Shown: positions 1 through 64,000 of the stretch, piece after piece
Position numbering within the stretch: position 1 is the stretch's first letter
Layout of the letters: each line of letters opens with the position of its first letter
Source: Desulfobacula sp.
Lineage (GTDB): Bacteria > Desulfobacterota > Desulfobacteria > Desulfobacterales > Desulfobacteraceae
Length of the DNA: 64,000 nt
Assembly (NCBI RefSeq): GCF_014237455.1
Contig: NZ_JABZFL010000004.1
Span: 1 to 64,000 of the forward strand
Direction of reading: 5' to 3'
The notes under the pieces: generated by a model
The model's database searches: none
What the model saw: only the letters and a program-made list of their open reading frames with translations
What the model was told of the DNA's origin: nothing
Position numbers and translations under genes: made by a program

Positions 1-1485
1 TTAGTAAAGAAAAAGCTTGAGGAACCCCATGAATAAAGGTTATAATAAGTTTATGAGACAAAAAAACAACCAAATTCAGGAGGCCACCTCAAGTGAAGTC
101 CAGTAAAGCACAAATTTATACTAAATGCCATAAAATTCCTGAGGTTCGATTTGAAGATCAGCAGTTAACTTCTTTCTCTGGCATCATAATTTTTCAGCTA
201 TTATTTAGACGACTCAATTTAAAAGGCAAACTTAAAAAATGTTTCTCGCACTTAAAGGTATCACCGATTTTTGGTCATCACTTGATCGTCATACTGCTTA
301 TCATTCACATGATTCTGGGCTTCAAACGGTTGAGGCAGATCGATTATTATAGGGATGACCCAATGGTACTGCGATTAATGGGATTGAAAAGACTTCCGGA
401 TGTTTCTACCATTTCAAGGAGCCTGGCCCAAATGGATACTCAAAGTGTTGGGAAGATTCAAGAATTATCCCGTACCTTTGTAATCGATGGATTACAGCGG
501 GAACAATTCCCCCGATTGACTCTTGACTTTGATGGCTCCGTTTTATCCACCAAAGGCCATGCCCAGGGATCTGCTATCGGTTTTAATAAAATCAAAAAAG
601 GTGCCCGAAGTTATTATCCTCTTTTTTGCACTGTTGCCCAAACAGGGCAATTTTTTGATATGCATCACCGTCCAGGTAATGTCCATGACTCAAATGGTGC
701 TGCCGATTTTATGCTTCGCTGTTTCCAGAATACAAAATCACAACTCCCAGGCACCATCCTTGAGTCCCGTATGGACGGTGCCTTTTTCAACAAAGATATC
801 ATTTCTCTAATGGCGGCAAAACATGTACAATTTACAGCCTCTGTTCCCTTTGCAAGATTTACCGAACTTAAACGCATGATTGAAGCATGTGAATCATGGT
901 CTGTTATTGATGAAAACTGGTCTTTTTTTGAAACCCAATGGAAACCCAAATCCTGGAATACTGAATTTCGGTTTGTTTTCACCAGAAAAAAAATTAAAAA
1001 GCCACAAAAGGGGGCCCTCCAGTTGGATCTTTTTGAACCTGTTGCCAGAAATTATCAATACAAAGTAATTGTAACCAATAAAACAGAATCTGCAAAAGCT
1101 GTTGTGTTGTTTCATAATGGCCGTGGTTCCCAAGAAGCAATATTCGGGAATGCTAAAAATGATACTGCCCTTGGCGTTATCCCGTGTAAAAGGCTGGCGG
1201 CAAATCAAGTTTTCACTCTGGCTTCGATGATGGCGCACAATTTTTCAAAAGAAATGCAAATGCTTGCACACCCGGCAGCAGGCAGAGCAAAACCCAAACG
1301 TCCTGCAGCATGGAAATTCCAAAATCTTGACACGATACGTCATCAAATTATCCAAAGAGCTGGGCGTTTTACCTGGCCCCAAGGCAAACTCACCCTCACA
1401 ATGAGTTCAAACCAGGCTGTGAAAAAAGATTTACTACATTTTATGGACTCGTTGCAAAAAGCGGCTTAAAAACTAAGAACTTCAT
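1..1485 (+). mobile_element. IS1380-family insertion sequence (ends unresolved)
   Basis: The first 1.5 kb is filled by one transposase gene with short non-coding flanks, as expected for a single-gene IS. The left end lies close to or beyond the window edge. An 11-bp inverted repeat (GTTGCAAAAAG near 1451 and its complement near 1492) brackets the transposase stop codon and could fold as a terminator. I could not identify convincing terminal inverted repeats or a target-site duplication, so the limits are approximate. Confidence 0.6.
93..1469 (+). CDS. IS1380-family transposase (DDE)
   Basis: This 458-residue protein resembles IS1380-type DDE transposases. The first acidic motif is LDFDGS near residue 145. 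It is followed by a GFNKIKKGARSYYPLF segment typical of the family, by RMDGAFF near residue 228 (second Asp), and by GRGSQEAIFGNAKND near residue 350, which would supply the Glu. Translation starts at GTG 93, which has a perfect AGGAGG at 78-83 nine bases upstream. The frame is intact and full length for the family, so the element may still be active. It ends 18 bp before the convergent end of the cNMP/PilZ gene. Confidence 0.85.
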   Translation: MKSSKAQIYTKCHKIPEVRFEDQQLTSFSGIIIFQLLFRRLNLKGKLKKCFSHLKVSPIFGHHLIVILLIIHMILGFKRLRQIDYYRDDPMVLRLMGLKRLPDVSTISRSLAQMDTQSVGKIQELSRTFVIDGLQREQFPRLTLDFDGSVLSTKGHAQGSAIGFNKIKKGARSYYPLFCTVAQTGQFFDMHHRPGNVHDSNGAADFMLRCFQNTKSQLPGTILESRMDGAFFNKDIISLMAAKHVQFTASVPFARFTELKRMIEACESWSVIDENWSFFETQWKPKSWNTEFRFVFTRKKIKKPQKGALQLDLFEPVARNYQYKVIVTNKTESAKAVVLFHNGRGSQEAIFGNAKNDTALGVIPCKRLAANQVFTLASMMAHNFSKEMQMLAHPAAGRAKPKRPAAWKFQNLDTIRHQIIQRAGRFTWPQGKLTLTMSSNQAVKKDLLHFMDSLQKAA

Positions 1486-1486
1486 T

Positions 1487-2491
1487 TTATCTTTTTTGCA
1501 ACGCTGGGGTTTGAATTTTTACAGAAGGAGTAGGCTTTGCAAATTTAAAACTGATTGAATAATTATTGAATAATTGACTGTAAACACTCAGCACTATTCC
1601 TTTTTTGGCCATTTTCACTCCTGTCTTGTTAGAAATCATCTTCAACACTGCAACTCGGCCAAGATATGATCGTGCTGTTTCTCTGTTTGGGCTTTTAATC
1701 CTAAAAGAAAGCCCTCTTTCTGACAAATCCTCAAGCCTGCCATAAAAAGGAATTTTACTTGGTTGTCCTTTAGAATCCAATATATAAATGGCTGCTTTCC
1801 CAGAGGCTTTATAACGATTATGATAACGCCGTTCGATTTTCTTCTTTTTTAGAATATCTTCAATTTCGTCCTTAACAAGTTTTCTACAGAAATGTTCTAA
1901 TTTCCGGTCAAATCCTACAAATTTTTTTACAAGCTTGGTATATTTTTCTCTTTCAAGGAAATATAACTTAATGTGCTCTACGGAAATCACAGAAGCTGTG
2001 GCCACACTAATTGAAAAAAAAGTGCGCCTACCTGATGTTTCACCACTGATAATATTTTTTAGAAAAAACTCATGATCGCCTTTGGAATAAACAACTTTCA
2101 GTATCCCCTGATCTATAAAAAAAAGTTTATTATTTAATTTGCCTTGTTGAATGATCATTTTACCCGGCAATACTCTAACTTTTTTTAAAGCGAAATAAAA
2201 AGCACTGGCCTCTTCATCAGCAAATTGATAATAAAGCCTATTCCATATTTTTTTATGGTTAAAATCAATTGCTTTTGACTTTTCACGTTCAATTATTTCT
2301 GCTGAATTAGCAATCTCATTTAAAGCCATTGGATCTAATTCAATCAGCCTCTCTCTAAGCTTCTCCGCTCTATCAAATTGTTTTGCATTGGCATAATTAA
2401 CAATCATTTCAAAAATAAGCGTCACAGCCTTTTCTTTCTGATTTTGATCAATTAATTCATTGATCTGCCTTGTTTTTTCTTCAAATGGAAT
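1487..2491 (-). CDS. Cyclic-nucleotide-binding-like/PilZ domain protein, probable ATT start
   Basis: The protein is about 334 residues. It has an N-terminal helical segment, a Crp-like cNMP-binding fold (about 100-200), a basic linker and a C-terminal PilZ domain. The PilZ c-di-GMP motifs are visible as RYHNR (RxxxR, about 222) and DLSERG (DxSxxG, about 255). It could therefore integrate two nucleotide messengers, although the CNB part may not bind ligand. The first conventional start, GTG 2425, has its purine run only two bases away. The frame stays open upstream, and ATT at 2491 is preceded by GGGAG with a seven-base gap and yields PFEEKTRQINEL. I therefore prefer the ATT start (inference). 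The gene is convergent with the IS. Confidence 0.7.
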   Translation of the reverse strand: MPFEEKTRQINELIDQNQKEKAVTLIFEMIVNYANAKQFDRAEKLRERLIELDPMALNEIANSAEIIEREKSKAIDFNHKKIWNRLYYQFADEEASAFYFALKKVRVLPGKMIIQQGKLNNKLFFIDQGILKVVYSKGDHEFFLKNIISGETSGRRTFFSISVATASVISVEHIKLYFLEREKYTKLVKKFVGFDRKLEHFCRKLVKDEIEDILKKKKIERRYHNRYKASGKAAIYILDSKGQPSKIPFYGRLEDLSERGLSFRIKSPNRETARSYLGRVAVLKMISNKTGVKMAKKGIVLSVYSQLFNNYSISFKFAKPTPSVKIQTPALQKR

Positions 2492-2617
2492 GGCTTTTCT
2501 CCCTATATATAAATGGCCTACGATCTGCTTCTTGAAGAATCTGAAGCTTATAAGATGCCGTTATCATTTATCAAAATTCAGTAAAAAAGCATACATCAAA
2601 ATGAATCGCGCTTCCAT

Positions 2618-3169
2618 CTAAAGCCATATGGGATGAAGTTCATCCAGGGTATCCTTTGTACACTGGACAACGGCAGACAGCCTGAAATATCGCAATGCCA
2701 TGCCTATATTCAGGGTCAACAGACTGAGATAGGACAGCTCAATCTTTGACACCTCCCATGGTTCTGAATGATAGATTCTCAAGGCTCCAATAATTTTCCC
2801 CTGCAGATTGACCGGCAGGGAGACGATGGACCGGATACCTTCTTTTTCTGCTTTTTCAGGATACTGTAGGCGGTCACTGCCTTTTGTATCGGTAATAATC
2901 ACGGGTTTGAGATTTGGCAGCAGTTTGATACTCTTATCAACCAGGATAGGGCCCTTATTGACATATCCAATGCTCAGCCCTTTTGTGGCAAGGATTTCCA
3001 GGGATTCTGTCCCGGGATTCACCACAAAAATGCTGGCCCCTTTCACCTCCATGGCGGAGACCAACAGGTGGGTGGCCTGGGACCCCATTATGGTGGGATT
3101 ATTTGCATCAAATACAGTTTCCACGATCAATTTATATCTTTCAAGGTCTATTTTGTGATCACTTGACAT
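2618..3169 (-). CDS. GAF domain protein
   Basis: This soluble protein of 183 residues consists almost entirely of one GAF domain. Typical segments are GASIFVVNPGTESLEILATKG (early strands) and GIRSIVSLPVNLQGKIIGAL (central strands). No kinase, cyclase or output domain is attached, so it is probably a stand-alone small-molecule or redox sensor, or a partner of another signalling protein. Start ATG 3169 follows AAAGGAGG with good spacing. It lies 74 bp downstream of the universal stress protein gene on the same strand and is probably co-transcribed with it. The ligand cannot be told from sequence. Confidence 0.75.
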   Translation of the reverse strand: MSSDHKIDLERYKLIVETVFDANNPTIMGSQATHLLVSAMEVKGASIFVVNPGTESLEILATKGLSIGYVNKGPILVDKSIKLLPNLKPVIITDTKGSDRLQYPEKAEKEGIRSIVSLPVNLQGKIIGALRIYHSEPWEVSKIELSYLSLLTLNIGMALRYFRLSAVVQCTKDTLDELHPIWL

Positions 3170-3243
3170 ATTATCTTCCTCCTTTGACTGATGGATGGCA
3201 TAAAGCAGATCCAGGATACCATACCATGGTATTTGATCTATTT

Positions 3244-3708
3244 TTAATTTACAATATGGACCCCGATCCCCCCCTCAACATGCCGGGTAACTCTTTTTGA
3301 AATGCTTCTGCTAAAATAATTGATAATATTGCCGGGATTTCGATTCAGCACCACCACGTCAAACTTCTCAGTTTTCCAAAGCCAGATGATATCACGGGCA
3401 ATATCCTGTCGTATCGGTATGTAACGGCAATGAATATGATGACCGGCAAATCCGTAGTCCTTCAGTTTCTGCCCGGCCGCCTCCAAGGCATTTTTCCGCT
3501 CATCCTGCTGCCCCCGCAGATAAGAGGTGCTTCGAGTCACTTTGTCCATGATGGGATTATTGCGGGTATCAATTTCAGGAACAGGGATAAAGGCATGAAA
3601 TAAAGTGATTTCAACATCTTTTCTTCCAGCATACCTGTGACCGACAAAATCAATGGATTTTTCATCATTCATGGTAAAATTATACGGTATCAGTATTTTT
3701 ACTGCCAT
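3244..3708 (-). CDS. Universal stress protein (UspA) family protein
   Basis: At 154 residues this is a single Usp domain. It begins with KILIPYNFTMNDEKSIDF, the usual first strand and helix, and has a central FDVVVLNRNPGNIINYFSRSISKRVTRH segment where ATP-binding family members carry GxxGxxxxxxGS. Here that motif is degenerate (NPGNIINYFSRS), so ATP binding is doubtful. An AAAGGAGG ribosome-binding site precedes ATG 3708. It is probably the first gene of a two-gene unit with the downstream GAF protein, which suggests a small stress or energy-state signalling pair (inference). Confidence 0.75.
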   Translation of the reverse strand: MAVKILIPYNFTMNDEKSIDFVGHRYAGRKDVEITLFHAFIPVPEIDTRNNPIMDKVTRSTSYLRGQQDERKNALEAAGQKLKDYGFAGHHIHCRYIPIRQDIARDIIWLWKTEKFDVVVLNRNPGNIINYFSRSISKRVTRHVEGGIGVHIVN

Positions 3709-3965
3709 AATGCCCTCCTTTCATTTCATAAAAAATTTAAATTAATTATTTTAAACAATGCAAAAAGGAAATGCGCCCTGTATCAAAGGGAATTTGGATA
3801 TTAAAAGTCGATTACGGATGAAGCCAAAAAGATGTGAAAAAATCAAGTGAGTCTGGAGAAGGTGAATCCATATCAATTAACTATTATAAATATACCAGAG
3901 AGATCTTTTATTGTAAATTAATTTTTCCTGAATGGTAAAAAGCGCTGACAAAAATCTTATGGGAT

Positions 3966-4514
3966 TCATTTTATCTTTTTGTTTTCGCCGGTTGATAAAT
4001 TGATTTCATAAATCGTCCGATATGGATGACGATTTTTAAAAGAATCTTTCCCTGCCCCGTATGCAAACATTATCCGGCTTATCCCTGCCGGATTGATGGG
4101 TTTGTCATATTTGTCACCGGTATCAAGGGGCAAGGTGAAAGAAATGGTTGTAACCCCATCCTCTTCGGAACCCAAAGGAGTTAAGACATCATTCTTCCCT
4201 CCCAGTTTTTCATCACTGGAATGCCCTCTTTTTCTATCCGCATAATGATCCCCAATTTTAAATTTCCCTTCTTTGACCGTACCAATGATAATATTGGCCC
4301 CCAGCATGGCTTTTTCAGGATCAAAACCGATGCTGACCCAGCCGGTTGTCTTTGCAGACAGCCTGACATGGATCTGATCTCCTTCAATTGTCCACGAAAA
4401 CTGCATATTTTTTACTTCAAGTGTATGCTCGTATTCCATTGCAGACAAAGACAATGGTATTGAAAAAAACAGAAATGTCAGTATTGAAACAATAAAAAAA
4501 ATCTTTTTCATCAT
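3966..4514 (-). CDS. Exported DOMON-domain protein
   Basis: The chosen start (ATG 4514, or the adjacent ATG 4511) follows AAGGGAG. It gives a clear signal peptide: MMKK, a hydrophobic stretch and a cleavage region near LSA-MEYE. A longer frame from 4565 would add 17 non-signal residues. The mature part is a DOMON-like beta domain: W-T-I-x-GD-x-I-x-V-x-L-x-A-x-T-x-GWVSIGFDP, then a GANIIIG strand. DOMON domains bind heme or sugar in extracytoplasmic redox proteins. A periplasmic redox or ligand-binding role is therefore likely, but no partner gene lies beside it. About 260 bp on each side hold no gene. Confidence 0.7.
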   Translation of the reverse strand: MMKKIFFIVSILTFLFFSIPLSLSAMEYEHTLEVKNMQFSWTIEGDQIHVRLSAKTTGWVSIGFDPEKAMLGANIIIGTVKEGKFKIGDHYADRKRGHSSDEKLGGKNDVLTPLGSEEDGVTTISFTLPLDTGDKYDKPINPAGISRIMFAYGAGKDSFKNRHPYRTIYEINLSTGENKKIK

Positions 4515-4778
4515 TACGACTCCCTTAAATAAAAATACCTGTTTTCTTGCTGCGCAAAAGAACAATCATTAATAGATGGCTTGTTTTTAATAAATACTTT
4601 TAAGGCCTGAACAAGTCAAGAAAATTAACTATTTCAAACGGCCTCCTGTCTGCCTTTTTTCTTTAATGCTTGAATTATAAAAAAATTGTGAAATAATCAT
4701 TCTCAGATTAAATTACATTAAAATACCTTCAGATTCAATGGATAACTATTTACAGGTTTGATTGTTTAATTTTATAAA

Positions 4779-5579
4779 ATGACAAATACACTTATTGATA
4801 CATTACACTTAAACAGCCGGGGCGTTATCAGTCTGATCGGTGCAGGCGGGAAGACAAGCCTGATGTTCTGTCTGGCAAAAGAACTCGCAGCATCCGGTAA
4901 AACCATTTTAACAACGACCACCACCAGAATCTTTATGCCAAACCCAGATCAATCTCCTGTCACCATCATTGAAGGTGCTGTTGATGAACTGGTTAAAAAA
5001 TCAAAATCCTTTCTCAGCCGTTACTCTCATTTTTCAGCAGGCAGCAAACAGGATTTGGCAACTGGAAAACTGAAAGGGTTTACCCCGGATATCATTCATC
5101 AATTATGGCAGGAGAACCTTTTTGACTGGATTCTTGTGGAGGCAGACGGTGCCAGACAAAAACCGCTTAAAGCCACTGCTTCACATGAACCTGTGGTTCC
5201 AAAAACCACCAGTCATCTGGTTCTTGTCACAGGGCTCGATGCTGTTGGGAAAACCCTTGATGAAAACCATGTCCACAGAGCCGGACTTTTTTCAAAGAAC
5301 ACAGGACGTTCCCTGGGAGAAACCATAGATGTGCAATCCATTGCCACATCCATTGCCATTGAGATAAAAAAGGCCAACGCTTTGGGACATCCCCTTTTTA
5401 ACATTGTGTTTTTAAACAAAGCCGACACCCCGGGCAGGATAGCATCCGGTCGAAAAATTGCTGAACTTTTGCAAACAAATAAAAATATTAACACGATTAT
5501 CACTGCCTCACTCAGGGATGAATCCTCTGTTAAAAACTATTTTGATATTCGAAAAACAAACCAAAGGAATAAAAAATAA
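4779..5579 (+). CDS. yqeC: YqeC-type selenium-dependent molybdenum hydroxylase accessory protein
   Basis: This 266-residue protein starts with a P-loop, LIGAGGKTSLMFCLAKELAA, followed by TTTTTRIF. That is the signature of the YqeC family (TIGR03172), found with selenium-dependent molybdenum hydroxylases. Further family marks are DWILVEADGARQKPLKA and FLNKADTPG. It presumably uses nucleotide hydrolysis in cofactor or selenium insertion, but its exact reaction is unknown. The stop codon overlaps the xdhC start by one base (TAATG), which indicates translational coupling. The hydroxylase subunits are not in this window. Confidence 0.85.
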   Translation: MTNTLIDTLHLNSRGVISLIGAGGKTSLMFCLAKELAASGKTILTTTTTRIFMPNPDQSPVTIIEGAVDELVKKSKSFLSRYSHFSAGSKQDLATGKLKGFTPDIIHQLWQENLFDWILVEADGARQKPLKATASHEPVVPKTTSHLVLVTGLDAVGKTLDENHVHRAGLFSKNTGRSLGETIDVQSIATSIAIEIKKANALGHPLFNIVFLNKADTPGRIASGRKIAELLQTNKNINTIITASLRDESSVKNYFDIRKTNQRNKK

Positions 5580-6643
5580 TGGGGGAAAAAATATATATAA
5601 AGGTCTATGAACTGCTTTCATCAGGGCAGAAACTTGTTCTTGCAAAAACCATCAGACGGTCAGGCTCCACTCCAAGGGATGTGGGGTCCATGTGCATCAT
5701 CACACAAGACGGAAAACTCATCGGAACCGTTGGCGGCGGAGCCCTGGAATACAGGGTTCAAAAACGGGCCGTGGCGCTTTTAAAACAGGAAAAATCATTC
5801 ATTTACCAGTTTCATCTGACCAATGAGGATCTGGCAGGTGCCGGCATGATTTGCGGCGGAGATGTTGACCTTTACCTGGAACCTCTTTTTCCGGAAAACG
5901 CCGGAATGGTATCATTGTTTGAAACCATAAAACAACAGATTGCCGACAACCGGCCAGGCATACTGGTGACCCGGATCGAGAACGGCATACATGCCATGGA
6001 TACCGGTGCAAGAGTGTTTATAAAAGAGGGGGGCAAAACTTTTGGAACCATTCCCGGACTCAACCCCAAAGAAATAAATCTTGACAAAAATATACCTTAT
6101 GATCTGATCAATTTGGATGACAAAGGTATGGATCTCTTTGTGGAAAAAATTGCCCTTGATCCCCGGATTTTTCTTTTCGGGGCTGGCCATGTCTCCTTGT
6201 TTGTGGCACGCTTGGCAAAAACAGTAGGGTTTAGCATCACCTTGATTGATGACAGGCCGGAGTTTGCCAACAAAAAAAGATTCCCCGAAGCAGATAAAAT
6301 CCTTATCACTGATTTTAAGCAAGCCTTTGAACAACTGGAAATTTCACAAAATTCATATATCCTGATTATCACACGGGGCCACCTTCATGATAAGACGGTA
6401 TTACAGCATGCCCTTGGCACAAATGCATCCTATATCGGTATGATCGGCAGCACTAAAAAAAGGAATACTATATACAAAGCGCTTATGGATGAAGGTTTTT
6501 CCAAAGACGACCTTGAAAAAGTCTACTCACCCATCGGCGTTGATATCAATGCGGAAACCCCCGAAGAGATAGCTGTCAGCATTGTGGGAGAACTGATAAA
6601 AAAACGGGCACCCGAAAAAAAAACAAAGAACTTGATATTGTGA
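5579..6643 (+). CDS. xdhC: XdhC/CoxI-family molybdenum hydroxylase maturation protein
   Basis: The 354 residues comprise the N-terminal XdhC/CoxI domain (GSTPRDVGSMCII, GTVGGGALE, GAGMICGGDVDLYLEP) and the C-terminal Rossmann domain (IFLFGAGHVSLFVARLAKTV, then DDRPEFANKKRFP). It ends with the family signature YIGMIGSTKKR and SPIGVDINAETPEEIAVSI. XdhC proteins bind molybdenum cofactor and help insert a terminal sulfur (or, in the YqeC context, possibly selenium) ligand. The conserved cysteine of the GGGxxxCGG-type loop is present as MICGG. It overlaps yqeC by 1 bp and mocA by 4 bp. Confidence 0.88.
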   Translation: MGEKIYIKVYELLSSGQKLVLAKTIRRSGSTPRDVGSMCIITQDGKLIGTVGGGALEYRVQKRAVALLKQEKSFIYQFHLTNEDLAGAGMICGGDVDLYLEPLFPENAGMVSLFETIKQQIADNRPGILVTRIENGIHAMDTGARVFIKEGGKTFGTIPGLNPKEINLDKNIPYDLINLDDKGMDLFVEKIALDPRIFLFGAGHVSLFVARLAKTVGFSITLIDDRPEFANKKRFPEADKILITDFKQAFEQLEISQNSYILIITRGHLHDKTVLQHALGTNASYIGMIGSTKKRNTIYKALMDEGFSKDDLEKVYSPIGVDINAETPEEIAVSIVGELIKKRAPEKKTKNLIL

Positions 6644-7257
6644 GTGTATCCAGTAAAAAAATTTCCGGGATTATCCTTGCTGCAGGATCTGCATCCCGTA
6701 TGGGTAAGACAAAACAACTGCTGCCGTTTGGAGAAAATACTCTTCTTGGCCAGGTGATTCAAAATGCCGGAGAATCGGCATTACACGAAATTATAGTCGT
6801 TCTGGGGCATTGCGCCGAAAAAATAGAGCAGGCCATCGATCTTTCGAGTACAAAAATTATCAGGAACACTGCGTACTCAAAGGGCCAGAGCACATCCCTT
6901 ATCAAAGGACTTGAAAATGTCTCCTCCATTTGTGACGCAGCAATCTTCCTTCTGGGAGATCAGCCCCTTGTCACAGCTGCCATTATCAACAAGCTTATTG
7001 ATGCATTTGAAACGTCCAACGCCCCGATTGTCATCCCGTACTGCAACGGCAAACGGGGCAACCCGGTTATCATTGCCAGACCTTTGTTTCATCGCCTTAA
7101 ATCATTATCCGCCGATACCGGGGCAAGAGCTCTTTTTGATGAGTTTAAAAGATCTATCTTAAAAGTGTCAATTCCCGATGAAGCCATTCTGGTTGATGTG
7201 GACACAATAGATGATTATGAAAAATTGAAAAAAAATTTTATTCTCCAATTATTTTGA
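6640..7257 (+). CDS. mocA: MocA-like molybdenum cofactor nucleotidyltransferase
   Basis: This 205-residue MobA-like NTP transferase has the N-terminal loop [20 protein letters not shown] (nucleotide-binding GxxxRMGxxK) and [17 protein letters not shown], which carries the metal-binding Asp. Members of this family attach CMP to molybdopterin to make the cytosine dinucleotide cofactor used by xanthine-dehydrogenase-type enzymes. Start GTG 6640 overlaps the xdhC stop by four bases (GTGA). Its 3-prime end overlaps the convergent yjbQ gene by 20 bp. With yqeC and xdhC it forms a compact maturation operon for a hydroxylase encoded elsewhere. Confidence 0.85.
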
Positions 7258-7654
7258 CCAAAACACGTTTTTTCCTTCTACCGTCAAATTCACCATAAAA
7301 AATCTGTTCCCATGTACCGAAATCAAGCTTTCCTTCCGTGATTGCAACAACGCTTTCTCTACCCATAATCTGCCGTTTCATATGGGCATCTGCATTGTCT
7401 TCACCAATATTGTGTCTGTACTGAGAAACCGGCTCATGGGGAGCTAATTTTTCAAGCCATAGATTATAATCATGGTGTAATCCTGATTCATCATCATTAA
7501 TAAATACAGAGGCTGTGATATGCATTGCGTTTATAAGTACAAGTCCTTCAGTTACTCCGCTTTCATTAATGCATTTTTGAATATCAGGTGTAATGTTGAT
7601 GAAAGCCCTTCTTGTTGGAATCTCAAACCATAGTTCTTTTCTGTATGTTTTCAT
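7238..7654 (-). CDS. yjbQ: YjbQ/UPF0047 family protein
   Basis: This protein of 138 residues is full length for the YjbQ (UPF0047) family. Recognisable segments are [17 protein letters not shown], the [13 protein letters not shown] block, [19 protein letters not shown] and [18 protein letters not shown]. The clustered His, Asp and Glu residues ([15 protein letters not shown]) form the metal or phosphate site in known structures. The family has been reported to have weak thiamine-phosphate synthase activity, but its physiological role is unsettled. It is convergent with mocA, overlapping by 20 bp. Confidence 0.85.
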
Positions 7655-7816
7655 AAAATTAATTCCATATTTTGTTAATCAGTTATAAGAATAAAACATA
7701 TAAGAAAATAATTTTCAAGAAAATGTAGCTAACAAAAGGATATTGATTTTTGTTGAAATTACCCCTAATATAAAACACGTTTTACATTTTCCTTTAAAAG
7801 AACAACGGAGGAAAAG

Positions 7817-8518
7817 ATGGGAATAATACCAATAAGTTATATCTTTGTCCTGCCTGAGGAACGTCAGATCCAGATGGACATACAACTTGATTCACAACAT
7901 TTAAATATAATAGGCAATTGTCCGGATGTCCTTCCAGAATGGGCCGAGCTGAACTTTTGTCAATGCCCCCATTGCCCGCTGTCCGTTACAACGCGCACCC
8001 ACTGCCCCCTGGCAGCGAACCTGGTTAATATTATCAAGCATCTTGATATCCTTTGTTCCTACCACCAGATCCGGGTCAAGGTGATTATGAAAAACAGGAC
8101 CATCACCCAGGACACAACAATTCAAAAAGGGATCAGTTCACTGATGGGCCTGGTGATTGCCACCAGCGGTTGTCCCCACACAACATTTTTTAAACCCATG
8201 GCACGGTTCCACCTTCCACTGGCTGATGAAGAAGAAACCATCGGCCGTGCAGCATCCATATATCTGCTTAAGCAATATTTTTTGAAAAATGAAGGGAAAC
8301 CTGCGGATTTTGATTTAAAGGGACTCGTGGAAATATATGATAATATGCACACGGTCAACACGACAATCGCCAAGCGGTTGAGAGCTGCAAGTAAAACAGA
8401 TTCTGCTGTTAATGCGATTATTCTACTGGACGTGTTTACATATGTGCTGCCCTTTTCCATAGAAGCCTATCTTCAAGAGATCAAATATCTGTTTGATATA
8501 AACAATTTTTCAACTTAA
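7817..8518 (+). CDS. Conserved Cys-rich protein of unknown function
   Basis: I do not recognise a characterised family with confidence. The 233-residue soluble protein has a striking concentration of Cys and His in its first half: NCPD near residue 35, FCQCPHCPL near 51, HCPLA near 66, CSYH near 81 and SGCPHTTFFKP near 120. This could be a metal or iron-sulfur site. The second half is helical. Start ATG 7817 has a strong ACGGAGG site. It stands alone between convergent neighbours with its own upstream region of about 160 bp. Confidence 0.55.
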   Translation: MGIIPISYIFVLPEERQIQMDIQLDSQHLNIIGNCPDVLPEWAELNFCQCPHCPLSVTTRTHCPLAANLVNIIKHLDILCSYHQIRVKVIMKNRTITQDTTIQKGISSLMGLVIATSGCPHTTFFKPMARFHLPLADEEETIGRAASIYLLKQYFLKNEGKPADFDLKGLVEIYDNMHTVNTTIAKRLRAASKTDSAVNAIILLDVFTYVLPFSIEAYLQEIKYLFDINNFST

Positions 8519-8582
8519 CTTTTGGTTTTGTTTGGAAACGATGAATGTCAAACAAGTTCTCGCCTTCTTCTAAAAGAGCGCA

Positions 8583-8891
8583 TTACTTTTCAAAAAAAAT
8601 TTCATATAAAGCTGAAGTCTCTTCTTTTTCAAGCAAAAAAGTATCGTCTTCTGGGTAATATTTAGCTTTCTCAGGATGCTCCCCGGCAAACTTCTTTACT
8701 GATTCCATAGAATCCCATATGGTTACGAGCAAAAAATGGGCTGTTGTATTTTCGTTTCGCCGCTGGAAGTATAATTTGAGCAAACCGTCAACGGAACCAT
8801 AATCTGGTGCAGCTCTCGAAATCATAAATTTCTCATATTCCTCAGCCTGTTCAATAGCGACCTTTCCATGCCACAACCTCATAATTGCCAT
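8583..8891 (-). CDS. ABM-like (dimeric alpha/beta barrel) protein
   Basis: Using ATG 8891, which has GAGGGG seven bases upstream, the product is about 102 residues. Longer frames from 8954 lack a comparable site. The sequence MAIMRLWHGKVAIEQAEEYEKFM, followed by FLLVTIWDSMESVKKFAGE and KAKYYPEDDTFLLE, resembles the antibiotic-biosynthesis-monooxygenase fold. That fold covers small dimeric barrels including heme-degrading enzymes and many proteins of unknown role. The heme-ligand pattern is not clear, so no enzymatic activity is assigned. It lies just downstream of lysA on the same strand. Confidence 0.6.
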   Translation of the reverse strand: MAIMRLWHGKVAIEQAEEYEKFMISRAAPDYGSVDGLLKLYFQRRNENTTAHFLLVTIWDSMESVKKFAGEHPEKAKYYPEDDTFLLEKEETSALYEIFFEK

Positions 8892-8960
8892 ATTATTTCC
8901 CCTCGCAATAGAATATGTCTCAATGCTCATTCCCGGCATAAACCCACATGGCATTGTTTT

Positions 8961-10238
8961 TTATTTCTCCATTTCAATTAAGCTCTCATACGTCTGGCGT
9001 TTGCGGATGATCCTGAACTGATCGCCATCTACCAGCACTTCGGCGCACATCGGACGGGCATTGTAGTTGCTGGCCATGGTAAAGCCATAAGCGCCAACAC
9101 TAAAGACCGCCACCAGGTCACCTCGCTCAACCATCGGCATGGCCCTGTTTTTTGCAAAATAGTCTGTAGCCTCGCAGATCGGGCCGACCACATCGACTAC
9201 TTCAGTATTGTCCATTTCCAAACCGTTGACGCGTTTTTCAGGAACCAAGTTCTCACCGACCCTGGTTGGCCAGATAAAGTGAAACGCCTCATACAAACAC
9301 GGGCGAATCAGATCATTCATACCCGCATCAACAATCACAAAATTTTTTTCGCCGCCTGACTTTTTAAATACGGTGCGTGTCAGCATGATCCCTGCATTGG
9401 CAATAATACTTTTACCCGGTTCGAGAATCAACTTCAAATTCGCAGCTTTCAGCAGCGGCACGATCCTCTCGGCATAATCAGCGGCAGAGGGCACCGTGGC
9501 CGTCTCGTAATCAGCCCCGTAGCCGCCACCCAGATCAAGCTTATCAATCGTATAACCCTTGCTGCGCAAGTCCTCGACCAGCGGCAGGACTTTCTTGACA
9601 TAGTTGACATACGGATCGACAGTTTTGCCACCAGAGCCGAGATGCACATGAATCACTGACATCTCGACAACGCCGTTGTTGGCATACTTGTCATAAATTT
9701 TCAGCGTCCGTTCGATATCGATACCGAACTTTGTTTCCTTAACACCGGTTGTTATATATTTGTGGGTATCATAATTTATATCCGGGTTAACACGCAGTGC
9801 GGATTTGGTTGTCTTGCCGTGTACTTTGCAAAGTTTGATAAGGTTCTCAAGTTCTGCTTCGGATTCGATATTAAAACAGCCGATCCCCGCGTCCAATGCC
9901 TCGATAATTTCGGCATCCGTCTTGCCCACGCCCGCAAAGACAATTTTGCTCATGTCTGCCCCAGCCTGTTGGGCGCGGTATAGTTCACCGCCGCTGACAA
10001 TGTCAAAGCCGCTGCCCGCAACGGCCAAGTCCTTGAGGATATGAATATTGCCGCACGCCTTAATTGAATAACAAATCGTCGTGTCAATGTCGGCATATGC
10101 GGTTTGAATTTTTTTCAGATGATCAAGGAACGTTGCCTTGCTATAAATATACACCGGCGTACCGACCTGATTTGCAATCGCCTCAACATCCACACCCTCA
10201 GCAAATAACTTCCCATTCTTATAACTAAATGAATCTAT
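8961..10238 (-). CDS. lysA: Diaminopimelate decarboxylase, probable ATA start
   Basis: LysA catalyses the last step of lysine synthesis, decarboxylating meso-diaminopimelate with PLP. Visible are the PLP lysine in CYSIKACGN (about K60), HVHLGSGG, LDLGGGYG, LEPGKSIIANAG and GPICEATDYF. GTG 10193 would remove a conserved N-terminal strand. The frame continues upstream through DSFSYKNGKLFAEG, which matches the normal LysA start, to ATA at 10238. That ATA is preceded by AGGGGG with a six-base gap, and no ATG, GTG or TTG exists there. The body is clearly richer in G+C third positions than its neighbours, which suggests horizontal acquisition. Confidence 0.85.
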   Translation of the reverse strand: MDSFSYKNGKLFAEGVDVEAIANQVGTPVYIYSKATFLDHLKKIQTAYADIDTTICYSIKACGNIHILKDLAVAGSGFDIVSGGELYRAQQAGADMSKIVFAGVGKTDAEIIEALDAGIGCFNIESEAELENLIKLCKVHGKTTKSALRVNPDINYDTHKYITTGVKETKFGIDIERTLKIYDKYANNGVVEMSVIHVHLGSGGKTVDPYVNYVKKVLPLVEDLRSKGYTIDKLDLGGGYGADYETATVPSAADYAERIVPLLKAANLKLILEPGKSIIANAGIMLTRTVFKKSGGEKNFVIVDAGMNDLIRPCLYEAFHFIWPTRVGENLVPEKRVNGLEMDNTEVVDVVGPICEATDYFAKNRAMPMVERGDLVAVFSVGAYGFTMASNYNARPMCAEVLVDGDQFRIIRKRQTYESLIEMEK

Positions 10239-10491
10239 AACTGACCCCCTTTGCCTTAATATTTCCCTTACGTAATCTATAAATATTTCAATTCATTTTC
10301 CAAAATCTCACACCTCCGGCTAAGGTGTTCCATCTCTTTGTAATTACCACATCATCACAGCTAACTGCAAGTGTTTGTGTTGTCATGCAAGAAGATCTGT
10401 AGTGCGAAATATGGTTAGATCAAGGATACCTGAAAAAGTAGCTATAATGCACGAAAAATTGTTCTTGCCATGAATAATACATTCAACTATT
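10239..10491. other. Intergenic region between lysA and higB
   Basis: About 250 bp upstream of lysA and higB. A small hairpin (CACCT / AGGTG, 10311-10327) and short AT-rich stretches are the only structure. A roughly 20-codon minus-strand frame is too short to support. No RNA gene is recognised. Confidence 0.5.
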
Positions 10492-10514
10492 ATTGTAACC
10501 GAAAGGGTTACAAT
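10492..10514. promoter_or_regulatory. Palindromic operator upstream of higBA
   Basis: A perfect 9-bp inverted repeat, ATTGTAACC-GAAAG-GGTTACAAT, lies 25 bp before the higB start codon. Its position is typical of an autoregulatory HigA operator in a higBA operon. Binding by the downstream HigA is inferred, not shown. Confidence 0.6.
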
Positions 10515-10539
10515 ATATCAACGGGAAACAATTAACAAA

Positions 10540-10817
10540 GTGATAAAATCATTCATCCACAAGGATTTGAAAAACTTTTTTTACAAAGGGACTAAAAAAG
10601 GAATCAACCCAAACCATGCAGACAAATTGAGTGATATTTTAGACATGCTTGATGCTGCAACAGAAATAAAGGATATAAAATTTCCTGGCTCTAATCTTCA
10701 TTTGTTAGAACCAAAGAACACGAAATTTATGCGATTTCTGTTTCCGGTGCATGGCGGGTAACGTTCAGAATGGAAAATGGTAACGTATATATCATTGACT
10801 ATTTGAACTATCACTAA
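10540..10817 (+). pseudogene. higB: HigB/RelE-type toxin, frameshifted
   Basis: From GTG 10540 the frame reads IKSFIHKDLKNFFYKGTKKG, a typical HigB start (ribosome-dependent mRNA interferase), through GSNLHLLEPKNTKF and then runs off-frame to a stop at 10761. The rest of the toxin is intact in the next frame from 10728: YAISVSGAWRVTFRMENG and IIDYLNYH, ending at 10817. Adding one T to the TTTAT tract at 10726-10730 restores a normal 92-residue toxin. The gene is therefore either inactivated by a one-base deletion or carries a sequence error. It is followed after 11 bp by higA. Confidence 0.8.
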
Positions 10818-10828
10818 AGGGGGGAAAC

Positions 10829-11131
10829 ATGAGGACAAGACAGCCGGCACACCCTGGCCGTATTTTAAAGAATATGTATATTAAACCTTTGGGCATTACC
10901 ATTACTATGCTTGCAGACACATTAAAAGTTTCAAGAAAAGCTCTTTCAATGATTGTCAATGAACATAAGGCAGTGACAACCGAAATGGCGTTACGGCTTT
11001 CCCAGGCGTTTGATACTACACCAGACTTGTGGCTGAATCTGCAAAAAAACTATGATCTTTTTTATACCCGGAAAAACTCAAAAGGATGGCAAGCAATTCC
11101 TAAAATTGAAACGGTATTAGAACCTACATGA
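10829..11131 (+). CDS. higA: HigA-type antitoxin (XRE family)
   Basis: This HigA/VapI-like helix-turn-helix protein has 100 residues. RQPAHPGRILKNMYIKPLGI leads into the HTH (MLADTLKVSRKALSMIVNEH), followed by TTEMALRLSQAFDTTPDLWLNLQ. That arrangement is diagnostic of antitoxins of HigB toxins. It would bind the toxin and repress the operon through the palindrome at 10492-10514. The ribosome-binding site is AAAGGGGGG. The open antitoxin beside a broken toxin fits loss of toxin function with the regulator retained. Confidence 0.88.
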   Translation: MRTRQPAHPGRILKNMYIKPLGITITMLADTLKVSRKALSMIVNEHKAVTTEMALRLSQAFDTTPDLWLNLQKNYDLFYTRKNSKGWQAIPKIETVLEPT

Positions 11132-11175
11132 AATTAGACATGAATTTATTTTATTCCATAAATTCAATAGGTTGT

Positions 11176-11252
11176 TGGCACGCCCGGAGGGATTCGAACC
11201 CCCGGCCTATGGATTCGAAGTCCAGCGCTCTATCCAGCTGAGCTACGGGCGC
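11176..11252 (-). tRNA. tRNA-Arg (anticodon TCG)
   Basis: On the minus strand the sequence starts GCGCCCG, has the D-arm GCTCAGCTGGATAGAGC, an anticodon stem around CTTCGAA (anticodon TCG), the T-arm GGGGGTTCGAATCCC and the 3-prime arm CGGGCGT, followed by G and an encoded CCA. All four arms pair, with one G-U at the acceptor end. It is convergent with higA. The downstream hairpin lacks a U-tract. Confidence 0.93.
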
Positions 11253-11425
11253 ACAGGTTTATGAAAACGATATTAGATATCACAATAAACTGTTTTCTGC
11301 AATGATGTAATTTTACATCTTTAAGACCATAAATATAATGGATTGGGGAACGGGCGTCGCCGGTGCCGAAGCTGTCTCACAAAAATATTTACTTGAAATC
11401 AATCAACTCCACATCAGAAACAAGG

Positions 11426-12063
11426 TCAGTTTTTGGCGGAAATTTCATTTAAGGCCGCATCAAAACTTGCCTGATCTGTTTTAAAGGCTTTAGCATCTTC
11501 TCCAATCCTGATAATGCTCAGCGTATTAATTTTGTCGCCTTTTTCAATCTTATTTACCACATCCTGACCTTTGATGACTTTTCCAAAAACCGTATGTTTA
11601 TTGTCAAGCCAGGGGGTTGCCTTATGGGTAATGAAAAACTGGCTGCCATTGGTTCCGGGGCCGGCATTGGCCATTGAAAGAATCCCGGGAGAATCATGTT
11701 TTAGCTCGTCGACAAACTCATCAGGAAATTGGTATCCTGGGCCTCCCCTGCCCGTTCCTTTGGGATCACCGCCCTGAATCATAAAATCCGGATCACCCTG
11801 TGAAAAATGAGCCCGTCATAATATTTTTTTGAAGAACTCTGGTCAGAAGCAATCGTCCCTTGAGCCAGTCCTGCAAAATTAATGATAGTGATGGGAACCT
11901 GTTTATAATAGAGGATGGCAATAATCTGTCCTTTATTTGTATCAAATTGAGCATACAATCCATCCTTGAGGTCCTGGGAGAGAACTTCAGAAAAAGTAAG
12001 ACAAGGTATTAAAAACAAACACAGAAGAATAGAGGTTACAAGGGGTCTTTTGATTGAAATCAT
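11426..12063 (-). pseudogene. Periplasmic cyclophilin-type peptidyl-prolyl isomerase, frameshifted
   Basis: The first frame (12063 to 11779) has a signal peptide (MISIKRPLVTSILLCLFLIP) and the cyclophilin strands YAQFDTNKGQIIAILYYKQ and [12 protein letters not shown]. It then reads RIL and stops. The remainder continues in another frame with [34 protein letters not shown] and [13 protein letters not shown], which hold the catalytic and substrate-binding residues. The expected junction is [12 protein letters not shown]. One missing C in the CC run at about 11788-11790 explains the break. As read, the enzyme would be truncated before its active site. A sequencing error in a short homopolymer is the main alternative. 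Confidence 0.82.
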
Positions 12064-12105
12064 TTTGACCGTCTCCTTCCTTAATCGATTTTGGCTTTCT
12101 CCGGA

Positions 12106-12145
12106 ATCAAAAAAACCCGACGCTCAGGATACTTGAGTTTCGGGT
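12106..12145 (-). terminator. Intrinsic terminator downstream of tRNA-His
   Basis: On the minus strand, a hairpin ACCCGAAACTCA / TGAGCGTCGGGT (two mismatches) with a six-base loop is followed by seven T residues (complement of 12108-12114). It lies 40 bp past the tRNA-His 3-prime end and before the cyclophilin gene, so it should end the tRNA transcript. Confidence 0.65.
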
Positions 12146-12182
12146 ATTATTGACCACTCTTTCTATAACTTTTAGAAAAAAA

Positions 12183-12259
12183 TGGGGTGAGTGAAGGGGC
12201 TCGAACCCTCGACATCCAGGACCACAACCTAGCGCTCTGCCAACTGAGCTACACCCACC
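12183..12259 (-). tRNA. tRNA-His (anticodon GTG)
   Basis: On the minus strand it starts with the extra G(-1) then GTGGGTG, has the D-arm GCTCAGTTGGCAGAGC, an anticodon loop containing GTG, the T-arm GAGGGTTCGAGCCCC and the acceptor CACTCAC with discriminator C and an encoded CCA. The encoded G(-1), which pairs with C73, is the tRNA-His hallmark. Confidence 0.94.
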
Positions 12260-12410
12260 GCAAAAAACTTCTTTTAATTATCAGAACTTGATCAATTTTT
12301 CAATACTTTTTTAATTTAGCTGAATTCAAAACCATATTTTACATTGACCTTGAAGTATCGTTTGACTATTATCCTTGCGTATCAATATTTGATTAAAGGA
12401 ACTTTTTTAT

Positions 12411-12590
12411 ATGAATGCATTTTTAATTTTTGTTGTCAGGCTTATTTTAGGTCTTGTATTCGGTATTTTCCTTATCCGGGTGTTCAGGCCGGAATGGGGT
12501 ATTTATCATGGCGTTGTCACAGGACTTATCCTGGTGGCCCTGGCTTATGGCATGACGCTTTTTAGAAAAAAGAAAACAAATAAAAACTGA
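12411..12590 (+). CDS. Small two-helix membrane protein upstream of selB
   Basis: This 59-codon frame begins at ATG 12411 after AAAGGA with a nine-base gap. It encodes a hydrophobic protein: one membrane segment [20 protein letters not shown], a short turn [12 protein letters not shown], and a second segment [17 protein letters not shown], ending in a basic tail (RKKKTNKN). It ends 12 bp before the selB start and is probably co-transcribed with it. I recognise no family. The double membrane helix and the good ribosome-binding site support it as real. Confidence 0.65.
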
Positions 12591-12602
12591 GGATTTGTAC
12601 CC

Positions 12603-14519
12603 TTGGAAAAAAATATCATCTTAGGAACCGCAGGACACATTGACCATGGCAAGACAAGCCTTGTCAAGGCGTTGACAGGGATTGAAACAGACCGGCTCAA
12701 AGAGGAAAAAGAACGGGGCATTACCATTGAACTTGGATTTGCATTACTTGATCTGCCCAATGGACAGCATATCGGCATCGTGGATATGCCGGGCCATGAA
12801 AAATTTGTAAAAAACATGGTGGCCGGTTCCAGTGGAATTGATGTGGTCACAATGGTGATTGCGGCCGATGAGGGTGTCATGCCCCAGACAAGGGAGCATA
12901 TGGAAATCTGCAACCTCATGGGGATTGAGCATGGAATGATTGCCTTGACCAAAATAGACATGGTGGATGAAGATCTTTTAGAGCTTGCCCTTGAGGATAT
13001 CAATGATTTTGTGCAGGACACTTTTCTTGAAGACAAGCCCATTATTCCTGTCTCCTCTGTCACAAATCAAGGGCTGGATGAATTTGTCAAAACCCTTGAA
13101 GCCATCTGCAGCAATCTTCCTGAAAGAAAATTTTCTGCTATTTTCAGGCTCCCGGTGGATCGTGTCTTTTCAATGAAAGGATTTGGCACAGTAATTACCG
13201 GGACACTGACTTCCGGCAGTATCAATACCGGGGATGATATCATGGTCTATCCCAAACGAATTGTTTCCAAAGTCAGGGGTATCCAGATTCACAGTTCAGG
13301 GGTTGATACGGCAGGGCCCGGCACCCGGACAGCCATTAATTTTCAAGGGCTTGACAAGGAATCCGTCAACCGCGGAGATATTCTGTCTACTCCTGACACT
13401 TTGATTGAAAGCTATATGGTGGATGCCCATTTTCTTTATTTAAAAAGCAATGCTAAACCGGCTAAAAACAGAACCAGAATAAGATTTCATTCAGGAACCA
13501 GCGAAATACTCGGATATCTGATACTGCTTGACAGGGAAGAACTGCTGCCCGGAGATGACGCTCCTGTTCAGTTCAGGCTTGAGTCCCCTGTCTGTTGTAT
13601 CAAAGACGACAGGTACGTAATTCGAAGTTATTCACCCGTAAAAACAATTGGCGGCGGTGCCATATTAAATCCGGCCTCCCAAAAGCATAAACTGTTTGAT
13701 ACAACTGTCATCCAAGGGCTGGAGAACCTGTTACTGAATGATAATGATCAAACCATATCCTTCTTTCTTTCTTTAAAAGGATACCAGGGGCTGTCCTTTT
13801 CCCAGTTGCGGGTTATGACCAATATCCCGGATAAAAAATTGAGCGCAGGTTTGCAGAAACTGCTTGCCAAACAACAGGTTATCCAGATCGATAAAGAAAA
13901 GCAGATTTATGTTAATGGCTCCTTTTTTAACGATTTCAAAGAAAAACTCATCCAAAAACTTGAAGTCTACCACGCAGACAACCCTTTAAAGGAGGGCATG
14001 CCGACCCAGGAGCTTAAATCCAAGTTCCAGTATATCGATAACACAAAATTTTTTAATATTCTTTTTACAAAACTGTCCAGGGAAAAACTCATAGTTCTGG
14101 ATAAAAATATTGCAAAGTTGTCTACCCATGAAGTGGCGCTTCAGGTTGATCAGCAGGATGTCAAAGAAAAAATCAAAAAAATCTATCAGGCATCGGGATT
14201 GACACCACCGTTTTTCAGAACCATCTGCCAGGATCTTGATATTGATAAAAAAAATGCAACAGATGTTCTCCATATGCTGATTGATGAAAAAGCCGTTGTT
14301 AAAACAAAGGATGACCTTTACTTTGATTCAAGGGAAATCGAAAAACTTGAACAAAAGCTGATTGCATTCCTGAAAGAGAATGAATCCATCACCACTCCTG
14401 AATTTAAAGATATGACCGGAATATCGAGAAAATATGTCATCCCCTTAATTGAATACTTTGATTCCACCAACCTGACCATCCGTGTGGGAGATACACGGCA
14501 GCTGCGACGAAAAACCTAA
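12603..14519 (+). CDS. selB: Selenocysteine-specific elongation factor SelB
   Basis: SelB delivers Sec-tRNA to the ribosome at UGA codons marked by a SECIS hairpin. The 638 residues show the EF-Tu-like G motifs: [12 protein letters not shown] (8-19), GITIE (39-43), DMPGH (61-65) and TKID (116-119). Next come [18 protein letters not shown] (domain 2) and the C-terminal winged-helix repeats that bind SECIS RNA. The start is TTG 12603, nine bases after GAGGA. selA and selC are not adjacent. The gene gives the function needed by the UGA-containing gene at 32969-33286. Its end overlaps hemW by 4 bp. Confidence 0.95.
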
Positions 14520-15658
14520 AAAATTTTTCCGGCAAACGCTTCAACAATATTGTTCAGGCGAACCTTGCCTTCCAAAGTGAGCCCAAACCTGTGACCCTTA
14601 AAGTAGCCCAATGATCCGTCAAGGATAGGCTTCAGGACATCTCTAAATTGTTTTTTAAAGGATACACGAAACAGGCTTTGAAATTTTTCAATATCCAGCC
14701 CCTCAAGAGTGCGAAGCCTGAGCATGATCATCTCCATCATTTTCTGCTCACGGGTCAAAGTTTCCCGATCTTCAACGGGAAGACTGCCGGAAGCCAACGC
14801 CTTTATATACATGTCAATACTCTGATGATTCCAGGACCTTGTTTTTCCGTCATAGGAGTGTGCAGCAGCCCCGAACCCGTAGTACGGCATCATCTCCCAA
14901 TATTTTGAGTTGTGCTTTGACCGGTTTCGCCTCCCCTTTGAAAAACTGGAAATCTCATAATGCTCATATGTATTATTGCTTAAAAACTGGGAAGTCTTTT
15001 TAAACAGTGTTGATATGACCGTACTACCAAGGGGATGGAACAATCCTTTTTTTAATTTTTCATCAAGGGGTGTGCCGGGCTCGATGGTGAGCATATAGCA
15101 GGACAGGTGGGACGGCATCATCTTAAGTGCCTGTTTTAAATCTTCCAGCCATCTGTTCTGTGTTTCAAAGGGAAGCCCGTAGATCAAATCCATGCTGATA
15201 TTGTCAAATCCTGCTTTGCCGGCATCATCAATAGTGTTGATTGCCTGTTCTGCAGTGTGAATTCTTGTCAAAAACTTTAATTTATCATCATTAAATGACT
15301 GAGCCCCAATACTGAGCCGGTTGATTCCAGCTCTTTTTAATCGGCTCAGGTAGTCAAAATCAACCGTTCCCGGGTTAACTTCAAGCGTAATTTCGACATC
15401 CCGAAGCACAGAAAAATGCCCTCCAATGGCCTGTAAAAGGGTTTCAACCTCTTTAATGGAAAAAAGAGAGGGAGTTCCGCCACCAAAATATATGGTGTCA
15501 ATTTTTTCCTTTAAACCGGACCGTCTTTCAATCTCTTTTAAAAGGGATTGGACATAATCAGGGATCAAAGAGAGATGGGTCTTTGAATAAAAATCACAAT
15601 AGACACATTTTTTAACACAAAACGGAACATGGATATAGATAGACTTTTGATCAGACAA
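14516..15658 (-). CDS. hemW: HemW-like radical SAM protein
   Basis: This 380-residue protein of the HemN/HemW group has the radical SAM cluster motif CVKKCVYC (C14, C18, C21) right after IHVPF, then YFGGGTPSLF, RLSIGAQSF, DLIYGLPFET and the HemW-specific region NSKYWEMMPYYGFGAAAHSY. HemW is regarded as a heme chaperone rather than a coproporphyrinogen oxidase. The short N-terminus without the HemN extension supports HemW. It overlaps the upstream radical SAM gene by 8 bp and is convergent with selB. Confidence 0.88.
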   Translation of the reverse strand: MSDQKSIYIHVPFCVKKCVYCDFYSKTHLSLIPDYVQSLLKEIERRSGLKEKIDTIYFGGGTPSLFSIKEVETLLQAIGGHFSVLRDVEITLEVNPGTVDFDYLSRLKRAGINRLSIGAQSFNDDKLKFLTRIHTAEQAINTIDDAGKAGFDNISMDLIYGLPFETQNRWLEDLKQALKMMPSHLSCYMLTIEPGTPLDEKLKKGLFHPLGSTVISTLFKKTSQFLSNNTYEHYEISSFSKGRRNRSKHNSKYWEMMPYYGFGAAAHSYDGKTRSWNHQSIDMYIKALASGSLPVEDRETLTREQKMMEMIMLRLRTLEGLDIEKFQSLFRVSFKKQFRDVLKPILDGSLGYFKGHRFGLTLEGKVRLNNIVEAFAGKIF

Positions 15659-16817
15659 AACGCTTCATCAGATCATCAATAACAAAATCCACATTTTCAG
15701 GCGTTACCCCGTAAAGCTCGCAGGCCTGCTTTACCTTTTCAAGATAGGGACTGTCATCCATTTCATCAGGTCCTCGGAAAAATCCCATCCGTCTGCCGAT
15801 CTGGTATAAAATTCTTTTCTCCGGTTCGAGTTCGAAAAACTGATCGATAATACCGATCATTTTCTCTTTATCTTCCGGCATTTTCCCGTTAACGGTCTCA
15901 AATAAGTTCAGGATATGATCACTTTTGATATAAGAATCGATCCCGTCAAGACTTTCGATAAACAGCCTTAACTCTTTGGCCATCATGGTATCATTCGGTT
16001 TCTGAAAATCCCCTTTTTTAGTTGCTTCGGCAAGTGCAGTTCCGTTTGTTACCGCCAGAGTCCTGATCCTGATAAAATCCGGATTAATACTGTTGAGTGC
16101 CAAAGCAGTTTCCATGGCATGCTCTATGGAATAATCAATACCGCCAAGGCCGGGTATGACATATTCCGACAGCTCCATTCCGGCATCTTTTACCTTTAAC
16201 CCCGCCCTGATATGACTTTCTTTGGTGGCCCCTTTTCTGATTTTCTTTAATACAATGTCCGATCCGGATTCCATACCCACATGGATACGGTTTAATCCTG
16301 CATTGGCAATCCGTTTTAAATCATCCTGCTTGATACGGACAATGGTATGGCTTCTTGCGTATGAAGTGATCCTGTCAACATCTGGAAAACATTTTTTGAT
16401 ATATTCAAGCACAAACACAAGATCATCAGGTTTCATAATCAATGAGTTGGCATCCTGTAAAAAAATGGACTTCATTCCCGATGCATACCAGCTCATGGCA
16501 GCATTAAAGGCCACGCGGTCTTTTTCTTCAAAACTGTTGTAAAGAGTATTAATAGCCTTATGGTCGGCATATTCGCCCGGCTTGACAATCTGCCGAATTC
16601 TTTCAATATAGCCTTGCAAAAAATCAATATCTTTGATGACATTTTCAACAGATCTTAAGGAAAACTGCCTTTTTTTATACACCTTGCAAAAGGTACACCG
16701 GTTCCAGGGACAATTTCGCGTCAGCCGAATTAACAGGCTGCTTGCTTCACTGGGTGGACGAATGGGGCCCTGCTCAAACCCTTTATAAATATCTGTTTTC
16801 TTCTTTTTCTTTTCCAT
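15651..16817 (-). CDS. Radical SAM protein with CX4CX2C motif
   Basis: This radical SAM protein has 388 residues. Its cluster motif is C36-PWNR-C41-TF-C44, one residue longer than the canonical CX3CX2C, placed after SLLIRLTRN. Later features are MKSIFLQDANSLIMKP, RITSYARSHTIVRI, GLNRIHVGMESGSDIVLKKI and GLGGIDYSIEHAMETA, typical of YgiQ/Elp3-like SAM barrels. The substrate is unknown. It is the upstream gene of a two-gene unit with hemW (8-bp overlap), so a link to tetrapyrrole metabolism is possible but unproven. Confidence 0.75.
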   Translation of the reverse strand: MEKKKKKTDIYKGFEQGPIRPPSEASSLLIRLTRNCPWNRCTFCKVYKKRQFSLRSVENVIKDIDFLQGYIERIRQIVKPGEYADHKAINTLYNSFEEKDRVAFNAAMSWYASGMKSIFLQDANSLIMKPDDLVFVLEYIKKCFPDVDRITSYARSHTIVRIKQDDLKRIANAGLNRIHVGMESGSDIVLKKIRKGATKESHIRAGLKVKDAGMELSEYVIPGLGGIDYSIEHAMETALALNSINPDFIRIRTLAVTNGTALAEATKKGDFQKPNDTMMAKELRLFIESLDGIDSYIKSDHILNLFETVNGKMPEDKEKMIGIIDQFFELEPEKRILYQIGRRMGFFRGPDEMDDSPYLEKVKQACELYGVTPENVDFVIDDLMKRFV

Positions 16818-16998
16818 GGAATAAACTTACCTGCATTTTTCTCAATCAAAATTAATAATTTTTCGGCTCGACCTCATCACCGTTCGATCAAAATTATATA
16901 CGCATTGGAACACTTAAAGTCAATTTATTTGGGCAGATCTTGAAACTTGACTGTCTATTGTGATACTTATCTATGACCTAAAATAAGATGAACATGCT

Positions 16999-18138
16999 AT
17001 GATTGATAAACTGACTACCAAAATCCAGTATATTATGGAAAGCCATCAGGCAACCAGGGGTGGACTATCTTTAGAACGACTCCTTTATGGCCTTTCAAAA
17101 GTGTATGAAACCGGTATTCAATTCAGGAACAGTCTCTACAAAACCGGTATTTTAAAATCCAGAGAGCTGCCTTGTTTTGTCATTTCCATTGGAAATATTT
17201 CTACCGGCGGTACCGGGAAAACTCCAATGACCATATATTTATCCAAATACCTGACTGCCCTCGACTATAAAGTCGCAGTTGTCACACGGGGGTATAAAGG
17301 CAATTTAGAACATAAAGGCGGTGTTGTTTCTAACGGTAATAAGATTTTGTGCAGCCCAAAAGAAGCAGGAGATGAACCATACATGATGGCACAGATCCTT
17401 AAGCTGCCCGTCATTGTTGGGAAAAAAAAATTTGAATCCGGTATGACGGCCATTAAAAAATTTTCCCCCGATATCATTGTATTAGATGATGCATTTCAGC
17501 ACCTGGCTTTAAAACGCAACCTGAATCTATTGTTGATAAATGCAAAAAAAATGCCGGGAAATAGATATCTGATACCCAGGGGTACCCTAAGAGAACCTGT
17601 GTCATCTATTCATAGAAGTGATGCTACCATTGTAACACATTCAGATCGGAACCAGAATACCGTATTTGAAAAAACAGATATTGGATCACAGGATATTCCC
17701 CTGTTTAAATGCAATCATATTCCTTATATCAGCATCATTTCACTAAAAGAAAAAGATACACCTCAGTCTAATCTATTAAACGATATTAAAGGAAAGCGCA
17801 CATTGCTTTTTTCAGGAATTGCAAATAATTCAGACTTTAAAACCAGCTGTGACAAAATGGGGTTGAAAGTTCACCGTCACATTGAATTTCCGGACCATCA
17901 CCGGTATACCCAGTATGACATTGACAGAATCATGCGCGCTTTTAAACAGAGTAAGGCAGATTATATTATAACCACAGCAAAAGATTATATAAAAATTTCA
18001 GATGATCTTCCATTGGGTTGTCCCCTCGTGGTATTGAACGTCCGAATAGAATTTGATGATAATAATAAAATAGCCTTTGAACTATTTATAAAAAACAAAC
18101 TGCAAAAATACTTTGGGGGAAGCCAGGGTCCTGATTAA
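16999..18138 (+). CDS. lpxK: Tetraacyldisaccharide 4'-kinase
   Basis: LpxK phosphorylates the 4'-position of the lipid A disaccharide at the inner membrane. The Walker A variant ISIGNISTGGTGKTPM (about 63-77) is diagnostic. It is followed by VVTRGYKG, the DEPYMMAQ block, DIIVLDDAFQHLALKRNLN and RGTLREP. At 379 residues it is normal to slightly long. The N-terminal 50 residues contain the amphipathic membrane-anchoring region. It faces kdsB (convergent, 11 bp apart). Confidence 0.93.
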   Translation: MIDKLTTKIQYIMESHQATRGGLSLERLLYGLSKVYETGIQFRNSLYKTGILKSRELPCFVISIGNISTGGTGKTPMTIYLSKYLTALDYKVAVVTRGYKGNLEHKGGVVSNGNKILCSPKEAGDEPYMMAQILKLPVIVGKKKFESGMTAIKKFSPDIIVLDDAFQHLALKRNLNLLLINAKKMPGNRYLIPRGTLREPVSSIHRSDATIVTHSDRNQNTVFEKTDIGSQDIPLFKCNHIPYISIISLKEKDTPQSNLLNDIKGKRTLLFSGIANNSDFKTSCDKMGLKVHRHIEFPDHHRYTQYDIDRIMRAFKQSKADYIITTAKDYIKISDDLPLGCPLVVLNVRIEFDDNNKIAFELFIKNKLQKYFGGSQGPD

Positions 18139-18149
18139 TTGGAAATCGT

Positions 18150-18890
18150 TTAATAGTATTCAGCAAAGTATTTTTTCTCAATACGTTCTATATCTTCCGG
18201 TATGTCAACACTAAGAGAATCATGCTGTGTCACAACAACTTTTATTTTATACCCGTATTCTAAAACCCTCAATTGTTCAAGCTTCTCAATACTTTCAAGA
18301 CGTGTACCTTCAAGACTGGAAATTATATCAAGAAATTTTTTTTTATACGCATAAAATCCTAAATGCTTATAAAAAACGGTATCTGAATCATCATCCCTGG
18401 GATATGGTATTTGAGATCTGGAAAAATAAAGCGCCATACCATTATCGTCAAAGGTCACTTTTACATCGGAAGGATTCGTAATTTCTTTTTTATCCATAAT
18501 TTGAAAAGCAAGCGTTGACATTAATATATCCGGATCTTTTTTAAATGGTGCTGTCATTTGATCTATACATTCAGGATTAAACACAGGCTGATCTCCCTGG
18601 ATATTAATAATGACTTCATCGGGTCCGGCATTGAGCAGGTTTGCAGTCTGGGCAACCCTGTCTGTTCCTGATTTAAGATCGGAGGATGTCATCATTGCCT
18701 GACCCCCAAAATCTTTGACCGTTTTGAATATTCTCTCATCATCAGTTGCTACAACAACCTGATCAATATTTTGAGCCTTCTTTGCCTGTTCATAAACCCA
18801 TTGAATCATGGGTTTATTTTTTATAAGAGACAGGGGTTTTCCATTAAACCTTTTTGATCCGAATCTGGATGGTATTATCGCTATATTCAT
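18150..18890 (-). CDS. kdsB: 3-deoxy-manno-octulosonate cytidylyltransferase
   Basis: KdsB activates Kdo as CMP-Kdo for LPS inner-core synthesis. The 246 residues start NIAIIPSRFGSKRFNGKPL, the CMP-sugar synthetase nucleotide loop, with MIQWVYEQA, VVVATDDERI, IINIQGDQPVF, ALYFSRSQIPYPRD and GFYAYKKKFL following in the expected order. Length and motifs are normal. It lies downstream of waaA on the same strand with a 128-bp gap and convergent with lpxK. Confidence 0.93.
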   Translation of the reverse strand: MNIAIIPSRFGSKRFNGKPLSLIKNKPMIQWVYEQAKKAQNIDQVVVATDDERIFKTVKDFGGQAMMTSSDLKSGTDRVAQTANLLNAGPDEVIINIQGDQPVFNPECIDQMTAPFKKDPDILMSTLAFQIMDKKEITNPSDVKVTFDDNGMALYFSRSQIPYPRDDDSDTVFYKHLGFYAYKKKFLDIISSLEGTRLESIEKLEQLRVLEYGYKIKVVVTQHDSLSVDIPEDIERIEKKYFAEYY

Positions 18891-19018
18891 AATGAACTTT
18901 ATCTATTATTATGCTAATTATATTAATATTTACTAAAAAATAATTTTAGATTTTGTAAAGATATCAGAATCAACTATTTTAAAATTTTATCATTAACTTT
19001 CAATAACTTCTTTTATAA

Positions 19019-20290
19019 TTATAAAAAATGATTAATAAGCCTGCATGCCTGTTCTGTTCCTCCCTGGCGAGCCTTAATGTATTGTAGTGCAGATTCAAAA
19101 ATCTTGGTACGTGGAGCCGGTGGATCTGTCAGATTTTTTATAAGCATGTCAGATACATCTTTCCAGTCAGACCCTATCTGTAAAAGGTTTTTTTTAATTA
19201 TTTCCCGACCGACCCATGCAAAATTTTCCCATGAGGGGCCGATAACCGGAACAATGCCGTACATTAATGGTTCAAGAAAATTTTGACCGCCAAGATGTGC
19301 AAGGCTACCTCCCACAAAAACGGCATTTGAAAAAGCGTAAGCGCTTTGCAATTCTCCAAAAGTATCCCAGAGAATAATAGTACCGGGGGGAACCGGTGTC
19401 TCTGTTTTTGATTTTAATCTCCACGGCACGGATAATTGCTTCATCCTTTTTTGCCAGTGTTTTATCCGGTGCATGTGTCTGGGGAAAAGGCCGATAACTG
19501 CATCCGATTGTCTTACCTGAATCTCATTGATAATTTTTTCAATAAGAGGCTCTTCTTCCTGTCGTACTGAACCCATAACAATAAAAGGCTTTTTGTCAGG
19601 AAGTATTTTTGTCAGGGGATTTTTCCGAATGGCTCTTAATTCTTCAAATTTAAACCGGTCAAATTTAATATTTGTCATACTGCCAACAAGATTTTTCCCA
19701 AAAAGTTTTCTATACCGGTTTGCATTTTTTTCTGACATTGCAAGAATTCTTTCAGGAGCAAGCCTTTTCCATAAAGATGGCCATATACGATATCTGTTAA
19801 GGCTTTCTTGTTTCAGCCGACCATTAATAATTAATATTTTGCACGTATGCGCTTTTACGGCTGATAAAAGGCCTGGCCAAATCTCTGTTTCCAGAAGTAT
19901 TATCACTTTAGGATTAATCTGGCAGACTGCATTTTTCATTATAAGGGGCACGTCAAAAGGGAAATAGGCGATACCTACAGAAATATTTGATTTTTTTAAA
20001 CTATGACCTTTCTTGATTTTTTCAAGTATTTCCATGCCCTGACTTGTGTTAGTAGTCAACAGGATTTTTGCTGGATATTTTGGCTGTAATCTTTTTACCA
20101 GTTCACTTGCAAGATAGGACTCTCCTGCTGAAGCAGCCTGTATCCAGATATCAGCTTTTTGGGGGGGGTGTCTGAGAACTCTCTGTGCATACCCGATGGA
20201 AAGGCGGTGATTAAATTTCAGGAGAGGAATTGCCATTTTCCATATAAGACTATAAATTAAAAAAAAAGACCTTTCTGCTATGGAAACCAT
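19019..20290 (-). CDS. waaA: Kdo transferase
   Basis: WaaA adds Kdo to lipid A precursors at the cytoplasmic face. I prefer ATG 20290 (423 residues), with AGGTG upstream, over TTG 20329, which has no site. After a short N-terminal membrane segment come WIQAASAGES, LLTTNTSQGMEIL, PFDVPLIM, VIILLETEIWPGLL and the C-terminal FVGGSLAHLGGQNFLEPLMYG donor-binding region with ENF. All are standard for the GT30 family. It sits between kdsB and a glycan block transcribed in the opposite direction. Confidence 0.92.
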   Translation of the reverse strand: MVSIAERSFFLIYSLIWKMAIPLLKFNHRLSIGYAQRVLRHPPQKADIWIQAASAGESYLASELVKRLQPKYPAKILLTTNTSQGMEILEKIKKGHSLKKSNISVGIAYFPFDVPLIMKNAVCQINPKVIILLETEIWPGLLSAVKAHTCKILIINGRLKQESLNRYRIWPSLWKRLAPERILAMSEKNANRYRKLFGKNLVGSMTNIKFDRFKFEELRAIRKNPLTKILPDKKPFIVMGSVRQEEEPLIEKIINEIQVRQSDAVIGLFPRHMHRIKHWQKRMKQLSVPWRLKSKTETPVPPGTIILWDTFGELQSAYAFSNAVFVGGSLAHLGGQNFLEPLMYGIVPVIGPSWENFAWVGREIIKKNLLQIGSDWKDVSDMLIKNLTDPPAPRTKIFESALQYIKARQGGTEQACRLINHFL

Positions 20291-20503
20291 AAATTGTTTA
20301 TACACCTGTTTGCACAAATTAGCGACCAAATAAAATAAAATGGAGTAATCTATGTAAATATCTGTCTATCCTTCATTAGAATTATGAAAAATGTTTTTGC
20401 TAAGTAAAAAAAATATGATATAAAGTTTTTTATTTGTGATATTCTCAGATAAACCTATGAAATATATGATATTAATAGTCTTTGGAGTATGTGGAGGATA
20501 GCC

Positions 20504-21139
20504 ATGGGAAGCATTAAGGCAGTACTTTTTGATATGGATGGGGTCTTAATTGAAGCCAAGGACTGGCATTATGAGTCTTTAAACAAAGCTCTCGGACTTT
20601 TTGGCATGAAGATCAGCCGATATGATCATCTGGTAACATATGACGGTCTTCCAACCAAACGGAAGTTAGACATGTTAACCATGGAAAAGGGCTTGGCAAA
20701 GGAGCTGCATCCTTTTGTTTATGAAATGAAACAACTTTACACCATGGAAATTGTTTATACCAAATGCAAACCACAATTTTATCATGAATACGCACTTTCA
20801 AAACTGAAAAATCAAAACTATAAAATTGCCGTATGTTCCAATGCCATCCGTAACTCTGTTGAAGTGATGTTGAAAAAAGCAGCACTATATGATTACCTGG
20901 ATTTTTTTATTTCAAATCAAGATGTTACAAAAGGGAAGCCTGACCCTGAAATGTATAATACAGCAATCAAGAGGTTAAATCTTAGACCTGAAGAGTGCAT
21001 GATTATTGAAGACAATGAAAAAGGAATACAGGCAGCACGGGCAAGCAAAGCTTTTGTTATGGAAGTTGATACAGTTAATGACGTAAATTATCAAAATATT
21101 ATGGGTCATATCAGGGGGTTTGAAAATGAAGAAAGTTAA
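20504..21139 (+). CDS. HAD-superfamily hydrolase (beta-phosphoglucomutase-like)
   Basis: ATG 20504 follows GGAGGA with a five-base gap and is preferred over ATG 20489. The 211-residue protein has HAD motif I FDMDGVLIEAKDWHYESL, motif II AVCSNAI, the motif III lysine in KGKPDPEMY and motif IV IIEDNEKGIQAA. The helical cap fits the phosphoglucomutase-like subgroup. It overlaps the following nucleotidyltransferase gene by 14 bp. It probably removes or transfers phosphate from a sugar precursor of the surface glycan (inference from neighbours). Confidence 0.78.
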   Translation: MGSIKAVLFDMDGVLIEAKDWHYESLNKALGLFGMKISRYDHLVTYDGLPTKRKLDMLTMEKGLAKELHPFVYEMKQLYTMEIVYTKCKPQFYHEYALSKLKNQNYKIAVCSNAIRNSVEVMLKKAALYDYLDFFISNQDVTKGKPDPEMYNTAIKRLNLRPEECMIIEDNEKGIQAARASKAFVMEVDTVNDVNYQNIMGHIRGFENEES

Positions 21140-21896
21140 TGTGCTGGTGCCCATGGCCGGGAAAACTATGTTTTTTGATAAACATGAATACCCATATCCA
21201 AAATCTCTGATTGAGATTAATAAAAAAACCATGATTGAACATGTGATTCATAATTTATCTGCTGTTAACAACATCAACCAGTTTATCTTTGTGGTAAATG
21301 ATGAAGATTGTAGAAAATACCATCTGGATAACATACTCAGCTTATTGACCAATGACCATTGCCAGGTGATTAAAGTCAGTAACGAAACAAAAGGGGCTGC
21401 CTGCAGTGCCTTACTCTCCATCAAACATATCAATAATGATGATGAGCTGATTATCGCAAATGGGGACCAGATTTTCAGGGATGATTTAAATAAAATACTG
21501 GAAACCCATAGAGCGAACAGTCTTGATGCTGCTGTTATCATTTTTAATTCGGTTCACCCAAGATGGTCCTATGTCAGGCTGGATGAAAATGGTTTGGTGA
21601 TTGAGACGGCAGAAAAAAGGCCCTTCAGCAAACAGGCAATTGCCGGTTTTTTTTATTTTAAACAAGGAAATTTTTTTGTTGAGGCCGCAATGAATATGAT
21701 AAAAAAAGATGCCAATGTAAACGGAGCTTTTTTTATTGCCCCATCCTTAAATGAAATGGTTCTAAGCAAAAAAAGAATTGGTGTTTATACCATTGATAAT
21801 GAAAAGTATCATTCATTTCACTCACCACAAAGGGTTAATGAGTATGAAAAAAATTATACAAACTATATGAATTCAGCTGGTTACATGGAGAAATAA
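21126..21896 (+). CDS. Sugar nucleotidyltransferase-like protein, altered nucleotide loop
   Basis: The start is ATG 21126, seven bases after AGGGGG. The 256-residue protein has the overall sugar-nucleotidyltransferase layout (VLVPMAG, LIIANGDQIF, WSYVRLDENGLVIE). However, the nucleotide-binding loop after VPMAG reads KTMFFDKHEYPYPKS, without the GxGxR element present in its downstream paralogue. It may act on an unusual substrate, pair with the paralogue, or be regulatory. It ends with a one-base overlap (ATAATGA) onto the next gene. Confidence 0.65.
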   Translation: MKKVNVLVPMAGKTMFFDKHEYPYPKSLIEINKKTMIEHVIHNLSAVNNINQFIFVVNDEDCRKYHLDNILSLLTNDHCQVIKVSNETKGAACSALLSIKHINNDDELIIANGDQIFRDDLNKILETHRANSLDAAVIIFNSVHPRWSYVRLDENGLVIETAEKRPFSKQAIAGFFYFKQGNFFVEAAMNMIKKDANVNGAFFIAPSLNEMVLSKKRIGVYTIDNEKYHSFHSPQRVNEYEKNYTNYMNSAGYMEK

Positions 21897-22621
21897 TGAT
21901 TAATATTGTAATACCCATGGCAGGGGAGGGCAGCCGATTTGTAAAAGAAGGCTATAAAACGCCAAAACCTTTTGTCGATGTGGCGGGACAGCCCATGATA
22001 GCCAGGATTTTGGACAATTTGTATTATCCTGGTGTAAATTTCATACTCATTGCCCGTAAAGAACATATGGAACAATCCCAGGATATTGTTGCCGAAATTA
22101 AAAAAAAATATCCTGCAACATTTATTGCTATTGACAAACTCACGGAAGGGACCGCCTGTACGGTTCTTTTTGCACGATCATTTATTAACAATGACTATCC
22201 TCTCTTGATTGCCAATAGCGACCAGATTGTGGATATGAAGATTAAAGTGTATATTGACGATGCCCTTGACCGTAACCTTGATGGATCGATTCTGACATTT
22301 ATTGATACCTATAAAGATCCTAAATGGTCCTTTGCCAGGCTGGATAAAAACAACCTGGTCGTTGAAGTAAAAGAAAAAGTTGCCATATCTGATCTTGCCA
22401 CTGTGGGTATCTATTTGTTTACAAAGGGAAGATACTTCGTGGACGCTGCTGTTGATATGATAATTAGCAATGATCGGGTTAATACTGAATTTTATACATG
22501 CCCTGTCTATAATTATTCAATCCGGGATGGCCGGAATATTGGAATTTATAACATTGATTTTCATCAAATGCATGGAATCGGTACACCCGATGACTTGAAT
22601 ATGTACTTAAAAACCTTATAA
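21896..22621 (+). CDS. Sugar nucleotidyltransferase
   Basis: This 241-residue nucleotidyltransferase has an intact loop, IVIPMAGEGSRFVKEGYKTPKPF. LLIANSDQIVD carries the metal Asp, and WSFARLDKNNLVVEVKEK follows. Its similarity in length and order to the preceding gene points to an ancient duplication. It would make an NDP-sugar or NDP-polyol donor. The presence of CDP-glycerol-type transferases next door makes a CDP-linked donor plausible but not certain. Its end overlaps the convergent transferase gene by 6 bp. Confidence 0.75.
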   Translation: MINIVIPMAGEGSRFVKEGYKTPKPFVDVAGQPMIARILDNLYYPGVNFILIARKEHMEQSQDIVAEIKKKYPATFIAIDKLTEGTACTVLFARSFINNDYPLLIANSDQIVDMKIKVYIDDALDRNLDGSILTFIDTYKDPKWSFARLDKNNLVVEVKEKVAISDLATVGIYLFTKGRYFVDAAVDMIISNDRVNTEFYTCPVYNYSIRDGRNIGIYNIDFHQMHGIGTPDDLNMYLKTL

Positions 22622-23680
22622 ATTGTTCAGCAAATATTCAGCAACCCTGATGGAGGATTTTCCGTCAATAGGCCCTAGTAATTGATCTGTATATTTTAAT
22701 CGTTTCTTTTCAAACAAAGCCGGATGCTCAATCTGCCTGTCTACTTCACTTCTAAGCTCATTATATGTTTTAACATGCACAGCTATATCACGGTATTGGA
22801 AAAGTTTTTTGTCCATTCGGTTCAGATGTCTGAATCGGAAAGGCCCCCTGTAAAATAAGCGTAATTTCATAAAATCGCACCAGACAACCGGTTTGTTTAA
22901 TGCTGCAAATTCAAACAGGGTCGAGGAGGCATCACTGATTAAAAGATCAGCAGACTTTAAAAATGGCAAAATCGAATACTCATCTATTCCGGCTGCATAG
23001 ACATTGTCATACTGCTTCCAATGGTTGATCCGTTTAATCTGCCCTTTATATTTTTTCTTAATGTAGGAAAAAAAATGAAATTTGATTAAAATATTATAAT
23101 CCTTAAAATCATTGGGGAAATTTTTGGGGAACCTCTCAATGGAGCTTGGATAAAAGGTAGGTGCATAGAGCAGGGTTTGCTTGTTCGGATCCAGACCAAT
23201 CGCTTTAAAATCCAAAGGTTCCTGACTGTTGTTTATAAGCGGATCCATCTTTGAAAAGCCGACCAGTACCTGGTTTTTATCTGGGAATGCCTTGGCGAGT
23301 TCTTTAAAATGGTGGGTTCCGTCAACAAACCGCACATCCATCTGGTTCATGCCTGGGAGATACCCGACAGATTTCACGCCAGCCCCGTGATTAATTAATG
23401 CTGTTTTTATATGTGATGGAATTTTAGAGATGTATTTAAAAGAATTTCCGAATATAATCCAGTTACCGTCACACCCCCTGTAATACTCAAAAGATTCATG
23501 TTCCGAATCAACAAAGATATGAGGCAGGTTTAATCGCTTGACTTCATTTTCTATAATCTGGATTAAATCTTTGTTTCTATAGACAACAAAAAGACAATCA
23601 ACTTTTTTTTTTAGAATCTTATAAACCGAAAGGTATTGTGGTAAATAGTATAAATGAGCAACATCAAAAATAATTTTCAT
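22616..23680 (-). CDS. CDP-glycerol glycerophosphotransferase-family protein (TagB/TagF-like)
   Basis: At 354 residues this protein carries the C-terminal signatures of the Glyphos_transf family: LLYAPTFYPSS, IKFHFFSYIKKKY and SADLLISDASSTLFEFAALNKPVVWCDF. In Gram-positive bacteria these enzymes transfer glycerol- or ribitol-phosphate in teichoic acid synthesis. In Gram-negatives they add polyol- or sugar-phosphate to capsules or LPS. The N-terminal half (MKIIFDVAHLYYLPQYL) is a GT-B acceptor domain. It is probably transcribed alone, upstream of the GT2/transferase pair. Confidence 0.75.
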   Translation of the reverse strand: MKIIFDVAHLYYLPQYLSVYKILKKKVDCLFVVYRNKDLIQIIENEVKRLNLPHIFVDSEHESFEYYRGCDGNWIIFGNSFKYISKIPSHIKTALINHGAGVKSVGYLPGMNQMDVRFVDGTHHFKELAKAFPDKNQVLVGFSKMDPLINNSQEPLDFKAIGLDPNKQTLLYAPTFYPSSIERFPKNFPNDFKDYNILIKFHFFSYIKKKYKGQIKRINHWKQYDNVYAAGIDEYSILPFLKSADLLISDASSTLFEFAALNKPVVWCDFMKLRLFYRGPFRFRHLNRMDKKLFQYRDIAVHVKTYNELRSEVDRQIEHPALFEKKRLKYTDQLLGPIDGKSSIRVAEYLLNNL

Positions 23681-23805
23681 TTTTTTATTTCTGCCTTAAT
23701 CGTCGGTTATTGCAAGGTAAGAAATAAGACAGGACTTCACTTTTTGTCAAGGCATATAATAAATCATTAAATGAATTCGCCAATTCAGAATAAAAAAGAT
23801 TGGGA

Positions 23806-24657
23806 TTATTGGAAATCATCAGTTTTGTCTGTGATACCCGGGTTTAATCTTTTTTCACGATTCAATGTCCACAATCCTGCATATTTATTAAAAGAGTACT
23901 GACTGAACATGGCCGCTATTAAAAACCCCACCGGACCATCCAAAAAACCACGCCGGATAATATAGATCTGAAAAAAGACCCAGACAGAACGGAAACTTGC
24001 TCCCCAAAGACCTCCACCGGTTTTTCCCTTTTTAAAATTTTGAAGGGATCCAAGCCAGGAGTACGACCTGTTTTTGTGAAGCAGATGCTCAAAATCTCGG
24101 ATGGAGTAATGGATGAGACGGCCTTTTAACGTGCTGGTTTCTCCTTTTTCAGTGATCACAGTTTCATGAACCATGGCATTGGAAAACCTTGCGCCTTCCC
24201 GCTTGAACAGGCGCCGTATAGAACGAGCACTACGTCCATAATCAAGACGTTTCCCAAACATGATTTGGGCCCAGGGAAGTCTGAACATAACTTCACGGGG
24301 ATTTTTCTCAAGCACCCGGGGGATCTCTTCAATCAGTTCGGGTGACAGGGCTTCATCCGCATCAATAGAAAGCACCCAGCTGCCTGATGCTTTTTCCAGA
24401 ACTCGTTGTTTTTGAGGACCGAAACCCGGCCAGTCGGTGATAAAAACCTGTTCAGTATATTTTTTTATGATTTCAACGGTTTTGTCCGTACTGCCACTGT
24501 CAAATACAATGATTTCATCGGCTATACCCGCTACAGATTTCAGACATGTTTCGATTCGATCTTCTTCATTTTTCGTAATGATAATAACAGATAGAGTATA
24601 AGTTTTTTCCATTTTATTTTTGGCGTTCCCTTTAGAACGATCTTTTGTTTGGCTCAT
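23806..24657 (-). CDS. Family 2 glycosyltransferase (LPS core type)
   Basis: This 283-residue GT2 enzyme has LSVIIITKNEEDRIETCLKS, EIIVFDSGSTDKTVEII and WVLSIDADEALSPELIEEIP (DxD metal site), then the KRLDYGRSARSIRRLFKR region seen in the WaaE/KdtX-like beta-1,4-glucosyltransferase group. It would add a hexose to the LPS core or glycan. Start ATG 24657 is 7 bp after the stop of the upstream transferase, so coupling is likely. An internal ATG at 24612 is an alternative start, as neither has a strong site. Confidence 0.78.
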   Translation of the reverse strand: MSQTKDRSKGNAKNKMEKTYTLSVIIITKNEEDRIETCLKSVAGIADEIIVFDSGSTDKTVEIIKKYTEQVFITDWPGFGPQKQRVLEKASGSWVLSIDADEALSPELIEEIPRVLEKNPREVMFRLPWAQIMFGKRLDYGRSARSIRRLFKREGARFSNAMVHETVITEKGETSTLKGRLIHYSIRDFEHLLHKNRSYSWLGSLQNFKKGKTGGGLWGASFRSVWVFFQIYIIRRGFLDGPVGFLIAAMFSQYSFNKYAGLWTLNREKRLNPGITDKTDDFQ

Positions 24658-24664
24658 GTTTTAT

Positions 24665-25699
24665 TTACTTTAAACTAAAGTAGCGTAATTTCTTACGCAT
24701 TTTGAATTTGCGAATCAGGTTCAAAGGTTTTGGCTCAAGATGGTCTGTTCCCGAAACAATCATGTTTTCAATTGCTGTAACCACACGATGACTGGATCGT
24801 CCATCGCGGTAGGGGTGTATGGCTTCAGAATACTTTTTAATTTGATCCATAATCTTTGTTGATGGGTTAAACGCCTGTTGCAGATGCACTTCAAGGTCTT
24901 GGGGGTCAGAAAAATGGACCATCCAGTCCCGTGGTTTGCGATTTCTGAAAGTAACCACTGGTTTTTTTAAAAGGGAAAATTCAGTAACAATTGAAGATGT
25001 GTCAGATAGCATAACATCAGCTGCCTGTAACAATGGAACAGGGTCATCAATTTCAATAATTTGAAAATTACTGCTTTCCAGCTCACGATACATGGTAATT
25101 TCCTTTGAAGTAACTTTTGGATGAAACTTAACTATCCATTGCCAGGGTTGAGCCCTGACGATTCTTTTAATTTGTTCATAAAGCACTTCGGTACTGGTCA
25201 TCGATTTCGAAAAAGTTGGTGCATAAAGAATAAGCCGCTCTTTTTTTTTATACTTTTGGGTTTCTGGATGAGGGGAAAAAAGCGAATCTAATTTACTCCA
25301 ACCCGTCTCAACGTAATCAAACGTTTTATATTTTTGTCTCAACTTTATAAACGGTGCGGTTTTTATTGGTGATTGAGTACAATAAAGATCATAAAAACCC
25401 CGTATGTCTGCTTCACCGTCCTTACCTGAATCAATACCATGAAAAAGTTGAACTTTAATACCCGGAAAAAAATCAGGAATCATGTTCCCAGACGTCAAGA
25501 CAGCGTGTGGTGAGTATTTTTTCACTTCAGGTACCGTCAAAAGACGTCTATCCTCTGGTAAAAGAAATCGTTCAGCCTCATCTCCATCAGGTACAAACCA
25601 GGCAACAGTATGTCCTGATTCCTTCAACACTTTTTCAACAGGACGAAGAACGCCAAACCCATAGGAAAATGTTATGTAAAATAGATAGTTATGAGACAT
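24665..25699 (-). CDS. CDP-glycerol glycerophosphotransferase-family protein
   Basis: A second TagB/TagF-like transferase, 344 residues long. RLILYAPTFSKSMTST, WIVKFHPKVTSKE, LQAADVMLSDTSSIVTEFSLLKKPVVTF and YRDGRSSHRVVTAI are typical of the C-terminal catalytic domain. The N-terminal part starts YLFYITFSYGFGVLRPVEKVL. It precedes the GT2 gene by 7 bp in the same unit. Two divergent members in one block suggest phosphoglycerol- or sugar-phosphate-decorated LPS or capsule in this organism (inference). Confidence 0.75.
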   Translation of the reverse strand: MSHNYLFYITFSYGFGVLRPVEKVLKESGHTVAWFVPDGDEAERFLLPEDRRLLTVPEVKKYSPHAVLTSGNMIPDFFPGIKVQLFHGIDSGKDGEADIRGFYDLYCTQSPIKTAPFIKLRQKYKTFDYVETGWSKLDSLFSPHPETQKYKKKERLILYAPTFSKSMTSTEVLYEQIKRIVRAQPWQWIVKFHPKVTSKEITMYRELESSNFQIIEIDDPVPLLQAADVMLSDTSSIVTEFSLLKKPVVTFRNRKPRDWMVHFSDPQDLEVHLQQAFNPSTKIMDQIKKYSEAIHPYRDGRSSHRVVTAIENMIVSGTDHLEPKPLNLIRKFKMRKKLRYFSLK

Positions 25700-25989
25700 G
25701 TTTTTTGCTTGCCCGTTGCATTTTCATTCTTTATTAAGATGGCCTGAAATTATTTATAGTGTAGGATGTCGTAATACTTTCTGTCAAGTTAATTATCTCT
25801 GAAAACGAAGTTATGGCTTTGGAGATTAAGGGAAAAAAAGAGTGTAGCTTGACAAATTTGCAGAAAAAAATTTGCATTATTATTTAACATATTATATTAA
25901 ATACTTTTGACATTTACATAATAGTTAACGCAGTGTTTTTACGTAACACTTGAACAATATGCAACTTTGCAAATGAAGGGAAAAGGAGG

Positions 25990-27252
25990 ATGACAGAATC
26001 AAGTGTTTTTCGTACCGGTATTTCTATACTGATTTTTATTTTTTTAGTGCTTTCCAATCTGATCCCGCATACGAGCAGTGTGGTTCTATTATTGTTGACC
26101 CTTGCTGGACTTCCGTTCTGTTTTTCTTCAAAACACAGGCCTGACATATCAAGCAAAGAAAAAGCTGTTATGCGGGCGTTTGTCGCTTTTTTTGCAATAT
26201 ACCTCCTCTCTTTCATTTTGAATGGCATCTTGGGTAATCTGGAGGACCCGAGTTTGAAATATTTTGAACGCAGAATACGATTACTGTTTATTATTCCAAT
26301 TTTTTTTCTTTTGAAACGCATTAAAATTGGACAGACAGTATTCTGGTACTCTGTTTGTTCGGGAGCAGCTGTAGCAGGCATTTATGCCCTTGTCAACAAG
26401 TTATGGCTATTCCCTGGAATGCGGGTCAGCGGGTCATACCACAGCATTGCTTTCGGTGACCTGGCCATTGTAATGGCATTTATGAGCCTGACAAGTCTTG
26501 GCTTTTTTTTAAAAAAAAACAATACTTATATCGTTATTCCCATTGTCGCTTTTCTTCTAGGTGTCATTGCCTGCCTGCTGTCCGGATCAAAAGGTGCGTG
26601 GATTGCTTTTCCAGCGTTTGCAGTTATTATTTTTTTCTACCTTGGCAACCGAACCAGGATATGGGTGCGCTTGTTGTTATGCCTAACTGCATGCATTCTT
26701 ATATTTTCTGCTTATCATATACCGGCTACAGGGATTGCAGACCGTATTCAGGCAATGAAAAAAGAATGGAGTGATTATCAAGCAGACAATCGTAGCAAGG
26801 GCAGCATCGCCTGCCGTATTGAAGGATGGAAAGCGGCATGGAAAATTTTTAAACAGCATCCTGCCATGGGAGCAGGTGTGGGCAGCTTTCAACCGATCGT
26901 AAAAAAAATGATTGAAAACGGAGAAATAAGCAAAATTATTGCCAGATTCAGTCAACCCCACAGTTCATATCTGTATAGCATGGCAGAGTGTGGCATTCCA
27001 GGACTTTTTGCCATTCTATGTGTATTTATTGTTCCGCTGTGGCTGATGATTTCCTCTGCAGGCAAGAGCGGTTTCCAAAGAGATATTTTGTACGGGGGTA
27101 TCATACTCATCGTCGGTTTTATGCATTTTGGTTTGACGGAATCTATATTCAGAAGAAATATTAACATCAATTTTTATGTTATCATGTTGGCGCTTGTACT
27201 ATCAAACTTGAGTGTTCAAAAAAAAATAAATGAGACTGATAATAAATGGTAA
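25990..27252 (+). CDS. O-antigen ligase/polymerase family membrane protein
   Basis: The 420-residue polytopic membrane protein has about ten hydrophobic segments and a large periplasmic loop. The loop holds CRIEGWKAAWKIFKQHPAMGAGVGSF and FSQPHSSYLYSMAECGIPGL. The conserved Arg (upstream of GWKAAW) and His (QPHSSYL) are the functional residues in WaaL-type ligases, which transfer O-antigen or sugar polymers from lipid carrier to lipid A-core. Start ATG 25990 directly follows AAAGGAGG, with a second AAGGGA at better distance. It overlaps the acyltransferase gene by 7 bp. The 290 bp upstream hold only AT-rich, promoter-like DNA. Confidence 0.8.
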   Translation: MTESSVFRTGISILIFIFLVLSNLIPHTSSVVLLLLTLAGLPFCFSSKHRPDISSKEKAVMRAFVAFFAIYLLSFILNGILGNLEDPSLKYFERRIRLLFIIPIFFLLKRIKIGQTVFWYSVCSGAAVAGIYALVNKLWLFPGMRVSGSYHSIAFGDLAIVMAFMSLTSLGFFLKKNNTYIVIPIVAFLLGVIACLLSGSKGAWIAFPAFAVIIFFYLGNRTRIWVRLLLCLTACILIFSAYHIPATGIADRIQAMKKEWSDYQADNRSKGSIACRIEGWKAAWKIFKQHPAMGAGVGSFQPIVKKMIENGEISKIIARFSQPHSSYLYSMAECGIPGLFAILCVFIVPLWLMISSAGKSGFQRDILYGGIILIVGFMHFGLTESIFRRNININFYVIMLALVLSNLSVQKKINETDNKW

Positions 27253-28160
27253 AAAAAACAATGTACGATATACAGATATTTTTTATAAAACAATTATTGT
27301 TGGTTACAAATTCCTTATCCTGGGAATTCTCTTATAAACTTGGACATTTACTGGGCCTTATCATATATTATTCAGGCTTTAGAAAAAAAGTGGCCATGGT
27401 TAACCTCGATATCGTTTACGGGAACACAAAAACACAAAAACACAAACAAAACATTCTGAAAAAATCTTCAATAAATTTAGGCCATGTTGTTATAAATTAC
27501 CTGCGCCTGCCATATGTTGAAAGCAGTTTCTGGAAAAAAAATTGTAGAATTACGAATGAAAAGACCCTGAAAAAATTGTTAGCAAAAAAAAAAGGCGTGG
27601 CTATTATATCGGGACATTTCGGGATGTGGGATTTGGGAATTGGAAAACTTGGGCATTCGGATTATAATTTTTCCGTTATTGGAAAAAGAATAAGAAATCA
27701 AGCGATAAACGAGATGGTTCTTGACTCCAGAAAGCGTTTAAAAATGAGGAACCTAATGAATAAGAATGTCATGGATACCATTATCAATATTTTAAAAAAT
27801 GGGGGTATTGTAGGGATAGCAGTTGATCAAAGGATTCAAAAATCAAAGGGGGTTTTTTTAAACTGGATGGGACGTCCCGCCTCATCTGTAAAATCAACAT
27901 CATATATTGTCAGGGAAACAGGTGCATCAGTCCTGAGTGCTTACATGGTTCAACATGGCCCCAGGGAGTTTGAACTAATAATAGGAGATGAAATTACATG
28001 GGAAAAATATCCGGAAGATCCTGAAAAAGAACTGCTTATTAATTCACAGAAACAAGCTGATGTTGTCCAAAAATTTATTTTAAAAAAACCCGAACTATGG
28101 TTCTGGATGCATAAAAGATGGAAGATTCATCCGGATAAAAAATCAAATCCTTATCTCTGA
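27246..28160 (+). CDS. LpxL/HtrB-family lipid A acyltransferase
   Basis: This protein of 304 residues belongs to the lauroyl/myristoyl lipid A acyltransferase family. It has an N-terminal membrane region, then ISGHFGMWDLGIGKLG with the catalytic HX4D, GGIVGIAVDQRI, GVFLNWMGRPASSVKS and LWFWMHKRWKIHP. It adds a secondary acyl chain to Kdo2-lipid IVA. It is coupled to the ligase gene upstream (7-bp overlap) and to the kinase gene directly downstream. Confidence 0.87.
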   Translation: MVKKTMYDIQIFFIKQLLLVTNSLSWEFSYKLGHLLGLIIYYSGFRKKVAMVNLDIVYGNTKTQKHKQNILKKSSINLGHVVINYLRLPYVESSFWKKNCRITNEKTLKKLLAKKKGVAIISGHFGMWDLGIGKLGHSDYNFSVIGKRIRNQAINEMVLDSRKRLKMRNLMNKNVMDTIINILKNGGIVGIAVDQRIQKSKGVFLNWMGRPASSVKSTSYIVRETGASVLSAYMVQHGPREFELIIGDEITWEKYPEDPEKELLINSQKQADVVQKFILKKPELWFWMHKRWKIHPDKKSNPYL

Positions 28161-28961
28161 TTGTTACCTGTGCCGGCAGGATGGTATCATCAAAAAAAAA
28201 TTGTTCGGGCCTGCCGTATGTTTTGGATTAAACACTATATGAACTTTTCAAATATCATAGAAATTAAATATATAGATTGGGTAATAGGTTCCAATACTCC
28301 AATTGCACCTGAACAGATTGAAAGTCTGACCGGCTTAATGGAAGTAGGCGCCTCAAACCATGTGACTCCTTTGGATGGCAGATCTCCGGTGTTAAAAAAA
28401 GAAATCAAAGGAATCGGGACTGTGGTAATCAAACAATACCTTCGGGGAGGGATGATGCAGTGGCTGTTAAAGGATCGATATTTCAAGACGGGCCCCTGTC
28501 GTGCCAGAGCAGAATTTGAAATTCTTTTAAAAGCTGCCGGATATGGTATCAATGTGCCTGAACCCATACTCTATTTTCAAAAAGGACACCTTATCTATAA
28601 ATGCTGGCTGATAACAAAAAAAATTCCCAATAATGGCTCTATCGCACAAATCAGTCTAACTGCCCCGGATTCAATCAAGACATTAATGAATAAAGTGACC
28701 CTTCAAGTTCAAAAAATGATAACAAAGGGGATTTATCATGTGGACTTTCATCCGGGGAATGTCCTGGCCGGCCGGGATGGGAAAATTTATCTGCTTGATT
28801 TTGACAAAGCATTTATCACTAAAATGAAGAAAACTACACTTGCCCGAAAATATGTCAACCGCTGGAATCGGGCTGTGTTAAAACATAAACTTCCAAAAAT
28901 AATTTTAAAAACTTCATTTTTCAGGAGTGATGATTTAATAAATGCTTCAACTGAGCCATAA
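28161..28961 (+). CDS. Kdo/LPS core kinase-like protein
   Basis: This 266-residue protein resembles the 3-deoxy-D-manno-octulosonate kinase/WaaP group. Features are VVIKQYLRGG (nucleotide-binding Lys), LIYKCWLITKKIP, then the catalytic GIYHVDFHPGNVLAGRDGKIYLLDFDKAF with the HxD..N and DFD motifs. It would phosphorylate Kdo or the core. The start is uncertain: TTG 28161 abuts the previous stop, while ATG 28218 or ATG 28239 would also keep the domain and none has a clear site. Its 3-prime end overlaps the convergent heptosyltransferase gene by 41 bp. Confidence 0.72.
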   Translation: MLPVPAGWYHQKKIVRACRMFWIKHYMNFSNIIEIKYIDWVIGSNTPIAPEQIESLTGLMEVGASNHVTPLDGRSPVLKKEIKGIGTVVIKQYLRGGMMQWLLKDRYFKTGPCRARAEFEILLKAAGYGINVPEPILYFQKGHLIYKCWLITKKIPNNGSIAQISLTAPDSIKTLMNKVTLQVQKMITKGIYHVDFHPGNVLAGRDGKIYLLDFDKAFITKMKKTTLARKYVNRWNRAVLKHKLPKIILKTSFFRSDDLINASTEP

Positions 28962-29892
28962 CATCTGAAGGTTTAATCGCATCCATGCAAAACGGATCCC
29001 TGCACTGTTTTTGGTTACACGGGGAACAATCCACATCCTTTTTTATAACAACGCCGTGATAGGGTCCGGTTCGTTCTGGATTTGACGGGCCAAACAAGGC
29101 GACAACTTTTGTATTCAAAGCTTTCGCAAGATGCATGGGACCGGTGTCACAGCTGATAGTACAGACTGCATTTGCCAGGACTTCTACAAGCTCCGGGACA
29201 CTTGTCTTCCCGGTGAGATCAACCACAGGACATGCAGATTCAGACATAATAATCTTAGCAGGCTGCCGATCTTGGGGTCCACCTGTTAAAATACAGGGGA
29301 TGTTCAATTCGTTATCAATAGCGTCAATCAAGTTGGCAAAATGATAAGGACTCCACTGGTTGGCCGACTTGGTGGCACCGATATTCAACACCAGATATTT
29401 CTTTGGAATACCGGATATTGTCGTCTCCGTTCTTGGAATTTTCCATTGAATATGGTCGCACCTGAGATCTAAATGGGCAGAAAACTCCAAATACTGATCC
29501 AGCATGTGTTTCTCTGGATCTGAAGACTTTATTCTCTCAAAGGGAAAAAGCCAGGACATCTCTTTGCACCTTTTTTTATCAAACCCAATCCGCCTTCGGC
29601 TATTTGCAGCCAGAGCAAAGAATCCTGACTTCAGGGTTCTCTGAAGATCAAAGGTTATGTCATAGGCATCCATTCTGATTTGTTGTAAAACATGCCGCAA
29701 TGATTTTATAGTATGTTTCCTGTCAAACAAGATGGCTTTATCAACGCAGCTATGGTTCACAACCAAAAGGTAACTTAACGGTGCCACAAGCCAGTGAATT
29801 TCACATTCGAGCTTCTCTTTTAAATTCACTGCCAAAGGAAATGTATTGATAACATCGCCTAAAGCACCCAGTTTTACAATCAAAATTTTCAT
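28921..29892 (-). CDS. Heptosyltransferase family (GT9) protein
   Basis: At 323 residues this is a normal GT9 heptosyltransferase: MKILIVKLGALGDVINTFPL at the N-terminus, DITFDLQRTLKSGFFALAA, YLVLNIGATKSANQWSPYHF, PCILTGGPQDR, DLTGKTSVPELVEVL and ISCDTGPMHLAKAL. It transfers a heptose to the LPS inner core. Whether it is heptosyltransferase I, II or a later one cannot be settled. It is 9 bp downstream of lptG and probably in one unit with lptF-lptG. Confidence 0.87.
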   Translation of the reverse strand: MKILIVKLGALGDVINTFPLAVNLKEKLECEIHWLVAPLSYLLVVNHSCVDKAILFDRKHTIKSLRHVLQQIRMDAYDITFDLQRTLKSGFFALAANSRRRIGFDKKRCKEMSWLFPFERIKSSDPEKHMLDQYLEFSAHLDLRCDHIQWKIPRTETTISGIPKKYLVLNIGATKSANQWSPYHFANLIDAIDNELNIPCILTGGPQDRQPAKIIMSESACPVVDLTGKTSVPELVEVLANAVCTISCDTGPMHLAKALNTKVVALFGPSNPERTGPYHGVVIKKDVDCSPCNQKQCRDPFCMDAIKPSDVMAQLKHLLNHHS

Positions 29893-29901
29893 TAACCAAA
29901 C

Positions 29902-30978
29902 CTATTCTGTATTAATTAAATATAAGGCACTAAGTGCCAAAAAAAACAGATTGGCCGTCCAGGCACTGATGACGGGCGGCAGAATAGTTCCATATCCCAT
30001 AGAAAGGCAGAATCCATACATGACCCAATACATAAATGAAATCACAACACCAATGGCTATGGCCACCGGGATATTGTCCTTTGCAAAGGATCTCATACCT
30101 GTGGCAGCACCTGTCAGAACCATAATGATGCAGATAAAGGGAAATGCAATTTTCCCGTTCAAATCCACCTTATAGGTTGTGGCATCATATCCTTCTTCTT
30201 CCACCTTGGTAACATATTTTTTTAATTCAAAAAAACTCATTTCTTCTGATTTTTTTGTAATTTCTCCAAGATCTTCCGGTTTAAATGTCAATGGAATAAT
30301 CTTTTCATCATATGATTTTACATCATAATCCATTGAATCCTTTGCATGGATCTGCTCTATAATATTTTCAAACACCCAGTTTTCCTGTTTAAAATATCCT
30401 TTTTTAGCATCAATTCTTGACTCAATTCTAAAATTTTCCCCAAGGGATGTTATGGTGACACCAGCAAGGATCTGGTTTGCAGGATCATAAAAATTAATGT
30501 GAACCAGTTTGTTTTTAGACTTTATCCATATATCTTTTTTTGCAGAATAAATATCGTGTCTTTTTTTAATAACATTATATTTTATATAATTAGATTTTGT
30601 CATGGTAACCGGAATAATGGTCTCCCCTAAAAAAAACATGAGCATGGCAAAAATCACCCCCACAAGGAGAGCTGGCTTAACAAGAAAATATAAACTGATA
30701 CCACTGGACTTGATGGCCAGAAGTTCATTGCTCCTGTTCATCAATCCAAAAACCGTAATTGTTGCGAGTAAAATACTTGCCGGTGTCAATTGTACAAACA
30801 TGAAAGGGACTTTTAAAACGACATATCCCAGAGCACCTATAAGGGAAATATCAGAATTTAAAAATCTCTCCATCCTGGAAAGATAATCAATAAATACAAA
30901 CAGAACCAGGATCAGTAACTGAATGATGGAAAAAAATTTAAAAAATTCCTTTAACCAATATTTATGCAGACATGACAT
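29902..30978 (-). CDS. lptG: LPS export permease LptG
   Basis: LptG forms with LptF the membrane part of the LptB2FG exporter, which extracts LPS from the inner membrane. The 358 residues show LKEFFKFFSIIQLLILVLFVFIDYLSRM (first membrane helix and coupling region), a periplasmic beta-jellyroll domain (about residues 125-240) and three C-terminal helices with MVLTGAATGMRS. The shorter length and position after lptF support LptG. lptF ends 3 bp upstream. Confidence 0.88.
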   Translation of the reverse strand: MSCLHKYWLKEFFKFFSIIQLLILVLFVFIDYLSRMERFLNSDISLIGALGYVVLKVPFMFVQLTPASILLATITVFGLMNRSNELLAIKSSGISLYFLVKPALLVGVIFAMLMFFLGETIIPVTMTKSNYIKYNVIKKRHDIYSAKKDIWIKSKNKLVHINFYDPANQILAGVTITSLGENFRIESRIDAKKGYFKQENWVFENIIEQIHAKDSMDYDVKSYDEKIIPLTFKPEDLGEITKKSEEMSFFELKKYVTKVEEEGYDATTYKVDLNGKIAFPFICIIMVLTGAATGMRSFAKDNIPVAIAIGVVISFMYWVMYGFCLSMGYGTILPPVISAWTANLFFLALSALYLINTE

Positions 30979-30981
30979 ATT

Positions 30982-32163
30982 TTATATTTTTCTTATAAAC
31001 CGATTTTTTATGGCCAGTGCAGCCTTATTGAAAAACACAGGAGGCATGACCAGTTTTTCCTTTGCATTCCTGACAAGAAAAAAAACGCCAACACCTCCCA
31101 TGATCACATTTGGCAGCCACATCGCGAAAACCGGAGGATAATTTCCTGTTTCTCCTGCCGACCATCCAATAGCCAGAAGAAAATAATAGAGAAGAAAAAA
31201 ACAAATTCCAAAACCAAATCCTGAAGACCGTCTAAAAGAAGCTGACTGAACCCCCAGGGGAAAAGCAAGGAGACCTAAGGAAAGACAGGCAAAAGGAATT
31301 GAAAATTTTTCATGCAATTCCATTAAAGCTTCGATCAAACGGGCTTTATCCTTAATCCCCGACCGTATTAACCCTATCAAATCAACCAGGCTTATCTCAT
31401 CCAGGTCCTTTAATATTTTCCCATTCTTTTTGTTCATGCTGTTCAAATCAATATTGATATCATAATTTTCAAATTGAATGCTGCTCACAGATTTTTCATC
31501 AGCATCCACCTGATTGATAACCCCATTATAAAGTCTTATGGCATACACCTGCTCATCTTCAAGCCGAATCAATTTCCCTGAAGGAGCAGCAGAAATACTG
31601 ACGACACCTTTTGTTCGCCTGTCTTCAATAAAGACATCTCTTAATGCTTTGGTTTTCATATTCACATGGGAGACATAAATCATGACATCTTCCAATTCAC
31701 AATTAAATTGTCTCTCCTGAAGGGCCGCATCAATACTTGATCTTGCAAGTTCAATGCTTTTCTTTTTAATAGATAATTTACCCCAGGATACTCCAAAAAC
31801 GGTGATGCACATGGTCAAAAAAACACCTGAAAAACAAAAAATCAACACCGGTGGCAATAATTTATAGAGAGATACACCAGCACCTTTTAATGCGAGAATC
31901 TCGTTTTCCTGCGACATACGCATAAACGTCAAAAGGATGGATATCATGACAGACATGGGAACGGTGAATTCCAAAAATCTTGGAAGTGTATAAACGACCA
32001 TAAAAACAACAGATAAAATATCAGCATTATAGTTCACAACCATATTGGTAATTTCCGGTATTCGTGTCATCAAAAAGACAAATGTCAGAAAAAAAAGGCT
32101 GATGGCAAAGGGGGGTAAAAATTCCCTGAAAATATATCTGTTTATAATATTAAAACTTTTCAT
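30982..32163 (-). CDS. lptF: LPS export permease LptF
   Basis: This 393-residue YjgP/YjgQ-family protein starts NIINRYIFREFLPPFAISLFFL and has MSQENEILALKGAGVSLYKLL, the cytoplasmic coupling loop that contacts LptB. A long periplasmic domain (about 130-290) and a C-terminal membrane half with SIPFACLSLGLLAFPLGVQ follow. It acts with LptG. lptB and lptA are not in the window. A promoter should lie in the 90 bp shared with the divergent thiamine pyrophosphokinase gene. Confidence 0.88.
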   Translation of the reverse strand: MKSFNIINRYIFREFLPPFAISLFFLTFVFLMTRIPEITNMVVNYNADILSVVFMVVYTLPRFLEFTVPMSVMISILLTFMRMSQENEILALKGAGVSLYKLLPPVLIFCFSGVFLTMCITVFGVSWGKLSIKKKSIELARSSIDAALQERQFNCELEDVMIYVSHVNMKTKALRDVFIEDRRTKGVVSISAAPSGKLIRLEDEQVYAIRLYNGVINQVDADEKSVSSIQFENYDINIDLNSMNKKNGKILKDLDEISLVDLIGLIRSGIKDKARLIEALMELHEKFSIPFACLSLGLLAFPLGVQSASFRRSSGFGFGICFFLLYYFLLAIGWSAGETGNYPPVFAMWLPNVIMGGVGVFFLVRNAKEKLVMPPVFFNKAALAIKNRFIRKI

Positions 32164-32256
32164 TTTCAGGAAAAATATAAGTTAAGGGACAAATAGTCAA
32201 GATTTGATACAAAGATTAGGTTTTAATCCCTTAATTTTCATGATAATAATTTGTCT

Positions 32257-32892
32257 ATGAAATGTGTGATAATAGCCAGTGGCGACCTTGAATATACCAG
32301 CGACATTCACCGCATGATCAAGACTGCCCAACTGATTATCAGTGCCGATGGCGGTGCCGGGCATTTAAGAATATTAAATATTTTACCCCATGTAATGATC
32401 GGCGACTTTGACTCAATCCATCCGGATGACAAACAGTTTTTTAAAAAAAAACAAGTGAAAATGCTCACCTTTCCCTCAAGAAAAAACCATACTGATTCTG
32501 AACTTTGCATATCCTGGGCTCTTGAAAACAACGCAACAGATATCACATTGTTGGGTGTCACCGGCACCCGGCTGGATCATACCCTGGCCAATATTTTTCT
32601 TTTAAAAAAACTTGCAAGGCAAAATATCCCGGCCAGAATCATAAATAAAAACAATGAAATTCATATCGTAACAAATTTTTTAGAGCTTAAAGGCCGGCCC
32701 AAAGACTTTTTGTCCATTATTCCCATTACAGAGAAAGTAACCGGAATCACTCTAAGAGGACTTGAATATCCTCTGGTAAATGCAACCTTAGAAATGGGAT
32801 CTTGTCTTGGTGTCAGCAACTCTTTTAAGGAGGCTGTTGCATCTGTTTCTATTGAAAAAGGTATTTTAATCGTAACAAAATCAACAGATTGA
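32257..32892 (+). CDS. Thiamine pyrophosphokinase
   Basis: This 211-residue protein matches the thiamine pyrophosphokinase (Thi80/ThiN) family: IISADGGAGHLRILNILPHVMIGDFDSI, FPSRKNHTDSELCISWAL, ITLLGVTGTRLDHTLANI and the C-terminal beta domain with SNSFKEAVASVSIEKGILIV. It makes thiamine diphosphate from thiamine using ATP. ATG 32257 is preferred to TTG 32251. It is convergent with the selenoprotein gene, with a shared terminator between. Confidence 0.87.
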   Translation: MKCVIIASGDLEYTSDIHRMIKTAQLIISADGGAGHLRILNILPHVMIGDFDSIHPDDKQFFKKKQVKMLTFPSRKNHTDSELCISWALENNATDITLLGVTGTRLDHTLANIFLLKKLARQNIPARIINKNNEIHIVTNFLELKGRPKDFLSIIPITEKVTGITLRGLEYPLVNATLEMGSCLGVSNSFKEAVASVSIEKGILIVTKSTD

Positions 32893-32912
32893 CCTGCATG
32901 ATTAAAACTAAA

Positions 32913-32952
32913 AGAGAAGGCGTCCACTCATTTTTGGACACCTTCTCTTTTA
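32913..32952. terminator. Bidirectional intrinsic terminator
   Basis: A 14-bp stem AGAGAAGGCGTCCA / TGGACACCTTCTCT with one G-U or A-C position and a nine-base loop has T-rich sequence on its right (TTTT) and A-rich sequence on its left (AAAACTAAAA). It can therefore stop transcripts from both the thiamine pyrophosphokinase and the convergent selenoprotein gene. Confidence 0.8.
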
Positions 32953-32968
32953 AAAAAAACTAAACCTA

Positions 32969-33286
32969 TTAATCTCCGCAGGAACCGTCGGAACCGCAAC
33001 TGGAGCATCCGGATTGTCCCAGTTCAATATTGGAGTCAAGATGGAATCCCATCCCGCTAAAATCTATTTTAATATTTTCGGCTTTTCCCATAAAATCTTT
33101 GTCGACAACAAATTTCAGGCCTTTAACATCAAATGTGTCATCCGTATCTTTCGGCTCATCCAGAGCCATGGCAAGTGAAGGACCACCTCAGCCGCCTGAA
33201 TTGAGAAAAATCCTAATGGGGGTAGGTTCTCTGTCCTGGAAATAGTCATTGATCTGCATTTTTGCAGGATCTGTTAACTCAATCAT
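32969..33286 (-). CDS. HesB/IscA-like selenoprotein (in-frame UGA = Sec33)
   Basis: Read through a TGA at 33188-33190, one 105-residue frame runs from ATG 33286 (after GGAGAG) to TAA 32969. The N-terminal part is IELTDPAKMQINDYFQD, and RIFLNSGG-U-GGPSLAMALDE follows. In the HesB/IscA family the U position is a conserved iron-sulfur ligand cysteine. The C-terminus has the cluster motif CSSCGSDGSCGD. A frame starting at ATG 33169 alone would lack half the fold. A SECIS-like hairpin lies just after the UGA, and selB is in the same window. HesB-like selenoproteins are known in related bacteria. Confidence 0.85.
33153..33190 (-). promoter_or_regulatory. Bacterial SECIS-like element with UGA
   Basis: Beginning 20 bases after the UGA, the mRNA contains GGCUC-UGGAU-GAGCC, a perfect five-base-pair stem with a five-base loop (33153-33167). 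The loop has a G in its second position, and the loop-to-UGA distance is about 25 bases. Both fit the described features of bacterial SECIS elements. The UGA is preceded by GGCGGC. Folding was done by eye only. Confidence 0.6.
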
Positions 33287-33475
33287 TGTAAAACTCTCCT
33301 TATTCGTTTATTTATTTTTCAGGGTTCTTCTGCCTGAATGCTCTAATTCTAATCATGCACCGTCTGCATGTCAATATACTGTACAAAAGATTACAAAAAT
33401 TGTAATATGTACCGTAATTTATTTTTAAAAATAATAAAAAAAACCCGTGAAAACTAAAAAGTATAAGGACTATCC

Positions 33476-34495
33476 ATGAAAATACTTGTTACCGGTGGTG
33501 CCGGATATATCGGGAGCCACACCTGTGTTGAGCTTTTAAATAAAAATTATGATGTGGTTGTCATAGATAATCTTTCCAATAGTTCTGAAGAATCTCTAAA
33601 GCGAGTCAAAAATATTACCAGTAAATCCCTTTCATTTTATAAAGCGGACCTCCTGGATAAAAAAGAGATCACTGCTGTTTTTTCTGACCATAAAATAGAC
33701 GCGGTCATTCATTTTGCAGGGTTAAAGGCTGTGGGAGAATCTGTGATGATCCCATTAAAATACTTTCATAATAATATTACAGGCACATTGAATCTACTTG
33801 AAGTCATGAATGATTTCAATACAAAAAACATTGTCTTTTCTTCTTCTGCAACCGTGTACGGAAATCCTGCATCCCTTCCCATAAAAGAAGGCTTCCCCTT
33901 ATCGGCCACCAATCCCTATGGCCGGACAAAGCTGATGATAGAAGAGATACTGCAGGATCTTTATCGTTCTGACAAAAACTGGAACATTGCCCTGTTAAGA
34001 TATTTCAACCCTGTTGGTGCTCACGAAAGCGGCAAGATCGGAGAAGACCCGTTTGGTATCCCTAATAATCTTGTACCGTATATTTCCCAGGTAGCCGTAG
34101 GGGCTTTATCCCAGGTCAGTATATTTGGGAATGACTATGATACCCCGGACGGAACCGGTGTCAGAGACTTTATTCATGTGGTTGATCTGGCACTGGGCCA
34201 CATTAAAACCCTGCCAAAACTTTTTACCAATCCTGGTGTGATGATTTATAATCTTGGAACAGGTCTTGGCTATTCAGTCCTTGAAATGATTAAAGGATTT
34301 GAAGCGGCAAGCAATAAAAAAATCCCTTATAAAATCACAAGACGAAGACCCGGTGATATTGCCGCCTGCTGGGCAGATCCTGCCAAAGCGAAAGCGGAAC
34401 TTGACTGGGAAGCAAATAAAACACTTATAGACATGTGCAAAGATACATGGAACTGGCAGAAAAAAAACCCAACCGGATACCAGAAAACTCAATGA
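33476..34495 (+). CDS. galE: UDP-glucose 4-epimerase
   Basis: This 339-residue extended SDR enzyme begins [21 protein letters not shown] (NAD loop). [13 protein letters not shown], the catalytic Ser/Tyr region [11 protein letters not shown] and [14 protein letters not shown], and [19 protein letters not shown] follow. It interconverts UDP-glucose and UDP-galactose, supplying sugars for LPS and glycan. All motifs and the length are normal for GalE. The ATP-grasp gene follows after 18 bp. Confidence 0.93.
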
Positions 34496-34513
34496 AAAAA
34501 TAAGGACGCAAAC

Positions 34514-35293
34514 TTGAACAGCAGACCTGTTGCCATAGGAGCAAGGTTAAAACAATACCCGTCGATTCAAACCCTTGGGTTCAAGCCCAATTTTCAGGAT
34601 TATTCCGCCCGGGAGCAGAAACTGATCCTGAACGCAAAAAAAATCTATTACCCTACCGCCTTTTATGCAGACCTGTTCAATACCATGGGGAAAAAAACAT
34701 TCCCCAGTTTTCATACCTATAAATTTGCCCAAGACAAAATAAAACAAACAGCGATTTTTAACATGCTTGATATTCCCCATCCAGAAACAAAAATTTTTTA
34801 TGGAAAAAAACAAAAGCAGACGATCCTTAAACATTTTGCTTTCCCGTTTATTGCCAAAAAAGCCAGAGGATCATCTAAAGGCAATGATGTGTACCTGATT
34901 CAAAACAACGAAGATCTTTTACGTTCTTTAAAAAACAAAGGCCCTGCCTATATCCAGGAATATCTTCCCATAGACCGGGATATGCGGATTATCATTATCG
35001 GAAAAAAAATCAGGCTTGCCTATTGGCGGATTGCAGCCCCGGACAATTTTAAAACCAATCTTTCCCAGGGCGGAGCCATCAGCTTTAACCCCCTGCCGCA
35101 AAAAGCCCTTGATCTTGCACTCACAACCGCTTTAAAGTGTGGATGGGATGATGTGGGGATCGATATCATTGAACACAACAATCAATTCTATGTCCTGGAA
35201 GGCAATATGAAATACGGAACAAAAGGATTCCAGAAAGCCGGCATCCATTATAAAAAAATGATGGCAAATCTGATCGTGGAAGGAAAGGTCTAA
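34514..35293 (+). CDS. RimK-type ATP-grasp protein
   Basis: TTG 34514 follows AAGGA by eight bases and gives 259 residues. The ATP-grasp fold is visible as HFAFPFIAKKARGSSKGNDVYLI (nucleotide-binding), AYIQEYLPIDRDMRIIIIGKKI, then WDDVGIDIIEHNNQFYVLEGN with metal-binding Asp and Glu. RimK-like ligases join a carboxylate to an amine, for example adding amino acids to proteins or cofactors. The substrate cannot be told. It follows galE closely but need not be related in function. Confidence 0.72.
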   Translation: MNSRPVAIGARLKQYPSIQTLGFKPNFQDYSAREQKLILNAKKIYYPTAFYADLFNTMGKKTFPSFHTYKFAQDKIKQTAIFNMLDIPHPETKIFYGKKQKQTILKHFAFPFIAKKARGSSKGNDVYLIQNNEDLLRSLKNKGPAYIQEYLPIDRDMRIIIIGKKIRLAYWRIAAPDNFKTNLSQGGAISFNPLPQKALDLALTTALKCGWDDVGIDIIEHNNQFYVLEGNMKYGTKGFQKAGIHYKKMMANLIVEGKV

Positions 35294-35296
35294 GCG

Positions 35297-35881
35297 TTAT
35301 AGCAGCCCTGCATCCTGTTCATCTTCTTCCCATTCAGCAAGGTATGTTTTGATGGCCGCATATTTTGATGATCCCCCGGGTTTAAAAAACAGATATCCAA
35401 GCTGCTCAATCCGGGTTTCAAGACATTGAAAAAAAGCCGCTTCAACCTGCTTTATTTCAATATTATTTTCATCCTTTTCTATTTTATCCAGCACAACCCT
35501 GGTCAAGTGTCCTTTTGGAACAAAAATATCGCAGACAGCAGCATTCCATTCTTCGGGAAAATTATTTATCTTCCACGGGCTTAACGTCTCAGGTCGTAAG
35601 ATACTTTTATTTGCAGGGTTAAAGGGAGATTTGACAATCTTCATTTTCCGTTTATCAAACTGCATCAATTCTTTTAAAAGCGCCTCTATACCATTTGAAA
35701 AAATCCATTCTTCCGGTTCCAGCAGAACAGGAGGGAATTCTTTGCTGGTAAGCGCATATTTGTACGGTCCCTTTTCTCCCCAAACCGTCTTAAACTCCTT
35801 TGAATTGGCAAGTATTTCTCTTTTTATCGGTTCAACAACCATTTTAAAATTTTCCTGATAAAAATTGCCTGGATTTTTCAT
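35297..35881 (-). CDS. Hypothetical protein
   Basis: I do not recognise this 194-residue soluble protein. It is charged, has no signal peptide or membrane segment, and contains EKGPYKYALTSKEFPPVLL, EEWIFSNGIEALLKEL and FFQCLETRIEQLGYLFFKPG. Codon composition matches its neighbours and the frame is intact, so it is likely real. Its 3-prime end lies only 3 bp from the ATP-grasp gene stop (convergent). Confidence 0.55.
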   Translation of the reverse strand: MKNPGNFYQENFKMVVEPIKREILANSKEFKTVWGEKGPYKYALTSKEFPPVLLEPEEWIFSNGIEALLKELMQFDKRKMKIVKSPFNPANKSILRPETLSPWKINNFPEEWNAAVCDIFVPKGHLTRVVLDKIEKDENNIEIKQVEAAFFQCLETRIEQLGYLFFKPGGSSKYAAIKTYLAEWEEDEQDAGLL

Positions 35882-36006
35882 CGCCCATTTTACTGCTCTC
35901 CTGTTTATAAAATATCTGTTACCGATCTATTACGCAGATTTTTTCTATAAATCAACCATAGAACTCCTGTTGAACAACAAGTCCGGCATTGATTTAGTCA
36001 TTATAA

Positions 36007-36034
36007 TTGTTGACTATGTATTCCTTTTTATAAT
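36007..36034 (+). promoter_or_regulatory. Putative promoter for the lipoprotein gene
   Basis: TTGTTG (36007-36012), a 16-base spacer and a perfect TATAAT (36029-36034) lie 55 bp upstream of the lipoprotein frame on the plus strand. An AGGGAGAG site follows before the ATG. It is a sequence match only. Confidence 0.45.
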
Positions 36035-36088
36035 AACCTCAGGCCCGATTAAATTGAATCCACCATTATTTTTAGGGAGAGAACCACC

Positions 36089-36880
36089 ATGACTGAAAGA
36101 TGATTATTCTTTTTTGCAGCAGCTACAGCAGTTCTGGCCGCCACATTTTTTTTAACCGGATGCGTATCCTCAGGACCGCAATTTACAAAACCGGAAGCAC
36201 CGCCTTCGGGCCGATCCGTTGTCTATTTTTATCGTGCGAATAAGTTGCTCACCAACGCGACATCCCCTGGAATCATTCATAACAAGAAAAAAGTGTTGTC
36301 CCTGATGGTCAGCGGAGGATTCTGGAAATATTATATTAATCCGGGTGTCCATGTATTTGAACCCCAGCAATTTGGTCTTTATAAAAAAGTTCCTCTGACC
36401 CTTACCAATGACAAACCCGGGCAGACTTACTATGTTGAGCTGGTGGTAAACATCGGTTATATCGGCTTTCATCTTCGAAGTGAACCCGTGGGGCTTGCCG
36501 GTATCTCCGAATGTTATGAACTTGGAACTGGCTCCAACGGCCAGTCAGGAACCCTGCCGGCCAAAACCGATGAGGCGGCCACGGACAATGTTGCTGTTCC
36601 TGATTCAAAAGAGAAGGCTCAGGCTGAAATCCTGCCCAAACCCGAGCCGGCCCAGATATCACCTGCAACAGGTCCTGCCACGATCCATGTGGTCACCCCC
36701 CCTGAAAATGCCCGAATCAGAATCATGAATATAAAACCCAAATTTCACCAGGGCATTGAACTAAAACCCGGGAAATACCACATTGAAATTTCGGCCGAAG
36801 GGTATTTTACCGAGTCCAAATGGGTGGCCCTTGCAAAGGGAGAAGCCTTGAATCTGAATTTCACCCTCCTGGCCAAATAG
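36089..36880 (+). pseudogene. Lipoprotein (DUF2846/PEGA-like) with in-frame TGA in the signal peptide
   Basis: From ATG 36089, after AGGGAGAG, the frame reads MTER, then TGA (36101-36103), then LFFFAAATAVLAATFFLTGC, a clear type II signal peptide ending in a lipobox Cys. It then runs on to 36880. The mature part has RSVVYFYRANKLLTNATSPG and GQTYYVELVV (DUF2846-like), a Pro/Ala/Glu linker, and a C-terminal beta-sandwich repeat (KPGKYHIEISAEGYFTESKW, PEGA-like). The TGA sits where Trp (TGG) would be natural. I see no SECIS-like hairpin. A start at TTG 36245 would lose the signal. The likeliest readings are a nonsense mutation or a base error. Confidence 0.65.
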
Positions 36881-37281
36881 AATAAAACAACGGCTGCCCC
36901 CCGGTGGTATCGGAAAAAAATCCGTCATCACCGGGATTATAACGTTTACGACGCTCTCCATCACCCACAATGACTTCTTTAGCATGGAGGTTCTCTACGG
37001 TATTGACCTCTGTGGTATTACCGGAAAAGATCCAGCTGCGGACAGGTATCCCTTCCTTTGTGACGGCAAGAGCAATTACAACCCGGGTGTGCTCTGTTAA
37101 TTGACTTTTTTAATAAAATTTGATATTTAAATTTAATTAACCACGCAGAGTTATTTCACGCGATAATTCATATCTTCCTGATTTGAAAACCTGAGCATCC
37201 CGAAGAACGAGACAATGAGCCTGTAAATCCGTCGTTTTTATAAGAAACATAATACGGTTAATTAACCCCAAAAAGGGAGAA
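36881..37281. other. Intergenic region before the liv operon
   Basis: A 400-bp gap without an intact gene. Its first half holds a decayed IS1634-type transposase fragment on the minus strand (36895-37112). The second half (37113-37281) is AT-rich and should contain the liv promoter, with the ribosome-binding site AAAAGGGAGA at its end. Confidence 0.6.
36895..37112 (-). pseudogene. IS1634-type transposase remnant
   Basis: On the minus strand, one frame reads RVVIALAVTKEGIPVRSWIF, then SGNTTEVNTVENL, and then HAKEVIVGDGERRKRY. The first part matches the catalytic-domain strand of IS1634/IS4-group transposases (VVIGLVVTxxGxPVxxWVxPGNT). The second matches a block that normally lies much further downstream (KEVIVGDGERRxRY). 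An internal deletion has joined them, and both ends are missing, so this is a relic. Confidence 0.65.
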
Positions 37282-38415
37282 ATGATGATGAACACTTACA
37301 TTAAAAAATTGTTTATTGTGATTGTTTTTGTTTTTTTCATGGTCCCGTTTCCGGTTACAGGTTTTTCCGATGAACCGGTAAGACTTGGTGTTGCTGTTGT
37401 GAAAACCGGTGAACTCGCCTCTTATGGCATTTCCGGGTTAAGAGGTGTGGAATTGGCTGTCCAGAACATAAATGCCAAGGGAGGAATTATGGGCAGACAG
37501 GTTGAACTCTTTGTGGAAGATGATTTATGCCTGCCTAAAAATGCTTTGATTGTTGCATCAAAGCTTCTAATACATAATGTCCATGCCGTCATCGGGCATA
37601 TCTGCAGCGGTGCGACATTTGCCGCCCTTGATACATATAAAAATGCCAATATCATTACGATTTCACCCTCGGCAACGAATCCTGATCTTACCCAGAGTGG
37701 CGATTACCCAAATTTTTACAGGACCATTGCGTCTGATGACACCCAGGCCCTGGTCCAGATTGAGTTTGTGATCAATCAACTCAAATTAAAACGAATCGCT
37801 GTTATCCATGACAAAAGTGTTTATGGCAAAGGGCTTGCAGAGTATGCAAAAGAGATCTTGAAAAAGATAGATAAGAGAAAACTTGTCTTATTTGAAGGTG
37901 TCAGCACAGGCTCCATCAACTATACCCAGTTTGTTCAAAAAATAAAAAAAGCCCGGGCAGATGCGGTTATATACGGGGGATACCATCCTGGTGCATCAAA
38001 AATCGTCAGGCAGATGCGGTTAAAGAAAATAGAGGCAATTTTTCTTTCAGGGGACGGAATAAAGGATGAATCCTTTATTGTATCCTCTGGTAAAAATGCT
38101 GAAGGTGTCTATGCCACTGCGCCCAAGGATACGTCAGCAATAAAAATGGCAGTTGATGTAACAAGAGCATACAGGGCAAAATATGATGAGGAACCCGGGG
38201 CATTTTTCATGAATGCCTATGCAGCAGTAGTGGCACTTGCCAATGCCATTGAAACGGCAGGATCACTGGATTACGACAAAATATCCAAAGTACTTAAATC
38301 AGAATTCGTGGAAACCCCCATCGGCAAGATTGGTTTTGATGAGCGCGGAGATGCTACCGGTACTGGCTTTTCAATTTTCCAGGTGCAAAATGGTGTTTTT
38401 GTAGAACTTAAATAA
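37282..38415 (+). CDS. livK: Branched-chain amino-acid ABC transporter substrate-binding protein
   Basis: This 377-residue periplasmic LivJ/LivK-type protein has a signal peptide (IKKLFIVIVFVFFMVPFPVTG, cleaved before FSDEP). LGVAVVKTGELASYGISGLRGVELAVQNIN and GGIMGRQVELFVEDDLC then follow. Three consecutive ATGs follow AAAAGGGAGA, and the third (37288) has the best spacing. It is the first gene of livK-G-F-H-M. It would bind branched-chain amino acids or a related small ligand (family members also bind amides, urea and aromatic compounds). Confidence 0.85.
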   Translation: MMMNTYIKKLFIVIVFVFFMVPFPVTGFSDEPVRLGVAVVKTGELASYGISGLRGVELAVQNINAKGGIMGRQVELFVEDDLCLPKNALIVASKLLIHNVHAVIGHICSGATFAALDTYKNANIITISPSATNPDLTQSGDYPNFYRTIASDDTQALVQIEFVINQLKLKRIAVIHDKSVYGKGLAEYAKEILKKIDKRKLVLFEGVSTGSINYTQFVQKIKKARADAVIYGGYHPGASKIVRQMRLKKIEAIFLSGDGIKDESFIVSSGKNAEGVYATAPKDTSAIKMAVDVTRAYRAKYDEEPGAFFMNAYAAVVALANAIETAGSLDYDKISKVLKSEFVETPIGKIGFDERGDATGTGFSIFQVQNGVFVELK

Positions 38416-38427
38416 AGTTTGAACGAT

Positions 38428-39189
38428 ATGCTTGAAATAAAAGAACTTAATAAAAGTTTTGGTGGGCTCAAGGCTATAAGTAATTGTTCCCTGAACGTTG
38501 AAAAAGGTTCAATAACAGGGCTTATCGGTCCCAACGGGGCCGGGAAGACCACTCTTTTTAATTTGATCACAGGATTTTACAAACCTGAAAAAGGGACCAT
38601 CCGGTTCAACGGGGACAGAATTGATGGACTGCCGCCCCATAGGATATTCTCAAATAAGATCTACAGGACTTTTCAGATAACCCGTGAGTTTTCACAAATG
38701 ACAGTCCTGGAAAATCTGATGCTCATGCCGGGTGAACAATACGGGGAAAAGATTTGGAACACCTGGTTTCGGCCTGCAAAAGTAAGACACCAGGAAAAGG
38801 GTATTATGGAAAAAGCTCTTGAAGTTCTTGATTTTGTTGAATTACTGGACTTAAAAGACGAGTATGCAGGTTCCCTTTCAGGGGGACAGAAAAAGTTGCT
38901 GGAGCTTGCCAGGAGTATGATGGCTAATCCTGAAATCGTCCTATTGGATGAACCCGGTGCAGGGGTAAACCCAACATTGATGAAAAAACTGATGGGCAAC
39001 ATAAGGCGTTTGCGGGATGAAAAAAATTTAACTTTTTTATTAATAGAACATGACATGGATCTGGTAATGAATCTTTGCAACCCTGTCATTGTCATGAGTG
39101 AAGGTACAAAATTGACCCAGGGAACGCCTGAAGAAGTCAAAAAAGATAAACGGGTTTTAGAAGCATATCTGGGCGGGCAATATAGATGA
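38428..39189 (+). CDS. livG: ABC transporter ATP-binding protein LivG
   Basis: Starting at ATG 38428 (TTG 38419 is possible), the protein has MLEIKELNKSFGGLKAISN, Walker A IGPNGAGKTT, signature LSGGQKKLLELARSM, Walker B IVLLDEPGAGVNP and the switch His in LLIEHDMDLVM. The FNLITGFYKPEKG and RTFQITREFSQMTVLENLM segments are LivG-specific. It powers import together with LivF. It overlaps livF by 4 bp. Confidence 0.9.
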   Translation: MLEIKELNKSFGGLKAISNCSLNVEKGSITGLIGPNGAGKTTLFNLITGFYKPEKGTIRFNGDRIDGLPPHRIFSNKIYRTFQITREFSQMTVLENLMLMPGEQYGEKIWNTWFRPAKVRHQEKGIMEKALEVLDFVELLDLKDEYAGSLSGGQKKLLELARSMMANPEIVLLDEPGAGVNPTLMKKLMGNIRRLRDEKNLTFLLIEHDMDLVMNLCNPVIVMSEGTKLTQGTPEEVKKDKRVLEAYLGGQYR

Positions 39190-39890
39190 CAATTTTAACA
39201 GCCAAAGATATTATATCGGGGTATACCAAGGTTGATATACTTTATAATGTCAATATCAAAGTGGAGCAAGGCCAGATTGTTTCCATTATCGGACCCAACG
39301 GAGCGGGAAAGTCAACCCTTTTAAAAACCATATTCGGGATTTTAAAGCCACGGCACGGAAAAGTAGAACTCAAGGGTGAGGACATCACAGGGCTTAAGCC
39401 TGACAAAATTGTGCAAAAAGGAATCTCCTATGTTCCCCAGGTGGACAATGTGTTTCCGTCCCTCACTATCCGGGAAAACCTTGAAATGGGAGCATTTATC
39501 CGAAATGATGATTATAGCGGAAGGATTGAGGATATCTACACTCTTTTTCCTGTTCTGAAAGACAAATCCAATCAAAAGGCAAGCCAGCTTTCCGGCGGGC
39601 AAAGACAGATGGTTGCCATGGGAAGAGCCTTGATGCTGGATCCAGGCCTCCTGCTGCTGGACGAACCTTCTGCCGGGCTGGCACCCCGTCTTGTGTCCAT
39701 GATATTTGAAAAAATTATAGAGATCAATGCATCAGGTGTGGCAATGATCATTGTGGAACAAAATGCCCGGGAGGCATTGAAAATGGCAGATCATGGATAT
39801 GTTCTGGCCATGGGCAAAAATGTCCTGGATGACACTGGAGAAGCCCTTTTGACCAGTGAAGAGGTCGGTCGCCTCTACCTGGGAGGATAA
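39186..39890 (+). CDS. livF: ABC transporter ATP-binding protein LivF
   Basis: LivF is the second ATPase of the system (234 residues). Visible are Walker A IGPNGAGKSTLLKTIFG, ISYVPQVDNVFPSLTIRENLEMG, signature LSGGQRQMVAMGRALM, Walker B LLLLDEPSAGLAP and the switch region IIVEQNAREAL. It starts within the livG stop (ATGA overlap) and lies 2 bp before livH, so the five genes are translationally coupled. Confidence 0.92.
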   Translation: MTILTAKDIISGYTKVDILYNVNIKVEQGQIVSIIGPNGAGKSTLLKTIFGILKPRHGKVELKGEDITGLKPDKIVQKGISYVPQVDNVFPSLTIRENLEMGAFIRNDDYSGRIEDIYTLFPVLKDKSNQKASQLSGGQRQMVAMGRALMLDPGLLLLDEPSAGLAPRLVSMIFEKIIEINASGVAMIIVEQNAREALKMADHGYVLAMGKNVLDDTGEALLTSEEVGRLYLGG

Positions 39891-39892
39891 GT

Positions 39893-40807
39893 ATGGCGGA
39901 ATTGATAGTTTACGGGATTGTCCTGGGCAGTATTATTTCCCTGGGCGCCATCGGTCTGACACTGGTGTACGGCATCATCCGTTTTGCAAATTTTGCGCAT
40001 GGGGATTTAATGTCGGCAGGGGCATATATTGCTCTGTTCATAACGTCCGTGGCCTTGCCTTGGACAGGACTGCCACACACCACTTTCGGGCCGTTTTCAT
40101 TTGGCTGGGAAATGGTCATTGCCTTTCCTGTTTCCATGCTGATTGTCGGCGGCGTGGCCATTGGACTGGACCAAATTCTTTATCAAAAACTTAGAAATAA
40201 AAACAGCAATGCGGTCATCATGGCCATGTCTTCTTTGGGTGCATCATTTATCATCCGGATGATTATTCTCATTCTCTGGGGTTCGGATTTTTTCTTCTAC
40301 AGACCCGGCGTTCTGCGTCCGGCCATTGAATTTCCCTTGGGGATAAAGATCCGGCCGGATCAGATCCTGATTCTTTTTATTGTCTTTTTGCTGATCACAG
40401 GCCTCCATCTTTTTTTAAAAATGACAAAAATGGGAAAGGCAATGAGGGCCACAGCGGATAATATGGAGCTTGCCAAGGTATCCGGCATTGATACGGAAAA
40501 AATTATTATCTGGACCTGGTGTATTGGCGGGGCATTGGCAGCTGCCGGCGGTATCCTTTACGGCATTGATGTTCAGCTTCACCCGGCAATGGGCTGGAAT
40601 TTTCTGATTCCTTTGTTTGCCGCCACCATTCTGGGCACCATTGGAAACATGTACGGGGCGCTTATCGGCGGGTTGATCATCGGTATATCCCAACAGGTTT
40701 CAACCGCGTTTATCATGCCCACATACAAACCTGCAGTGGCATTTGTTATCATGATCCTGATCCTACTGTTTCGCCCCAAAGGACTATTTAGCGGAGGTAA
40801 AGAATAA
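39893..40807 (+). CDS. livH: ABC transporter permease LivH
   Basis: This 304-residue inner-membrane permease has about eight helices. The segments IVLGSIISLGAIGLTLVYGI, RFANFAHGDLMSAGAYIAL, TKMGKAMRATADNMELAKVSGIDTEKII (the EAA-like loop contacting the ATPases) and GNMYGALIGGLIIGISQQV are standard LivH marks. It forms the channel with LivM. The stop overlaps the livM ATG by 1 bp. Confidence 0.92.
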   Translation: MAELIVYGIVLGSIISLGAIGLTLVYGIIRFANFAHGDLMSAGAYIALFITSVALPWTGLPHTTFGPFSFGWEMVIAFPVSMLIVGGVAIGLDQILYQKLRNKNSNAVIMAMSSLGASFIIRMIILILWGSDFFFYRPGVLRPAIEFPLGIKIRPDQILILFIVFLLITGLHLFLKMTKMGKAMRATADNMELAKVSGIDTEKIIIWTWCIGGALAAAGGILYGIDVQLHPAMGWNFLIPLFAATILGTIGNMYGALIGGLIIGISQQVSTAFIMPTYKPAVAFVIMILILLFRPKGLFSGGKE

Positions 40808-41775
40808 TGGAATTCGCAGGCATTTTAGCATATCTGGTTTCTTTGGCCATCATGGCAGGAATATATGCGGTATTCTGCCTGGGTCTTAATATCCAATGGG
40901 GATATACCGGGTTGTTTAACATTGGCATCGCAGGATTTTTCTGCATTGGAGCCTATACATCGGCAATGATCACATCACCCATGCCCACCGGCACCTATGC
41001 CCATTATGTTCATCAATTGTTCGGGCTGAACCTGCCCTTTGTTTTCGGATTAATTGGCGCAGCAAGCATTTGCGGGATTGTTGCCTTTTTTATCGGGTTT
41101 GCCACACTAAGGCTTGGGGATGACTACCTGGCCATTGCCACCCTGGGGATCGCCGAGACATTCAGGCTGATCTTCAACAATGAACAATGGCTGGCAAACG
41201 GGCCCAGAGGGTTGATGGGGCTTCCCCAGCCTTTGGCGGGTCTGGTTGATCCTAAAAATTACAACTACATTTATCTGGTTATTGTCATTGTTATATTGAT
41301 CCTGATTTATCTTTTAATTGAACAGGCCATCCGCTCTCCCTGGGGAAGGGTATTAAGATCTATCAGGGAAGATGAGATCTCTGCTGCCATGAGCGGAAAG
41401 AATGTTTTAAGGTTTAAAATCCAGGCCCTTGTTTTCGGAGCCATGATTATGGGAGTTGGCGGGGCCTTATATGCCCATTATACAAAGGCCATTTCGCCCG
41501 ATGTATTCACCCCGTTGTATGGAACGTTTATCATCTGGGTCATGCTGATGGCAGGTGGAAGTGGAAACAATAAAGGGGCTATTCTCGGAGCTTTTTTGAT
41601 CTGGGGAATGTGGATAGGGACTAAATTCATGACTGACCTGCTTCCCTATACCCTCAAAGCAAGAGCTCCTTATATCCGGTTTCTTTTAATCGGTATTTTA
41701 CTGGAGTTCATACTGATTTACAGGCCCCAGGGAATTTTGGGGGAAGAGAAAAAAGTCTCCAAGCTGATAGAATAA
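40807..41775 (+). CDS. livM: ABC transporter permease LivM
   Basis: The second permease has 322 residues: YAVFCLGLNIQWGYTGLFNIGIAGFFCIGAYTSA at the N-terminus, FATLRLGDDYLAIATLGIAE, SPWGRVLRSIREDEISAAMSGKNVLRFK (coupling loop) and GSGNNKGAILGAFLIWGMW. It is the last gene of the transport operon and is followed at once by a terminator. Confidence 0.92.
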   Translation: MEFAGILAYLVSLAIMAGIYAVFCLGLNIQWGYTGLFNIGIAGFFCIGAYTSAMITSPMPTGTYAHYVHQLFGLNLPFVFGLIGAASICGIVAFFIGFATLRLGDDYLAIATLGIAETFRLIFNNEQWLANGPRGLMGLPQPLAGLVDPKNYNYIYLVIVIVILILIYLLIEQAIRSPWGRVLRSIREDEISAAMSGKNVLRFKIQALVFGAMIMGVGGALYAHYTKAISPDVFTPLYGTFIIWVMLMAGGSGNNKGAILGAFLIWGMWIGTKFMTDLLPYTLKARAPYIRFLLIGILLEFILIYRPQGILGEEKKVSKLIE

Positions 41776-41812
41776 CCAAAGAGGGCTTTAAACAGCCCCC
41801 TTTGGATTTTTA
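41776..41812 (+). terminator. Intrinsic terminator of the liv operon
   Basis: CCAAAGAGGGCT / AGCCCCCTTTGG forms a 12-bp stem with one mismatch and a six-base loop (TTTAAA-C side), followed by ATTTTT. It begins right after the livM stop and separates livM from the convergent second binding protein. Confidence 0.8.
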
Positions 41813-41831
41813 ACCTGCGGGATCTGCTTTT

Positions 41832-43046
41832 CTATTTAACCTCTTCTGTCCTGACAGTTACGATTTTTCCGTTTTCATATTTCCAAATCTCAATAGGGGT
41901 TACAACATCTCCGTTTTTGTCATAATCCACTGATCCTGCCGCACCTTCATAATTAATATCTTTACCCTGTTTTAACAAATCAAACGCCTTTTTAAATTCA
42001 CCCGGATTTATTATAGTTCCCGGCGGACCGGCCACAGAACGCAAATTGTCCCGGATATTTTCCGATGTTAAGGCCAGCCCTTTAATCTTTGCCTTGTAAG
42101 CTGCAAGCCCAATGGTGGCCATTGCATCGTATCCGTTTGTGATAAACGGCAAAGGCGGAAGTTTGCCAAACTCTTTCTTATACTGGGTATTAAACATCTC
42201 ATAGGATTTGCCGCCTGAACTACCCGGAGCTGTCCCCATCTGACCCTCAACATTCTTAGCACCCAGGGCTTTTACAATATCCTGTGATTTTGTTCCATCG
42301 CAAAATAGGAATCTTCTGTATTTGAAAAATTCAATGGCCTCTTTAAGATAGACTTGGGCATGTTGGGGGTAACTAAAGGCTAAAAGCCTGTCAGGGTTTC
42401 CTGCCAAGGCTTTTCTCAGTTCCGCTGTATAGGATTCGGCTGCTTTCTCATCATGGGGAACCATTACTAGAACCTTACCTTTCATGGCTTCAAAGGATTG
42501 TTTAAACAGCTCTGCAAGCCCCTGTCCATAGGGGTTGTTTACATAAAGAACTGCTGCGGTTTTATTGTAACTGGCAGCAAGTTTGCCGGCAACAACTCCT
42601 TGCAAGGCATCGGATGGACATGTTCGAAACAAGAAGTCCTTGTTCTTGTCACTGGGTAAAACAGTGAGTAAAGGAGATGTGGACGCAGGTGAAATCATGA
42701 TCACATTGTTGGGACTTGTCACCGACTCGGCAACAGGAACGGTAACCCCACTGGCCAATGCCCCGACAATTGCCACGACCCTGTCTAATTCCACCAGTTT
42801 TTTTGCAGCATTGGTGGCCGGGATAGCAGAAGTTTCACTGTCTTCATGAATGAGCTCGATATCAAAGCCGACAGCTCTCATCTGTTTTGCCCCGAGAATC
42901 ACTCCATTCTGAATATTAGGTCCGAATTCTTTTAACGGTCCTGTGTGGGAAAGAAGGGTTCCAACCTTAATCTCCGCGGCAATAGCACCGGGAATCAAGA
43001 TCAGAAAGAAAAGAAAAATACTTACATAAATCATGGATTTTTTCAT
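41832..43046 (-). CDS. Second LivJ/LivK-type substrate-binding protein
   Basis: ATG 43046 follows AAAGGAG with a six-base gap and gives 404 residues. It has a signal peptide (KKSMIYVSIFLFFLILIPGAIA, mature AEIKVG) and then VGTLLSHTGPLKEFGPNIQNGVILGAKQMR and DSETSAIPATNAAKKLVELD. It is divergent in sequence from the LivK at 37282 and probably feeds the same permease with a different ligand, or serves another transporter. It is convergent with livM and has its own promoter region. Confidence 0.85.
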   Translation of the reverse strand: MKKSMIYVSIFLFFLILIPGAIAAEIKVGTLLSHTGPLKEFGPNIQNGVILGAKQMRAVGFDIELIHEDSETSAIPATNAAKKLVELDRVVAIVGALASGVTVPVAESVTSPNNVIMISPASTSPLLTVLPSDKNKDFLFRTCPSDALQGVVAGKLAASYNKTAAVLYVNNPYGQGLAELFKQSFEAMKGKVLVMVPHDEKAAESYTAELRKALAGNPDRLLAFSYPQHAQVYLKEAIEFFKYRRFLFCDGTKSQDIVKALGAKNVEGQMGTAPGSSGGKSYEMFNTQYKKEFGKLPPLPFITNGYDAMATIGLAAYKAKIKGLALTSENIRDNLRSVAGPPGTIINPGEFKKAFDLLKQGKDINYEGAAGSVDYDKNGDVVTPIEIWKYENGKIVTVRTEEVK

Positions 43047-43404
43047 AATGGTCTCCTTTCTGGTATTAACCATTTCTAAAAATTTTAATGGAGGATAAAC
43101 GCTATCCTCCGGTTTTATGCAGATGCGATAGGAAAAAAGTGGTGAAACTTTCTTGGAGAGCTTATGAATAGATCAAATTTCGCACAACTCCTATATGTTA
43201 CATTTATTTAACATTATAAGAGTATCAATATAAGCGGAAAAAATCGTTTCAGAACAGATCTTTGAATGAAGTGTAAAATAACCCTTGGGGAATCATTAAG
43301 CATATACCAAAAAAAACAATATTTTTCAAGAATATTTTATTATTATTTCCAATTTTTTCAAATTATTATAATATTCTTTCGCAGTACAGTATTTTATTTA
43401 TCCC
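43047..43404. other. Intergenic region between the second binding protein and birA
   Basis: About 360 bp without a gene. It includes a perfect 8-bp hairpin GGAGGATA-AACGC-TATCCTCC (43090-43110) in the 5-prime untranslated region of the minus-strand binding protein. AT-rich DNA between the divergent genes makes up the rest. No RNA gene is recognised. Confidence 0.5.
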
Positions 43405-43456
43405 TTGACCTTAAAATTCTATTCTGTTAACTATGTCGTCTTAATATGGTTAACGA
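43405..43456 (+). promoter_or_regulatory. birA promoter overlapped by a BirA operator
   Basis: TTGACC (43405-43410), a 17-base spacer and TAACTA (43428-43433) form a promoter-like pair. A divided palindrome, GTTAAC (43426-43431) and GTTAAC (43449-43454), with 17 bases between, matches the BirA box layout (half-sites of 9 separated by 15). The left half covers the -10 region and the right half lies in codons 2-3 of birA. This predicts biotin-dependent autorepression of the operon. Confidence 0.6.
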
Positions 43457-44417
43457 ACAGAAAAATATTAAAGAAAACATATTAAAAATTCTTTATAAAG
43501 CCGGGGGAAAAACCATTTCCGGAGTCAGATTAAGTGCTGCCCTCAATGTTTCCAGGGTGGCAGTATGGAAACATATCAAAACATTAAAAGAAAGCGGGTT
43601 TGATATTGAATCCCGGCCCAAAGGATATGGCCTGTTGAACCATGATGATCTTTTGCTGCCGTTTTGTTTTAATAAAGAATTTGAAAAGAAAATCTTACAT
43701 TTCCCGGAACTTGAAACCACCATGGATAAGGCAAAGATCCTGGCGAAAAATAATGCCCCCCATTTAAGTGTTGTCGTCGCAGAAAACCAGACCACAGGCA
43801 GAGGACGGCTGAACAGAAGATGGTTCTCGTCAAAAGGCGGGCTGTGGTTTACTCTGATTTTAAAACCCAATACGCCTCCCGTTCTTTCCTATATCTATAA
43901 TTTTGCCGCCTCCCTAAGTCTTTCAAGATCTTTAAACCGCTTGTTTGATGTGAATGTCAGTGTCAAATGGCCCAATGATATTTTATTGAATGGGAAGAAA
44001 CTGGTCGGCCTTCTTTCTGAAATGGAAACCCGCGGGGATATGGTTGAATTTATTAATATCGGTATCGGCATAAATGTGAACAACTCTCCTCAGGAATATG
44101 AGCCCAAGGCTATTTCATTAAAGGATGTCTTACATAAGACTGTATCACGAAGGTTAATCCTGGAAACTTTTCTAGATGATTTTAAAAACCGGATTCAACC
44201 CCCGATTCAAATCCCAGCTCAAACCATTGATTGCCGTCAGATCATTGACCAGTGGAAAGAGCAAACGTCAACCATTGGCAGTCAGGTCAGGATTGAAACA
44301 TTAACAGATGTTTATGAAGGCCTTGCTGTAGATGTAGATGAGACCGGTGCTTTAATGATTAAAGATAAAACCGGAGAAATAAAAAAAATAATATACGGAG
44401 ATTGTTTCCATACATAA
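43446..44417 (+). CDS. birA: Bifunctional biotin ligase/repressor BirA
   Basis: At 323 residues the protein has an N-terminal winged helix (GGKTISGVRLSAALNVSRVAVWKHIKTL, then ESRPKGYGL), the biotinyl-AMP loop TGRGRLNRRWFS (118-129), VKWPNDILLNGKKLVGLLSE, GIGINVNN and a C-terminal SH3-like domain. It makes biotinyl-AMP, biotinylates carboxylases and represses biotin genes. The N-terminal HTH and the operator over its start codon indicate a true regulator. It leads a biotin-uptake operon. Confidence 0.93.
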   Translation: MVNEQKNIKENILKILYKAGGKTISGVRLSAALNVSRVAVWKHIKTLKESGFDIESRPKGYGLLNHDDLLLPFCFNKEFEKKILHFPELETTMDKAKILAKNNAPHLSVVVAENQTTGRGRLNRRWFSSKGGLWFTLILKPNTPPVLSYIYNFAASLSLSRSLNRLFDVNVSVKWPNDILLNGKKLVGLLSEMETRGDMVEFINIGIGINVNNSPQEYEPKAISLKDVLHKTVSRRLILETFLDDFKNRIQPPIQIPAQTIDCRQIIDQWKEQTSTIGSQVRIETLTDVYEGLAVDVDETGALMIKDKTGEIKKIIYGDCFHT

Positions 44418-44430
44418 GGAAGAAAAGTTC

Positions 44431-44961
44431 ATGAACAGTTCAAAACAACTTAGAATGACTGTATATACGTCCTTATTTGTTGCCTTTATTGCCATTGGGG
44501 CATTTATTGCCATTCCCGTCGGTCCGGTTCCCATCGTCCTTCAGAATATGTTCGTTCTTTTGGCGGCAATTATTTTAGGCCCTGTCTGGGGACTTTCCTG
44601 CGTGGCCATTTATCTTTTGATCGGCCTTGCAGGTCTGCCGGTATTCGCAGGCGGAACCTCGGGTATCGGTAAACTGTTCGGGCCTACAGGCGGTTATCTT
44701 CTGGGATATCTTCCTGCGGTCTTTGTCACTGCCGGCATTTCAAAAGGATTGGGCAAAAAAATGTCCTCGGACGTTATTGCCATGCTGATCGGATCTTTGA
44801 TTATTTATGCAGCAGGCGTTCCCTGGCTTAAGGTTGTGACCTCCATGACATATGAGAAAGCCCTTGCGGTCGGCATGTACCCTTTCCTGATCGGAGATGC
44901 ACTTAAAATCATTGCCGCGGCATTTATTGCAAAAACCTTAAGACCTGTCATTAAATTGTAA
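44431..44961 (+). CDS. bioY: Biotin transporter substrate-binding subunit BioY
   Basis: This 176-residue membrane protein is the S-component of an ECF-type importer. GPVPIVLQNMFVLLAAIILG, GLAGLPVFAGGTSGIGKLFGPTGGYLLGYL and GVPWLKVVTSMTYEKALAVGMYPFLIGDALKI are the BioY signatures, with six hydrophobic segments. It binds biotin with high affinity in the membrane. It follows birA by 13 bp and precedes the ATPase and T-component genes, so this is a complete BioMNY. Confidence 0.93.
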   Translation: MNSSKQLRMTVYTSLFVAFIAIGAFIAIPVGPVPIVLQNMFVLLAAIILGPVWGLSCVAIYLLIGLAGLPVFAGGTSGIGKLFGPTGGYLLGYLPAVFVTAGISKGLGKKMSSDVIAMLIGSLIIYAAGVPWLKVVTSMTYEKALAVGMYPFLIGDALKIIAAAFIAKTLRPVIKL

Positions 44962-44985
44962 TCTTGGATCTTTAAATCATACACC

Positions 44986-45741
44986 ATGCAAGAATCAATT
45001 ATCGATATAAACGCCATCTGCCACACCTTTTCCGATGGCTACATAGGAATTAAAAATATATCCGTATCCATATCCAAGGGTGAATTTATTATTCTTGCCG
45101 GGAAAAACGGATCCGGAAAAACAACCTTATTAAGACATTTGAACGGCCTTTTGCTGCCGGATTCGGGAATAATTTTTGTTAATGGACAGGATGTTTCAAA
45201 ACATCTTATTCAAACCCGTAAAACCGTTGGCATGGTATTCCAGGATGCTGATACACAAATCGTTGGAGACACAGTGTTTGATGAAGTGGCCTTCGGCCTT
45301 GAAAACTTAAAAGTTAAACGGGCCAAAATCAATGAAAAAGTCACCTTGATTCTTGAAAATCTAAATCTTTTGCATTTAAAAGACCGGAGCCCTTCTACCC
45401 TTTCTGGGGGAGAAAAACGAAAGCTTGCCATTGCCGGAATTCTGGTGATGGACCCTGAGGTGATTATGTTTGATGAACCCTTTTCCAATCTGGATTATCC
45501 CGGAACCCTCCAGGTTCTCTCCACGATCATTAAGTTGAACCGGTCAGGCCACACCATCATTATTGCGACCCATGATGTTGAGACCATCATTTGTGAGGCG
45601 ACAAGAATCATTATTATGGAAAAAGGCCTTATTAAAGAAGACGGAGAGCCTGATCGTATTGTCAAATATCTGGAGTCTTACGGCGTCAAGGAGCCCTGCT
45701 CTTCAAAATTCGGTCTGGGATTACAACCATGGCTCACGTAA
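44986..45741 (+). CDS. bioM: ECF transporter ATPase BioM
   Basis: This 251-residue ABC ATPase has Walker A LAGKNGSGKTTLLRHLNGLL, Q-loop GMVFQDADTQIVGDTVFDEVAFG (ECF-specific), signature LSGGEKRKLAIAGIL, Walker B VIMFDEPFSNLDY and the switch region IIIATHDVETI. It would drive biotin import with BioN and BioY. It overlaps bioN by 13 bp. Confidence 0.9.
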   Translation: MQESIIDINAICHTFSDGYIGIKNISVSISKGEFIILAGKNGSGKTTLLRHLNGLLLPDSGIIFVNGQDVSKHLIQTRKTVGMVFQDADTQIVGDTVFDEVAFGLENLKVKRAKINEKVTLILENLNLLHLKDRSPSTLSGGEKRKLAIAGILVMDPEVIMFDEPFSNLDYPGTLQVLSTIIKLNRSGHTIIIATHDVETIICEATRIIIMEKGLIKEDGEPDRIVKYLESYGVKEPCSSKFGLGLQPWLT

Positions 45742-46484
45742 CACCGTTCACATACAGACAAGGACAATCCTTACTGCATCTGCTTGATGTGAGATGTAAA
45801 TTCTTTATAATATGTATCGTCAGCATGTCCCTGTTATCCGCGCATCTGCCTGCCTGTTTTTTTTACTTTTTGATGTTGCTTTTTTTCTTTAAAAAGTCTG
45901 GCCTTAACATCTTTGCAACCTTGAACAGCATAAAATATTTTATACTATTGCTCTTTTTTGTTTTTATTGCCCGGGCACTGACTGTGAAAGGCGATATCAT
46001 CTTTTCATTTTATGGTATATCCATCACAGGACAAGGCTTAAATGAGGGGTTTCTGGTGGCCTTTAAATTCTTTTTAGTGATGTTAACAGGCCTGCTCTTT
46101 TCTACAACCACCCAGCCATCTTCTGTTAAAAGTGCAGTTCAATGGTTTTTAAAACCGATTCCTTTTGTTCCTGAAAAACGGGTGGCCGTCATGATCAGCC
46201 TGTCACTCAGCTTTATGCCGGTCATTTTAAAGCAGGCCAAAGAGATATCAGATGCCCAGAAGGCACGATGTGCCGACCTTCAAAAAAATCCTGTAAAAAA
46301 AATCATCCGCCTTGTTTTACCCCTGTTAAAAAAAACCTTCCTATCTGCGGACAGCCTTGTTCTTGCTATGGAATCAAGATGTTATAGTGATGACAGAACT
46401 GATCCTGAATTTTTACCTTCCGGAAAGGAAATCCCGTTTCTTATCGGCAGTTTTATCATATCTTTAAGTCTTGTCTGGTTGTAA
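45729..46484 (+). CDS. bioN: ECF transporter T-component BioN
   Basis: This 251-residue EcfT-like membrane protein has several helices and the coupling motifs AQKARCADLQKNPVKKI (in place of the two Ala-Arg-Gly boxes, degenerate here) and LVLAMESRCYSDD, which fit the CbiQ/EcfT family. It connects BioM ATP hydrolysis to BioY. ATG 45729 lies inside bioM (13-bp overlap). It is the last gene of the biotin operon. The next gene starts 142 bp later. Confidence 0.87.
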   Translation: MAHVTPFTYRQGQSLLHLLDVRCKFFIICIVSMSLLSAHLPACFFYFLMLLFFFKKSGLNIFATLNSIKYFILLLFFVFIARALTVKGDIIFSFYGISITGQGLNEGFLVAFKFFLVMLTGLLFSTTTQPSSVKSAVQWFLKPIPFVPEKRVAVMISLSLSFMPVILKQAKEISDAQKARCADLQKNPVKKIIRLVLPLLKKTFLSADSLVLAMESRCYSDDRTDPEFLPSGKEIPFLIGSFIISLSLVWL

Positions 46485-46626
46485 GCTTAAGATTATTTTT
46501 AGGTCATCTTTGACATTTCTCATTGATCATCACAATTTTTTAATGTAAAATTCGAACCATAATATATCTTCATTACTATTTTGAATGAAGTAAATTAATA
46601 ATATACACTCCGAGAAGGAGACCATT

Positions 46627-47202
46627 ATGTCAAAAACAGAGGACCAATTCCCCGGATCAACCCTGTTTGATCTGAGAGGGAAACAATCTGTCCGGGCAAC
46701 ATTCAAACTTTCCCAGAAAGCCATTGATGCCATCGGACTTGTAGCCATTCACATGGGGATAAAACAAAAATCTCTTTTTGATCACATCATAGAAGACATA
46801 GATGCGTTGGACAGCCTTGCAAAAACCATTCGGATCAGACAATTCAAAAAAATCTCCAGAAAACAAAAAACCTTTGTATTAAGCCGTAGAACCATTGAAT
46901 CCCTTGAGGCCATTTCCCGGGCTTATGGAACCCCTCGGGATGCACTGGTCGAATATTCGGTAAAAAAACTTGAATCTATTATCACCGCTGAAAAAGCAAG
47001 GCATGAAGAACGAAAAATACTGCTAAAAGATATTATTGATCATTTCAACCAGGGAAAATTGTTTTACAAAAATGCCGTCAGCATACTTGGCAAAGATGAT
47101 CCTTTTTGCAGGCGCATTGAAAAAGCAGTCTTTGCCTGTCACAAAACAGAAAAAGAACTGGCTGCATTTATTGAGAAAAGCAAAATTTTAGAAGAATTTT
47201 AA
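46627..47202 (+). CDS. Tandem ribbon-helix-helix-like protein
   Basis: I recognise no named family for these 191 residues, but two similar blocks occur: QSVRATFKLSQKAIDAIGLV followed by AIHMGIKQKSLFDHIIE (about 20-57), and KTFVLSRRTIESLEAISRAY followed by GTPRDALVEYSVKKLES (about 78-115). Each has the strand-helix-turn-helix pattern of a ribbon-helix-helix domain, so one chain could form a pseudo-dimer. A helical C-terminal region follows. It has its own strong AGAAGGAG site and precedes the ABC operon by 38 bp. DNA binding is inferred. Confidence 0.5.
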   Translation: MSKTEDQFPGSTLFDLRGKQSVRATFKLSQKAIDAIGLVAIHMGIKQKSLFDHIIEDIDALDSLAKTIRIRQFKKISRKQKTFVLSRRTIESLEAISRAYGTPRDALVEYSVKKLESIITAEKARHEERKILLKDIIDHFNQGKLFYKNAVSILGKDDPFCRRIEKAVFACHKTEKELAAFIEKSKILEEF

Positions 47203-47239
47203 ACCATAATAACCCTTATAAATCATTAAGGAGGAAACG

Positions 47240-48196
47240 TTGATTGAAGTTCAAAACCTGACCAAGAACTTTAAAGACTTCCGTGCTGTAGACAATATCA
47301 GCATGACGATCCGCAAAGGTGAAATTTTAGGTCTTCTGGGCCCAAACGGTGCGGGAAAGACAACAACATTAAGAATGTTAACCGGGTATTTCAGGCCGAG
47401 TTCAGGCACAATAAAAATAAAAGATTTTCAAATGCCGAAAGATGCCATAAGGATAAAATCCCTCATTGGATACCTGCCTGAATCCGCCCCTCTCTATCAC
47501 AATATGCTGGTCTATGACTATCTGGAGTATATTGCTAAAATAAAAGGAATCGATGATAAGGAAAAACGATATGACCGATTCCTGCAATTATCAGATCTTT
47601 GCGGACTTTCTTCCATTATGGACAAACCCATTGCCACTCTTTCAAAAGGATTGAAACAAAGAGTCGGTCTTGCCCATGCCATGATGACCGATCCTCAAAT
47701 TTTAATTCTGGATGAACCCACTTCCGGCCTGGACCCGAACCAGATTGCCGAAATAAGAGATATCATTAAGACTATCGGTAAAGAAAAAACCATTATTTTC
47801 TCTACCCATATTTTGAGTGAAGCCGAAGCCACCTGTGACAGAATTGCCATTATCAATAAAGGAAGAGTGGTTGCCGATGATACAACAGACAATCTTAAAC
47901 AAAGTGTCAAACAAAATTCCTTCATTAACCTGTCCCTTAAAGGGGCTTCAAAAGACACTGCAAAAACCTTGTTAAAGAGCATTGATTCAAATCTTAATAT
48001 TAAAGATGTTGAGCCGGTTGAAGAAGGTCTTGTCTCTTTTGAGATCACCAATTCAGATGACAGGTCAGATGACAGGGATTTTAGATCAGACATATATCTT
48101 AAAATAAAAGAGACGGACTGGATCATTATACAATTGACAAAAAAATCCCAGGCCCTTGAAAAAATATTTCAGGAATTGACAAGGGAGGGAGCATAA
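47240..48196 (+). CDS. GldA-like ABC transporter ATP-binding protein
   Basis: This 318-residue ATPase has Walker A GLLGPNGAGKTTTLRMLTGYF, GYLPESAPLYHNMLVYDYLEYIAKI, signature LSKGLKQRVGLAHAM, Walker B ILILDEPTSGLDP and STHILSEAEATCDRI. The PESAPLY region is typical of the GldA/NosF-like class, and a C-terminal extension of about 100 residues is present. Start TTG 47240 follows AAGGAGG. It forms one unit with the permease and GldG-like genes. The exported substrate is unknown. In Bacteroidetes GldA/F/G are linked to gliding, but here gliding is not implied. Confidence 0.82.
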   Translation: MIEVQNLTKNFKDFRAVDNISMTIRKGEILGLLGPNGAGKTTTLRMLTGYFRPSSGTIKIKDFQMPKDAIRIKSLIGYLPESAPLYHNMLVYDYLEYIAKIKGIDDKEKRYDRFLQLSDLCGLSSIMDKPIATLSKGLKQRVGLAHAMMTDPQILILDEPTSGLDPNQIAEIRDIIKTIGKEKTIIFSTHILSEAEATCDRIAIINKGRVVADDTTDNLKQSVKQNSFINLSLKGASKDTAKTLLKSIDSNLNIKDVEPVEEGLVSFEITNSDDRSDDRDFRSDIYLKIKETDWIIIQLTKKSQALEKIFQELTREGA

Positions 48197-48201
48197 ACCC
48201 C

Positions 48202-48906
48202 ATGAAACAGATAAAAATTATTGCCATTAAAGAATTCAAGGATTATTTCATCTCACCCATTGCCTATATTGTGATATCGCTGTTCCTGATTGTAACGGGG
48301 TGGTTTTTCTTTTCCACGTTTTTTATTTTTGGGCGGGCTGATTTAAGAGATTTTTTCTCTCTACTCCCCATCACTTTTTCTTTTATCATCCCCGCCATTA
48401 CCATGCGGCTGTTTTCCGAAGAAAAAAATATCGGTTCCTATGAAACCCTTTTGACCCTGCCGGTATCTTTTACAGATATTGCTCTGGGTAAATTTTTTGC
48501 TGCCACCTTGTTTACGGCTTCCATGCTGATTCCGACCATTTCTTATCCGATTTTTATCTCCTTTATCGGTGAGATTGATTCAGGGCCTGTAATCGGCGGA
48601 TACATGGGTGCCATCTTTCTGGCTGCCGCCTATTGTTCCATAGGACTGTTTGCCTCGTCTCTGACACGCAATCAGATCGTTGCCTTCATCATTGGCTGTG
48701 CCCTGTGCTTTACCCTGACCATTCTTGACAAGCTCTTGTTTTTCATGCCGACAAAAATTATCTGGGTTATAGAACACATTGGCGCCACTTCCCATTTCAC
48801 TAATATCTCCAAAGGAATTATCGATTCCAGGGATATCCTTTACTTTGTGAGTGTGATCTTTATTTTTATTTTTTCAACCTATCTTGTTATGCATGAAAAG
48901 AACTAA
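48202..48906 (+). CDS. ABC-2 type permease (GldF-like)
   Basis: This 234-residue polytopic protein has about six membrane segments: IKIIAIKEFKDYFISPIAYIVISLFLI at the start, then AITMRLFSEEKNIGSYETLLTLPVSFTDIALGKF (the ABC-2 coupling motif), SLTRNQIVAFIIGCAL and others. It is the membrane partner of the preceding ATPase, 5 bp away. It corresponds to GldF in length and order. The Asp-rich start codon context AAGGGAGG precedes it. Confidence 0.8.
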   Translation: MKQIKIIAIKEFKDYFISPIAYIVISLFLIVTGWFFFSTFFIFGRADLRDFFSLLPITFSFIIPAITMRLFSEEKNIGSYETLLTLPVSFTDIALGKFFAATLFTASMLIPTISYPIFISFIGEIDSGPVIGGYMGAIFLAAAYCSIGLFASSLTRNQIVAFIIGCALCFTLTILDKLLFFMPTKIIWVIEHIGATSHFTNISKGIIDSRDILYFVSVIFIFIFSTYLVMHEKN

Positions 48907-48915
48907 GGAGAAACA

Positions 48916-51066
48916 ATGGGTAACTTTTCAATAAAAGAAAAATATTTCAAATTCATTTTATATCTTGTGGTCATTGTCCTGGTAAACATTGTCGGCATTA
49001 CCCTGTTTTTCAGGGCAGACCTGACACGCGACAAAATCTATTCTCTGTCATTGGCAAGCCAGGATGTTGTGGCCACCCTGTCTGAACCCTTAAGCATTAA
49101 GGTGTTTTTCTCAAAAGATCTTCCGGCACCCCATAATAATACAGAACGTTTTCTCAGAGATCTCTTGGAAGAATACGCTGCCAAAGGCAAAAAATATTTT
49201 AATTATACATTTTACAATGTCACACCGGAAGAAGGCACCCTGACGGGAAAGACCGATGAAAACCGGGATATGGCGCAGGATTACGGCATACAGCCCGTCC
49301 AGATCAGAATAATGGAAAATGATGAAATCAAATTTAAAAATGCCTATATGGGTCTGGTCATTATCCACGGGGATCTGATTGAAAAAATTGAAGCCATCAC
49401 CTCGACAAATGGTCTTGAATACCAGTTGACAACCGCTATCCAGAAAATGAACAACAAAGTGAGCGCTTTATTACGGCTGGATGAAAAAATAAATGTTACT
49501 ATGTATTTATCCTCTTCCCTTAATGACATCGCCTCCCTGATTGGGCTTGACCAACTGCCATTACTGGGCAAAGCTGTCGCTGATACCATTGAAAAGCTCA
49601 ACAATAAAAGCCTTGGCATTCTTGAATTTAAAGCAATTGATATTTCAGACAAAGAAAAACTTGATTTAATTGGCAAAGAACATGATTTAATGGCGCTGAC
49701 CTGGCCTGCCATTCCGGAAAAAGATATTTCAGCCGGCAGCGGGGCCGCAGGGCTTGTCATTGAATTTAAAAATAAAGCGACAACACTGCCTCTGATCAGT
49801 GCCATGGAACTTCCCATCATCGGCACAACCTATCAAATGGCAGATCCGGCTGCTTTGGAAGAAGAACTCAATTCGGTTGTGGAAAAACTGATCGGTATTA
49901 ATAAGGATATCGGATTCCTGGCAGATCACGGGACCCACTCCCTTATGCCGGACAGACTGGCCATGATGCAGGGCAGACCCTCAGAAGCCATGCAGGTGTT
50001 TAATACGCTCGTTTCCTCACGGTATTCTATTAAACCGATTGCTCTAAAAGACGGGGCGATTCCCGATGGACTAAGCGCTCTGATTATTGCAAGACCCACC
50101 CAGAAATTTTCAGATTATGAATTATTCCAGATTGACCAGGCCCTGATGAAGGGGACAAACATTGCCTTTGTTTCAGACTCATTTAATGAAATCATGCCGC
50201 AACAGGGCGGCATGCCGCCAAGTTATGAACCCATTGATACCGGCCTTGAAAAACTCTTGACCCATTATGGTGTCAATATAAAAAAGGCCTATGTTCTGGA
50301 CAAACAATCCTATAAGCATCAGGCACCCCAAAATATGGGCGGCGGCGAGCAGAACATTTATTTTGCCCCCATGTTAAAAGAAAAAACCATCAACAACACC
50401 CCTGAATTCATGGATAATATCAAGGGCCTTGTTGCCATGCAGATTTCTCCCCTTGAGCTTTTGCAAGAAAATATTGATAAAGACAAAATTGTGGCAACAA
50501 CGCTTTTGTCTTCATCTGATGAATCATGGCTGATGGAAGGAAACATCAATTTAAACCCCATGTTCATCAGCCCGCCTGAGTCAACAGATGAAATGAAATC
50601 CTATGATCTTGCCTATCTTCTTTCCGGAACCTTCACAAGCTATTTCAAAGGTAAAGCCATCCCTGAAAAAGAGTTGGGAGAAAAAGATATTACAGAAGAA
50701 AAAAATAAACTTGAAGGCTTTACTGCCAGGCATACCTTTTTAGAAACCTCCAAGCCGGCCAAGCTGTTTGTTCTCCCCTGTTCCCAAATGCTTCAGGATA
50801 ATATGCTGGATCCCCAGGGCCGGACAACCAATGCCACATTTATTTTAAACGTCATTGACCATCTCAATGGTGAAGACAAGATCGCCCGGTTAAGAAGCAA
50901 GCAGCAGACATTAAATCCGATTGCAGAGACAACCCCGTTTGGCAGAGGCATTATTAAGGCAGTTAATATTATCGCTCTGCCTATTATAGTCATCCTGTTC
51001 GGCCTTTTAGTCCTTGCCAAAAGAACATCCAGAAAAAAGAAAATCGCCAGTCGTTTTAACGCTTAA
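48916..51066 (+). CDS. GldG-like ABC-associated membrane protein
   Basis: This protein has 716 residues with one N-terminal membrane helix (FILYLVVIVLVNIVGITLFF), a large periplasmic part and a C-terminal helix (IIALPIIVILFGLLVLAKRT) followed by basic residues. SLSLASQDVVATLSEPLSIKVFFSKDLP and LRDLLEEYAAKGKKYFNYTFY are typical of the GldG/DUF7088 group, with a later domain similar to the ABC-type uncharacterised transport family. It probably handles a substrate or scaffold on the outer face of the membrane. It overlaps no gene but is 10 bp after the permease. Confidence 0.78.
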   Translation: MGNFSIKEKYFKFILYLVVIVLVNIVGITLFFRADLTRDKIYSLSLASQDVVATLSEPLSIKVFFSKDLPAPHNNTERFLRDLLEEYAAKGKKYFNYTFYNVTPEEGTLTGKTDENRDMAQDYGIQPVQIRIMENDEIKFKNAYMGLVIIHGDLIEKIEAITSTNGLEYQLTTAIQKMNNKVSALLRLDEKINVTMYLSSSLNDIASLIGLDQLPLLGKAVADTIEKLNNKSLGILEFKAIDISDKEKLDLIGKEHDLMALTWPAIPEKDISAGSGAAGLVIEFKNKATTLPLISAMELPIIGTTYQMADPAALEEELNSVVEKLIGINKDIGFLADHGTHSLMPDRLAMMQGRPSEAMQVFNTLVSSRYSIKPIALKDGAIPDGLSALIIARPTQKFSDYELFQIDQALMKGTNIAFVSDSFNEIMPQQGGMPPSYEPIDTGLEKLLTHYGVNIKKAYVLDKQSYKHQAPQNMGGGEQNIYFAPMLKEKTINNTPEFMDNIKGLVAMQISPLELLQENIDKDKIVATTLLSSSDESWLMEGNINLNPMFISPPESTDEMKSYDLAYLLSGTFTSYFKGKAIPEKELGEKDITEEKNKLEGFTARHTFLETSKPAKLFVLPCSQMLQDNMLDPQGRTTNATFILNVIDHLNGEDKIARLRSKQQTLNPIAETTPFGRGIIKAVNIIALPIIVILFGLLVLAKRTSRKKKIASRFNA

Positions 51067-51079
51067 GAGGAATAAACAC

Positions 51080-51589
51080 ATGAAAAAAGAATACCTGATA
51101 CTGATCGCACTCATTCTGATATTGGGAGCATACCTTTTGTTTCATAAAGAAAACAAGGACCACACCATACTGCCGGAAATTGTAAAAATAGATGTTTCCA
51201 AAATCACCGGGCTTGTTATAAACAAAAAAGAAGGGCCGATAGAATTTACAAAAAAAGAAAAGGGCTGGGTATTGACGGACAAAGAATACCTTGCAGATTC
51301 ATCATCTGTAGACAACATGCTGGATACTTTAAAAACATTGAAGCTGTCTGCGCTGGTGTCTCAAAAAGGAGATCTGAAAAGATACGAGCTTGATGATGAA
51401 AACCATATCAAGGTTAAAGCAGTGAACGGGCAGGAGACCCTTTTTGAATTTACCATGGGGAAAACAGCACCAACCTTTAACCATACCTTTGTCATGTTGA
51501 CAAATGATAAAAATATCTACCATGCTAATGGCAGCTTCAGATCCTATTTTGACAAGAGCGTGGAAGATTTCAAAGAGAAAAAAGAGTGA
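51080..51589 (+). CDS. DUF4340-like membrane-anchored protein
   Basis: With ATG 51080 (after AAGAGGA) this is 169 residues: one N-terminal membrane helix KKEYLILIALILILGAYLLF, then a beta-rich domain with ITGLVINKKEGPIEFTKKEKGWVLT, DSSSVDNMLDTLKTLKLSALVS and TFVMLTNDKNIYHANGSF, a DUF4340-type sequence. DUF4340 proteins regularly accompany GldG-like ABC systems, so it likely completes this complex. Its stop overlaps the plsC start by 4 bp. Confidence 0.75.
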   Translation: MKKEYLILIALILILGAYLLFHKENKDHTILPEIVKIDVSKITGLVINKKEGPIEFTKKEKGWVLTDKEYLADSSSVDNMLDTLKTLKLSALVSQKGDLKRYELDDENHIKVKAVNGQETLFEFTMGKTAPTFNHTFVMLTNDKNIYHANGSFRSYFDKSVEDFKEKKE

Positions 51590-52308
51590 AACCTTTTTTA
51601 AAAATAGCATATCAACCTTACAAATGGATCATCGTTATTCCTTTTGTTTTCATTATTACCATGGTTCTCGGGTTGATATGCATTTTTTCGGGACTTTTAT
51701 TTAAACAGAGTGGTGTTAATCTTATTGCCGTCACATGGTCAAAACTTTGCTGCGCCATTGCTCCCTTGAAAGTGATCATCACCGGCAAAAAAAACTATAG
51801 CAGGGACACTTCCTATGTGGTTGTATCAAATCATCAGAGCATGGCAGATATCCCCGTGATTCACGGACATCTCGGCTTGAAAATAAAATGGATAATGAAA
51901 AAAGAACTGGGAAAGATCCCCATTTTCGGACCCGCGTGCCACCACCTGGGCTGTATCTATGTTGACCGGAAAAATCATGATGCAGCTATAAAATCAATCC
52001 GAAAAGCCCAGAGAAGATTATCTGAAAACGCTTCAGTGTTGTTCTTTTCCGAAGGGACAAGAAGCCGGGACGGAAAGGTAATGCCGTTTAAAAAGGGGGC
52101 ATTTAAATTTGCCCGTGAGACAAACCTTCCCATATTGCCAATAACCATTAAAAACTCTTTGCATGTTCTTCCCCCCGATTCCCTTGATCTGATACCCGGT
52201 ACAATTGAAATCATTGTTCACCGCCCGATCCATATTTCAGATCACCACATGGATCACCTTGACGATGTGATAGAACAGACCCGTCAGATGATTTCCAGCG
52301 CGCTTTAA
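51586..52308 (+). CDS. plsC: 1-acyl-sn-glycerol-3-phosphate acyltransferase (PlsC family)
   Basis: GTG 51586 overlaps the previous stop (GTGA). The 240-residue enzyme has an N-terminal membrane helix, the acyltransferase motif SNHQSMADIPVIHG (HX4D), the GCIYVDRKN block, FFSEGTRSRDGKVMPFKKGAF and NLPILPITIKNS. It acylates lysophosphatidic acid to phosphatidic acid. Its position at the end of the ABC operon is probably accidental or supports membrane lipid supply. Confidence 0.87.
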   Translation: MKPFLKIAYQPYKWIIVIPFVFIITMVLGLICIFSGLLFKQSGVNLIAVTWSKLCCAIAPLKVIITGKKNYSRDTSYVVVSNHQSMADIPVIHGHLGLKIKWIMKKELGKIPIFGPACHHLGCIYVDRKNHDAAIKSIRKAQRRLSENASVLFFSEGTRSRDGKVMPFKKGAFKFARETNLPILPITIKNSLHVLPPDSLDLIPGTIEIIVHRPIHISDHHMDHLDDVIEQTRQMISSAL

Positions 52309-52473
52309 TTATTTAAAGCCATATCAATTTATATTAAACCGATACTTTTGGGAGTCGTTCAGTAGCCCCAAGCCCCAAGTCAATTCTGGCGGGTTGTTCG
52401 CTTTTTTGTCTTGCTTGCCAAATTTTTCAACTCTCCTTTTAAATGAACGGGATTGAATAATTTTCATTGAGTA

Positions 52474-52692
52474 CTATCCAAATTCATACTCTGATGATTC
52501 GCCTCGTTCCAGCTCTGCAAGACCGACGAGAATTTCTTTAATCATGCTGTAGGTTAAATCAGGATTTTTTTCAGCGCATTTCCCAATATATGCCCAGTGT
52601 TCAATTTGTCCAGTTAACGAACGCTTATCAATTTTACTAAATATTTTTGCTTCTTTTGCCAAATTATCTGTAATCCTTACTGCGGTTGTCAT
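52474..52692 (-). CDS. ParD-like antitoxin-family protein (orphan)
   Basis: This 72-residue protein belongs to the ParD_like group: AVRITDNLAKEAKIFSKIDKRSLTGQIEHW (ribbon-helix-helix), then AYIGKCAEKNPDLTYSMIKEIL and a short acidic tail. Start ATG 52692 follows GGAG with a nine-base gap. No ParE-like toxin gene adjoins it. Like its neighbour it lies in a small block bounded by attC-like inverted repeats. Such antitoxin-like genes are common cargo of integron cassettes. Confidence 0.72.
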   Translation of the reverse strand: MTTAVRITDNLAKEAKIFSKIDKRSLTGQIEHWAYIGKCAEKNPDLTYSMIKEILVGLAELERGESSEYEFG

Positions 52693-52719
52693 AATGGGTG
52701 ACTCCTTGAGCTTTATTTA

Positions 52720-52853
52720 CATAACACAACAGCGCAATGAATTGCATTATGCAAAATATTGTTACAATTTGTATTGAATCTTTCTTTGAAAGCAAACGTT
52801 GCTCTTAACCGAGCGCAGCTGTTTGCGCTCCGAGTTAAAGCGCGGGTTATGCG
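52720..52853. repeat. attC-like imperfect palindrome
   Basis: Outer arms CATAAC...GCGC (52720-52735) and GCGC...GTTATG (52840-52851) are inverted. An inner hairpin has arms GAGCGCA / TGCGCTC (52811-52830) flanked by CTTAAC / GTTAAAG. On the minus strand this gives GCATAAC, then structure, then GTTATG, like an integron attC R-box pair. The spacer lengths of the two arms are unequal (2 and 6 bases), so identity is uncertain. It sits between the two small genes. Confidence 0.4.
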
Positions 52854-52893
52854 ATTTTTCCTATTGTATTTGTTGGTAAAATCATTTTCATAA

Positions 52894-53388
52894 TTATGAT
52901 AGATGCGTGTCAACATCCTCGATGGTATTCGTAATTATTAAGGTTAAGTTTTCTGTAATTTCAAGCAGCTTCTCTTTGTACATTAAGGCGGTTAACACTT
53001 CTCCAGTTGCTTTCTGCATCTCCGATTCAAATTCCTCATATTGTTTCCTGACTTTGATTGGATAATATGGGAGATTTTTCGTTATAAAGTCTGTGAGTTC
53101 GCCATACGTGCTTAGCGCGTTATCCCATTTTTCTTTATACATTTTTTGTACTTCTATGTCTTTCTCATTCTTTTTTGCGGCTGTTAAAATTAGAAGCAGG
53201 GTTGATGTGTTTGATAATTCAAGAAGGGTTGATCGTAAAGTTATAAGACGTTCTTTTAGCTCTTTCTGTGAATTCCTCTTATCTTGCCACCATTCTTTTA
53301 AAATTTCATTCAACGCAGTTTTAAAAAACACCAAGAGAACCAATATGATGTTTAGAATTACGCTGATGATGGTTATAGTGTTTTGCAT
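52894..53388 (-). CDS. Small membrane-anchored hypothetical protein
   Basis: I recognise no family for these 164 residues. There is one N-terminal membrane segment (ITIISVILNIILVLLVFF), followed by a long charged helical part (LNEILKEWWQDKRNSQKELKERL and later KYEEFESEMQKATGEVLT), which suggests a coiled coil on the cytoplasmic side. No strong ribosome-binding site precedes ATG 53388. It has the layout expected of a promoterless gene cassette (inference). Confidence 0.5.
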   Translation of the reverse strand: MQNTITIISVILNIILVLLVFFKTALNEILKEWWQDKRNSQKELKERLITLRSTLLELSNTSTLLLILTAAKKNEKDIEVQKMYKEKWDNALSTYGELTDFITKNLPYYPIKVRKQYEEFESEMQKATGEVLTALMYKEKLLEITENLTLIITNTIEDVDTHLS

Positions 53389-53609
53389 AAACTTATCTCA
53401 TTGAATGCTTCGCATAACGTATTGTATTAACCATAAAAACTGCATATTAACCCTATATATTTTCTTTATAATTATGATATTAAAGCATCTAATACAATTT
53501 TAAGGCAATTCGTTAAAACTAATTATATTCTGGCATACAAGAAAAAACATGTAAAGTAATATCCGACATAAATCCTGCACAAAAACAGTCCTGATACAGG
53601 AATGAATTT

Positions 53610-54581
53610 TTAAGCTGCCGTTGCAATAAAAATAGCCCGGACAGGTGCAGGATATCCTTCTACGGTTTTATCGGGATCGGTGGGGTCAAGAAAATCTTCT
53701 AAGGTTTCCGTATGAATCCATCTGGTTTTTCTCTGCTCTTTAAAAGATGTTTTTGTGACATCCACACATCTGATGTTTGTAAAACCTGCCCGTAAAAGCC
53801 AGGATTCCATTGCCAGAAAATCCGGGATAAAAAAAATATTTCGCATTTTTGCATACCGGTCTTTCGGAAAAAGGCAGATGTTTAATTTTGAATCAATAAT
53901 AAGATTTTCAAGAATGAGTTGACCGCCGGGCTTCATGGAATCACAAATATCCTTGAGCATCTGGACCGGTGATTTTCGATGATACAGAACTCCCATACAA
54001 AATACCCTGTCAAAATATTTATCCATTTTTGGCAAATGATCATGGGCAACCGGAAGGCAGAAAACATTATCCTGTCGTAAAAATTTTTGTATGGTGAGAT
54101 ATTGAAAATAAAATGAACTTTGAGGTTCCACGCCCAATACCATCAACGGATTATGGGCTGCCATTTTAAACATGTAATACCCGTTGCTGGAACCGATATC
54201 TAAAATTTTCCGCCCTTTAAGACTGCCGATGTGAGGAATCAGTCTTTCCCATTTCATCCATGACTGCCACTCTGAATCAATCTGAATCCCGAAAAGGTTG
54301 AACGGCCCTTTTCGCCAAGGACAAAGCTGTTCAAGCTTATCCATTAACAAGTGGTGTTCCTGTTGTGTCAGATCTGATTTATCCCCAATGGTGACGGCAC
54401 GGCTTTCAAGGTCTATAATTGAAGGAACAAAGTCGGGCAGACTTTCAAGAATTTTTTTAAATTTTAGAAAATTACCTTTGGCATGATCCAGAAACGCTCT
54501 TTTCTCTTTTACAAGTGTTTCAAACTCATCGTAGCAATGGTCTATTTTCAGGGTATGCTGTTGTTGAAGAAGTTTTTCCAT
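53610..54581 (-). CDS. cmoB: tRNA U34 carboxymethyltransferase CmoB
   Basis: CmoB transfers a carboxymethyl group from carboxy-SAM to 5-hydroxyuridine-34 of tRNA. The 323 residues, the same length as in E. coli, show LCPWRKGPFNLFGIQIDSEWQSWMKWERL, GRKILDIGSSNGYYMFKM (SAM motif), VLGVEPQSSFYFQYL and DRVFCMGVLYHRKSPVQMLKDI. It lies 20 bp after cmoA on the same strand, forming the complete pair. Confidence 0.93.
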   Translation of the reverse strand: MEKLLQQQHTLKIDHCYDEFETLVKEKRAFLDHAKGNFLKFKKILESLPDFVPSIIDLESRAVTIGDKSDLTQQEHHLLMDKLEQLCPWRKGPFNLFGIQIDSEWQSWMKWERLIPHIGSLKGRKILDIGSSNGYYMFKMAAHNPLMVLGVEPQSSFYFQYLTIQKFLRQDNVFCLPVAHDHLPKMDKYFDRVFCMGVLYHRKSPVQMLKDICDSMKPGGQLILENLIIDSKLNICLFPKDRYAKMRNIFFIPDFLAMESWLLRAGFTNIRCVDVTKTSFKEQRKTRWIHTETLEDFLDPTDPDKTVEGYPAPVRAIFIATAA

Positions 54582-54601
54582 TTTACGTGTGACCTTTATG
54601 G

Positions 54602-55330
54602 TTATTTTTTTATCGCAATCATTGAGGCAAAATTAAACCATTTAAGCCAGACATCAAATGTTGTAAACCCGGCATTTAAGATTCTGTTTTTATGAGTTTC
54701 AATGGTATCCGGGATGAGGACTTTATCAAGGGCATCCCTTTTCTGGCTGATCTCAAGCTGGGAATACCCATTTTCAACTTTGAATGTTTTATAAAATTTT
54801 GTTTGAAGATCATCCAGCACCTTTGATGCATGAATGGTTTTTTCCGTTAAAAGAAGGATGCCGTTTGAATTCATCCCCTGATAAATTTTTTTTATGAGAT
54901 CATCGCGTTTCCCTGTATCCAGAAACTGCAGGGTCAGGTTGATTAAAACCACTGATGCATTTTTAATTTGAATATCTTCTAACAACCCGCAGACAAGGTC
55001 AACCTGTGGTGTATTATCATGTTTCTCAAGTCGCTTTGAATACTTTTCAATCATTGGTTTGGAGCTGTCCACAGCGACCATGGAGACTGTTCCTTCCTTT
55101 AATTGATTCAGGATCAGCATCCCAAGATTTCCATGGGAACAGCCCAGATCGTAAATACGACTGCCCTCCTGGTAATATTTGGCGGTAAGCTGGGATTGCC
55201 GCTGAATGGTTTCAGCATAAAACGGTACCGATCGATTCAGCATATCATCAAATACCCCGGCCACCTCTTCATTAAATTCAAAGGGGTTGACTCTGAGCTT
55301 TTTGTCTGCAAATACCTTGTCTTTCTCCAT
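54602..55330 (-). CDS. cmoA: Carboxy-S-adenosyl-L-methionine synthase CmoA
   Basis: CmoA makes carboxy-SAM from SAM and prephenate for CmoB. The 242-residue class I methyltransferase fold has FDDMLNRSVPFYAETIQRQSQL, IYDLGCSHGNLGMLIL, VAVDSSKPMIEKYSKRLEK, LICGLLEDI-type spacing and TLQFLDTGKRDDLIKKIYQGMNSNGIL. All family-specific positions appear intact. Transcribed with cmoB. Confidence 0.92.
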   Translation of the reverse strand: MEKDKVFADKKLRVNPFEFNEEVAGVFDDMLNRSVPFYAETIQRQSQLTAKYYQEGSRIYDLGCSHGNLGMLILNQLKEGTVSMVAVDSSKPMIEKYSKRLEKHDNTPQVDLVCGLLEDIQIKNASVVLINLTLQFLDTGKRDDLIKKIYQGMNSNGILLLTEKTIHASKVLDDLQTKFYKTFKVENGYSQLEISQKRDALDKVLIPDTIETHKNRILNAGFTTFDVWLKWFNFASMIAIKK

Positions 55331-55457
55331 TTTTTTACCCGCAAAATAATTATTTTTTTAAACTTTTATAATATTTAGTGAAGAAGTGCAAGAATGCCTG
55401 AAATCCATTTTACTTTTCCTTGACTCAAATCCTTTCATAATGCTATCTAATTTGGTT

Positions 55458-56213
55458 ATGAACCAAGACAATCTGACCAAAATTTTATCCCGGGTGGCAA
55501 AGGGGTCCTTATCTGTAGAAGATGCTCAAAAACAGCTTAAGCATATCTCTTTTGAAAATATTGATTTTGCACAGATAGATCATCACAGGTCTTTACGGAA
55601 GGGGTTTCCCGAAGTGATTTTCGGACAGGGGAAAACCAGTGAACAAATCATCGGTATCATGGAAAAAATGATCGTCCATGAGGATGTCATTCTTGTGACC
55701 CGCCTTGAAAAAGAAAAAGCACAAAAAATAACGTCAGTGTTTCAAAATGCGGAATATTTTAAAGATGCAAACCTCTTATGGCTAAAAAAGAATGAACCCG
55801 AAATCACCGGTTTTGGAAAAATCCTTGTAATTTCTGCCGGAACATCCGACATCCCTGTGGCAAAAGAAGCTTTTTTAACGGCCCAGGCCATGGGAAATGA
55901 AGTGGAGTCTGTCTTTGACGTTGGCGTGGCCGGTATTCACCGGCTTTTTGCGCATCAGGAACAAATTATGAGTGCTGCGGTCATCATTGTTGTTGCCGGA
56001 ATGGAAGGTGCGCTGCCCAGTGTGGTGGCTGGAATGGTCAAAGCTCCTGTCATTGCTGTTCCTACAAGCATTGGGTATGGGGCAAGTTTCAAAGGAATGA
56101 CCGCCCTTTTAGGAATGCTCAATTCGTGCAGTTCAAATATTGCCGTAGTCAATATCGATAATGGCTTTGGGGCGGGGTTTATGGCCTCTTCCATCAATCA
56201 TGTATCGGTTTAA
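55458..56213 (+). CDS. larB: Nickel-pincer cofactor biosynthesis protein LarB
   Basis: LarB carboxylates and hydrolyses nicotinic acid adenine dinucleotide in the first step of the Ni-pincer cofactor of lactate racemase-type enzymes. ATG 55458 gives 251 residues beginning MNQDNLTKILSRVAKGSLS. FAQIDHHRSLRKGFPEVIFGQGKT, ILVISAGTSDIPVAKEA, GVAGIHRLFAH and VVAGMEGALPSVVAGM show the PurE-like AIRC fold. Longer in-frame starts lack ribosome-binding sites. larC and larE are not in the window. Confidence 0.87.
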   Translation: MNQDNLTKILSRVAKGSLSVEDAQKQLKHISFENIDFAQIDHHRSLRKGFPEVIFGQGKTSEQIIGIMEKMIVHEDVILVTRLEKEKAQKITSVFQNAEYFKDANLLWLKKNEPEITGFGKILVISAGTSDIPVAKEAFLTAQAMGNEVESVFDVGVAGIHRLFAHQEQIMSAAVIIVVAGMEGALPSVVAGMVKAPVIAVPTSIGYGASFKGMTALLGMLNSCSSNIAVVNIDNGFGAGFMASSINHVSV

Positions 56214-56246
56214 AGAATAAAACTTTGGTGAAATGAAATTTTTTTC

Positions 56247-56273
56247 TTGACTTAAATAAAATTTATATATAAT
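56247..56273 (+). promoter_or_regulatory. Putative promoter of the ilv-leu leader
   Basis: TTGACT (56247-56252) and TATAAT (56268-56273) lie 15 bases apart in AT-rich DNA, about 28 bp before the leader peptide start. TTCTTG (56244-56249) would give an 18-base spacer. Either fits transcription of the leader and operon. Confidence 0.5.
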
Positions 56274-56300
56274 AAAACTTATTTAAGTAGAGTAAAAATT

Positions 56301-56384
56301 ATGAATACAAATATTATTAACAACCTACTAGTCCTTATTATCGTGGAGGTCATTATTATTACCTCCAGGCGACGGGGCTCTTAG
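56301..56384 (+). CDS. Branched-chain amino-acid attenuator leader peptide
   Basis: This 27-codon frame starts at ATG 56301 and ends at TAG 56382. Thirteen of its 27 residues are Ile, Leu or Val: NIINNLLVLIIVEVIII is the core, followed by a basic RRR tail. Such a run of codons for the operon's own products is the hallmark of a leader peptide in transcription attenuation. A weak AGAG ribosome-binding site precedes it. Scarcity of charged Ile, Leu or Val tRNA would stall ribosomes here and let the operon be read. Confidence 0.85.
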   Translation: MNTNIINNLLVLIIVEVIIITSRRRGS

Positions 56385-56450
56385 TGGCATAAACCTTAAA
56401 TCAATTTTAAAAGCCGTTATCAGCCCCAGGGGGGCAGATAGCGGCTTTTT
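56345..56450 (+). terminator. Transcription attenuator with alternative hairpins
   Basis: The terminator hairpin (56411-56447) pairs AAGCCG with CGGCTT, TTATC with GATAG and GCCCC with GGGGC, has one mismatch and an AGG loop, and ends in TTTTT (56446-56450). Upstream, GGAGGT (56345-56350) pairs with ACCTCC (56361-56366), a pause hairpin within the leader peptide. GGGGCT (56374-56379) is complementary to AGCCCC (56422-56427) of the terminator and can form an antiterminator. The mutually exclusive pairings are a classical attenuator. Confidence 0.82.
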
Positions 56451-56469
56451 CAGTTTGGAGACAGACAAA

Positions 56470-58161
56470 ATGAAACTTACAGGTGCCCAGATTCTTATCA
56501 AAATGATTAAGGCAGAAGGAATTGACACAATTTTCGGATATCCGGGCGGTGCTGTCATTGATATTTATGATGCGCTTGCAAAGGACAATGGCCTTCGTCA
56601 CATCCTTGTCCGTCATGAACAGGGTGCTGTCCATGCAGCCGATGGTTATGCAAGGGCGAATAATTCTGTTGGCGTTGCACTTGTCACTTCCGGCCCCGGA
56701 GCCACCAACACGGTGACAGGAATTGCATCAGCCCACTCAGACTCCATCCCGGTTGTTGTGTTTACAGGTCAGGTCCCAACGGCACTGATCGGAAATGATG
56801 CATTCCAGGAAGTGGATATCGTGGGCATCACGAGGCCCTGCACCAAACACAATTACCTTGTAAAAAATATGGATAAACTGGCGTCTACCATTAAAGAAGC
56901 ATTTCATCTGGCAAGATCGGGAAGACCCGGCCCTGTTCTCGTTGACCTGCCAAAGGATATTCAGAATACCCAGGTTGATTTCAAAGAACCAAAAACAATC
57001 TCTTTGAAATCCTACAAACCCAATTATAAACCCAATAAAAAACAGCTCCATAAAGTGGTTGATCTGATCCGGCAGGCCAAAAGACCGGTTATTTTTGCCG
57101 GAGGTGGTGTTATCCTCTCCCGGGCATCTGCCGACATCACCCGTCTTGCAAAAATAGCAGATATTCCTGTCACTGCATCCTTGATGGGCCTGGGGGCATT
57201 CCCGGGGTCAGATCCCCTGTGGCTGGGAATGCTGGGCATGCACGGCACCTATCGGGCCAATATGAGCATTGGCCATTGCGATCTTATGATTGCCGCAGGT
57301 GTCCGCTTTGATGACAGGGTTACCGGAAATATTGAAAAATTTGCACCTGAAGCCAAAATTGTTCAGATTGATATCGATCCCACCTCTATCCATAAAAATA
57401 TCGAGGTCCAGTGCCCCGTCGTGGGGGATTGCAAAGCTGCCTTAAAAGGAATCATTCAATTGATGGAAGGCAAAAACCCGGAAAATTTTAAAAATGGCCG
57501 CAGGGAATGGCTTGAACAGATCGAAGAATGGAAGAGTACAACCCCGCTAAAATATGAGCAGGATAATGTTGTGATCAAACCTCAATTTGTCATAGAAAAA
57601 CTCTATGAACTGACAAAAGGTGATGCCATTATCACAACTGAAGTCGGGCAAAATCAGATGTGGGCGGCACAGTATTATCACTTTAACAAGCCCAATCATT
57701 TTATTACATCCGGGGGGCTGGGTGTCATGGGTTTTGGATTGCCTGCTGCCATTGGAGCCAAAGCCGCCTGCCCTGACAAGCTGGTGGTTGATGTTGCAGG
57801 AGACGGGTCCATCCAGATGAATATCCAGGAATTAATGACGGCTATTGAATCAAAGATAGATGTTAAAATAGTAATCCTTAACAATAAATATCTGGGCATG
57901 GTGAGACAATGGCAGGAACTATTCTATGAGAAAGTCTACTCTTCCACCAATATGGAGAATGCCCCTGATTTTGTAAAACTGGCTGAGGCTTACGGTGCAA
58001 AAGGGTTAAGATGCACCCGGCCCGATGAAGTGGAATCCACTCTGTCAGAAGGCCTTAACTATGAAGGAACGGTTATCATGGAATTTGCCGTGGACAGGGA
58101 AGAATCCGTCTATCCCATGGTTCCGGCCGGTGGTGCAATCACGGAAATGCTTCTGGTTTAA
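56470..58161 (+). CDS. ilvB: Acetolactate synthase large subunit
   Basis: The catalytic subunit makes acetolactate or acetohydroxybutyrate from pyruvate with TPP. ATG 56470 follows GGAG. The 563 residues show MKLTGAQILIKMIKAEGIDTIFGYPGG, the activating Glu in RHEQGAVHAADGYAR, GRPGPVLVDLPKDIQ and the TPP motif GDGSIQMNIQEL...NN (NNKYLGMV). Length and motifs are normal. It is the first structural gene of ilvB-ilvN-cimA-leuA. Confidence 0.95.
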   Translation: MKLTGAQILIKMIKAEGIDTIFGYPGGAVIDIYDALAKDNGLRHILVRHEQGAVHAADGYARANNSVGVALVTSGPGATNTVTGIASAHSDSIPVVVFTGQVPTALIGNDAFQEVDIVGITRPCTKHNYLVKNMDKLASTIKEAFHLARSGRPGPVLVDLPKDIQNTQVDFKEPKTISLKSYKPNYKPNKKQLHKVVDLIRQAKRPVIFAGGGVILSRASADITRLAKIADIPVTASLMGLGAFPGSDPLWLGMLGMHGTYRANMSIGHCDLMIAAGVRFDDRVTGNIEKFAPEAKIVQIDIDPTSIHKNIEVQCPVVGDCKAALKGIIQLMEGKNPENFKNGRREWLEQIEEWKSTTPLKYEQDNVVIKPQFVIEKLYELTKGDAIITTEVGQNQMWAAQYYHFNKPNHFITSGGLGVMGFGLPAAIGAKAACPDKLVVDVAGDGSIQMNIQELMTAIESKIDVKIVILNNKYLGMVRQWQELFYEKVYSSTNMENAPDFVKLAEAYGAKGLRCTRPDEVESTLSEGLNYEGTVIMEFAVDREESVYPMVPAGGAITEMLLV

Positions 58162-58185
58162 TTTAAAATCTTAAAAAGGATGTGT

Positions 58186-58683
58186 ATGATGAAAACAAAC
58201 AGCTACCTGCTTTCCATCCTCGTAGATGATGAACCAGGCGTTCTTTCAAGGATTGCAGGCCTTTTTTCAGGACGGGGGTTTAACATTGACAGCTTGAGTG
58301 TGGCAAGCACGGCAGAGCCTGATGTATCAAGAATTACCATGGTAACCAAGTGTGAACCCCATATCATTGAACAGATAAAAAAACAGCTTCACAAGCTGAT
58401 CAATGTCATTACGGTAAATGATCTGACAGATAAAAAATATGTTCAGCGGCAGCTGGCATTAATCAAGGTAAATGCAAAATCTGAAAAAAAAGCAGACATA
58501 TTAAGAATTGTCGATATTTTCAGATGTAAGATCGTTGATGTGGGTCTTTCCCACTACACCATAGAAGTTTCCGGAGACAGTGAAAAACATGATGCGATTG
58601 TCTCATTATTAAAACCCATGGGGATCATTGAAACAGCCTCCACAGGTTCCATAGCTCTGGCAAGGGAAAATGGGAAGCATTAA
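58186..58683 (+). CDS. ilvN: Acetolactate synthase small (regulatory) subunit
   Basis: The regulatory subunit carries an N-terminal ACT domain (SYLLSILVDDEPGVLSRIAGLFSGRGFNIDSLS) and a C-terminal domain for assembly with IlvB. It binds valine for feedback inhibition in family members. Start ATG 58186 or 58189 follows AAAGGA. About 165 residues, normal length. It is 24 bp after ilvB. Confidence 0.94.
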   Translation: MMKTNSYLLSILVDDEPGVLSRIAGLFSGRGFNIDSLSVASTAEPDVSRITMVTKCEPHIIEQIKKQLHKLINVITVNDLTDKKYVQRQLALIKVNAKSEKKADILRIVDIFRCKIVDVGLSHYTIEVSGDSEKHDAIVSLLKPMGIIETASTGSIALARENGKH

Positions 58684-58721
58684 TTTAATTAACAGGTAAA
58701 AACCGATAAACAGGACCAACA

Positions 58722-60317
58722 ATGGAAAAATCACTTTTATACGATACCACGCTAAGGGATGGCATGCAGGGAGAAAACATCTTCTTCTCCCCTGAAGACA
58801 AGGTAAAAATAGCCAGACGTCTTGATGAAGCAGGCATCCATTATATTGAAGGCGGATGGCCCGGATCAAACCCGGGCGCCCAGCATTTTTTCGAAATGGC
58901 AAAAGATATGGAATTCAAAAATGCCAAAATAGCCGCTTTCGGTGCCACCCGGCATCAGGGAAAAACCTGCGATCAGGATGCCAACATCCAGGCACTATTA
59001 AACAGTGAAGCCCCTGTGATTACCATCTTCGGGAAATCCTGGGATCTCCATGTCGAGTCCATCATGCAGAATACGAAAAAAGAGAATCTTGCCATGATCA
59101 AGGAAAGCATTTCCTATCTCTTAAGCCGTGGCCGGGAAGTCCTCTATGATGCCGAACATTTCTTTGACGGGTATAAGGCCAACCCGGACTATGCCTTAAA
59201 AACCCTTGAGGCAGCGGTTGAGGGAGGGACAAAATGCCTGGTCCTCTGCGACACCAATGGCGGATCCATGCCTTGTGAGATTGATACCATTACCAGAAAA
59301 GCGCTTGACTATTTCAAGGAAAATTCTGTGCCGGATCTTATCTTCGGCATACACACCCACAATGACTGCGCCATGGCTGTGGCCAATTCAATCACAGCGG
59401 TTCATGCAGGCGTTACAATGGTTCAGGGAACCATTAACGGTTATGGCGAGCGGTGCGGCAATGCAGATCTGACCGCCATTATCCCTATCCTGGCCCTGAA
59501 AATGGGCCGGGATTGTATCAGCCACGAAAACCTTGAAAAACTGCGGAACCTCTCACGGTTTATTTCTGAAACTGCCAATGTGCCGCCTGTTAATTCGAGG
59601 CCCTTTGTCGGTAAGAGTGCTTTTGCCCATAAAGGCGGAGTTCATGTGAGCGCTATTATGAAAAACCCCAAGGCCTATGAACATATTTCTCCGGAACTTG
59701 TCGGAAACAAACGACGTGTCATTGTTTCCGAACAGTCCGGCAAGAGTAATATCAAATACAAAGCCAAAGAACTCGGGGTTGATCTGGGTAAGAATGGTAA
59801 CATTGAGCACCAGATCGTATCCAGCATCAAGGAACTTGAAGATTACGGATTTGAATTTGATGCAGCTGAGGGCTCTTTAAAACTCATCATGGAAAAACTA
59901 ACCGATCAGTTTGTCCCCCATTTTGAGCTGGAGTCCTTCAGGGTAGTGATTGAAAAAGACAAGGAACGCCCCTGCTACTCCCATGCCATGATCAAAATCA
60001 GGGTAGACAATAAGACTGAAATTACTTCTGCTGAAGGTGACGGGCCTGTCAGTGCTTTGGATAATGCATTAAGAAAGGCGCTGACCACCATGTTCCCAAA
60101 AATCAATGACATGCATCTGGTTGACTTTAAGGTCCGTGTCATTGACGGAATGGATGGAACCGATGCAAAAGTACGTGTTCTGATTGAATCACGGGATGAA
60201 AACAATATTTTTTCAACCATCGGTGTTTCAGAAGACATTATAGAAGCAAGCTGGCAGGCACTGGCCGACAGTTTTCAATATAAACTCTCATTAGACAATA
60301 AAAACAAGGCAAAATAA
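58722..60317 (+). CDS. cimA: Citramalate synthase
   Basis: CimA condenses pyruvate and acetyl-CoA to citramalate, giving 2-oxobutyrate for isoleucine without threonine deaminase. The 531 residues resemble TIGR00977-type CimA: LYDTTLRDGMQGENIFFS, EGGWPGSNPGAQHFFEMAK, LCDTNGGSMPCEID, FGIHTHNDCAMAVANSI (metal His) and NGYGERCGNADLTAII, with a C-terminal regulatory LeuA-type dimer domain. The position between ilvN and leuA, 2 bp before leuA, fits an isoleucine/leucine operon. Confidence 0.93.
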   Translation: MEKSLLYDTTLRDGMQGENIFFSPEDKVKIARRLDEAGIHYIEGGWPGSNPGAQHFFEMAKDMEFKNAKIAAFGATRHQGKTCDQDANIQALLNSEAPVITIFGKSWDLHVESIMQNTKKENLAMIKESISYLLSRGREVLYDAEHFFDGYKANPDYALKTLEAAVEGGTKCLVLCDTNGGSMPCEIDTITRKALDYFKENSVPDLIFGIHTHNDCAMAVANSITAVHAGVTMVQGTINGYGERCGNADLTAIIPILALKMGRDCISHENLEKLRNLSRFISETANVPPVNSRPFVGKSAFAHKGGVHVSAIMKNPKAYEHISPELVGNKRRVIVSEQSGKSNIKYKAKELGVDLGKNGNIEHQIVSSIKELEDYGFEFDAAEGSLKLIMEKLTDQFVPHFELESFRVVIEKDKERPCYSHAMIKIRVDNKTEITSAEGDGPVSALDNALRKALTTMFPKINDMHLVDFKVRVIDGMDGTDAKVRVLIESRDENNIFSTIGVSEDIIEASWQALADSFQYKLSLDNKNKAK

Positions 60318-60318
60318 A

Positions 60319-61863
60319 ATGACAACAAATGATCAAATTATTATTTTTGACACCACATTAAGAGATGGAGAACAATCACCCGGAGCAAGTATGAACCCGG
60401 CTGAAAAACTGCGAATTGCCACCCAGCTTGAAAAACTGGGTGTCGATGTGATTGAAGCAGGATTTCCTGCCGCATCAGAGGGTGACTTTGAGGCGGTCAA
60501 GGCTATTGCCCAAACCCTTAAAATTTCCCAGATTGCAGCGCTTTGCAGGGCAAGTGATGATGATATCAACCGGGGCTGGGAAGCCATCAAAAATGCAGTC
60601 AACCCAAGAATCCACACCTTTATCGCCACCTCTGAACTGCATATGAAGTATAAACTTCAGATGGAAAAGGAAGCGGTTCTGGAACAGGCCATCAAATCTG
60701 TTCAGCTTGCCGCATCCTATACAGATAACGTGGAATTCTCAGCAGAAGACGGGTCAAGATCCGACCCTTCATTTTTATGCAAGGTGTTTGAAGCGGTTAT
60801 TGATGCAGGCGCCACAACAGTCAATCTCCCGGATACGGTAGGATACGCCATCCCGGAAGAATATGGTGAGCTTATTAAATATGTCATTAAAAATACACCC
60901 AATATGGATAAGGCCATATTGAGTGTCCATTGCCACAATGACCTCGGACTTGCCACATCCAACACCCTTACCGCCATAAAAGCCGGGGCAAGACAGGTTG
61001 AAGTCACCATCAACGGTATTGGAGAAAGGGCCGGGAACACTTCTCTTGAGGAAGTGGTCATGTCTCTGAATACAAGACCTAATTTTTTTCCCCAGACCAC
61101 ATCCATTGATACCACAAGGATTTATCCCACAAGCCGTCTGGTCAGTATGATCACTGGAATTCTTGTGCAGCCGAACCGGGCCATTGTAGGCGCCAATGCC
61201 TTTGCCCATGAAGCCGGTATCCACCAGGACGGCGTATTGAAAAATCCCATGACCTATGAAATCATGAAACCTGAAACCATCGGCCTGGCTAAAAACAACC
61301 TGGTCTTAGGAAAACATTCAGGACGTCATGCCCTCAATTCCCATATCCAGGAAATGGGATATGATCTTTCCAAGGAAGAATTGAATACGGTTTTTGAAAA
61401 ATTCAAACGCCTGACTGACAAGAAAAAAAGCATTCAGGATGAAGACATCGAAGCGTTGATCAACGAAGGGGTATTAAGAAGTTCTGAGGTCTTCAGCCTT
61501 GAATATATCCATGTATTGTCCGGCAATACGGTCTTTCCAACCGCCAGTATTCAACTGAACATCAATGGACGCCCGGTCCAGGGAGCGACAGAAGGAAGCG
61601 GTCCCATTGATGCGGTATACAATATTATATCCAAGCTGACCGGAACCAAATCCGAACTCTTAAGATTTACCATCTCCGCTTTGACCGAAGGAACGGATGC
61701 CCAGGGCGAAGTAACAGTCCGGCTGCAGGAAAACGGTATCGTAGCCCTGGGAAAAGGGACTGATCCGGATATCATTACTGCCAGCGCTTTAGCCTATATA
61801 AACGGTCTCAACAGATTGGAATATTTAAAGGAGCATCCGGTTGTAAGACCTGAAAACCTTTAA
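60319..61863 (+). CDS. leuA: 2-isopropylmalate synthase
   Basis: LeuA makes 2-isopropylmalate from 2-ketoisovalerate and acetyl-CoA, the first leucine step. At 514 residues it has IIFDTTLRDGEQSPGASM, VIEAGFPAASEGDFEAV, SVHCHNDLGLATSNTLTAI, NGIGERAGNTSLEEVVMSL and the C-terminal LeuA dimer domain for leucine feedback. It ends the operon. The next gene is convergent. Confidence 0.95.
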   Translation: MTTNDQIIIFDTTLRDGEQSPGASMNPAEKLRIATQLEKLGVDVIEAGFPAASEGDFEAVKAIAQTLKISQIAALCRASDDDINRGWEAIKNAVNPRIHTFIATSELHMKYKLQMEKEAVLEQAIKSVQLAASYTDNVEFSAEDGSRSDPSFLCKVFEAVIDAGATTVNLPDTVGYAIPEEYGELIKYVIKNTPNMDKAILSVHCHNDLGLATSNTLTAIKAGARQVEVTINGIGERAGNTSLEEVVMSLNTRPNFFPQTTSIDTTRIYPTSRLVSMITGILVQPNRAIVGANAFAHEAGIHQDGVLKNPMTYEIMKPETIGLAKNNLVLGKHSGRHALNSHIQEMGYDLSKEELNTVFEKFKRLTDKKKSIQDEDIEALINEGVLRSSEVFSLEYIHVLSGNTVFPTASIQLNINGRPVQGATEGSGPIDAVYNIISKLTGTKSELLRFTISALTEGTDAQGEVTVRLQENGIVALGKGTDPDIITASALAYINGLNRLEYLKEHPVVRPENL

Positions 61864-61920
61864 GGTTTAAAAAAACAGTCAGCGTTAATGAAATGATTTC
61901 ATTTTGATAATTTTTAAAAT

Positions 61921-62958
61921 TCAGGCGGTCTCTTTTACCTGATAAACTATAAGTTTTTCTGAACGTCCCTTTACTAGAACAGAAGGCTGTTCAATCAATT
62001 TATAATCATGGATTAATCTGTCATAAGTCTGGTTGCTGATAAGGATATCAGCCTCAAACCTTTTACAAAGATTTGCCACACGAGAGGCCACGTTCACCGT
62101 GTCGCCAACCAGGCAGTATGTTTGCCGTTCCTTTGATCCCACAACTCCAGCCAGGGCAGGACCGGTATGTATGCCTATGCCGTGATTGAGTTGAGTTTGT
62201 CCGGATTCCCGGAATTTGGAATTGAGTTTTTCCAAAGCTAACCGCATCTCCAAGGCTGACTGGACAGCTTTTTCAGGATGCTGCTCATTCGGGAAGGGTG
62301 CGCCGAATACAGCTTCAATCTCATCTCCCACATATTGTAAAACCACACCACCAAAATTTTGTATGACTTCGGTCATGGAAGCATAATATTCATTAATCCT
62401 TGCAAAGACTTGTTTAGGATGATTCTGTTCTGCAAATCCAGTAAAATCTCGAATATCAGAAAAAAGTAGGGTTACATTTTCCATAGTTCCCCGGGTATTA
62501 AGCCGCCCACTTAAGATAAGCTCTGCCACAGAAGGATGGACATGCCTTCCAAAAGCATCCTCCACCTTCTTGCGAATTTTTTCCAGTGTTAAATGGGTTT
62601 TGACACGGGCTCTGACAATCGGAGGGCTGAATGGTTTGGTAATATAATCAACAGCTCCAAGTTCCAAGCCTTTTGTCTCATCTGATTCATCAGATTTAGC
62701 CGTCACAAAAATAATAGGTATATTTTTCGTGCTTGGGTCTGCCTTAAGCCTTTGGCAAAGCTCGTAGCCATTCATTTCAGGCATCATAATATCCAAGAGT
62801 ATAAGGTCGGGAAGATTTGTTCTAATGTCTTCAAGCGCTGATACCCCGTCCATTGCAACGCTCACTTTATAATCGAAGGCAAGTGTTTCAAGAAGGATAT
62901 CAATGTTTGCCTTAGTGTCATCAACCACCAAAATTCTCATTTTAGATAAATCAAACAT
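61921..62958 (-). CDS. Response regulator with class III adenylate/guanylate cyclase domain
   Basis: An N-terminal receiver domain (VVDDTKANIDILLETLAF, phospho-acceptor D56 in LLLDIMMPEMNG, K108) is fused to a class III cyclase. The cyclase has the metal aspartates in LFSDIRDFTGF (D168) and VGDEIEAVFGAP (D212) and YCLVGDTVNVASRV. The usual Lys three residues before the second GD is Gln (Q208), so nucleotide specificity is unclear. A phosphorelay likely controls cyclic nucleotide production. The gene follows the HPt-bearing kinase fragment by 2 bp, which suggests they act together. Confidence 0.85.
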   Translation of the reverse strand: MFDLSKMRILVVDDTKANIDILLETLAFDYKVSVAMDGVSALEDIRTNLPDLILLDIMMPEMNGYELCQRLKADPSTKNIPIIFVTAKSDESDETKGLELGAVDYITKPFSPPIVRARVKTHLTLEKIRKKVEDAFGRHVHPSVAELILSGRLNTRGTMENVTLLFSDIRDFTGFAEQNHPKQVFARINEYYASMTEVIQNFGGVVLQYVGDEIEAVFGAPFPNEQHPEKAVQSALEMRLALEKLNSKFRESGQTQLNHGIGIHTGPALAGVVGSKERQTYCLVGDTVNVASRVANLCKRFEADILISNQTYDRLIHDYKLIEQPSVLVKGRSEKLIVYQVKETA

Positions 62959-62960
62959 TG

Positions 62961-64000
62961 CTATTCCTTTATATTTTTAATCATTTCAGATATCAGGAAT
63001 TGTGCTTTTTTAAATTTGTATTCCATTATATATTGATGTAATTCATCTATATATTTATCATTTTTTTCAGACCAGGAGAAATTCATTGCTTCCTTTATAA
63101 TCTCCTCACTGGGTTTAGGTTCACGGTTCAAAATATAAGGTTCCAGCTTTAATAATAATTGCATTAAAAAATCAGGTCTGCCTGCCTCCTTTTTATCGAC
63201 TTCAATCTCCCTATCCGCTGTTGAAATTACTATAACTTTTATGGAGTCAATAACTATTTTGAGAGCGTTGTTGAACTTTTTTAATATAGTGATTACTTCT
63301 GAATCTTTTTCAAATTCCATATGAGTTTCCAGCTCCAGTGCGGCCTGCGATAAATCATTTGCACCTATACTTCCTGCAAGACCTTTGATGGCATGGATCA
63401 AGTTTAAAACAGTTTTTTCTTCCTTTGTTTCAACAGCTTTTTTTATTGTAATAGCTGCATCAGCATACTCGTCATAAAATTGAATTAAAATTTTCTTATA
63501 AAGCGTTTCTTTACCAAGGGTTCTGGATAAGCCTTTTTTTATATCTATCCCTGGCATATTCTTGAAAAAATTTATTTTATTTCTTTTCTGTCCCAACTCT
63601 TTTTCTACAGACCAGGGGTTTAAAAGACTACTATCCTGTGGTTTAACCCAGGTCAAAAGAGCAGAAAAAAGTTCGTCAGGATCAATGGGTTTGGTTATAT
63701 GCTGTACCATTCCTGCTTCTAAACTTTTTTTCTTGTCACTGGCCATGGCATGGGCTGTCATTGCAATGATGGGGATCTTTTTCAATCTATTATTTTTCAA
63801 AATCAGTTTTGTCGCCTCATAACCATCCATTACAGGCATCTGGATGTCCATCAGAACGACATCAAATAATTGACTGGTAACCATGCCCACTGCTTTTTGA
63901 CCGTCATCGGCAATGGTTACAATAAAGCCTGTTTCTTCAAGAATCTCCCTGGCCAATAACTGATTGATTTTATTGTCTTCGACCACAAGTATGTGGGCTC
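62961..64000 (-). CDS. Hybrid kinase C-terminal part: receiver plus HPt domain (partial)
   Basis: The gene runs off the window end, and its N-terminus is missing. The visible part starts in a receiver domain (AHILVVEDNKINQLLAREILEETG, phospho-acceptor in VLMDIQMPVMDGYEAT) and carries an HPt domain with the phosphorylatable His in HAIKGLAGSIGAN. The arrangement REC-HPt at the end fits a hybrid sensor kinase. It would pass phosphate to the receiver of the downstream cyclase (2 bp away). No start is claimed. Confidence 0.85.
   Translation of the reverse strand, partial: AHILVVEDNKINQLLAREILEETGFIVTIADDGQKAVGMVTSQLFDVVLMDIQMPVMDGYEATKLILKNNRLKKIPIIAMTAHAMASDKKKSLEAGMVQHITKPIDPDELFSALLTWVKPQDSSLLNPWSVEKELGQKRNKINFFKNMPGIDIKKGLSRTLGKETLYKKILIQFYDEYADAAITIKKAVETKEEKTVLNLIHAIKGLAGSIGANDLSQAALELETHMEFEKDSEVITILKKFNNALKIVIDSIKVIVISTADREIEVDKKEAGRPDFLMQLLLKLEPYILNREPKPSEEIIKEAMNFSWSEKNDKYIDELHQYIMEYKFKKAQFLISEMIKNIKE

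Follow-up and report, generated by a model that had tools for sequence, protein, structure and literature searches.

A predicted IscA/HesB-type selenoprotein of Desulfobacula sp. with selenocysteine at the place of a cluster-ligand cysteine

The stretch of Desulfobacula sp. DNA analysed here, 64,000 nucleotides long and referred to below as the window, contains a small gene with an in-frame TGA, and comparison with its relatives makes it near certain that the product is a selenoprotein. We consider it fairly probable that this IscA-fold protein, with UGA codon 33 read as selenocysteine (Sec), carries an iron-sulfur (Fe-S) cluster with a selenolate among the ligands. The gene occupies minus-strand positions 33286-32969; when the TGA is counted as a residue, positions 33286-32972 encode 105 residues, and the frame ends with a TAA at 32971-32969. 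The first-pass annotation had described a TGA at 33188-33190 interrupting an otherwise continuous frame, without naming the strand. Translation of the minus strand confirmed this, the mid-part reading SGG-U-GGPSLAMALDEPKDTDD (SGG-U-GGPSLAMAL) and the C-terminal end GCSSCGSDGSCGD, and the interrupted selenoprotein gene is a real observation. The proper start and ribosome-binding site claimed for it were found as well. The plus strand of 32969-33286 holds an unrelated frame, and no ORF of at least 80 aa appears at the locus in the plain ORF list; any annotation stopping at the UGA would cut the gene short. The features are listed below.

33286-32969, minus strand: coding sequence of the IscA/HesB-type selenoprotein with predicted Sec33, ATG 33286-33284, TAA 32971-32969; matches to NF038090 and PF01521
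33188-33190, minus strand: in-frame TGA, predicted selenocysteine 33; among 132 distinct members 106 have U here and 26 have C
33153-33167, minus strand: putative bacterial SECIS apical hairpin GGCTC-TGGAT-GAGCC; from folding and from pair conservation in Sec versus Cys forms
33296-33300, minus strand: ribosome-binding site AGGAG, 9 nt upstream of the ATG; from the sequence
33346-33374, minus strand: sigma-70-like promoter TTGACA-17-TAGAAT, 11 of 12 matches; a consensus match only
32908-32953, minus strand: terminator-like stem of 19 pairs with a T run; a consensus match only
32978-33007, minus strand: C-terminal cysteine tail with Cys94 (33007-33005), Cys97 (32998-32996) and Cys103 (32980-32978)
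12603-14519, plus strand: selB, Sec-specific elongation factor, not adjacent; TIGR00475, 346.1 bits, cut-off 242.25

The gene is flanked by a thiamine diphosphokinase gene and galE. With a promoter-like site upstream and a terminator-like stem downstream it is probably transcribed alone, as a single-gene transcript. Two further minus-strand ORFs in the window, of 194 aa (35297-35881) and 100 aa (36170-36472), had no match in Pfam or in NCBIfam at E 0.001.

Relatives were collected from genome contigs (57 loci) and from further genomes of the phylum. HMM matches below 40 bits were left out, as were, in one collecting step, those starting past profile position 12, and an ordinary IscA-like protein from Bacteroidetes (L107) was set aside before the alignments. 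Removal of 18 members with identical coding sequence (151 to 133) and of one broken frame, L094, left 132 distinct aligned members. The latter is a Desulfobacula copy (L094:3371-3642) in which the frame breaks in the C-terminal part, either in the gene or in the assembly. A check of homologues for Cys or U at the site had been proposed in the first-pass annotation, and it gave Sec in 106 members, Cys in 26, and no other residue. The host order later yielded a second set, with 28 Sec and 13 Cys forms; the alignment of its most distant member, L168, is unsure. Within the 58 genomes of the host order, NF038090 matched at E 0.001 in 55, and 52 contained a family member that scored above the cut-off and had a single in-frame TGA, as counted from the match rows.

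Absence of selA or selC had been named as grounds for refuting the selenoprotein interpretation; both are present, and selA, selD and the tRNA-Sec gene (selC) were found elsewhere in the genome while selB, as had been noted, stands within the window, about 18 kb from the selenoprotein gene. The selD match (L049, G000:C37:10289-11212) itself contains one in-frame TGA, and the selenophosphate synthetase of this genome is probably a selenoprotein too. As a contrast between genomes selA discriminates little, being present in 51 of 54 chosen genomes with or without a family member; among three genomes with only a Cys form in the match list (G206, G228, G269) it was lacking in one and present in two. 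The opposing view, that the UGA is a true stop belonging to a pseudogene, a sequencing error or an overlapping short ORF, agrees with the lack of a full frame in the plain ORF list. It is extremely improbable in the face of the sel genes, of a site occupied by only U or C in the aligned members, and of a TGA that recurs in the family member of 52 of the 58 genomes of the order, at a fixed distance from a conserved hairpin. The selenoprotein interpretation is supported.

This hairpin, GGCUC-UGGAU-GAGCC, had been reported to start 20 bases downstream of the UGA. It is present at 33167-33153, at a distance from the UGA of 20 nt for the start of the stem and 25 nt for the apical loop, and it is kept in the Sec forms and missing in nearly all Cys forms. 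In a fixed register all five pairs were retained in 95 of 99 distinct Sec segments versus 1 of 26 Cys segments, and in the set fetched after the register had been fixed the numbers were 23 of 28 and 0 of 13. A pair is broken in each of the Sec forms L074, L078, L100 and L132, and in five of the 28 Sec forms of the second set. Codon +9 is CTG in all 106 Sec forms and in 8 of 26 Cys forms, and codon +8 is GCT in 96 of 106 and 3 of 26, respectively. A change of codon +8 from GCT to GTT (Val) goes together with a change of codon +11 from GAG to GAA, by which the pair is kept (two-by-two table 91, 1, 0, 7; since the sequences are related, a Fisher p-value for this covariation is no fair probability). 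The seven Val cases sit at three places in the tree (Syntrophobacteraceae with L145; L127; L130 with L137), and one more GTT/GAA case, L194, was present in the second set. These compensating changes and the conservation of the register support the view that the hairpin is a bacterial SECIS. The score of the hairpin against synonymous shuffles also separates the two forms, with a mean fraction of equally good shuffles of 0.07 for Sec and 0.50 for Cys. The 54-nt fold of the hairpin region in the window has a z of -1.80. Total folding energy was tried as a SECIS test and rejected, the mean z of 45-nt segments being -1.19 for Sec versus -0.94 for Cys forms (p 0.11).

One Cys form, L125 (G206:C1), keeps all five pairs, and no selA match was found in its genome. 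Its hairpin looks like the remnant of a former SECIS after a Sec-to-Cys change, a kind of conversion which has been reported for HesB-like proteins (PMC1794560).

The protein was matched over its whole length by the NCBIfam model NF038090 (IscA_HesB_Se, ‘IscA/HesB family protein’), with 116.1 bits against a cut-off of 85 and residues 1-96 on profile positions 1-101, and nothing essential differs between the two. From its name we take this model to have been built for selenoproteins. The match to PF01521 was also above the gathering cut-off (33.1 versus 26.3 bits), while the scores fell below the equivalog cut-offs of IscA, SufA and ErpA. NF038090 exceeded its cut-off in 168 of 395 genomes of the phylum, and most of the members among the matches listed carry one TGA. 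Membership in TIGR01911 (HesB_rel_seleno) was rejected, as 34.7 bits is below the cut-off of 66.35. TIGR01911, with an archaeal example in Methanococcus maripaludis, is likewise an IscA-related selenoprotein family with the UxGP motif of our protein, and by score it is a separate subfamily. UxGP is given as the motif of the HesB-like selenoprotein listed under TIGR01911 (PMC13188914), and the M. maripaludis protein was discovered by mutagenesis and 75Se labelling, its function being termed unclear (PMC11097638).

That HesB-like selenoproteins are known had been stated in the first-pass annotation and is well borne out, as they have long been catalogued (PMC1794560, PMC1914089, PMC9312934, PMC13188914). 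Eleven bacterial ones, with two Sec-to-Cys conversions, were tabulated in 2006 (PMC1794560), and a HesB family member with an in-frame TGA was described from Desulfovibrio vulgaris (PMC1914089). D. vulgaris DVU_1382 and other deltaproteobacterial HesB-like selenoproteins are probably of the same kind as the protein in the window. For Desulfobacterium autotrophicum at least 31 Sec proteins have been reported (PMC2702500). A curated family of this type already exists, which makes the find less new than had been implied: the protein is a new member of NF038090.

An AlphaFold2 model was computed from 30 aligned sequences with Cys substituted for Sec. Its mean pLDDT was 80.6, with tail residues 91-105 below 50, and the predicted structure superposed on E. 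coli IscA (1s98) with Z 12.4 and rmsd 2.8 over 91 residues at 26% identity. A profile alignment with PDB sequences pairs Sec33 with the conserved Cys that comes first in AQ_1857 and IscA. The predicted fold and the place of the first ligand are thus common to our protein and the canonical A-type carriers IscA, SufA and ErpA (PF01521). The proposal that Sec occupies an iron-sulfur ligand position is the least secure part of the interpretation: the alignment is in line with it, but canonical carriers have Cys at the first place and a CxC in the tail, whereas our protein has Sec33, then C94xxC97 and a later Cys103. Sec33 and these three cysteines are all its Sec and Cys residues. At least three cysteines follow residue 80 in 106 of 106 Sec forms (exactly three in 84), and one further Cys precedes residue 80 in 22 of the 106. 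A CxC occurs in 19 of the 106 Sec forms and 11 of the 26 Cys forms, and is missing in the window protein and 87 Sec forms; as so few members have it, the protein was not classed as a canonical A-type carrier. The UxGP motif is present in all 106 Sec forms. Four Cys members on long branches (L111, L113, L115 and L118) have extra Cys/Gly-rich insertions ahead of the GF motif.

In IscA of T. elongatus the cluster is bound by Cys37, Cys101 and Cys103, one chain giving three ligands and its partner the fourth (PMC6908724). Our protein differs in having four potential Se/S ligands per chain. The carrier role which we infer leans on the family matches, the position of Sec33 on the first cluster Cys of IscA, the IscA-like model and the tail cysteines, and also on the scaffold matches of the genome and the PF01521 matches of the order given below. 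UGA33 would be decoded as selenocysteine by SelB and tRNA-Sec with the aid of the downstream hairpin, a step supported by comparison. The protein would take over an Fe-S cluster from IscU/NifU-type scaffolds encoded in the same genome and hand it on to client proteins. In place of the first cluster cysteine of IscA, Sec33 would act as ligand, and Cys94, Cys97 and Cys103 of a mobile tail would provide the others, so that all four Se/S ligands would sit on one chain. From general selenium chemistry, the selenolate would be expected to shift the cluster potential and to speed ligand exchange. Against a carrier it may be said that most Sec forms have no CxC, that the tail which would supply three of the ligands is modelled with low confidence, that the neighbourhoods compared below show no recurring Fe-S gene, and that the IscA fold alone is no proof of cluster carriage, since DsrR, which has a role in sulfur oxidation and is not known to have the ligand Cys, shares it. 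The match of the model to this Allochromatium protein (PDB 2k4z) reached Z 10.8. A disruption mutant of the M. maripaludis HesB-like selenoprotein was unimpaired in nitrogen fixation, according to an unpublished observation quoted in PMC11097638; that protein is listed under TIGR01911, another family than ours.

The presence of Sec and several Cys within one small chain, usually without the CxC ligand motif, would also suit a selenol-based redox enzyme built on the A-type fold, in which a selenenylsulfide between Sec33 and one of the tail cysteines turns over with thiols or oxidants and no cluster is involved. A redox function is considered likely for most prokaryotic selenoproteins that are still uncharacterised (PMC13188914). 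We regard such an enzyme as possible and clearly less likely than a carrier: Sec33 aligns with the Cys that is the first cluster ligand in IscA, the conserved motif is UxGP and not UxxC or CxxU, and Cys has replaced Sec repeatedly, though either role allows that. The Cys-rich tail together with Sec could also belong to a protein that handles or senses metal or selenium, such as an iron donor or a selenium sensor, and metal-binding roles have been proposed for some other prokaryotic selenoproteins (PMC13188914); the IscA fold and family, and the lack of a recurring metal-uptake or selenium gene among the neighbours examined, make this improbable.

The neighbourhoods were compared by ORF clustering over 76 loci. 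The commonest neighbour clusters, in 38, 36 and 34 loci, came almost wholly from near relatives and correspond to galE, thiamine diphosphokinase and LptF/G (assigned by eye from representatives and window genes). Each cluster found mainly outside the near relatives occurred in at most 8 loci; seven of nine such representatives were searched in Pfam, and gave a sensor kinase, a macro domain protein, FmdE, a nitroreductase, a zinc ribbon protein, a nucleoside diphosphate kinase and a phosphofructokinase. No Fe-S gene recurred as a neighbour in the 76 loci, and with no Fe-S link the gene neighbourhood was set aside as a clue to function.

The NF038090 selenoprotein may be the only A-type-like protein in the host order. 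In its own genome NF038090 found the window gene only, in single copy. The six-frame PF01521 search of this genome at E 0.001 gave no match and did not recover even the window protein, and profile searches there gave four NifU_N/IscU-type matches (two on one contig, C6), no SUFBD core and no canonical A-type carrier. Over the 58 genomes of the order PF01521 gave one match in each of four, a count to be read with the incomplete sensitivity of a search that missed the window protein and the Sec forms of most of these genomes. All four overlapped NF038090 matches, three having the TGA and one (in G425) a Cys. Among 14 control genomes, 9 gave a match above the cut-off in the same search, and one of the five silent controls was a cyanobacterium, in which an A-type carrier would have been expected. 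NF038090 matched weakly, below cut-off, in 8 of the 14 controls, which indicates that ordinary carriers are within its reach too. The absence of other A-type carriers is further qualified by a weak partial match to NF038090 (G423). Many Delta-Proteobacteria were described as being without A-type carriers (PMC2682760), and a search of that paper for ‘selenocysteine’ hit once, in the title of a reference.

Sec and Cys copies of the family were also found side by side. At 16 loci a Cys copy adjoins a Sec copy on the same strand, in both orders and with gaps of 64-702 nt; of the 26 distinct Cys members, 16 are found at these loci. The host order contributes one more pair, the seventeenth (L158). 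The tandem loci are L012, L013, L014, L021, L034, L038, L039, L114, L119-L123, L126, L127, L143 and L158. In a quick tree (96 of 132 rows, 111 columns with the Sec/Cys column included, 24 of 93 inner branches starred) tandem pairs fall at no fewer than four separate places (f25, f26, f43 and f50), two of them as starred sister pairs. By a rough count the tree has 13 changes of the Sec/Cys label, six of them forced by starred branches. The arrangement thus apparently arose several times independently elsewhere in the phylum, and it would fit a joint role of the two copies or a backup under selenium shortage. In the literature searched we found no paper on a Sec/Cys tandem of the NF038090 family. 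A wider picture can be sketched tentatively, and we hold it to be rather unlikely as a whole: throughout the order the A-type role would be held by the selenoprotein, with canonical IscA, SufA and ErpA absent, fed by IscU/NifU scaffolds and with four ligands, a selenolate included, in one chain so that the cluster is unshared between chains, and in the rest of the phylum mixed carriers would be formed by tandem Sec and Cys copies of several origins.

It is the possible sole-carrier role, together with the tandem pairs, that lifts the interest of the find beyond that of a new family member. HesB-like selenoproteins have appeared in lists for about two decades with no role assigned, and the possibility that one of them is the sole A-type-like protein of an order is a testable reason to care about them. 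If this holds, a major group of sulfate reducers may need selenium to deliver its Fe-S clusters.
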